26,693 bases of DNA from a virus. The stretch covers positions 1 to 26,693 of IMG/VR virus record IMGVR_UViG_3300023202_000154, one strand, 5' to 3'. The notes under the pieces were generated by a model. It was not told the origin of the DNA. It was given only the letters and a program-made list of their open reading frames with translations, and searched no databases. Below are positions 1 through 26,693 of the stretch, piece after piece; the stretch's first letter is position 1, and every line of letters begins with the position of its first letter. The position numbers were made by a program, and so were the translations under genes.

Positions 1-2
1 CT

Positions 3-341
3 GATGCGATCGTAGACACGATGAAGAATACTGATGATCAACCCGATCTTGCTCGTCGAGTCTATGATACGCCTGATGCAAATCCAGAATCTTGGGGTGC
101 TCGTCTAAGAGAATCAATGGTTGAAGATGCAAAGAGAGATCAACAATTTAGAGCAGCCGGACCAATCCGTGCAGCGGAGAAAGGTTCTCAGCAAGCCTTT
201 GAACGGTTGGTACGTGCCAGTGAAATGAACAAGGATCGTGAAATTTTGGATGAGACTAGAAAAGTTGTTGAGAAGTTGGAAGAGATTGATAGAAATACTC
301 AACTACTAGAAAATCTGCAAGACTTTCAAACGGTTGGCTAG
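3..341 (+). CDS. Tail tape-measure protein, C-terminal end (partial)
   Basis: The frame is open to the left edge, so this is probably the tail end of a longer protein; an internal ATG at 21 could instead start a 106-aa protein. The visible part is charged and helical: a segment AAEKGSQQAFERLVRASE is followed by a coiled-coil-like stretch ending in EKLEEIDRNTQLLENL. Tape-measure proteins, which set tail length and line the tail lumen, often end in this way, with a KGS-x-EA-like segment and then a short helix of the type 'LE-x-I-x-x-NT'. The next gene starts 3 bases after the stop, as expected in a tail operon. The assignment is by resemblance only. A free-standing small coiled-coil protein is the alternative. 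Confidence 0.5.
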   Translation, partial: DAIVDTMKNTDDQPDLARRVYDTPDANPESWGARLRESMVEDAKRDQQFRAAGPIRAAEKGSQQAFERLVRASEMNKDREILDETRKVVEKLEEIDRNTQLLENLQDFQTVG

Positions 342-344
342 ACT

Positions 345-1289
345 ATGACACGATTCCTTGGTGAAATAAATGCTGCAAACGAAGATCGTTTCAGTGTTGT
401 ACATAAGAATCGTTATTGGACACTACGTGCCCAGTTACAACGACAATATAATGTACTGTCTGATGATCTTACACAGACGTCTACAGATATTATTGAAAAC
501 ACACCCGAGCTACCGAGATTGCTACAGAAGCTTCAAGGTGTCAAGTGTGTCGAAGTCACCGCAGAAGAAGATGAGCGAGTTTCCTTCAACGGCACAGATC
601 GTATCCTTTGGTTAGTGACCGCTAAGTTTGATACCGACACTGGCGAAGGAACTGGTGGTGGTAATGATGATGAAGGTGAGGATCAACCACCTACAGAAAG
701 AGCAGTCAAGACCAGATGGTACGGAGAAAATGAACAAGAACAGATGTTTTTTGATCGAGTAGATCGCAAGGTTCCTGTCACCACCGTAGTTGGTGAATTC
801 ATCTACTTAGAACATCCAGTCGTTCGACCGATCCTAGAAATTCAACGAATTGAATACGCACCCTTCAATCCCTTCATCCAATTAGCCTTCGCAAATCGAG
901 TGAACAGTAGTTTATTTTTTGGTGCACCCCGAGGTTGTGCTCTGATGATGCCAATGGTAACACGAGAACTTGTAATCGAAAGTTATCTCTATATTGAAGT
1001 TACCTACACCATCAAGTTTGCCATGAGAGAAGACCCTGATAATCCAGGAACATTCTTGGAAGATCAATGGAAAGCAGAACCACTTCATGAAGGCAACTAC
1101 TGTAAAGACGAGAACAATGAAATCAATCGTTGCGTAGACCCCAAGGGACGACCGACACGAGCCCTCTTAGAACAAGACGGTTCACAAGTCTTTGATGTTC
1201 AGGACTACCTAGCAAACACGGCTGAAGAAGATATCTATCTCTCCTTCAATCGTTATCAATATGCCGATTTCAATCTTCTCCAACTGTAG
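345..1289 (+). CDS. Tail/baseplate-side phage protein, function unknown
   Basis: A 314-aa soluble protein that starts 3 bases after the preceding stop and ends 8 bases before the next ATG, so it is probably translated as part of the same tail operon. There is no signal peptide or membrane segment. A low-complexity Gly/Asp/Glu linker near residues 101-114 (GEGTGGGNDDEGED) separates an N-terminal part from a larger C-terminal domain that is rich in beta-prone sequence. I recognise the general pattern (NPFIQLAFANRVNSSLFFGA, then a beta-strand 'Y-x-E-V-T-Y-x-I-K-F', and a C-terminal 'D-x-x-G-x-x-x-R-x-L-L-x-x-DG') from proteins encoded just downstream of tape-measure genes in planctomycete phage-like loci. 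I know no biochemical role. A baseplate or hub component is an inference from position. Confidence 0.6.
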   Translation: MTRFLGEINAANEDRFSVVHKNRYWTLRAQLQRQYNVLSDDLTQTSTDIIENTPELPRLLQKLQGVKCVEVTAEEDERVSFNGTDRILWLVTAKFDTDTGEGTGGGNDDEGEDQPPTERAVKTRWYGENEQEQMFFDRVDRKVPVTTVVGEFIYLEHPVVRPILEIQRIEYAPFNPFIQLAFANRVNSSLFFGAPRGCALMMPMVTRELVIESYLYIEVTYTIKFAMREDPDNPGTFLEDQWKAEPLHEGNYCKDENNEINRCVDPKGRPTRALLEQDGSQVFDVQDYLANTAEEDIYLSFNRYQYADFNLLQL

Positions 1290-1297
1290 GATTGATC

Positions 1298-1858
1298 ATG
1301 ACTGTTTACGGCTTCGAACGGCCTGATGCCGAGACTCTGCTAGAGATGGCAAGAGCCCGTCGTGTCTCTCCTCAGCAAGGATTAGCTACTGAACAGAATA
1401 TCCCTGATGCTCTAGAACGTAGTCTTTACATGGTGGTTCCCAAACAGAATATCTCTGGGACAGAATCATCAAGTGGAGTATTAGAAGGTCTCTCTAGTGC
1501 TGATTGCTATGTTGTAGAAGTCATCAATGAAGATGGAGATGTAGATTTTGTCCGTAATCCCGGTACAGGCAATCGAATAGAGATTGGTCCTGTCTTCAAT
1601 ATGTGCTCACATCTTGTGAAAGCACCTACAGCAGATGGTGCTGTTGAAGATTGCACTATCTACTTAGCTGTTCAAACCAACTTCGGCACTTACGTCATCA
1701 TTGATACTTGTCGAAAAGATTGTGACTCTGAATGTGTAACTCATATCGGTGGTATGGAGATCACTCGAATCGATACTGGATCGGCAGCCAGTGTCACACA
1801 CGTCCTAGGTGTTGATAACAGCGGTTGTCTTGTTCGTGTACCAGTGGATACCTGCTGA
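1298..1858 (+). CDS. Tail-side hypothetical protein, cysteine-containing
   Basis: A 186-aa protein. I place the start at ATG 1298, preceded by GGA at a workable distance (TAGGATTGATC); an ATT codon two positions upstream is unlikely to be used. It opens with MTVYGFERPDAETLLEMARA, a short conserved-looking N-terminus I associate with tail-region proteins of planctomycete phage-like loci. The rest is probably beta-rich, with a cysteine cluster near residues 146-153 (CRKDCDSEC) and a last residue that is also Cys. Its stop overlaps the next ATG as TGATG, which implies translational coupling. Fibre, tip or minor structural protein is a guess from position. Confidence 0.6.
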   Translation: MTVYGFERPDAETLLEMARARRVSPQQGLATEQNIPDALERSLYMVVPKQNISGTESSSGVLEGLSSADCYVVEVINEDGDVDFVRNPGTGNRIEIGPVFNMCSHLVKAPTADGAVEDCTIYLAVQTNFGTYVIIDTCRKDCDSECVTHIGGMEITRIDTGSAASVTHVLGVDNSGCLVRVPVDTC

Positions 1859-2730
1859 TGTCATCTTTTTGGTTCTCGCTTGACGGTGGGGGTATTGTTC
1901 GTAATGGTGGAAACATCATTGCTTGTGATGATTGTCCCTGCGATTCTAGTCTTTCTTCTTCATCATCAGAAGAACCTCCTAGTGGCGGTAGTGGAAGTAC
2001 TGTTACTTCAGAGTATGGAACATGCCGTGGCGGTTGTTGCAATGGTGAGGGTTCTCTTCAACTTTCAACTACTTTTAATGGACCTTTTCCTCAAACATAT
2101 CCAAATGATTGTTTTGATTGTGAGACTTTTGGTAATATTTTTGACGGTCAGACATTCATACTCGAAGCAGCTTATCCAGTTTATGCAGATCAACCCTGGA
2201 GATGTTGCTACAGTTACACTATAAAGCCTTACCGAACTGATGAGCAGTGGAATACTCTTTCAAATGCTCGTTGTGATTGTCTCTATAGTCCTGAATATTG
2301 TGCTGGTTTTACACTTCCCTGTTATCCTCTCAGCAATCCTTCAGGATCGTTATGTTGGTACACAGCCATATATGACGTACAAATCTTCGCTGGAATTACT
2401 TGTGCATTCCTCCAAACTGGTATCAATGAATTTGTACCTAGTGGTTACATGCATGTAGCTGTTCTTCTCTATTGGTTTCATGGTGCTATTCCTATATGGC
2501 AGGGGTGGACTGGAATCGTTGGTCAAGCTGACACTACCAGTTGTAAACCTTTCAGCGTATCTTGTGATCCTATCAGAACATACGATCACCCCTTTCAATA
2601 TGGCACTGGAGGTTGTCCGTTTACTGATCCGTATTTTGGTCCAATCTCTATTGGCGGTATTCCCCCAACTAGTCACAATACTACCGGGGGATGTCGTGCT
2701 CTTGGACCGGTAACAGTAAGTACAGTATGA
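1858..2730 (+). CDS. Cysteine-rich protein with Ser-rich linker, probable tail/fibre component
   Basis: A 290-aa protein. The start is ATG 1858, overlapping the previous stop (TGATG); the frame is also open 33 bases further upstream. Residues 1-25 hold a short beta-like segment and a CDDCPC motif. A serine-rich linker (SLSSSSSEEPPSGGSGS) follows, then a larger domain with many cysteines (C-x-G-G-C-C, C-F-D-C, C-C-Y, C-D-C) that also has many aromatic and proline residues. The many cysteines suggest disulfides or metal binding in an exposed protein. There is no clear signal peptide. Its position at the end of the tail operon suggests a virion surface or receptor-contact role, which is inference only. 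Confidence 0.6.
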   Translation: MSSFWFSLDGGGIVRNGGNIIACDDCPCDSSLSSSSSEEPPSGGSGSTVTSEYGTCRGGCCNGEGSLQLSTTFNGPFPQTYPNDCFDCETFGNIFDGQTFILEAAYPVYADQPWRCCYSYTIKPYRTDEQWNTLSNARCDCLYSPEYCAGFTLPCYPLSNPSGSLCWYTAIYDVQIFAGITCAFLQTGINEFVPSGYMHVAVLLYWFHGAIPIWQGWTGIVGQADTTSCKPFSVSCDPIRTYDHPFQYGTGGCPFTDPYFGPISIGGIPPTSHNTTGGCRALGPVTVSTV

Positions 2731-2748
2731 CGTAATTAGGGAGCACTT

Positions 2749-4626
2749 ATGCCTAAAGAAAAACTGAAGTGTCAATTCGTTTACATTGACAAGGAAAATA
2801 GTCCTTTTGAAAAAATGTGTAAGAACTGTAACTTCCACATTGTTACAGAAACTCCCCCAGAGAAGATACACAAAGACTGTCATGGCAAAGAACATGTTCG
2901 TCAAAGCTTAGCTGCCGTAGCAGTAAACTTCGGCAAAGAGTATCTCACTTGGAAGTACAATGGTAGTCCGGTACGGAGTGATGAACGAGTCATTGAACTC
3001 TACGACAAGGTATGTTCTCCTTGTACATTCTTTTCCAAGCATCCTCAGAAAGAAGAAGGTATTTGTACTCTCTGTCGTTGTCCCCTAGCGAAGGATGATC
3101 GTAAAAGAAACAAGTTGCGGTATGCTACTACGAGTTGTCCTGATAAACCTCCTCGTTTTGCCGCAGAACATGACGAGATCAGAAATCCTCCTCCACAATC
3201 TGAACCTTGTTGTGGTGATCATTCAGAACAACAGTTAGAGTCTATAGAACAACCTCTAACCTTCTTCCAAGAATCCTACGTACTTAACCTCAATAGTCGT
3301 ATGGATAGGATGGATGATTTCTACATGAACATTGACGGTTGGCCCTTCTCCAAGCCTTACCGTATTGGAGCGATCAATGGGAGTATCACAGGTTCTCCAC
3401 CTTGGTGGCAGGGTAACAACGGTGCTTGGGGATGTTACCGCTCCCATCTCAATGCTCTTGAAGTTGCTATGCATCGTGAAGTGGAGAACTATTTTGTCTT
3501 TGAAGATGATGCCATCCTCTGTGAAGACTTCAATGACTACATCAAAGACTTCGTTGAACATGTTCCTGATGATTGGGACATGATCTACTTAGGTGGTCAA
3601 CATCTCAACGCTCGCTTTTCTCCACCAGTTAAGGTAAACGAACATGTCTATCGTGGCTGTAACATCAATCGTACCCACGCCTTTGCTGTGAATCGCAGAT
3701 TCTACAAGAAGCTCTATCAATACCTGACAAACTTTTCTGCTTGGAAACAACCTTACCATATTGATCACCATCTTGGTCGTCTTCACGAAACCGGCAAGTA
3801 TAATATTTACTGTCCACGTCTATGGTTGATAGGACAGTCAGACAGTGACTCAGATATCGCAAATCGTTGGAAGAGCAAAATTCGTTTCTGGAAAGGTGCT
3901 GAAAAGATCAAGACTTTCGATCGTGTTAAACAACCCTATCTCATTATCCTTGGTCTTCACTCTTCCGGTTCATCTTGTATTGCCGGCATACTACATCATC
4001 TGGGTGTACATCTTGGTCTTGATCTTGGCGGTTACTACGGCAAAGACCCTCTGACTAGTTGTGGTTTTGAGGCAAAGGAACTAACAAGTATCCTAGAACA
4101 TTGTATCGGCTTTCCCGATTTACAAACTAGAGTAGCTCCTGATGTACTCCAACTTTCTCTTAGCAGTTACCTCAATCGTCATCGTACACTTGTTAAGGGC
4201 ATGGATGTTCTGGGTGGTTCCAAGTACCCTCTACTCTGTGCTTGCAAAGATGTACTACTCTCTACCCTGGGGGAGAATCTTTACGTAATCAACTGTCAAC
4301 GTTCTCTCGACACCTGCATTGCCAGTCTCCAAAGACGTTCCAAGTATCAGAAGATCACTCCGGAACGCTTAGCCAAACACCAACGTTGGCTATGGGAGGG
4401 CAAGCAAGAGATTCTCAATGAAGTACCCTATGAGCGATCGCTTAACGTCTGGTACGATGACGTACTTGACGATTCAGAGAAAGAAGTCGATAAGATTATC
4501 GACTTCTTACAAGAGAAATTGGACCGGGCTCCGACAACTGAGCAACGCGAAGTTGCCATACGTTATCCGGACCCGGCCCGTTGTCACTTTACGAAGGCAT
4601 CCCCAGCATTATCCAATGTAAGTTAG
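2749..4626 (+). CDS. Zinc-ribbon / GT25 glycosyltransferase / sulfotransferase fusion
   Basis: A 625-aa protein, ATG preceded by GGGAGCACTT. Three parts are visible. Residues 1-145 hold Cys/His clusters (CKNCNFH, CSPCTFF, CTLCRCPL) that look like zinc ribbons. Residues 170-380 match the GT25 (LPS/collagen galactosyltransferase-like) pattern: SYVLNLNSRMDRM near 175, W-G-C-Y-R-S-H, and an FEDDAILCED segment near 251 whose acidic residues would bind metal and sugar nucleotide. Residues 395-610 look like a sulfotransferase: a PAPS-type loop LGLHSSGSS near 400-408 followed by GVHLG, and a C-terminal 'D-DVLDD' helix region. The protein could add a sugar and a sulfate to a virion or host glycan. It closes the tail operon, which favours a virion substrate. 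Its 3' end overlaps the convergent helicase gene by 18 bases. Confidence 0.75.
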   Translation: MPKEKLKCQFVYIDKENSPFEKMCKNCNFHIVTETPPEKIHKDCHGKEHVRQSLAAVAVNFGKEYLTWKYNGSPVRSDERVIELYDKVCSPCTFFSKHPQKEEGICTLCRCPLAKDDRKRNKLRYATTSCPDKPPRFAAEHDEIRNPPPQSEPCCGDHSEQQLESIEQPLTFFQESYVLNLNSRMDRMDDFYMNIDGWPFSKPYRIGAINGSITGSPPWWQGNNGAWGCYRSHLNALEVAMHREVENYFVFEDDAILCEDFNDYIKDFVEHVPDDWDMIYLGGQHLNARFSPPVKVNEHVYRGCNINRTHAFAVNRRFYKKLYQYLTNFSAWKQPYHIDHHLGRLHETGKYNIYCPRLWLIGQSDSDSDIANRWKSKIRFWKGAEKIKTFDRVKQPYLIILGLHSSGSSCIAGILHHLGVHLGLDLGGYYGKDPLTSCGFEAKELTSILEHCIGFPDLQTRVAPDVLQLSLSSYLNRHRTLVKGMDVLGGSKYPLLCACKDVLLSTLGENLYVINCQRSLDTCIASLQRRSKYQKITPERLAKHQRWLWEGKQEILNEVPYERSLNVWYDDVLDDSEKEVDKIIDFLQEKLDRAPTTEQREVAIRYPDPARCHFTKASPALSNVS

Positions 4627-6210
4627 CTGGTTGATTGCTCGTGTGATAGCGACATACTTAAGATTCTGTTCTTGATATTGTTGCCACTCTACCTTTGCCA
4701 TCGGGTGAGGCATTAAATCTGCACGTAGCAGAAATACTCTTGCTGACTCTAGACCTTTTGCTTTGTGAACTGACGAGAGCATTACAGAATCAGGGTCTCG
4801 TTCATCAGTGAAGATTTCTCTGATCGTTTCCTCGATCTTGTTAATACTCCCACAGTTCGCCAGTATAGCCGTTAGACAGTCGTACTTATCTTTTACAGCT
4901 ACCTGAGCCATGTCGGCACCTTGGCGGTTCAACTTCTCCAGTTGACTCTCATACCAATCAGCTAACTTATCGAGTAGATCACCAATGCCACGGGCTTTCA
5001 TCTTCTTACACAGTCGAATCATCTCATCTCCAATATCCCGGCCACGAATGTACGCTGGTTTACCACTACGTACCAGCTGAAACACCAGTTTGGCTAAGGG
5101 AGCATTCACACGGCAAAGGATCATATCTCCACCCTTTGCTTCATCGATGAGAGACTCTTCGTTGCATTGATCAACGATTCCTTCTGAGTTATTCTCATGA
5201 GCCTCAAAGTCAGAAACATAACAAGCAGCTTTCTCGACAATTTTCTTGCCGCAGCGACGAGTGACTGTCAATGGCAGTACAGTCACTTCTCTTGATTCTT
5301 CCAATCGTCGTTCAATCAGATCAAGACTGTCGATGTCAGCACCAGCAAATCCATAGATGGCTTGACGATCGTCACCGACAAAGACAAACCGTTTGCCCAA
5401 CTTCAACACCATTTCTCGTTGACATGGACTTAAGTCTTGGGCTTCATCGACGAGTACCAGATCGTTCTGATAAGCACTCAACTCTTTGACAACTGGCAGC
5501 CAGATCATATCTGTGAAATCGATCTCTTTGTGATTTTCCAGATAGTATCCGATCACCCTGCCTACTAGTTCAAAGCATTCAAGAATAACTGTCTCATCCA
5601 TACCATTCCTTTCAATGCCGTAGTGGTCACAAAGATGATTCAGATCATCGACATTGAAGTAGATATCCTCTTTATCTTCGTACCACTTCGTAAGATTCAA
5701 TCTCACGAGATCAACTAGCTTCTTGAGCATTTGTGTAAAGGCAGTTCCATAATCTTTGTCATCCCAGTAATCCTTCATAGAACAACCAGTCAGTTGCTCT
5801 AGAGTATCACCTAGTTTGTAACGATCGTTGACCTTTACCTTACCTTTCAAGTTATACCTTAGAGTCGAAAAACCAGCAGAGTGAATCGTACTAATTTTCA
5901 TAGTAGTTCCCCTGTCACTCAATTCCCCAATGACACCTGCGTACTTCTCTGTAGCTTCTTCAACAATCGACTTATTGAAGGCTACTTGCAAGATTGTCTT
6001 GGGAAGAGTTCCCTTATTCATCTCTTCCCATACAGCAGCTTGTTGGGGAGACGGTACGATATCGTCTTCCAATAGACCAAACATGTTCATCACCCCTTTG
6101 AAGATCGTAAATGTCTTACCAGTACCAGCACGAGCAATCACGATGACATGATTACTTCGATCTTTGCCACTTCCTGCGATCGCTGCCAGTTGTTGCTCTA
6201 CCATACTCAT
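4609..6210 (-). CDS. UvrD/Rep-like superfamily 1 DNA helicase
   Basis: A 533-aa ATP-dependent DNA translocase. Walker A is at residues 26-33 (ARAGTGKT). Walker B/motif II is DEAQD at 255-259. Motif III follows (FVGDDRQAIYGFAGAD), then a motif-V-like VHKAKGLE and a C-terminal motif VI (KYVAITRAINQLTYIG). The order and spacing are those of UvrD/PcrA/Rep. The protein is shorter than the roughly 700-aa cellular enzymes, so the 1B/2B inserts are probably reduced. It could act in phage DNA replication, recombination or repair. The start has GGAG 7 bases upstream on the minus strand. The leader TCATTT...AAATGA could also fold around the GGAG, which would mask the start codon. Confidence 0.9.
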   Translation of the reverse strand: MSMVEQQLAAIAGSGKDRSNHVIVIARAGTGKTFTIFKGVMNMFGLLEDDIVPSPQQAAVWEEMNKGTLPKTILQVAFNKSIVEEATEKYAGVIGELSDRGTTMKISTIHSAGFSTLRYNLKGKVKVNDRYKLGDTLEQLTGCSMKDYWDDKDYGTAFTQMLKKLVDLVRLNLTKWYEDKEDIYFNVDDLNHLCDHYGIERNGMDETVILECFELVGRVIGYYLENHKEIDFTDMIWLPVVKELSAYQNDLVLVDEAQDLSPCQREMVLKLGKRFVFVGDDRQAIYGFAGADIDSLDLIERRLEESREVTVLPLTVTRRCGKKIVEKAACYVSDFEAHENNSEGIVDQCNEESLIDEAKGGDMILCRVNAPLAKLVFQLVRSGKPAYIRGRDIGDEMIRLCKKMKARGIGDLLDKLADWYESQLEKLNRQGADMAQVAVKDKYDCLTAILANCGSINKIEETIREIFTDERDPDSVMLSSVHKAKGLESARVFLLRADLMPHPMAKVEWQQYQEQNLKYVAITRAINQLTYIG

Positions 6211-6308
6211 TTTTTATCTCCTAAATGAAAGTTGCTCTCGCCCCAATTATGATCATCCACACTGAGTGATTCCTATGCCTCCAGCAGGGGGTTTGGTCCT
6301 AGAATCCT

Positions 6309-6321
6309 CCATTTACAAACT
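6309..6321 (+). repeat. CCATTTACAAACT motif, copy 1
   Basis: This exact 13-mer also occurs at 10882, 24867 and 26561. In this copy, as at 24867 and 26561, a GGAG follows within about 12 bases, and GGGAGGGGGGT follows at 6350-6360, as it does after the 24867 copy. Its function is unknown; promoter, replication or packaging site are possible. Confidence 0.5.
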
Positions 6322-6345
6322 AGCTTTCTGGAGCCCATAGAGAGC

Positions 6346-6397
6346 CTCCGGGAGGGGGGTGCCATATCACACTACCCCCTCCCTGAAAGTCCCGGAG
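6346..6397. other. G-rich hairpin with alternative pairings
   Basis: The left arm GGGAGGGGGGT (6350-6360) pairs with ACCCCCTCCC (6374-6383) across a 13-base loop, with one G bulged. An overlapping outer pairing CTCCGGG (6346-6352) with CCCGGAG (6391-6397) is also possible, so two mutually exclusive folds exist. No U-run follows on either strand, so I do not call it a terminator. Confidence 0.5.
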
Positions 6398-6445
6398 ACG
6401 GCCGCACAGAGATTTTCACGGGATATTAGCCCTATGATGGTATCC

Positions 6446-6465
6446 CTCTGACAGAGACGTCAGAG
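6446..6465 (-). terminator. Stem-loop downstream of the HTH/zinc-ribbon gene
   Basis: CTCTGAC (6446-6452) and GTCAGAG (6459-6465) form a perfect 7-bp stem around a 6-base loop. It lies about 40 bases past the stop of the minus-strand gene ending at 6506. There is no U-tract after it, so termination is only one option. Confidence 0.3.
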
Positions 6466-6488
6466 TTAGGACTTACTAAACGACTGTT

Positions 6489-6504
6489 CAGTAGTGCACT
6501 ACTG
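6489..6504. promoter_or_regulatory. Perfect 16-bp palindrome flanked by direct repeats
   Basis: CAGTAGTGCACTACTG is fully self-complementary. ACTGTTCA occurs directly before/overlapping it (6483-6490) and again at 6501-6508, covering the stop codon of the HTH gene. The symmetry suggests a homodimeric protein site; a short hairpin at the RNA level is equally possible. The nearby HTH protein is an obvious but unproven candidate binder. Confidence 0.4.
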
Positions 6505-6505
6505 T

Positions 6506-6799
6506 TCATACCTTGGCAGCAGATGTGTTGAGTCTTTGCAAGTAGCATTTCAGACAGGGAGACTTTTCCATCATCAATCCGCAGCCCTTGCACTTGTACC
6601 GAGGTACGTACTGAGATTCAAAGGGTATGTCGGCAGCTTTCTTTCTCTCGACAAGCTGCTTGCGTTGTAATGCTGTCTCACCCTTTTGGATGGCAGCTAC
6701 GCCGTAGCGAGAGACATTGACCTTCTCTACAATCTCTCGTTGGCTCAATCCTCTGTGAGTCAGTTCATAAACTTCATCAATGGTTTTCTGATCAATCAT
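6506..6799 (-). CDS. Small HTH plus zinc-ribbon DNA-binding protein
   Basis: A 97-aa protein. Residues 1-45 form a resolvase-like or MarR-like helix-turn-helix (IDEVYELTHRGLSQREIVEK, then VSRYGVAAIQKG). The C-terminal part has a four-cysteine ribbon, CKGCGLMMEKSPCLKC. I recognise this HTH-plus-CxGC...CxxC arrangement from small proteins that are common in planctomycete genomes, which supports that host guess. It probably binds DNA as a regulator. The ATG is preceded by a hairpin leader (6802-6815) carrying the Shine-Dalgarno GGGA in its loop. A palindrome lies at its stop codon. Confidence 0.7.
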   Translation of the reverse strand: MIDQKTIDEVYELTHRGLSQREIVEKVNVSRYGVAAIQKGETALQRKQLVERKKAADIPFESQYVPRYKCKGCGLMMEKSPCLKCYLQRLNTSAAKV

Positions 6800-6801
6800 T
6801 C

Positions 6802-6815
6802 GTGAATCCCTTCAC
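6802..6815 (-). promoter_or_regulatory. SD-in-loop leader hairpin (GTGAA-GGGA-TTCAC)
   Basis: On the minus strand, GTGAA and TTCAC pair perfectly over 5 bp with the Shine-Dalgarno GGGA as tetraloop. The ATG (6799) follows 2 bases after the stem. It belongs to a recurring leader type in this window and is a candidate CsrA site. Confidence 0.5.
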
Positions 6816-6826
6816 TCTAATTGTAG

Positions 6827-7033
6827 TTACAGTAACACTCCCAAGATCAACATGAGGATTAACAGAAAGAAAGCAAGTGCACCGATTGATAGCAGGAGAA
6901 TGAATCCTCCTACCACAAAGATGTAGATTAGGGTACCACATCCTGTTGCCGTATTAACGGCCCTTCTTTGACCCGGGGACATGTTGGCATATCTACGACG
7001 ATTGTCTTCTTGCATTTTACTGTGACGAATCAT
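6827..7033 (-). CDS. Small membrane protein
   Basis: A 68-aa protein starting at ATG 7033, with AAGGAA about 9 bases upstream; a TTG two codons further upstream is less likely. Residues 1-28 are basic and polar (RHSKMQEDNRRRYANMS, GQRR). From about residue 30 the rest is almost entirely hydrophobic, with two possible membrane spans (GTLIYIFVVGGFILLLSIG and FFLLILMLILGVLL). It could be a small holin-like or superinfection-type inner-membrane protein, but there is no specific evidence for either. It sits between the HTH gene and a predicted tiny membrane ORF. Confidence 0.55.
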   Translation of the reverse strand: MIRHSKMQEDNRRRYANMSPGQRRAVNTATGCGTLIYIFVVGGFILLLSIGALAFFLLILMLILGVLL

Positions 7034-7044
7034 TTCCAAATTCC

Positions 7045-7146
7045 TTAATCCATAAAGTAGTCACTGATCCATTTACCAACTAATCCGTAACAACTGAGTA
7101 TCAAAGCTGTCACGACAAAGTGACGGAAAACTTTAGTAGACCGCAC
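7045..7146 (-). CDS. Predicted 33-aa single-span membrane peptide
   Basis: A GTG-started frame on the minus strand overlaps the end of the glycosidase-like gene by 14 bases and fills an otherwise empty 90-base gap. The predicted peptide has a basic N-terminus (VRSTKVFRHF), a hydrophobic span (VVTALILSCYGLVG) and an amphipathic end (KWISDYFMD). That layout is typical of real small phage membrane proteins, and the frame is collinear with its neighbours. The ribosome-binding site is weak, so the call is tentative. A run-through non-coding spacer is the alternative. Confidence 0.4.
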   Translation of the reverse strand: MRSTKVFRHFVVTALILSCYGLVGKWISDYFMD

Positions 7147-8203
7147 TATCGATCCAATCATTTCCCCAGTTTTTGTGATTCCAGGCACCCCAGATATAAG
7201 CGAGGAAGTGCCATTCATAACCAATGTGCTGACTCGCCATTACACCTGGCCAAAAATAACCCTCGGTCAACCGATGCGTAGGTCCATAAGCTTCCAGTGA
7301 GACTGCTGAATTTTCGGCTTTACCACGGAAATAATCATGCCACATCAGCTTTGCTCGTTCCCAAGTCCAACGTACTGGGTACTCTGTCCCTACACCCTTC
7401 ACATATCCTGGTTGAGCAGCGACAACTCTCATGTCGTAGTAGCCAGCCATAGAGATGGCAGGCACAAAATACTTACATCCCCACTTGCTGCCTTTGGAAA
7501 CAAAATCAGTGAGAGCATAAGATTGCCATGATCGTTGGTTGCCGTTGTACATCTCCGTAGATGCGTATCCATCATGGTTTTGATTCTTGGTATGATGAGG
7601 ATTTCCAGCTTTGTAGGAATGCCAGAGCATATTAACTAGTGGGAAGTACTCTTTGGCAATCTCATAGGCCAAGTTATTCTTGGATTCCAAGGCAACAACT
7701 TGGTCTGTTCTCCTGCCACCATCAGGATCAGCGTTACCCTCATCATCAAGATCACAGCGGAGAATCTCTTGATCAAACAAGATCATGCCGACTTCATTTG
7801 TGTAGCCTGCTACGTCCATCATTGTCTTAAGACCTGAAAATTTATCGGACATCAGTTCTAGTTCTTCGGTGGCAGTCGCAGGCCATCCCCGAGGGTCTTT
7901 ATCATTGTAGACATAATGCCAAGGTGAATACTGAATAGCGATCTTCACTCCCGCCGATTGAGCAACTTCAAGTGCTCGATCTACATCGGCTTGATCGGCA
8001 TAATAGATGGACAGACCTACACTACCGCAGATACGGGCAAGATGATCTGCATACTGATGATTGAGTACGGCAGCTTCACTTGGCCAACACCAGTGACGAT
8101 AGGGTAATGCTGGTGCATTCTGTAGTTCTGCAAAAACAGCTTCACGATCAGCTGGTTCTGGAACGATGTAACCTGAATTGTAGGGTACCGTAGCAAGAGG
8201 CAT
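7133..8203 (-). CDS. Glycoside-hydrolase-like (TIM-barrel) protein
   Basis: A 356-aa soluble protein without a signal peptide. Alternating hydrophobic strands and helices (GLSIYYADQADVDRALEVAQ, GVKIAIQYSPWHYV, EVGMILFDQEIL) together with many Trp/Tyr/His residues suggest a glycosidase-type (beta/alpha)8 barrel. FDQE, in a strand-end position, is a plausible catalytic acid, but I cannot name a GH family. Start ATG 8203 has GGAGA 6 bases upstream. The leader contains CACTTT repeats also found before the pentapeptide gene at 25291. A phage could use such a protein to degrade host surface polysaccharide, but the absence of a signal and the position away from the tail genes argue for an intracellular role or for delivery within the virion. 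Function unproven. Confidence 0.55.
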   Translation of the reverse strand: MPLATVPYNSGYIVPEPADREAVFAELQNAPALPYRHWCWPSEAAVLNHQYADHLARICGSVGLSIYYADQADVDRALEVAQSAGVKIAIQYSPWHYVYNDKDPRGWPATATEELELMSDKFSGLKTMMDVAGYTNEVGMILFDQEILRCDLDDEGNADPDGGRRTDQVVALESKNNLAYEIAKEYFPLVNMLWHSYKAGNPHHTKNQNHDGYASTEMYNGNQRSWQSYALTDFVSKGSKWGCKYFVPAISMAGYYDMRVVAAQPGYVKGVGTEYPVRWTWERAKLMWHDYFRGKAENSAVSLEAYGPTHRLTEGYFWPGVMASQHIGYEWHFLAYIWGAWNHKNWGNDWIDSAVY

Positions 8204-8214
8204 GAGTGATCTCC

Positions 8215-8235
8215 AAAAAAGTGAAAGTGAAAAAG
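8215..8235 (-). promoter_or_regulatory. CACTTT-repeat leader of the glycosidase-like gene
   Basis: On the minus strand the sequence reads TTTTTCACTTTCACTTTTTT, directly followed by the Shine-Dalgarno TGGAGA and, 6 bases later, the ATG. The gene at 25291 has a very similar leader, CTTCACTTTTCACTTT followed by GGAGA. Shared leaders before unrelated genes suggest a common transcriptional or translational signal. Confidence 0.4.
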
Positions 8236-8455
8236 TGGTGAGTACCGTGGTTAGGCCAGTCGCTCACCGCCGACCACTTCAAAGTTGTTGAACTCCAAAG
8301 ACAACTTCAAAGCTGAAAGGTAGTACTTGACAGGAACAAGTACCTTTACCTTCTGACGGACACTCACGGCTTATCCGATCTTTCGCTGGACATGATCGTT
8401 GATCTAACCAGCAGGGGTGGACATCCCCTTGATTGCTTCTGATGACAAGTAGGAA

Positions 8456-8492
8456 GGGGAGAACACATAGGCTCACACTACATGCTCTCCCC
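8456..8492 (-). terminator. Hairpin after the ParB-like gene
   Basis: GGGGAGA (8456-8462) and TCTCCCC (8486-8492) form a 7-bp stem with a 23-base loop, beginning 11 bases past the minus-strand stop at 8504. A mildly T-rich stretch follows. Consistent with an intrinsic terminator, but the loop is long. Confidence 0.35.
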
Positions 8493-8503
8493 TGGCGGCA
8501 GAC

Positions 8504-9901
8504 TTAGGCAGCAGCCGTTTCTAATTCCTCTTCTTCTTCCTCTTCATACTCCCCTTCCTCTTCGTAGTCATCCTCCAAATCTTCCTCGTTTTCTTCGTCT
8601 TCGATTTCTGGTTGATCACCGCTTAACCAATCAATCGAAGCTTCATAGACTTCGTTGTCTTCTGCCCGTAAGAAGATTTGATCCTTGTCGAATTTGACGA
8701 TGACTCCCTGCCATGGTTCGGTCTCTTCGTCATTGACCCAAGCATAGTCACCGAGTGACCATTTACCAATCTTGGTAGTAGGCTGAGCATCTCGTGCAAC
8801 GTCGAGACCACCAATACGGGGATACTCGGCAAGCTTTCGTTCACCATCAACGTTCTTCTCTTTCACTCGAATATCTTTGGCACTCTTGGCCTTTTTGCCT
8901 TCAATCCAAAGATTCCAAGCTTTGACGATCGCTCCGTACACGCGATCTCGTTCACCGGCACCTGAACCTGCCTGTCGAACAAGATACTTGCTCAATACCA
9001 AGATCGGATCACCTTCCTTGAGACCTTCACCGCTGGCCAGTTTTACCCAGAACTCTTCAGCTTTTTCCCAGCTACTCTTGACGATCTTACAGTCGCCAGT
9101 CTCTATATCTACCTTGCTGTTGGCAGTACCCATCAGATACATCATGCCTGTTGCAATCGACAGCGAACAGTACGCACGGATACGTTGACCATCTTCACCT
9201 GATCCACCATCTTCTTCGAAGATGAACAACAATGCTTTCTTGAGCAATGGATGCTCTTCGATCAAATCAAGTGATTCCGAATGTGGATGTCCTTTCGCAT
9301 CACTGGCATTCTTGCCACCCCAACGCTTCCACAATAGATTGACCGATTGACCAAGTGTGTCAGAAAGCTGCTTGATCTTCCGTTCAGTGAGTGGCTTACC
9401 CTCAAGCTTGACATCGGCAAACTCATCTCGACGAAACAATACATCTCCGAGACTTCGCTTCTGACCAAGATCAACGGTGTCAGCCGTGGCAGGATCAATT
9501 CCGAACATAAACATGAAGGGTACGGTAATCGGTTTGGTCAATCCATACTCTTCCTGCCAATGCACAGGATTCCGTTTCCGCTCTTGCTCAGCGAGTACCA
9601 AGGCAGCCAGTCGATGTTGTGCTGAGATGATACCGCCGTACCAATCAAAGATAAGATTGTGACCGTTTAAGGTCCACTTACCTCGCAGCATTTCATTGGC
9701 ATACTTATCTGCCAATGATTTTCGGAACGGCCGATTGTGGGTATTGTTCTTGAAACGGATATATTGCCCTTCCAAATCTTTCAAATGGTAAGGCTCACCC
9801 TTTTCTACGACAGTCCACCCCAGCAATTCTTTAGCCTTCGCTACGGTTGTATGCAGATCAATCTCATGCGAAGGCTTGGTATACTTTTTTCTTCGAGCCA
9901 T
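8504..9901 (-). CDS. ParB-like (xGQHR-type) phage protein with acidic tail
   Basis: I start this at ATG 9901 (465 aa) because GGAGAG lies about 7 bases upstream; a start at 9916 would add five residues with no ribosome-binding site. Residues 60-100 read NRPFRKSLADKYANEMLRGK, then WTLNGHNLIF, and GGIISAQHRLAAL. This matches phage ParB/Srx-like proteins, which usually carry 'M-x-x-G-x-W ... I-x-F-D-x-x-G-x-x-x-x-GQHRL'. A 'VDLGQKRSLGDVL' block follows, as in the family, where 'iDtGxxRs' is usual. Note AQHRL in place of GQHRL. After a C-terminal KOW/SH3-like stretch (KIGKWSLGDYAWVNDEETEP) it ends in about 40 residues that are mostly Glu and Asp. Probably DNA-related; nuclease activity is not established for this subgroup. 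Confidence 0.65.
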   Translation of the reverse strand: MARRKKYTKPSHEIDLHTTVAKAKELLGWTVVEKGEPYHLKDLEGQYIRFKNNTHNRPFRKSLADKYANEMLRGKWTLNGHNLIFDWYGGIISAQHRLAALVLAEQERKRNPVHWQEEYGLTKPITVPFMFMFGIDPATADTVDLGQKRSLGDVLFRRDEFADVKLEGKPLTERKIKQLSDTLGQSVNLLWKRWGGKNASDAKGHPHSESLDLIEEHPLLKKALLFIFEEDGGSGEDGQRIRAYCSLSIATGMMYLMGTANSKVDIETGDCKIVKSSWEKAEEFWVKLASGEGLKEGDPILVLSKYLVRQAGSGAGERDRVYGAIVKAWNLWIEGKKAKSAKDIRVKEKNVDGERKLAEYPRIGGLDVARDAQPTTKIGKWSLGDYAWVNDEETEPWQGVIVKFDKDQIFLRAEDNEVYEASIDWLSGDQPEIEDEENEEDLEDDYEEEGEYEEEEEEELETAAA

Positions 9902-10295
9902 TTTCGTGCTCTCCATTTAAGAGATAGTGATGTTGATCTTGAATTGTGATCGTCAGATATCCTACTCGCTCAGCAATGAAAGTCTAGTGTACAAAATCTA
10001 GTAGTCAATCTAGGTCTTCCACCACCAGATAGAGTGGCCATCCCCTCTGACAGGTGGTCTGGTTATCAACTACCTCCAAATCGACGTCAGCCATTTCCAA
10101 ACCGAATTAGGACCCCATAGTAACTCAAAACCTCCCTCTCTCTCCCCCTGCAACCCCCTCTTCTCACCCACAGTAGTCTTCTGGAGGGAAGTAGAATATT
10201 CTTATAAAACTAGTACTCTATAACATCCTCTAAATAACCCCCTATATAACCCCCCTATAGTCCCCCCTTCTCTTCCCCCTTCTTTTCTCCCTCTT
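9902..10295. other. Non-coding region with pyrimidine-rich tract
   Basis: About 390 bases between two minus-strand genes. The part near 9980-10010 holds a possible promoter for the ParB-like gene. From about 10110 to 10295 the plus strand is strikingly pyrimidine-rich, with repeated CCCCCTATA-like units (CCCCCTATATAA, then CCCCCCTATAG, then TCCCCCC at 10238-10267) and several CTCCC/CCCCTTC runs. No gene is supported; a 71-codon open frame here is a by-product of the low-complexity tract. The region could be a replication or termination element. Confidence 0.5.
9981..10008 (-). promoter_or_regulatory. Candidate sigma70-type promoter for the ParB-like gene
   Basis: On the minus strand TTGACT (10008-10003) and TAGACT (9986-9981) are separated by 16 bases, and the gene starts about 80 bases downstream. 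The -35 matches 5 of 6 consensus bases and the -10 matches 4 of 6. CTAG repeats overlap it. Confidence 0.3.
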
Positions 10296-11069
10296 TTAGA
10301 TACCAAGTACATTACCAACATTATGAATCTTTCTACTGTCAATACCATTCCTCCTGAGCAGATAGTCGAGTTGTCTCTTAGCATGAGTTTTCCCGTACTT
10401 TCTTTTCTTCCGTTCATGTCTTTCTTTTAGACGACTGATAATGTTCGACTGATAACGGAAATGATGGACAGTGATCCAATGTGACTTTTTGATTCGTGGA
10501 CAAACATGGTGTCCTCTTGGTGGTGGCTTGATTCCCCCTACGTAGACTGAAGGGTGTTGTCTATCCATTAACCTACGTGCTCCCCTATAACCACAGGGAA
10601 ACTGATCTTCTAGCAATTCATCTTGATTAACTCGCTTCAAATCACCATCTTCAGTTATCCGATCTAACCAATTCCCATAGACGGCCTTTAAGGAACCCTT
10701 CTTGATCTTCCATTTCAACCAATTACTGATGAAAGGGAATTCGTCAAGATCGGGGTACCATCCCCAATCGATCCTTGGCATCTCATTATGCATTTTCTTC
10801 AGAGTCTTGAACTGGTCACTGTGATAATCATCTTGCCTGTATTGTTCTAATCGGTAAGATATGTTCTGGAAATTTTCATTTCCATTTACAAACTGAGCTA
10901 CGGTGTCCTCTATCCGATCAAACAACCAGTTATTCACCCAACAAGCTAGTACAAGTTCATCACATTCTACTTTCTCAAACCAGTATCGTAGAAAGAATGG
11001 AAGAAGATCGATGCTTGATCCTCTCATCTCAGCACACTCAGGTTCAAAGATTGAGGAGTAAACTCTCAT
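10296..11069 (-). CDS. GT-A glycosyltransferase (family-2-like)
   Basis: A 257-aa protein if started at ATG 11069; the frame is open 39 bases further upstream with two more ATGs. It has the hallmarks of the DxDEF-type GT-A transferases: an N-terminal 'E...D.LPFFLRYWFEKVECDELVL' segment as in proteins that open with 'DELVL-x-x-W', a central YPDLDEFPFI whose acids would bind metal and nucleotide sugar, and then GNWLDRITEDGDL and EDQFPCGYRG, matching the 'G-x-x-x-DR-x-x-x-DG ... E-QFP' block I know from this group. A basic C-terminal tail follows. It sits back to back with the methyltransferase gene, sharing the CATG at the starts, so the pair may modify the same glycan. No Shine-Dalgarno is visible. 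Confidence 0.65.
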   Translation of the reverse strand: MRVYSSIFEPECAEMRGSSIDLLPFFLRYWFEKVECDELVLACWVNNWLFDRIEDTVAQFVNGNENFQNISYRLEQYRQDDYHSDQFKTLKKMHNEMPRIDWGWYPDLDEFPFISNWLKWKIKKGSLKAVYGNWLDRITEDGDLKRVNQDELLEDQFPCGYRGARRLMDRQHPSVYVGGIKPPPRGHHVCPRIKKSHWITVHHFRYQSNIISRLKERHERKKRKYGKTHAKRQLDYLLRRNGIDSRKIHNVGNVLGI

Positions 11070-11628
11070 GCGAAACTTTGAAGAGGTTTGGGAAGACATT
11101 CGGCACATTCCTGGATGGCTGCTAAAAGATGAGGCAAAGCTTCTTTATGAAGCTGCCCAACGTTGTGCTAAACCTTATCCTATGTTGGAGATCGGTACCT
11201 ATCAAGGTAGAAGTACCACCTTGTTGGCTGAAGCTGGGCAACATGTTTACGCAATAGACCCTCTCAGTGAAAAAACATTACAGCAAATCAAAACGCCCAC
11301 CAAACCAGCAGAAGAACTTACTGTAAGCTTGGAAAAAAGATTCTCCAAACTTCTTAATGTTCAATGGATGAGAGAACATTCCACAAAGGTAACTATTCCT
11401 TTCAAAAATATCTCACTGCTGTATATCGACGGTGATCATAAATGGCCGGCACCTTTAATCGACTTCCTAATTTACAAACGGTCGCTACACCCTGATTGTC
11501 TGATTCTCTTTCACGACTATGGGTCCAGGAAGGGAGTCACACGTTCAGTAAGATTGCTTGTGCGTGCCCGACAACTCACTATCGAGGCGAAGGCCAGCAA
11601 GATGGTGCTTTGTCGTCAGTCCAGCTAG
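11068..11628 (+). CDS. Class I SAM-dependent methyltransferase (Methyltransf_24-like)
   Basis: A 186-aa protein, ATG 11068 with GGAG about 11 bases upstream. The SAM-binding core is clear: motif I MLEIGTYQGRSTTLLAEAG near residues 39-57, an acidic strand end YAIDPLS for the ribose contact, YIDGDHKW near 119-126, and FHDYGSRKGV near 148-157. The DGDH...HDY pattern is typical of Methyltransf_24-like enzymes, which act on sugars or small molecules and are often found in glycan gene clusters. The adjacent divergent glycosyltransferase fits such a role. The start codon overlaps the glycosyltransferase start on the other strand, so any promoter must lie inside one of the two genes. Confidence 0.8.
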   Translation: MRNFEEVWEDIRHIPGWLLKDEAKLLYEAAQRCAKPYPMLEIGTYQGRSTTLLAEAGQHVYAIDPLSEKTLQQIKTPTKPAEELTVSLEKRFSKLLNVQWMREHSTKVTIPFKNISLLYIDGDHKWPAPLIDFLIYKRSLHPDCLILFHDYGSRKGVTRSVRLLVRARQLTIEAKASKMVLCRQSS

Positions 11629-11632
11629 CAAC

Positions 11633-11648
11633 CCCCTCTTCAGAGGGG
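11633..11648 (+). terminator. GC-rich stem-loop after the methyltransferase gene
   Basis: CCCCTC (11633-11638) and GAGGGG (11643-11648) form a 6-bp stem around TTCA, starting 5 bases after the stop codon. A short T-rich stretch (CATTTTG) comes about ten bases later, so an intrinsic terminator is possible but not canonical. Confidence 0.4.
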
Positions 11649-11758
11649 AGATGACTACATTTTGTGGTGAACGGTTGTTCATATCCCATATTTTGTGGGT
11701 ATTGCATGATCTCCCGTATTTGCTAGGCTTCGTGGGCAATCGGCCCTACCTCTTTCAC

Positions 11759-11770
11759 CGAAAGGATTCG
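11759..11770 (+). promoter_or_regulatory. SD-in-loop leader hairpin (CGAA-AGGA-TTCG)
   Basis: CGAA pairs with TTCG around an AGGA tetraloop that is the Shine-Dalgarno of the membrane-protein gene starting at 11773. Candidate CsrA site of the recurring leader type. Confidence 0.5.
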
Positions 11771-11772
11771 AC

Positions 11773-12387
11773 ATGCAAGCAGATATCCTAGCCTCCGTAC
11801 CGTGGTATCCGCTGCTAATTACAGGTGGTGTGCTTTTCTGGGTAGTAGTCATTGTGATCTCAGGCTTCCTAATGGCGACTGTTGGTAGTCGTAATCCTTC
11901 TTGGGCACTGCCCTCCGTGCCGTTAACGTGCTTTGTGCTTGCCTGGTTCTTCTTTGGTGATCTTTCAACGCAACTTTCGCATGTCAATACACAGACAATT
12001 TTGATCTTTTCGGCTGTGTACTTTCCGCTAGGTATCAGTTATGCGACTCTTCGTTGGGTACTTTTAGTTCTTGGAAGACGAGATGAGATTCAGGAATTGA
12101 TCAAGGAATGGGTAACAGAAACTGGAGTTGAAATTACCGAAGGGAAGTTGTCTCCGGAACAACGAAAGGAATTTAGTATTTGGTTGAAAGACGTAAAGCA
12201 TGATTATCGTTCCATCGAAATTCCTAGTACAACGAAGTACAAAAATACGCTAGCTTGTTGGATACTATGGTGGCCGTTTAGTCTGCCTGTTTGGTTGATT
12301 GGAGATTCCGTCAAAAATCTCGTTGTCTACGTAGTTCGTTTTTTCAGTGGGATATGGGATCGTATTGCCCAAAAGCTTTGGTTTTAA
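11773..12387 (+). CDS. Conserved phage membrane protein, four to five spans
   Basis: A 204-aa protein. Hydrophobic spans are visible near residues 14-37, 47-62, 77-98 and 160-178, with a possible fifth at about 185-200. A polar, charged middle part (residues 100-155, RRDEIQELIKEWVTETG onwards) would lie on one side of the membrane. The C-terminal 'KNTLACWILWWPFSLPVWLI' followed by an amphipathic end is a pattern I have seen in membrane proteins of phages and bacterial genomes with no known function. No signal-peptide cleavage site. Its hairpin leader suggests it is co-regulated with the replication genes. The role is unknown. Confidence 0.6.
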   Translation: MQADILASVPWYPLLITGGVLFWVVVIVISGFLMATVGSRNPSWALPSVPLTCFVLAWFFFGDLSTQLSHVNTQTILIFSAVYFPLGISYATLRWVLLVLGRRDEIQELIKEWVTETGVEITEGKLSPEQRKEFSIWLKDVKHDYRSIEIPSTTKYKNTLACWILWWPFSLPVWLIGDSVKNLVVYVVRFFSGIWDRIAQKLWF

Positions 12388-12420
12388 CGACAGCTACAAT
12401 CTACGCAGTTGATTCTCAAA

Positions 12421-12434
12421 CGGTATTACTACCG
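12421..12434 (+). promoter_or_regulatory. Short hairpin just upstream of the UDG ribosome-binding site
   Basis: CGGTA (12421-12425) and TACCG (12430-12434) pair around TTAC, and the Shine-Dalgarno GGGAG begins immediately at the stem end. It differs from the SD-in-loop hairpins, since here the SD lies outside the loop. Confidence 0.3.
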
Positions 12435-12445
12435 GGAGACGCAGG

Positions 12446-13159
12446 ATGCGGTTAGGAAAACAGGAATATTTATGGAGTAGAGGATTCCTTGCCAAGAATC
12501 TCGTTGAGGGTCGTATTAGTACTACCCTTGTTTACGCCGGTGAGCAAAACTGGGACCTCTCTCTTCTTCCGGATCACTACAATCAACTGGTAGAATCATG
12601 GAAAGATTGCAAGAAGTGCGGTCTCTGTCAGCATCGCAGTAAAGTCTGTCACTTTCGTGGTGTACTACCATCTCCCTTCTTGTTCATTGGAGAAGCACCT
12701 GGCAAAGGTGAAGACTTCGTAGGCAGACCTTTTGTCGGTAAAGCCGGCCACTTTCTTCAGCAGATGCTCATAGAAATCTTCAACTGTGTACATCCACTAC
12801 CCTTCTCATGGTGTATTGTTAACACAGTCGGTTGCATCCCTTTAGAGTGGACACCAGCAGGATACAAAACACGAGCACCTTCAGGAGAAGAACAACAAGC
12901 TTGTTCAACAAGATTACGCGATCTCTATCTTATGAGCAACGCTCGTGTTGTTTTTCTGCTTGGCAAAAGTGCTGAGAATTTCTCCTTGACGGGAGGTCTT
13001 ACCTATCCAGATGTGACTCCCCTTAAGCCTGTTTACTTACCCCACCCTTCTTACATCATGCGACAGATACCCACTATTCGTCTGGATATACGAGCATCAT
13101 TTATTCAGACAGTCATCGATGAGGTGAATGCCGCTAATAAGAAGGGATGGATGTTTTGA
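12446..13159 (+). CDS. Family 4-type uracil-DNA glycosylase
   Basis: A 237-aa base-excision enzyme expected to remove uracil from DNA. C55, C58 and C61 (CKKCGLC) together with a later Cys in the NTVGC segment would ligate the 4Fe-4S cluster typical of family 4/5 enzymes. The active-site motif GEAPGKGEDFVGRPF begins at residue 82. The DNA-intercalation motif HPSYIMR starts at H200. Length fits the family. Phage SPO1-type polymerase-UDG fusions exist, and a separate UDG next to a replication block would keep uracil out of phage DNA or process deaminated sites. The stop overlaps a TGATG, but I favour a later start for the next gene. Confidence 0.85.
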   Translation: MRLGKQEYLWSRGFLAKNLVEGRISTTLVYAGEQNWDLSLLPDHYNQLVESWKDCKKCGLCQHRSKVCHFRGVLPSPFLFIGEAPGKGEDFVGRPFVGKAGHFLQQMLIEIFNCVHPLPFSWCIVNTVGCIPLEWTPAGYKTRAPSGEEQQACSTRLRDLYLMSNARVVFLLGKSAENFSLTGGLTYPDVTPLKPVYLPHPSYIMRQIPTIRLDIRASFIQTVIDEVNAANKKGWMF

Positions 13160-13235
13160 TGTCAAATACAAGTTCTCTTCCCAATGCAACCAACCAACAA
13201 GTCACTGAAAATTTGATGTTGGAATTAACTCTACG

Positions 13236-13249
13236 GAGAAAGGATTCTC
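13236..13249 (+). promoter_or_regulatory. SD-in-loop leader hairpin (GAGAA-AGGA-TTCTC)
   Basis: A perfect 5-bp stem closed by an AGGA tetraloop, 2 bases before ATG 13252. It is one of the best examples of the recurring leader and it decides the start of the nuclease gene. Confidence 0.55.
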
Positions 13250-13251
13250 AG

Positions 13252-14361
13252 ATGCCTAAAAGAGCGAAGAAACGTGATCATAAAGAACCACTCTGGAGAG
13301 GGCCAAGAATTGACGGTATCTCTTTCTCCCTACTACATGACTTTCTTGTTTGTCGGGAACGTTTTCGTCTCAAAGTCATCGAAGGCAAGGTTGAACCGCT
13401 AGGCTTCAACCATGCTATCGAATACGGTTCAATGTTCCATGAATGCGAAGAAGCCAGGTTTAAGGGAGAGAACTGGAAGGTTGCTCTCAAGAAGTATGTC
13501 ACTAAACTGATGTCAAAGTATCAGTCTGATAGTAACTTGAAAGCAATTGAAAAATGGACAGCTATTCTCAAAGGGCAGTATCCTGAATACGTTAAGCACT
13601 ATGAGGGCAGTAACCATGTTAAGAAGTATCTTCTTCAAGAACAGACCTTTTCCATCCCCTATACTCTACCTTCTGGGCGATACGTCGTACTACGAGGAAT
13701 GATTGACGGTATTGTCCGTACTCAAGATGGACAAATCGCCATTCAGGAAAATAAGACTAAGGGGAAGATTGATCGAGATGCCGTTGGGGCAACCATCTTC
13801 TTTAATCTACAGGCAATGCTCTATTATGTTGCCAGTCGAGAGATCATTACTCAAAACTGTCTCTACCGTTCTCAAGACAAGCGATATAATTCTGATCATA
13901 AAAATCCCTGGCAAGCATGGCCGACGAAGAAAACATCAGCTATTCTCTATAACGTAATTCGCAGACCTTTATCCGATCACTTTGCTATTCGTCAACGAAA
14001 GACAGAGAATACCAAACAGTTCTACAGCCGTGTGACAGCGGATATTCAGGAAAATCCTGATCATTACTTCATGCGGTGGTTGATACCTATCCATAACTTT
14101 CAATTGGAAGCCTTCAAACGGAAAATCTTCCATCCAATTCTAGAATCTCTTTGTGACTGGTGGGAACATATCGAGATTGATCCTTTCAATCCCTGGAGAC
14201 AAGACACAGGACATCCTGTCTCCCCTCTTCATTATCAAATGCCCTGGGGAGTCTATAACTCTCTCTCAGGTGGTTTCCGTGGAGACTACTATGACTACTA
14301 CACTACTGGTAGTGATCGATCTCTTACTACCATTAGCACACTCTTCCCTGAACTGGAGTAA
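13252..14361 (+). CDS. PD-(D/E)XK nuclease, Cas4/RecB-like
   Basis: I place the start at ATG 13252 (369 aa) because a consensus leader hairpin with AGGA lies just upstream; the frame is open from 13159, where an ATG overlaps the UDG stop. The N-terminus reads MPKRAKKRDHKEP. A 'SFSLLHDFLVCRERFRLKVI' block, as in RecB/Cas4-type enzymes, follows. The catalytic core is MIDGIVRTQDGQIAIQENKTK with D152, E166 and K168. The enzyme probably resects or trims DNA ends, with recombination partners in the same block (RecA-like ATPase, candidate SSB). No C-terminal cysteine cluster for an iron-sulfur centre is apparent, unlike many Cas4 proteins. Confidence 0.75.
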   Translation: MPKRAKKRDHKEPLWRGPRIDGISFSLLHDFLVCRERFRLKVIEGKVEPLGFNHAIEYGSMFHECEEARFKGENWKVALKKYVTKLMSKYQSDSNLKAIEKWTAILKGQYPEYVKHYEGSNHVKKYLLQEQTFSIPYTLPSGRYVVLRGMIDGIVRTQDGQIAIQENKTKGKIDRDAVGATIFFNLQAMLYYVASREIITQNCLYRSQDKRYNSDHKNPWQAWPTKKTSAILYNVIRRPLSDHFAIRQRKTENTKQFYSRVTADIQENPDHYFMRWLIPIHNFQLEAFKRKIFHPILESLCDWWEHIEIDPFNPWRQDTGHPVSPLHYQMPWGVYNSLSGGFRGDYYDYYTTGSDRSLTTISTLFPELE

Positions 14362-14363
14362 TC

Positions 14364-14684
14364 ATGTTAATTCTTCTTAATAGACCTGATAAAGGAGAGA
14401 TTCTCCTAAACATTGCTCATATCCAAAGAGTTCGTACGGTTTATCGTGAGAGTAAAAAGTCTACTTACATAGATACAGATCAAAGATGGTACGAAGGTAG
14501 CGATAGCTTTGAAGTCAAAGAAACACCCCAAGAGATTCAAGACATCATTATGCAGACACACTACCGTATAGCTCAAGCACAAACCGAAGGCGGTATTAAG
14601 ATGCAAATGCATCTACAAAAACAGGTAGTTGGTGGTGGACTTGTATTAGCTAAGGGTGGTGTACCTCCGGAGATGAAGTCATGA
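14364..14684 (+). CDS. Small phage protein, FlbD-like N-terminus
   Basis: A 106-aa protein beginning 3 bases after the nuclease stop, with GGAG upstream. The first 60 residues follow the pattern of FlbD-like small proteins: 'L-L-N', then IAHIQRVRTV, a 'S-T-Y-I-D' strand, a W near the middle, and F-E-V-K-E-T-P-Q-E-I at the end. The rest is helical and ends in a Gly/Val-rich segment. The stop overlaps the next gene (ATGA), suggesting translational coupling. The function in phages is unknown; the family resemblance is weak. Confidence 0.5.
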   Translation: MLILLNRPDKGEILLNIAHIQRVRTVYRESKKSTYIDTDQRWYEGSDSFEVKETPQEIQDIIMQTHYRIAQAQTEGGIKMQMHLQKQVVGGGLVLAKGGVPPEMKS

Positions 14685-14878
14685 AGTGGTATGAATGCAA
14701 TTTAACCCTTGCCGGTCTTCTTGCCAGCGTAAATGCAACAGTTCAGGGAATTCAGTTAGGAATTGCTGACATCTGGATAACAGGTATATTACTATTCATC
14801 ATTAGTTTGTTCTACTTCATAAAATGTGAGCCGAAAGGAATCGACCATGCCGACTGCCATAGAGATGGAGATCGTTGA
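14681..14878 (+). CDS. Small single-span membrane protein
   Basis: A 65-aa protein whose ATG overlaps the preceding stop (ATGA). Residues 6-45 include a mildly hydrophobic stretch and then a clear span, ITGILLFIISLFYFI, followed by a charged cytoplasm-like tail rich in His, Asp and Cys. Its last 32 bases overlap the next gene in a different frame. No family recognised. Confidence 0.45.
   Translation: MKWYECNLTLAGLLASVNATVQGIQLGIADIWITGILLFIISLFYFIKCEPKGIDHADCHRDGDR
14832..14843 (+). promoter_or_regulatory. SD-in-loop leader hairpin (CGA-AAGGAA-TCG)
   Basis: A 3-bp stem CGA/TCG with AAGGAA in the loop, 3 bases before ATG 14847. It lies inside the end of the preceding membrane-protein gene. 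The hexaloop exposes AGGA. Confidence 0.4.
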
Positions 14879-15071
14879 CAGAGTACTTTCAGACTGTCTT
14901 GATAATCTTAAGATTACCGATCCAATCTATGATCAAGTAGTATCACTGGTGAGGTTATTAGTAGTTCTTGACAGAGCTATTGAGGTAGGTGTTGATACAT
15001 TTGTGATAGAGGAAGTTCAGGCACAAGTTGATCACTGTCAAAATCAATTGAGACGAACGCTATCCCATTGA
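14847..15071 (+). CDS. Small helical hypothetical protein
   Basis: A 74-aa, probably all-helical, acidic protein. ATG 14847 is chosen because GAAAGGAATC lies just upstream; an earlier GTG at 14826 would place the hairpin within the coding region. Sequence runs such as EIVDRVLSDCLDNLKI and VVSLVRLLVVLDRAIEVG suggest amphipathic helices and dimerisation. No recognised family. It is collinear with the replication block. Confidence 0.5.
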   Translation: MPTAIEMEIVDRVLSDCLDNLKITDPIYDQVVSLVRLLVVLDRAIEVGVDTFVIEEVQAQVDHCQNQLRRTLSH

Positions 15072-15110
15072 AGTGTAAAGTTGTCAAACTCTGACCATGG
15101 AGGAAGTATC

Positions 15111-15557
15111 GTGAAAGTTAGAAAAGACGAAGCACAACATCCTATGCTTCCGCTCTCCAACAAGAATCGTAGTCTCAATCACTTTAATCGTTGGAAGTAC
15201 AGCAAAAAGGAAATTGAGGCAGTTGTCGAGTACATAGCCGATAGTTACCAAACCAAGATCAGAGATGGTGAGCATATCCCTAATCTACTCAACTTCTGTA
15301 AAGAGCAATCTCAAGCTGTAGGTACTAGTGGTGATCAGATCATTAAATGGTGGCGAAATAGTGATCGTTATCCTGAGGAACGACGACAACGCAGGAGCAA
15401 GACCACGGTAGACCGGCAGACTCTTCAAGAGTTAGAAGAGCGTATCCAAGAGTTAGAAGAGGAGAATGCTGAATTAAAACAGGAATTGGCCACCTTGCTC
15501 ACCAAGAATATGAGCACCCGAGAAATCATTGATATTCTCAGTAGAAATGGAGATTGA
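15111..15557 (+). CDS. Coiled-coil protein, possible DNA-binding adaptor
   Basis: A 148-aa protein, started at GTG 15111, which has a perfect GGAGG 7 bases upstream; a TTG at 15081 has none. Residues 20-85 are basic and helical (WKYSKKEIEAVVEYIADSY, then KWWRNSDRYPEERRQRRS). Residues 90-135 form a heptad coiled coil (LEERIQELEEENAELKQELA), followed by a short helix, STREIIDILSRNG. A basic head plus coiled coil suggests a dimeric nucleic-acid-binding or scaffold protein. It directly precedes the RecA-like ATPase gene. No family recognised. Confidence 0.55.
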   Translation: MKVRKDEAQHPMLPLSNKNRSLNHFNRWKYSKKEIEAVVEYIADSYQTKIRDGEHIPNLLNFCKEQSQAVGTSGDQIIKWWRNSDRYPEERRQRRSKTTVDRQTLQELEERIQELEEENAELKQELATLLTKNMSTREIIDILSRNGD

Positions 15558-15609
15558 TCGTAATCTTACCTTTATAAGTAGTTAGAATATTTGTCAAAAA
15601 GGGAATCAG

Positions 15610-16479
15610 ATGAAGAAGAAGAAGAGAGCACCGCAAAAGACGACGAGAGCACCGCGAAAGGATGCAGCAAGAAAGGAATCCGCTAGAAAGGAAACTCCCC
15701 AACGATCGTCAAGGAAAGTGGTTGACTTGCCCCCCTGGATCATAACTCTGTATGGTCCCTCTGGCATCGGCAAGACTTCCTTCGGTGCTCATCTTCCTGA
15801 GCCAGGATTCTTGATAGGTGCCAAAGAGAGGGGTATCAAGGTCCTGGCCGATTATGGGCAAGCTCCCTCTCCCCCACAACTATGGGAAGTTGAGTCTTGG
15901 AAAGACGTTTTACAAACGATGGATGGTATCCATCGTTCCGGGATTAAGACACTTGTTATCGATAGTCTTACTATACTTGAACAACTCTGTTTTCAACATC
16001 ACTGTGAAGAACATTTTGACTCAGATTGGTCAATGGATGGTTTCATGGCTTTCAATCGCGGCCCTCGTAATGCCGCTCGTTATGATTGGCCGATCTTCAC
16101 ACAACTAGTGGAAGACATCTGTGATATGGGTGTGAGTGTCTTGATGATTGCTCATGCCAAGCAGAAGATGTATTCCAATCCGATAGGACCTGATTATGAA
16201 ATGTGGACACCCACTCTAGAAAACCCTACTTGGGATTCTTTACATCCCTTCTGTCACGCTATCTTGTTTTATCGGAAGTACATTAAAGTTGAAGCGGCTA
16301 AAGGAATCCGTAAAGGTAAAGCCGCACCTGAGGATTCGGGCAGGAATATCTACACTGAGGAAAGTCCTGCCTACTTTGCAAAGAACTGGATGGGTCTTCC
16401 TGCAATGATTCGTGGTGGGGATAGTCCAGCTATAGCAGCTAGCAATTTCCTTGAAGCACTTAAAAAAGCACACACATGA
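15610..16479 (+). CDS. RecA-like P-loop ATPase (Sak4-type recombinase candidate)
   Basis: A 289-aa protein with a basic, Lys/Arg-rich N-terminal 35 residues. Walker A is at 49-56 (GPSGIGKT), Walker B at about 113-119 (TLVIDS, D118), and a late strand VSVLMIAHAKQK resembles the sensor region of RecA-fold single-strand annealing/exchange proteins. The size and the 'YGPSGIGKTSFGAHLP' to 'VIDSLT' arrangement match the phage AAA_24/Sak4 group, which promotes homologous recombination together with a cognate SSB. The nuclease upstream and the candidate SSB downstream fit. AAGGGA lies 6 bases before the ATG. The GC-rich cassette begins directly downstream and separates it from the SSB candidate. Confidence 0.75.
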   Translation: MKKKKRAPQKTTRAPRKDAARKESARKETPQRSSRKVVDLPPWIITLYGPSGIGKTSFGAHLPEPGFLIGAKERGIKVLADYGQAPSPPQLWEVESWKDVLQTMDGIHRSGIKTLVIDSLTILEQLCFQHHCEEHFDSDWSMDGFMAFNRGPRNAARYDWPIFTQLVEDICDMGVSVLMIAHAKQKMYSNPIGPDYEMWTPTLENPTWDSLHPFCHAILFYRKYIKVEAAKGIRKGKAAPEDSGRNIYTEESPAYFAKNWMGLPAMIRGGDSPAIAASNFLEALKKAHT

Positions 16480-16491
16480 GGTGAGTGAGAC

Positions 16492-17601
16492 ATGGTAGAT
16501 CGTATTGACCGATTGACTGACGAGCAGTATGCCATGCTGCCGGACATCCGCGACGAGTGGATTGCCATCGGACTTAGTTGCGAGCCCTTGAATGAACCAG
16601 AGGCGAAGGATGCTGTGTGCCGGGCCTACCGGGCAGCCAATCTGGAGCCGCCGAATCACTGGATGGTTTGCGAGAGTCCGCTAAGTGCGGCGTTAGCACG
16701 TGGTGTCATCGAGTCTGTCTGGTCGTCTGTTGGCTTGGCTGTTCGCTCGTCTGTCGATTCGGCTGTCTGGTCGTCTGTCGACTCGGCTGTCGGCTCGTCT
16801 GTCGACTCGGCTGTCGACTCGGCTGTCGACTCGGCTGTTCGCTCGTCTGTCGACTTGGCTGTCGACTCGGCTGTCGGCCCGTCTGTCGCGTCGTCTGTCT
16901 GGTCGTCTGTCGGCTCGGCTGTCGACTCGGCTGTTCGCTCGGCTGTCGACTCGTCTGTCTGGTCGTCTGTCGACTTGGCTGTCGGCCCGTCTGTCAATGA
17001 GCAGATGCACGGCTCGCATGACGCTGGCTGGCTGTCGTATTTCGACACGTTTCGCCGGTTCGGGCTCTCTTGTGTGGAGCCCTCCAGCGGGTTGATTGAT
17101 TTGGCCAAGCACTGCGGCTGGTGGGCGCCGTATGAACGGATGGCCATCCTACAGCACCGGCACTGCGAGCTTCATCTTAACGGGCAGGGCCGCTTGCACC
17201 GGGACGGCGGTCCTGCCGTGTTGTACCGTGATGGCTGGGGTGTATGGGCACTCAATGGCGTACGCGTACCGCAGGAGTTGGCCGAGCAGCCGGCCGGCGC
17301 GATTGATGCCAAAGGAGTACTGCAAATCGACAACGCCGACGTACGGCGTGAGTTCGTCCGTAAGGTGGGTATCGAGCGGGTATGTCACGCTCTCGACGCG
17401 CAGGTGACCGACAAGAGCGGCGACTACGAACTATTGCAGCTTGACCTGCAAGATGGCCGGCGTAGGCCATATTTGAAAATGCGTAACCCCAGCGTGCCGG
17501 AGTTGTGGCACGTCGAGGGTGTGCATCCAGATTGTGATACGGTGGAGAAGGCATTGAACTGGCGTAATGGCACGACCGTGCGACCTGATGTTTTAACTTA
17601 G
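16492..17601 (+). CDS. Tetrapeptide-repeat protein, DUF6745-like C-terminus
   Basis: A 369-aa protein in three parts. Residues 1-73 are a conserved-looking head (LTDEQYAMLPDIRDEWIAIG, then DAVCRAYRAANLEPP). Residues 75-168 are about 23 units of [S/A]-V-x-[S/L/P]. Residues 169-369 hold WLSYFDTFRRFG, CGWWAPYERMAIL, LHRDGGPAVLYRDGWGVWALNGVRVP and ERVCHALDAQV, which I recall from the family listed as DUF6745; the name is from memory. Molecular function unknown. The gene is visibly GC-rich, with codon use unlike its neighbours, and it is paired with the small gene downstream. I infer recent transfer from a GC-rich bacterium. Confidence 0.65.
   Translation: MVDRIDRLTDEQYAMLPDIRDEWIAIGLSCEPLNEPEAKDAVCRAYRAANLEPPNHWMVCESPLSAALARGVIESVWSSVGLAVRSSVDSAVWSSVDSAVGSSVDSAVDSAVDSAVRSSVDLAVDSAVGPSVASSVWSSVGSAVDSAVRSAVDSSVWSSVDLAVGPSVNEQMHGSHDAGWLSYFDTFRRFGLSCVEPSSGLIDLAKHCGWWAPYERMAILQHRHCELHLNGQGRLHRDGGPAVLYRDGWGVWALNGVRVPQELAEQPAGAIDAKGVLQIDNADVRREFVRKVGIERVCHALDAQVTDKSGDYELLQLDLQDGRRRPYLKMRNPSVPELWHVEGVHPDCDTVEKALNWRNGTTVRPDVLT
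16714..16995 (+). repeat. 12-bp tandem repeat coding for [SA]-V-x-[SLP] units
   Basis: About 23 units of 12 bases of the type TCTGTCGACTCG with changes mostly in the third residue codon (Trp, Gly, Arg, Asp, Ala). The array lacks stop codons in several other frames on both strands, which produces long spurious reading frames. The near identity at nucleotide level points to expansion by slippage or unequal recombination. Confidence 0.85.
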
Positions 17602-17611
17602 GAGAAAAGCA

Positions 17612-17914
17612 ATGACGTTTTATCAACAAGGCGACGTATTGATTGATCGCTGCGGAAGTATCCCTGAAACTGCCAAGCGGAAGGCGGACAACTACGTGGC
17701 CGAAGGTGAGGAGACGGGGCACTACCACGCAGTCGAGGGAGCCGGCACTGCGGTGTTCGAAGACGGCAAACAGATGTTTGTGGATGCGCCCACAGGCGCC
17801 ACGCTTACCCACCAAGAGCACGGCGACATCGAATTGCCGGCCGGCACGTACCGCAGCCGCATTGTGCAGGAGTACGATCACTTCGCCGAAGAGGCGCGGG
17901 ACGTGATCGACTAG
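17612..17914 (+). CDS. Small beta-rich partner of the repeat protein
   Basis: A 100-aa protein, 10 bases after the repeat-protein gene, with GGAG 8 bases before ATG. It reads as a compact beta-barrel: 'Q-GDVLIDRCG', then AEGEETGHYHAVEG, 'GATLTHQEHGDIELPAGTYRSRIVQEYDHF'-type strands, and an acidic end. Clustered histidines (GHYH, THQEH) could bind metal, cupin-like. I remember similar small proteins next to the SV-repeat protein in bacterial genomes, so I treat the two as a gene pair. GC-rich like its partner. No known function. Confidence 0.6.
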   Translation: MTFYQQGDVLIDRCGSIPETAKRKADNYVAEGEETGHYHAVEGAGTAVFEDGKQMFVDAPTGATLTHQEHGDIELPAGTYRSRIVQEYDHFAEEARDVID

Positions 17915-17989
17915 GAGCGCCCGAGTAACGGAAACCAATAGTGAATTGTGCGTTTGAAGCATTGCGTTAATTTACAGAGGAGTTATTCA

Positions 17990-18790
17990 ATGGCGAAGAA
18001 ACAAATCTCAGAAACTGCCTTCCTGAAGAAGTTTTCTAAGACTGCCTTAGCAGGGTACAGCAAGGCTGTTGAGACAGAAGCGAAAGAACAGGGTCTGGAG
18101 TTTCAAGACTTACCTCCTAATCTCAACAATGCCATCGGAAAGTACACAGGTTTCCGTCATGGAGATAAAAACGGCTCTCTCTACATTGTTCTCAACGGGA
18201 TTGCTGATTCTCCGGAAAGTATCAGGGGTAGGGAGTTTGGTATGTACTATGGATTCGCTGCCACCGAAAAGATGTCTAGTGATGATCGTGCAGCAATGTT
18301 TGTCAATGATGTAAAATTGATCGGCATCGAAGTTCCCGATAATCCTCAACTACTCTTTCAAACTCTTAACGAAGCTATCGACGAGGAGTTGTGGTTTAAG
18401 TTTCGTACAGACAGTTATACGAATAAGAATGGACAAGAAAGAACAAGTCCTGTACCGCAGGGTCCTGCAATGGAGTATGAACCGTCTGAAGAGACCGTAC
18501 AGGTAGTCGGAGACGATGATCTTGATGATGACGATGATCTTGAAGATGATGACAATGATCTTGAAGACGATGATGACAATGATCTTGAAGACGAGTACGA
18601 GGAAGATGAGGATTGGGAGCCTGAGAAAGATGAAGAGTATATTTTCAAGAAGACTCCTAGAGTACGGGTCACTATCATTGTCACTCGTGTCAACAAACGA
18701 CAACAGACCGTTAGTGGAAAAGACGAAGCAGGTACTCTTCACAAAGATATTCCCTGGAGCAAACTAGAAGACATCGAAGACGAAGAGTAA
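17990..18790 (+). CDS. Candidate ssDNA-binding protein with acidic linker
   Basis: A 266-aa protein, ATG 17990 with AGAGGAG 8 bases upstream. Residues 1-155 look like an OB-fold-type domain, with GSLYIVLNGIADSPESIRGREFGMYYGF and VKLIGIEVPDNPQLLFQTLNE. Residues 165-220 are very acidic (repeated DDLEDDDDNDLED). A last basic/beta segment (RVRVTIIVTRVNKRQQTV) and an acidic end follow. Phage SSBs commonly have acidic tails that recruit polymerase and recombinase, and the gene lies between the RecA-like ATPase and the polymerase. SSB is inferred from context and charge pattern, not from a diagnostic motif. Confidence 0.45.
   Translation: MAKKQISETAFLKKFSKTALAGYSKAVETEAKEQGLEFQDLPPNLNNAIGKYTGFRHGDKNGSLYIVLNGIADSPESIRGREFGMYYGFAATEKMSSDDRAAMFVNDVKLIGIEVPDNPQLLFQTLNEAIDEELWFKFRTDSYTNKNGQERTSPVPQGPAMEYEPSEETVQVVGDDDLDDDDDLEDDDNDLEDDDDNDLEDEYEEDEDWEPEKDEEYIFKKTPRVRVTIIVTRVNKRQQTVSGKDEAGTLHKDIPWSKLEDIEDEE
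18523..18596 (+). repeat. Short tandem repeat coding for DDLEDDDDN
   Basis: Repeated GATCTTGAAGA(T/C)GATGA units with ACAAT between them, encoding the acidic linker of the candidate SSB. The spacing between copies varies by one codon, as expected for slippage. Confidence 0.6.
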
Positions 18791-18805
18791 GCTGCCTACA
18801 TTCAG

Positions 18806-18819
18806 AGGAAAGGATTCCT
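18806..18819 (+). promoter_or_regulatory. SD-in-loop leader hairpin (AGGAA-AGGA-TTCCT)
   Basis: A perfect 5-bp stem with an AGGA tetraloop; one further G-T pair extends it. ATG 18825 of the polymerase gene follows 5 bases later. Recurring leader type, candidate CsrA site. Confidence 0.55.
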
Positions 18820-18824
18820 TTAAC

Positions 18825-20708
18825 ATGATCGCTCTTGACACGGAGACTACTGGAGTAGATTTTGTACACGGTTGTAGACCCTACTTCGTTGGTATTGCCG
18901 ATGATAGTGTTGAGAGTGAACTGACCTATTGGGAGTGGCGAGTCGATCCGCTTACTAGGAGACCCTCTATACCTCAATCCGACATCGACGAGATTGTTGA
19001 TAGCATTAGCAGTCACGGACATGTAATTTTGCATAACGCAAAGTTTGATATTAGGGCTCTTGCGAGTATTGGGATTGACTTGCCATCTCTCATAGGTTGG
19101 CAGAATATCGAAGACACTGTTTTACTTTCACATATCATCCACTCTCTAGGACCACATAGTCTCAAGTACCTTGCAGAATTTCACTGTGATATTGGAATTG
19201 AGGATGAAGAGTGTATCAAAGAAGCCAGCAATCAGGCACGTAATCGAGTAAAGACTTCTGAACTTCAATGGGATATCGCTCGTCGTGGTCATCCTCATTT
19301 TCCAGCTGTTGAAAGAACTTCTTGGTGGAAGATGGATATGTGGCTGCCACGAGAATACGCCATTCAGTTTGACTACGAAGATAACCATCCTTGGTATACA
19401 GTTCTCTCTGACTATGGTGCCCTCGATCCTCTAAGAACTATGAAGGTTTATCAAAGTCTTAAGCCTAGACTTCCCTCTAGACATCTTGAACTTTATGAAC
19501 TCAGACATAGGTTACTAGAGGTCACTTATCATATGGAAAGTCAAGGTATCACTCTTCATCGTAGATACCCTTCGATGCTACTGCAAGAGTATGAGCAGGT
19601 AACCGCTCAATGTGTAGAGAGCATGGAACGAAGTGTTGGAGAGGCTTTCAATCCACGATCTCCTGCACAGTTGGCCGCTATTATTTATGAACATTTTGAT
19701 GCACCACCTTTGGACATTACAGAGGCTGGTAACTATTCAACCAAGAGTGAAACTCTTAAAAGACTTTTGGAAGGTGACATTAGCACCGTCGGTGTCAACT
19801 TCATCGAGAACATCCTTGATTATCGATCCAGTACTAAAGCTCTCGAATACATTACCAGTTACTTGCGGAGTACCGTTAGAAAAAGGTGTCGCAAAACAAA
19901 GAAGTCTTATCGATTACTGCATCCAAATTTCAATATTACGGGAACGAGAACTACTCGATTCTCTTCCAGTAATCCCAATGCCCAGAACATCAGCAAACAG
20001 GAAGATTATAATCTCCGACGTTGCTTTGGACCACGACTAACTCGTTACTGGGTAACTGCTGACTATAGTAACATCGAAATGCGGATCATTGCAGCTGAAT
20101 CTGGTGATAAGAAATTGATGGCAGACTTTGACGAAGGAAAATCCTTTCACTTGATTGTGAGTGAAATCCTCCATCCTAAACTCTTCAAGATACTTGGTCC
20201 TGAAAAGTTCAAGAAGACTGAAGAGTATCGTCATGTAAAGAATGGCAACTTTGCCCTTAACTATGGAGCATCTCGTAGAAAGGCAGATGCTACCTACAAA
20301 GTCTCTGGGGCCTATGACAAGATACGGAAACGTCTTCCTCTAATTGACAAGTTCATGGAGGAAAAAGGAGATCAGGCAGTCTCAGCGGGTTACATCGAGA
20401 CCCTTGGCGGTTATCCCCTTCGGGTACCCTCGGAGGCACCTTACAAAGCTGTTAACTACTTTGTGCAAGGCTCCGCAGGAATCTTCATCAGCAAGGCAAT
20501 GGTGTATTGTCACGAATACCTCTGTAATATCCCTGATCACTATATTATCATGCAGGTACATGATGAATTAGTCTTTGACTTTCCCCTACCTGTGAATGAA
20601 TTCGTCATTATGGAAATCATTGAACGGATGGAGAAAGCCGCTCTAGACTACGGAGTTCGTGTACCCGTTGAACATGAAATCATTAGAAACAATTGGGGAG
20701 AAGGTTGA
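18825..20708 (+). CDS. Family A DNA polymerase with 3'-5' exonuclease
   Basis: A 627-aa replicative-type polymerase. The N-terminal proofreading domain shows ALDTETTG (D5, E7), HNAKFDIRAL and a late YGALDPLRTM. The polymerase domain has motif A DYSNIEMRI from residue 413, motif B KNGNFALNYG from K472, and motif C QVHDELVF with D580 and E581. The Phe in NFALNYG (476) aligns with Phe762 of E. coli Pol I, so it is of the Phe type that discriminates against dideoxynucleotides. No 5'-3' exonuclease domain is present, as in T7-like enzymes. The preceding hairpin carries its Shine-Dalgarno. The downstream gene overlaps by TGATG. Confidence 0.9.
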   Translation: MIALDTETTGVDFVHGCRPYFVGIADDSVESELTYWEWRVDPLTRRPSIPQSDIDEIVDSISSHGHVILHNAKFDIRALASIGIDLPSLIGWQNIEDTVLLSHIIHSLGPHSLKYLAEFHCDIGIEDEECIKEASNQARNRVKTSELQWDIARRGHPHFPAVERTSWWKMDMWLPREYAIQFDYEDNHPWYTVLSDYGALDPLRTMKVYQSLKPRLPSRHLELYELRHRLLEVTYHMESQGITLHRRYPSMLLQEYEQVTAQCVESMERSVGEAFNPRSPAQLAAIIYEHFDAPPLDITEAGNYSTKSETLKRLLEGDISTVGVNFIENILDYRSSTKALEYITSYLRSTVRKRCRKTKKSYRLLHPNFNITGTRTTRFSSSNPNAQNISKQEDYNLRRCFGPRLTRYWVTADYSNIEMRIIAAESGDKKLMADFDEGKSFHLIVSEILHPKLFKILGPEKFKKTEEYRHVKNGNFALNYGASRRKADATYKVSGAYDKIRKRLPLIDKFMEEKGDQAVSAGYIETLGGYPLRVPSEAPYKAVNYFVQGSAGIFISKAMVYCHEYLCNIPDHYIIMQVHDELVFDFPLPVNEFVIMEIIERMEKAALDYGVRVPVEHEIIRNNWGEG

Positions 20709-21088
20709 TGACTGTCCACAGATGTCATAACTGTACTCGTGAGTTTTGCCACATTCACATCTTTCAATGGAAGGATGATAAATCTCCACCAGACTTATGT
20801 CTTGCTTGTAAAATATTCATTAGACATTTGCAAACTTCATTACAGGAAGACGACTCTCTCTCATTTCTTACTTGCATTCGTTGCGGTCGTCTCTATTTTC
20901 CAGTACCTCATGTTCCTTGTGACTTTGATATTTGCTATCACTGTGACTATGACGATCAAGAAGAAGAATTTCTTGATGATCCTTTGGATTATGCAAACTC
21001 ACAAGAACTACAAGAATGGGAAGAGGCAGCTAGACAATGGGAAGATGATGATGATAGTCCTGGTCCTGATTGCCTCGCAAAGGTGTAA
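20708..21088 (+). CDS. Zinc-ribbon protein with acidic tail
   Basis: A 126-aa protein, ATG 20708 overlapping the polymerase stop (TGATG) with GGGGAGAAGG upstream. It has three CxxC pairs or near pairs: CHNCTREFCHIH, CLACK, CIRCGRLYF and CYHCDYD. These look like one or two treble-clef or ribbon zinc sites. The C-terminal 40 residues are Asp/Glu-rich with a helical region (QELQEWEEAARQWEDDDD). Translational coupling to the polymerase suggests a role in replication, perhaps as an accessory or clamp-loader-like factor, but there is no family evidence. Confidence 0.55.
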   Translation: MTVHRCHNCTREFCHIHIFQWKDDKSPPDLCLACKIFIRHLQTSLQEDDSLSFLTCIRCGRLYFPVPHVPCDFDICYHCDYDDQEEEFLDDPLDYANSQELQEWEEAARQWEDDDDSPGPDCLAKV

Positions 21089-21089
21089 C

Positions 21090-21557
21090 ATGTCAAAACA
21101 AATTGAAGCAAAGCCGACCGAGTATGCTGGAATTACTTTTCGTTCTCGTTTAGAAGCACGTTGGGCAGTCTTCTTCGATGAATTGGATATGTCTTGGATA
21201 TACGAACCTTCAATTCTTGGAAGTAGCTTTTCCTATGTTCCAGACTTTCGTCTTGATTTTCCCTTTAACAACTTCTTTTATTTTGAAATCAAACCTGCCC
21301 CTGTAACTCCTGAGTACTCCCATGAACTAGCAGAGATTGGTGAAGAGTATTTTATGAAAGGGATAGGGAGATTACATCTGGCTGTAGGAACCTTTTACAA
21401 CCAAGATATCAGCATCACTTTACTCAGACATCCTTTACTTACAAATAACTCCAGCGAAAAATTTACCTTTCACAAATTTATGGAGAAATTCATCAATGAT
21501 TCCACAATAGCTGACGCTATCAAGGCTACTAGGACCTATCGTTTTGATCTTGCTTGA
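21090..21557 (+). CDS. Small PD-(D/E)XK-like nuclease-fold protein
   Basis: A 155-aa protein. The start is ATG 21090, one base past the upstream stop, with AAAGG before it. The N-terminus GITFRSRLEARWAVFFDELD with E22, followed by YVPDFRL (D52) and FEIK (E66, K68), is the E...PD...ExK signature of the restriction-endonuclease-like fold. I know this 'Y/F-R-S-R-LEARWA-x-FF' family from many phages and plasmids; its substrate is unknown. It lies between the polymerase-coupled zinc protein and the primase-helicase, so a DNA-processing role is likely. Confidence 0.65.
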   Translation: MSKQIEAKPTEYAGITFRSRLEARWAVFFDELDMSWIYEPSILGSSFSYVPDFRLDFPFNNFFYFEIKPAPVTPEYSHELAEIGEEYFMKGIGRLHLAVGTFYNQDISITLLRHPLLTNNSSEKFTFHKFMEKFINDSTIADAIKATRTYRFDLA

Positions 21558-21581
21558 TCTTTCATAAGAAAAATGACGGTT

Positions 21582-21593
21582 GGAAAGGAATCC
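21582..21593 (+). promoter_or_regulatory. SD-in-loop leader hairpin (GGA-AAGGAA-TCC)
   Basis: A 3-bp stem with AAGGAA in the loop, one base before ATG 21595. Same loop as the leader at 14832 but with a different stem pair, GGA/TCC instead of CGA/TCG. Confidence 0.4.
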
Positions 21594-21594
21594 T

Positions 21595-23742
21595 ATGGCA
21601 TTGACTGACTACCCACTTCGTCTACGACCGTTTATCTTTCATGGACTTAATCTTGAGGTTCCTTCTGATGCAGAAGCCGATATCAACACCGACTGCCTTT
21701 TCTGCGGTGCTGAGTCAAAATTCTATATCACACCCCAATCTGGGCAGTGGTACTGCCATCGTTGCCGAAAGAACGGTAACATCATTGTTTTCCTCCGAGA
21801 GGTTTATGAGAGATCACTACAAGCAACAACCGATGCCGATATTACCTCCCTCGCGTCTGATCGTTCTCTCCCTGGAAAGTACCTCCGACAATGGGGAATC
21901 GTCCGACACGCCTTCCAAGGGGATTACACCGTCCCGGCCTTCAACCATGAAGGAAAAGTTGTCAACCTTTATAGATACCTGGATTTTGGGGACAGACGGG
22001 TGCTTGTCCCCACCGCAACCTGTCGGACTCAGTTGTTGGGCATTCACCAACTTAACATCTCTAAGACAGGTACTCTTTGGTTTACTGAAGGTGTATGGGA
22101 TGCGATGGCTCTCAGCTATATGCTTGATGAAGCCCTTTCTGCTAAACCTACACTATTTGGAACAAAGAAAACCAAACATCATGTGCTTGCCGTACCTGGG
22201 GCGAATTCTTTCCGTAGAGAGTGGGCAGAGGTAGCTGTTAAGCGATCTTGCAATATCTGTTTTGACAATGATCATGCTAAGGATGATGGCAGAGTACCCG
22301 GTTGGGAGGGAACACTGAAGACTGCCTCACTACTGCATAACTCAACTCGCAAACTGAAACTCCTGAAGTGGGGGGAGAATGGGTATAATCCGAAGATTAA
22401 GGATGGCTTTGACATTCGTGACCTACTCTCCAAGAAGTCACCATTAGAAGCTTGCCAGTATCTCAAAAAGAAACTGGTTAATCCGCCAGATGATATTGCT
22501 GATTATGCAACTACCAAAGATGTAGTAGCTATTCCTCGACATAGTTTCAAATCTTTGATTACGGATTATCAAGAAGAACTCCACGTTACTCAAGCTTTAC
22601 AAGATACTCTAGCCATCATGTTAGCTGTTTGCATCTCCACCGAACTTCCTGGAGATCAACTATGGTTTCGTATTATTGGTCCGCCCGGTACAGGTAAGAG
22701 TACTCTTGCTGAAGCTTTAGGTGCTAATAAGCAGTATACTATCAGTCGTTCTATGATCACTGGACTGCATAGTGGTTTTACTGCTGGTGCAAAGGGAAAG
22801 GATACATCTTTGATTTCCATCATGGATCGGAAAACTCTTATCATCAAAGATGCCGATACCCTGATGCAGCAAGAGAATAAGCAACGTATTCTCTCCGAAT
22901 TCAGAGATGTATACGATGGTACCTCAAGAGCACAGTATCGTACAGGACTTTCTAAAGTCTATGAAGATATCAAGACCACTCTTATCCTTTGTGGAACTGA
23001 TACCCTTCGCAATAAGAAAGCTGATGAAGCTTCTTTAGGTGAACGTTTCCTTGACTGTGATTGTCTACCCCATGATGTAGACACCATGCCCTACTTGGAA
23101 TCTGCCTCTCAAAATGCCTTAACGGCGATCAACAGTGGTTTCGCTGTCACGGAGGCACCAGCAAAGCGAGTAAAAAACAGCATTATCAGAGCAACTACTT
23201 CGGGTTACATCGAGTATCTAAAGGAATCTGTCAGTGAGCAGCATCCCCCTAGAGTGACTGTTGAAGATCAACAAACTCTTATACAATTATCCGTCTTCCT
23301 CTCCTATATGAGACTCAATGTTAAAATGGCAGGTGACAGTGAAGACGGTTATCATCCCCCTCGTGCTGAACTAGCTACTCGACTGGTGAAACAGTTCACT
23401 AAGCTTGCCGTTTCCTTAGCCTATGTGCTCAACAAAGATTCCGTGGATGAAGAGGTCTTTCGTATCGTTCGTAAAGTAGTTATTGATTCCAGTCTTCTCT
23501 ATAACTATCAATTGGCTCAATGGATGGCAGTTAATGGAAGAATGACGATTAAGAAAGCAGCACAGGTACTCAATGTCTCAGAACAATATTCTGGCAGACT
23601 ACTTCGGAGAATGCATCTGATGAAGATACTTGTTCGTAAGACCATTAGTAATGGTTCTACTCAAGGGCGTAGCTTACTCACTTATCGTCTTTCACCAACG
23701 ATGCGAAAAGCCGCAACAGTCATGTTCAATGTCAACAAGTAA
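21595..23742 (+). CDS. Primase-helicase (zinc ribbon, TOPRIM, AAA+ ATPase)
   Basis: A 715-aa protein, ATG 21595 with GGAAAGGAATCC in its leader. Residues 34-57 form a CHC2-like zinc ribbon (CLFCGAE, then WYCHRCRK). A TOPRIM-like region follows (LWFTEGVWDAMAL, VLAVPGANSF, NICFDNDHAKDD). The ATPase part has Walker A GPPGTGKS at 362-369, Walker B TLIIKDADTLM, and an arginine-finger-like GERFLDCD. The end is a winged-helix-like segment (MTIKKAAQVLNVSEQYSGRL). The order suggests priming and unwinding in one polypeptide, similar in logic to T7 gp4, but the ATPase looks AAA+ rather than DnaB-like. It lies directly upstream of csrA. Confidence 0.8.
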   Translation: MALTDYPLRLRPFIFHGLNLEVPSDAEADINTDCLFCGAESKFYITPQSGQWYCHRCRKNGNIIVFLREVYERSLQATTDADITSLASDRSLPGKYLRQWGIVRHAFQGDYTVPAFNHEGKVVNLYRYLDFGDRRVLVPTATCRTQLLGIHQLNISKTGTLWFTEGVWDAMALSYMLDEALSAKPTLFGTKKTKHHVLAVPGANSFRREWAEVAVKRSCNICFDNDHAKDDGRVPGWEGTLKTASLLHNSTRKLKLLKWGENGYNPKIKDGFDIRDLLSKKSPLEACQYLKKKLVNPPDDIADYATTKDVVAIPRHSFKSLITDYQEELHVTQALQDTLAIMLAVCISTELPGDQLWFRIIGPPGTGKSTLAEALGANKQYTISRSMITGLHSGFTAGAKGKDTSLISIMDRKTLIIKDADTLMQQENKQRILSEFRDVYDGTSRAQYRTGLSKVYEDIKTTLILCGTDTLRNKKADEASLGERFLDCDCLPHDVDTMPYLESASQNALTAINSGFAVTEAPAKRVKNSIIRATTSGYIEYLKESVSEQHPPRVTVEDQQTLIQLSVFLSYMRLNVKMAGDSEDGYHPPRAELATRLVKQFTKLAVSLAYVLNKDSVDEEVFRIVRKVVIDSSLLYNYQLAQWMAVNGRMTIKKAAQVLNVSEQYSGRLLRRMHLMKILVRKTISNGSTQGRSLLTYRLSPTMRKAATVMFNVNK

Positions 23743-23752
23743 GAAAGGATTC
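23743..23752 (+). promoter_or_regulatory. SD-in-loop leader hairpin of csrA (GAA-AGGA-TTC)
   Basis: A 3-bp stem with an AGGA tetraloop starting directly after the primase-helicase stop and 6 bases before the csrA ATG. It is the weakest stem of the AGGA class. It could mediate negative autoregulation by CsrA. Confidence 0.4.
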
Positions 23753-23758
23753 GTTCAC

Positions 23759-24025
23759 ATGCTAGTTCTCACTCGTAGTCCTGGAAGAAGCTTTTACATC
23801 AAGACTGCACATGGAGAGATGATCCGTGTTACGCTTGTACAAATCAAGCAAGACCATAATAGCGTTCGTATTGGTATTGAGGCTCCCCAAGATGTCGCCA
23901 TCATGCGGGAAGAGTTAGTTGGGTATGGAGATCAAGATAGGATTACACCGGAAGATGTAAAAGGTTTTCAACCTCTGCTAGAAGGGAAGCATTATGGCAA
24001 GAGTACCGATGTGGAAACGTCTTGA
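23759..24025 (+). CDS. csrA: Carbon storage regulator CsrA/RsmA homolog
   Basis: An 88-aa RNA-binding translational regulator. The first strand MLVLTRSPGRSFYI keeps Leu4 and Arg6, which contact RNA in E. coli CsrA. The core VRIGIEAPQDVAIMREEL keeps the conserved Arg (residue 50 here, Arg44 in E. coli). CsrA dimers bind GGA in hairpin loops, usually over ribosome-binding sites, and block or alter translation. About 27 residues beyond the usual end (GYGDQDRITPEDVKGFQPLL...) and a slightly long loop after strand 1 are unusual. The start has AGGA 10 bases upstream. The 3' end overlaps the next gene by 32 bases. Confidence 0.9.
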   Translation: MLVLTRSPGRSFYIKTAHGEMIRVTLVQIKQDHNSVRIGIEAPQDVAIMREELVGYGDQDRITPEDVKGFQPLLEGKHYGKSTDVETS

Positions 24026-24317
24026 GGGAAGACTTGCTCGGTTTTTCCATACTCGACGACGACCACTAAGTGGCAGCAATCAAGGTGGTGGTAGTGATGA
24101 CATCATTCATCCTCGCATCTATGGTTCTTGTAAATACGCCAAACGACATACAGTATTCACACTCTTCAAAGAGGAAGCTGCCAAAGCACGTAAAGAGAAG
24201 AAAGTACCTGTACTTGCCCTTGGTCAAAAAGATAGCAAGGGAATGCTGTTGGTAATTGATAGTCGTGATTTTCAAACTGTTGCTTTGGAATATCTTTATC
24301 CTGGAGAGATTCAGTGA
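23994..24317 (+). CDS. Small basic phage protein
   Basis: A 107-aa protein starting within the csrA 3' end; GGGAAG lies about 7 bases before the ATG. The N-terminus is strongly basic (MWKRLEGRLARFFHTRRRPLS). Beyond about residue 40 is a compact alpha/beta segment (KYAKRHTVFTLFKEEAAKARKEKKVPVLALGQK, then GMLLVIDSRDF), a pattern common among small phage proteins of unknown role. It overlaps the next gene by GTGA. Nucleic-acid binding is plausible from charge, nothing more. Confidence 0.55.
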   Translation: MARVPMWKRLEGRLARFFHTRRRPLSGSNQGGGSDDIIHPRIYGSCKYAKRHTVFTLFKEEAAKARKEKKVPVLALGQKDSKGMLLVIDSRDFQTVALEYLYPGEIQ

Positions 24318-24820
24318 CTGATCAACATTCTATACCGCCACCTGATGGAGAGGAATTTCAGGCTTCTAATGATCGAGATAATCTTAATCAACGTCTCAAT
24401 CGTATGAGGGCCCTTCTCCAGCATGATATGCCAATCAACCCTTCCATTACACAGGGCAGTGAGTCTTCTGAGAAAACAACTAGCAGCAAGCCTCGTCAAG
24501 AGTGGAAGCAACCTAAACGGGAGTATGCACCCAAACGAGAGAGACCTCTGGCAGAAGAAGCTGTCTCATTAGAGAAGGTTCAGTGTTCGCAACAAGAAGA
24601 AGAGATGGCTCATAAGTCTGAAGATGAAGAAGTGTCTCACAACTCTGGAGAGGAACAGGACGTGGTATCTCTTTACGAAGCCCCTGAGTATTCGCCTGCT
24701 GAGATTAAGATGAGGGAAAACTTACTGTCTTATCTTTATGAGAGATTACAAACACGAACCACTGATGATTTGTTAGAGATGGTTAAGGCTCATCGCATGA
24801 TGGAAAAAGACGGAATGTAA
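24314..24820 (+). CDS. Charged, mostly disordered phage protein
   Basis: A 168-aa protein starting with GTG 24314, which overlaps the preceding stop as GTGA and has GGAGAG 7 bases upstream. The sequence is rich in Glu, Lys, Ser, Gln and Pro (KPRQEWKQPKREYAPKRERP, then EEEMAHKSEDEEVSHNSGEE), so most of it is probably disordered. A last helical part (EIKMRENLLSYLYERLQTRT, then LLEMVKAHRMMEKDG) may mediate dimerisation. Last gene of the replication block; a hairpin follows the stop. No family recognised. Confidence 0.5.
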   Translation: MTDQHSIPPPDGEEFQASNDRDNLNQRLNRMRALLQHDMPINPSITQGSESSEKTTSSKPRQEWKQPKREYAPKRERPLAEEAVSLEKVQCSQQEEEMAHKSEDEEVSHNSGEEQDVVSLYEAPEYSPAEIKMRENLLSYLYERLQTRTTDDLLEMVKAHRMMEKDGM

Positions 24821-24846
24821 AGTTTCTTTCGAAAGACAAGAAACTT
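24820..24846 (+). terminator. Hairpin at the end of the replication operon
   Basis: AAGTTTCTT (24820-24828) pairs perfectly over 9 bp with AAGAAACTT (24838-24846), beginning at the last base of the stop codon. No U-run follows, so it is a terminator-like or mRNA-stabilising hairpin rather than a canonical intrinsic terminator. Confidence 0.45.
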
Positions 24847-24866
24847 AAAGGGGTTAAAATGACTTT

Positions 24867-24879
24867 CCATTTACAAACT
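24867..24879 (+). repeat. CCATTTACAAACT motif, copy 3
   Basis: An exact copy of the 13-mer at 6309. It is followed by GGAG and, at 24904-24914, by GGGAGGGGGGT, as in the 6309 copy. The 22 bases starting here agree at 20 positions with those starting at 10882 inside the glycosyltransferase gene. Confidence 0.5.
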
Positions 24880-25024
24880 GATATACGGAGTCTGAAAAGT
24901 AAGGGGAGGGGGGTCTAGAATTTTCACTTTTTGAAGGCCAATTTTCCTATAGGTTTTTCACTTTTTTCTCTGGCGGGATTGTGGGCACCCTACCGGCTTT
25001 TAGCCCCTCTTGTCGCTCTCATCG

Positions 25025-25058
25025 TCCCCCTCTTTCGGGGGAACCCCTATCTGGGGGT
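25025..25058. other. Two tandem C/G-rich hairpins
   Basis: TCCCCC (25025-25030) pairs with GGGGGA (25037-25042), and ACCCC (25043-25047) pairs with GGGGT (25054-25058). The second stem starts one base after the first ends, allowing coaxial stacking. Confidence 0.45.
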
Positions 25059-25102
25059 GGGCGAATGGTACACATCTCTTAAGTAGTAATTACTTTTGAG
25101 GG

Positions 25103-25121
25103 ATGCCTATTTCTTAGGCAT
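25103..25121. other. Perfect 7-bp stem-loop ATGCCTA/TAGGCAT
   Basis: The stem encloses the 5-base loop TTTCT and abuts the 14-bp palindrome TAGAAAATTTTCTA (25121-25134). A second GAAAATTTTC lies at 25202-25211. Possible operator or RNA element. Confidence 0.45.
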
Positions 25122-25268
25122 AGAAAATTTTCTACCCCCCGAAACCGTGAATCTGCCAAACTCTGAAAGTATATCTACCCTTCCTCCCATCAGCGTTATT
25201 GGAAAATTTTCGACGGACCGTAAACTATTCTCAGGCGGGACGAATCGCCTATCGATTGATTACTTCAC

Positions 25269-25278
25269 TTTTCACTTT
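25269..25278 (+). promoter_or_regulatory. TTTTCACTTT leader before the pentapeptide gene
   Basis: With the upstream CTTCAC it forms a tandem CACTTT repeat directly in front of the Shine-Dalgarno GGAGA. It matches the leader of the minus-strand gene starting at 8203. Confidence 0.4.
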
Positions 25279-25290
25279 GGAGAATGAACG

Positions 25291-25869
25291 ATGACTACAA
25301 CGACTACCCCTCAAATCACCGAACAGCATCTTCGGGAAGCAATCGTAGCTGCCGAGACCGGACATCTGAATGGACACGAATACGATCAATCAACATGGTG
25401 TGGCACAGCATGCTGCGTACTTGGCTTCGCCCGAATTATCGCCGGCCTGGACAAAGCAGACGAAGGCCCGCGTCCCGGTGAAATCGAAGACACACCCTGG
25501 ACAAAGACAATCGTCCGTCTGCTGGGTTGTGGCTCACCGGATATACTTCGGGCGATGCAGGCCGTCGATACTGATGGTTGCATTGATCTGAGCAATGCCA
25601 ATCTTCGCGATGTCGATCTGAGCGGTGCCGATCTTCGTGGTGCCAATCTTCGTAATGTCAATCTTCGTAATGTCAATCTTCGTGGTGCCAATCTTCGTGG
25701 TGCCAATCTTCGTGGTGCCAATCTTTACGATGCCAATCTTCGTGGTACCGATCTTCACTGTGCCAATCTTCACTGTGCCGATCTTCGTGGTGCCGATCTT
25801 CGTAATGCCGATCTTCGTGATGTCGATTTCACTTACGCCAATCTCACTGATACTAATTTCGACAATTGA
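25291..25869 (+). CDS. Pentapeptide-repeat protein with N-terminal domain
   Basis: A 192-aa protein, ATG preceded by GGAGAATGAACG. Residues 1-90 form a separate domain (EQHLREAIVAAETGHLNG, TWCGTACCVLGFARII, TIVRLLGCGSPDILRAM). Residues 94-190 are A(D/N)Lxx-type pentapeptides (LSNANLRDVDLSGADLRGAN and so on, ending DFTYANLTDTNFDN), about 19 units that should fold as a right-handed beta-helix. Such proteins can mimic DNA, as MfpA and Qnr do, protecting or inhibiting gyrase, but most have no assigned role. Many units are identical 15-base repeats. It heads the right-end accessory group. Confidence 0.75.
   Translation: MTTTTTPQITEQHLREAIVAAETGHLNGHEYDQSTWCGTACCVLGFARIIAGLDKADEGPRPGEIEDTPWTKTIVRLLGCGSPDILRAMQAVDTDGCIDLSNANLRDVDLSGADLRGANLRNVNLRNVNLRGANLRGANLRGANLYDANLRGTDLHCANLHCADLRGADLRNADLRDVDFTYANLTDTNFDN
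25591..25860 (+). repeat. 15-bp tandem repeats encoding pentapeptides
   Basis: Units of the type GCCAATCTTCGTGGT are repeated, several of them perfectly (25687-25731). The nucleotide-level identity suggests recent expansion or gene conversion. The array keeps other frames open, giving spurious antisense reading frames. Confidence 0.8.
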
Positions 25870-25879
25870 AAGGGTTTAA
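25866..25879 (+). promoter_or_regulatory. SD-in-loop leader hairpin (TTGAA-AGGG-TTTAA)
   Basis: Five pairs including one G-T enclose an AGGG tetraloop. The stem contains the stop codon of the pentapeptide gene and touches the first ATG of the next gene. It belongs to the AGGG-loop subclass seen only at the right end. Confidence 0.4.
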
Positions 25880-26169
25880 TGATGATGGACATTGAATACG
25901 ACGGTATCTACTCATATGACGTGTGGGAAGCGTATTGCGAAGTCGTTGGCAAAGAGTATGCCACGTCAGAGGGTTGTGATGAGTGTTATCAGGGTCACTA
26001 CCGCGATATGGTCGAGTATGCCAGGCATTTCGCGGAAGGGGTAGGCATGTGCTCACGGGATTCGCAGTATTTCGATGTCGAATCCTTTGCCCATGACAAT
26101 GCAGTGGTGACATTAGTATGCACTATCGATGCACGAGATGGGGGTGTTTACGTCTTCAAGAATTATTGA
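25879..26169 (+). CDS. Short ArdA-like antirestriction protein
   Basis: A 96-aa acidic protein starting with three consecutive ATGs (25879, 25882, 25885). CYQGHYRDMVEYARHFAEGVG matches the conserved ArdA block usually seen as 'AYxGEYxSxxDYAxEFxExxG', and SQYFDVESFAHDN followed by GGVYVFKNY matches the C-terminal 'NYIDYEAxARDL ... VYVF'. ArdA is an elongated acidic DNA mimic of about 165 aa that blocks type I restriction enzymes. This protein lacks the first domain, so it would be a truncated or minimal form. The hairpin leader precedes it. The resemblance is recalled, not searched. Confidence 0.5.
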   Translation: MMMDIEYDGIYSYDVWEAYCEVVGKEYATSEGCDECYQGHYRDMVEYARHFAEGVGMCSRDSQYFDVESFAHDNAVVTLVCTIDARDGGVYVFKNY

Positions 26170-26195
26170 ACACGTCTACTGTACTTCTTAATTTA

Positions 26196-26208
26196 TTGAA
26201 AGGGTTTG
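26196..26208 (+). promoter_or_regulatory. Weak SD-in-loop leader (TTGAA-AGGG-TTTG)
   Basis: Only A-T, A-T and two G-T-type pairs can form around AGGG, so this is the weakest copy. The primary sequence ATTGAAAGGGTT is shared with the leaders at 25866 and 26586. ATG 26216 follows 7 bases later. Confidence 0.3.
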
Positions 26209-26215
26209 TTTAGTA

Positions 26216-26575
26216 ATGTCACGAATCGACACAATTGGTACACACAAAACTACGGTATTCTCTAGCGGTGGATATACGCATGTTGTCTACCACAACACAC
26301 GAGTAGTCAGTTTCAATTCCAAGTACCTTATCTTGCGGACAGGAGGGTATCACACCAAGACAACGAAGCTGAGGATGAATCAAACATCTCGACAGTTCGC
26401 CCTGGACTATGCAGTGTATCAGGAGGGTTGGACGTGGTACGTGGAAGTATCCAGCTTGGTCACCTACAGTTTCCACGAAGACGGCAACGGCGAAATGTTA
26501 ACAATCGACCGCAGCAATGGGAAAGCTATCCCGCAAGATAACTGCGGCAATGATGGTTACCCATTTACAAACTAA
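26216..26575 (+). CDS. Conserved phage protein of unknown function
   Basis: A 119-aa protein. The segment TRVVSFNSKYLILRTGGYHTKTTKLRMNQ, then FALDYAVYQEGWTWYVEV, matches a small family I remember from many phages and metagenomic contigs, with a 'LxTGGxxTxTTKxRMNQ...VYQxxxxWxV' signature. It is probably a compact beta-rich protein. No function known to me. The leader is an AGGG-type motif, and the CCATTTACAAACT 13-mer forms the end of the coding sequence (YPFTN and stop). Confidence 0.6.
   Translation: MSRIDTIGTHKTTVFSSGGYTHVVYHNTRVVSFNSKYLILRTGGYHTKTTKLRMNQTSRQFALDYAVYQEGWTWYVEVSSLVTYSFHEDGNGEMLTIDRSNGKAIPQDNCGNDGYPFTN
26561..26573 (+). repeat. CCATTTACAAACT motif, copy 4
   Basis: An exact copy of the 13-mer, followed by GGAG 5 bases later. 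It overlaps the stop codon of the conserved phage gene and precedes the next leader hairpin. Confidence 0.45.
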
Positions 26576-26585
26576 CCTGGAGAGA

Positions 26586-26599
26586 TTGAAAGGGTTCAA
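26586..26599 (+). promoter_or_regulatory. SD-in-loop leader hairpin (TTGAA-AGGG-TTCAA)
   Basis: A perfect 5-bp stem with an AGGG tetraloop, 2 bases before ATG 26602. Compared with the copy at 25866, one stem pair changes from G-T to G-C, keeping the pairing. Confidence 0.5.
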
Positions 26600-26601
26600 C
26601 A

Positions 26602-26693
26602 ATGGCAAGCCGTAGGATTATTGTCCGAACGTTTAATGATGTAGTGGTGGATGATTGGTTTGAGACTGGCTGGGAATTCGTTAGTTTTTCTAG
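26602..26693 (+). CDS. Partial gene at the right edge
   Basis: Thirty codons are visible before the window ends: MASRRIIVRTFNDVVVDDWF and a further ten residues. ATG 26602 is supported by the hairpin leader. No family can be recognised from this fragment. Confidence 0.5.
   Translation, partial: MASRRIIVRTFNDVVVDDWFETGWEFVSFS

Follow-up and report, generated by a model that had tools for sequence, protein, structure and literature searches.

What a virus would do with a single polypeptide carrying both a sugar-transferring and a sulfate-transferring domain is the question raised by the gene at positions 2749..4626 (+) of the virus record IMGVR_UViG_3300023202_000154, the whole 26.7-kb stretch of which (26,693 nt) was analysed and is hereafter referred to as the window. 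The virus is a phage, since DNA polymerase A, a Sak4-like annealing protein, a primase/helicase and a UvrD-type helicase are encoded downstream of this gene, and a tailed one, given the tail-module synteny of the gene described below. The reading favoured here, with a probability of about 0.55, is that the gene product, P0001, is a bifunctional late enzyme of a siphophage tail module, the GT25 glycosyltransferase domain of which would add a hexose and the sulfotransferase domain sulfate it, likely on the tail fibre.

Phage glycosyltransferases and stand-alone phage sulfotransferases are already known. Stand-alone Sulfotransfer_3 genes of unclear function have been reported in phages (PMC10580990), and in glacier viruses a Sulfotransfer_3 gene has been reported as auxiliary (PMC8290583). 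In the mycobacteriophage type of virion glycosylation, exemplified by Maravista, phage glycosyltransferases are proposed to decorate virion proteins (PMC11256854), and P0001 resembles these in being a phage-encoded glycosyltransferase for which such a role is proposed; the Maravista-type systems differ in their hosts, and neither sulfation nor a glycosyltransferase-sulfotransferase fusion was found described for them (PMC11256854). What appears to be new is the conserved and widespread single-chain fusion beside tail-fibre genes. The earlier note on this DNA knew of no described phage enzyme that adds and sulfates a sugar in one polypeptide, which agrees with our literature searches (openly licensed papers only): papers on phage sulfotransferases, GT25 in phages and planctomycete phages or prophages yielded no description of a GT25-sulfotransferase fusion.

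The reading frame of P0001 runs from the ATG at 2749 to the stop at 4626 through 625 codons with no internal stops, and this uninterrupted ORF bears out the coordinates, the frame and the single 625-aa chain given previously. The AlphaFold2 (AF2) model, for which an alignment of P0001 and 42 relatives (43 sequences, A4) served as input, has pLDDT values mostly above 90 over residues ~172-610 and below 50 over the Cys-rich head. The presence of a GT25 and a sulfotransferase domain within one chain is confirmed by this model together with the Foldseek and Pfam matches and the conservation of both domains in the family. The earlier observation thus stands, on a larger scale than first described, and its interpretation is supported in part.

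A scan of the viral contigs seeded with the window protein returned stand-alone GT25s only and suggested that the fusion is unique to the window, a candidate conclusion that was overturned by a profile search. Among 392 Planctomycetota genomes searched, one (G222) encodes three fusions in full length, their identity over residues ~170-606 being 37-43%, and a profile built from these and the window protein (A3) retrieved 80 viral contigs. A total of 64 full-length GT25::sulfotransferase ORFs, including the window and six ORFs from bacterial genomes, were identified in the viral contigs and the Planctomycetota genomes; dereplication left 37 members (window included), which form the set for the residue-conservation counts below. 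Four separate viral regions with the fusion (L070, L082, L087 and L103) are filed under the same IMG genome number, 2824432718. A later scan seeded with nothing but the sulfotransferase half added nine further contigs, all of them GT25 fusions (9/9); the 64 fusions and these contigs indicate that the two activities stay together. Scans with the window sulfotransferase half alone, and with the tail protein P0002 alone, gave no relatives. The fused protein has no match among 50,697 deposited phage records, where queries with the full protein, the C-terminus or the N-terminus found at most distant GT25 matches. The window protein is not a one-off and belongs to an undescribed family. Viral proteins of ~500 aa resembling two tandem GT25 domains per chain were also encountered (L019, L024-L026, L028).

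The GT25 glycosyltransferase domain comprises residues ~172-385 (3262..3903, +). Residues 224-317 match PF01755 with an E-value of 2.4e-8 and 34.5 bits, the curated Pfam cut-off being 24, and the same family is found in 43/43 members of alignment A4 at E<=0.01. Foldseek comparison of the first half with the PDB gave human COLGALT1 with Mn and UDP-Gal (9evj, E 9e-11), the mimivirus protein R655 (9crz) and a bacterial GT25 galactosyltransferase. The segment FEDDAILCED, from which the earlier note had recognised the GT25 part, corresponds to residues 250-259 within the PF01755 match; its E252-D253-D254 motif (3502..3510, +) aligns with FEDD of COLGALT1 and is invariant in the family, so that the assignment now stands on an above-cut-off Pfam match, a structural match and an invariant motif. 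W276, G282-G283, H337 and D339 are likewise invariant (37/37 members). A GT-A type fold with an acidic metal-site motif is thus present, as judged by the 9evj match and the invariant EDD. P0001 shares with the known GT25 enzymes (PF01755, which includes LPS galactosyltransferases; COLGALT1; R655) the fold, the EDD motif and the donor-site architecture, and differs from them in its fusion to a sulfotransferase, its place in a tail module and an identity of ~35% to the nearest stand-alone phage GT25s.

The sulfotransferase domain occupies residues ~397-610 (3937..4578, +). With the C-terminal part scanned alone, PF13469 (Sulfotransfer_3) is matched at E 7.5e-5 with 23.5 bits, under the curated cut-off of 27, which is passed by the family members L143 and L144 (55.5 and 62.5 bits, respectively). 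The nearest solved structures of the second half include Mycobacterium tuberculosis Stf1 (E 1.4e-6), human TPST2 with PAP (E 8e-6) and further sulfotransferases; the isolated domain is modelled by AF2 with a pLDDT of 94.1 and a pTM of 0.91 and retrieves Stf1 at the top, followed by TPST2/1 and the 3-O-sulfotransferases (3-OST), and the sequence profile of this half reaches Stf1 at E 1.4e-5. Eight residues, G402, G407, S409, E441, K492, P494, R518 and S526, are invariant (37/37). Lys492 (4222..4224, +), part of a K-Y/H-P motif conserved in all members, is aligned to Lys231 of the Stf1 chain, and R518-x7-S526 (4300..4326, +) is the 3'-phosphate-binding motif, the Arg...Ser pair of the strand-turn-helix element, its R...S spacing of 8 being that of the Sulfotransfer_1 consensus RXXXDXXXS (PMC11625862). 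The fold, the R-x7-S motif, the Lys of KxP and the glycine-containing PAPS loop are shared with the Sulfotransfer_3/Sulfotransfer_1 enzymes (Stf1, TPST, NodH-type, SULT); the differences are a Ser or Ala in place of the P-loop Arg in the clade of the window, the position behind a GT25 domain and the phage tail context. Host proteins matching the sulfotransferase part of the profile include TPR-sulfotransferases, which are a possible source of this domain.

The PAPS 5'-phosphosulfate loop, G402-L-H-S405-S-G-S-S409 (3952..3975, +), was located by the family alignment. Sulfotransferases are described as having a catalytic Lys or Arg in this loop and a Ser in the 3'-phosphate site (PMC11625862). 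At position 405, which precedes SG, 28 of the 37 members have Arg, seven, including the window, have Ser and two have Ala, so the window carries Ser405 where the catalytic Lys/Arg is expected. Thus, the segment LGLHSSGSS (residues 401-409), noted earlier as PAPS-loop-like, does start the sulfotransferase fold but is devoid of the basic loop residue. Likewise, the earlier note had made its proposal depend on a sulfotransferase fold with its active-site residues in residues 395-610: the fold, R518...S526 and K492 are there, and the proposal was not refuted by this check. It is weakened by the absence of one active-site residue, Ser405 occupying the basic position of the PAPS loop, although a clade under purifying selection shares this change.

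Eight of the nine Ser/Ala members form one supported clade (SH-aLRT 95), in which residues near the site change together (E430 to Y/W, G438 to C, G490 to A and H495 to Q). The window has Tyr and Cys at 430 and 438, but Gly at 490 and Leu at 495; it lies on a long branch and its exact placement inside the clade is unsure. The dN/dS values of the sulfotransferase half are 0.11-0.20 in the Ser/Ala clade, like the rest (0.03-0.29 overall), and those of the GT25 domain 0.02-0.26; in combination with the invariant catalytic-type residues, these values indicate that both halves are under selection. Simple decay of the sulfotransferase domain as the meaning of Ser405 was ruled out by the low dN/dS, the clade-wide change and the co-changes. 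The PAPS-loop site of this clade is therefore altered and not decaying, sulfate transfer by it being a prediction. A serious but on balance unlikely explanation of these changes is that the sulfotransferase half of the Ser/Ala clade transfers no sulfate or performs a different chemistry, e.g. as a PAP(S)- or acceptor-binding module, with GT25 alone being active. The replacement at 405 (Ser/Ala in 9/37) of the residue described as catalytic (PMC11625862) and the coherent co-changes around the site speak for it; the invariance of K492, R518, S526 and E441 and the clade dN/dS, which point to a maintained site, and the occurrence of the Ser/Ala clade in phages with the same tail module argue against it. 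Given Ser405, a sulfotransferase fold and a likely sulfotransferase function are claimed for the window protein, and canonical membership among the active enzymes is not.

The Cys-rich head (residues 1-165; 2749..3243, +) contains Cys clusters and has no significant family match in Pfam. Its residues 54-136 have a homologue in relatives (phmmer E 8e-13 for L088 and 1e-5 for L125, L133 and L101), where a small gene of its own encodes it immediately before the fusion, as in L088, L093/L097/L101, L125-L127 and L133; the window protein is therefore a triple fusion of a Cys-rich head, a GT25 and a sulfotransferase domain. The L125 homologue of the head matches DUF6171 weakly and below cut-off (E 0.0017), and the Pfam profile scan of the window head itself gave no match to DUF6171. 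The zinc-ribbon head proposed in the earlier note is still plausible: the Cys clusters are present, the pLDDT of the head is <50, and the head is a probable zinc ribbon with zinc binding predicted from the clusters. Upstream of the fusion, L111 (8427-8978), L077 (8520-9089) and L113 (7498-7908) have in common a small gene with the conserved pattern GPGxELKxxL...CxC...MNxWG...C..N, which is fused N-terminally in L253 (4954-6663).

The genes preceding P0001 in the window are the C-terminal end of a probable tape-measure protein (3..341, +; assigned by position), P0002, a tail protein of 314 aa placed between the tape measure and the fibre (345..1289, +), P0003, a fibre-like tail protein (1292..1858, +), and P0004, a Cys/Ser-containing protein (DSSLSSSSSEEPPSGGSGS; 1825..2730, +) directly upstream. 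The 3..341 fragment itself gave no direct tape-measure match, and the gene before the P0002 homologue in relatives is a PHROG tape measure. Homologues of P0002 occur at the same place in L062, L063, L065, L066 and L067 (E 1e-147 to 1e-169, iterated search), and in these five relatives the homologues of P0002 and P0003 are the two genes between the tape measure and the fusion, that of P0003 adjoining the fusion upstream. In the relatives, the tape measure is followed by a protein of 254-314 aa, by one or two fibre-like proteins, in some loci by a small Cys-rich gene, and then by the fusion; the upstream long proteins match one PHROG tape-measure family in 22/29 cases and another in 21/29. In nearly all loci the fusion gene lies directly behind the fibre genes inside the tail operon, and in L054 its ATG overlaps the stop of the fibre gene by 4 bases. 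A Gemmataceae prophage (L012, 4369-6627, +) encodes, directly after its tail genes, a Ser/Cys-rich tail-fibre-like protein fused to GT25 in one 752-aa ORF. The fusion gene thus sits in siphophage tail modules, a structural-module location established by synteny, and the position after tail genes noted from the window alone is seen in the relatives as well.

The Ser content of the upstream proteins was examined as poly-Ser tracts, a tract being defined here as any 30 consecutive residues of which at least 50% are Ser. In 26/34 loci, one of the first three ORFs upstream encodes such a tract, vs 4/291 other ORFs of the same loci (Fisher p 2e-27, related loci being counted as independent). P0004, a candidate acceptor, is modestly Ser-rich, with 37% Ser in its best 30-aa window, under the threshold, and the upstream protein of L064, the nearest tree row to the window, has 23%; hence poly-Ser is not the acceptor in every member, and the acceptor is less sure for the window. 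That poly-Ser tracts are exclusive to the fusion enzyme was ruled out by a control set of 80 loci, gathered via the gene between tape measure and fibre, in which poly-Ser fibres are common and mostly occur without the fusion. The next genes in the control loci include other glycan enzymes or the fusion in 13/23 loci with a poly-Ser fibre and 0/4 without one, a difference that is not significant (Fisher p 0.10); since 10/23 poly-Ser fibres have no detected cassette, the tract is not made solely for the fusion enzyme. The glycan enzymes of the control loci are GT4, GT64, Mannosyl_trans3/GT8, GT7C/radical SAM and FkbM methyltransferase, and sister phages carry GT4+GT64+FkbM, Mannosyl_trans3+FkbM or GT7/radical SAM behind their poly-Ser fibres (L176 12897-15963; L201 13342-16087; L179 6215-7318; L182 7161-8552). 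Among the fusion loci, L053 additionally encodes a DXD-type sugar transferase and L054 a pyruvyl transferase. Because sister phages put other glycosyltransferase/methyltransferase sets in this place, the fusion looks like one of several interchangeable modules of a glycan cassette that follows a Ser-rich fibre. In L208 (14899-19725), weak BrxA- and BrxC-like (BREX defence) matches lie directly behind the poly-Ser tail fibre gene.

Serine-rich-repeat adhesin loci of Gram-positive bacteria consist of a gene for a Ser-rich surface protein followed by exchangeable glycosyltransferases. The fusion loci share with them, by analogy only, the Ser-rich protein gene and the exchangeable glycosyltransferases, and differ in that the Ser-rich protein is a phage tail fibre, a dedicated secretion system is absent and sulfation is predicted. 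A wider generalisation, namely that a large group of uncultured planctomycete siphophages puts sulfated glycans on poly-serine fibre stalks by exchangeable cassettes, with the single-chain glycosyltransferase-sulfotransferase as a signature enzyme, is offered tentatively and may well prove too broad.

The genomes with relatives belong to Planctomycetota, the same phylum as the Gemmataceae genome of L012, and a number of relatives are prophage-borne in such genomes; the host of the window virus is, judging from these relatives, probably a planctomycete. Planctomycetota is a phylum rich in sulfatases. APS kinase is encoded in 8/8 tested genomes that harbour a relative of the whole fusion or of a single domain of it, so that the hosts can probably make PAPS and its supply by the host is plausible.

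The enzymatic activity, the sugar, the acceptor, the order of reactions and the host of the window virus are the parts of the following scheme that we infer. The fusion gene would be expressed late; the GT25 domain would take a hexose (galactose or glucose, in all probability) from a UDP donor and attach it to the acceptor, and the C-terminal PAPS-dependent domain would then sulfate the added hexose using host-made PAPS, the Cys-rich head probably aiding in docking or in recognising the acceptor. As acceptor, the likeliest candidate would be the tail fibre of the phage itself, which in most relatives carries a poly-serine stretch encoded just upstream, and the outcome would be virions with sulfated, acidic tail glycans that may alter adsorption or shield the fibre.

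The earlier note had left the target as either virion proteins or the receptor glycan. The balance now leans towards the virion, given the position of the gene behind fibre genes, the L012 ORF that joins GT25 to a fibre-like protein and the poly-Ser tracts usually present in the upstream fibre proteins; a glycan of the host envelope or extracellular matter as the target, serving receptor masking, superinfection exclusion or lysogenic conversion, is kept as a rather improbable alternative. It draws on GT25 being classically a family of LPS biosynthesis (Pfam description), on the relatives in Planctomycetota prophages, where conversion genes are common, and on the N-terminally extended L055, which adjoins other glycan-type genes, and is opposed by the place in the tail operon straight behind the fibre genes in nearly all loci, by the 4-base overlap of L054 and by the fibre-like GT25 ORF of L012. 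L055 itself (8860-11553, in the planctomycete genome G222) is a fusion with an N-terminal extension of ~370 aa. Two independent modifications of one tail protein, with GT25 acting on one residue and a TPST-like sulfation on a protein Tyr (or Ser), would accord with human TPST2/TPST1 being among the nearest solved structures of the sulfotransferase half; this is quite improbable, as Stf1 scores higher, glycan 3-O-sulfotransferases are matched too, and the presence of a glycosyltransferase in the same chain, seen in each of the viral members found, suggests that both halves act on one glycan. That two neighbouring genes were misjoined by chance or in assembly, or the sulfotransferase assigned falsely, has next to no probability in spite of the below-cut-off Pfam score of this half in the window, being refuted by the 64 homologous full-length fusions from independent contigs and genomes, the confident structure and the motifs, with the invariance of the catalytic-type residues in 37 dereplicated members excluding a chance fusion.

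The reading of P0001 as a bifunctional tail-decorating enzyme, in turn, would bear on more than the window. The fusion lies just behind tail-fibre genes in dozens of uncultured phages that seem to infect planctomycetes, which suggests that such phages equip their tails with sulfated sugars, and points to a chemical decoration of tails among the phages of Planctomycetota. To our knowledge, no phage system with sulfated virion glycans is known, and this one, if the wider generalisation above is true, would be the first. The fusion also offers a concrete answer, open to testing, to the question of the role of phage sulfotransferases, which PMC10580990 leaves unsettled, and the prophage members in sequenced genomes make the idea of tail sulfation directly testable.

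Elsewhere in the window, a 356-aa ORF at 7133-8203 (-) has no Pfam, PHROG or PDB sequence matches. The ORF at 10296-11108 (-), containing WYPDLDEF, gave a weak GT2-type match (E 0.067), and the one at 11068-11628 (+) encodes a methyltransferase (Methyltransf_24, E 1.8e-12), the two divergent frames overlapping by 41 bases.
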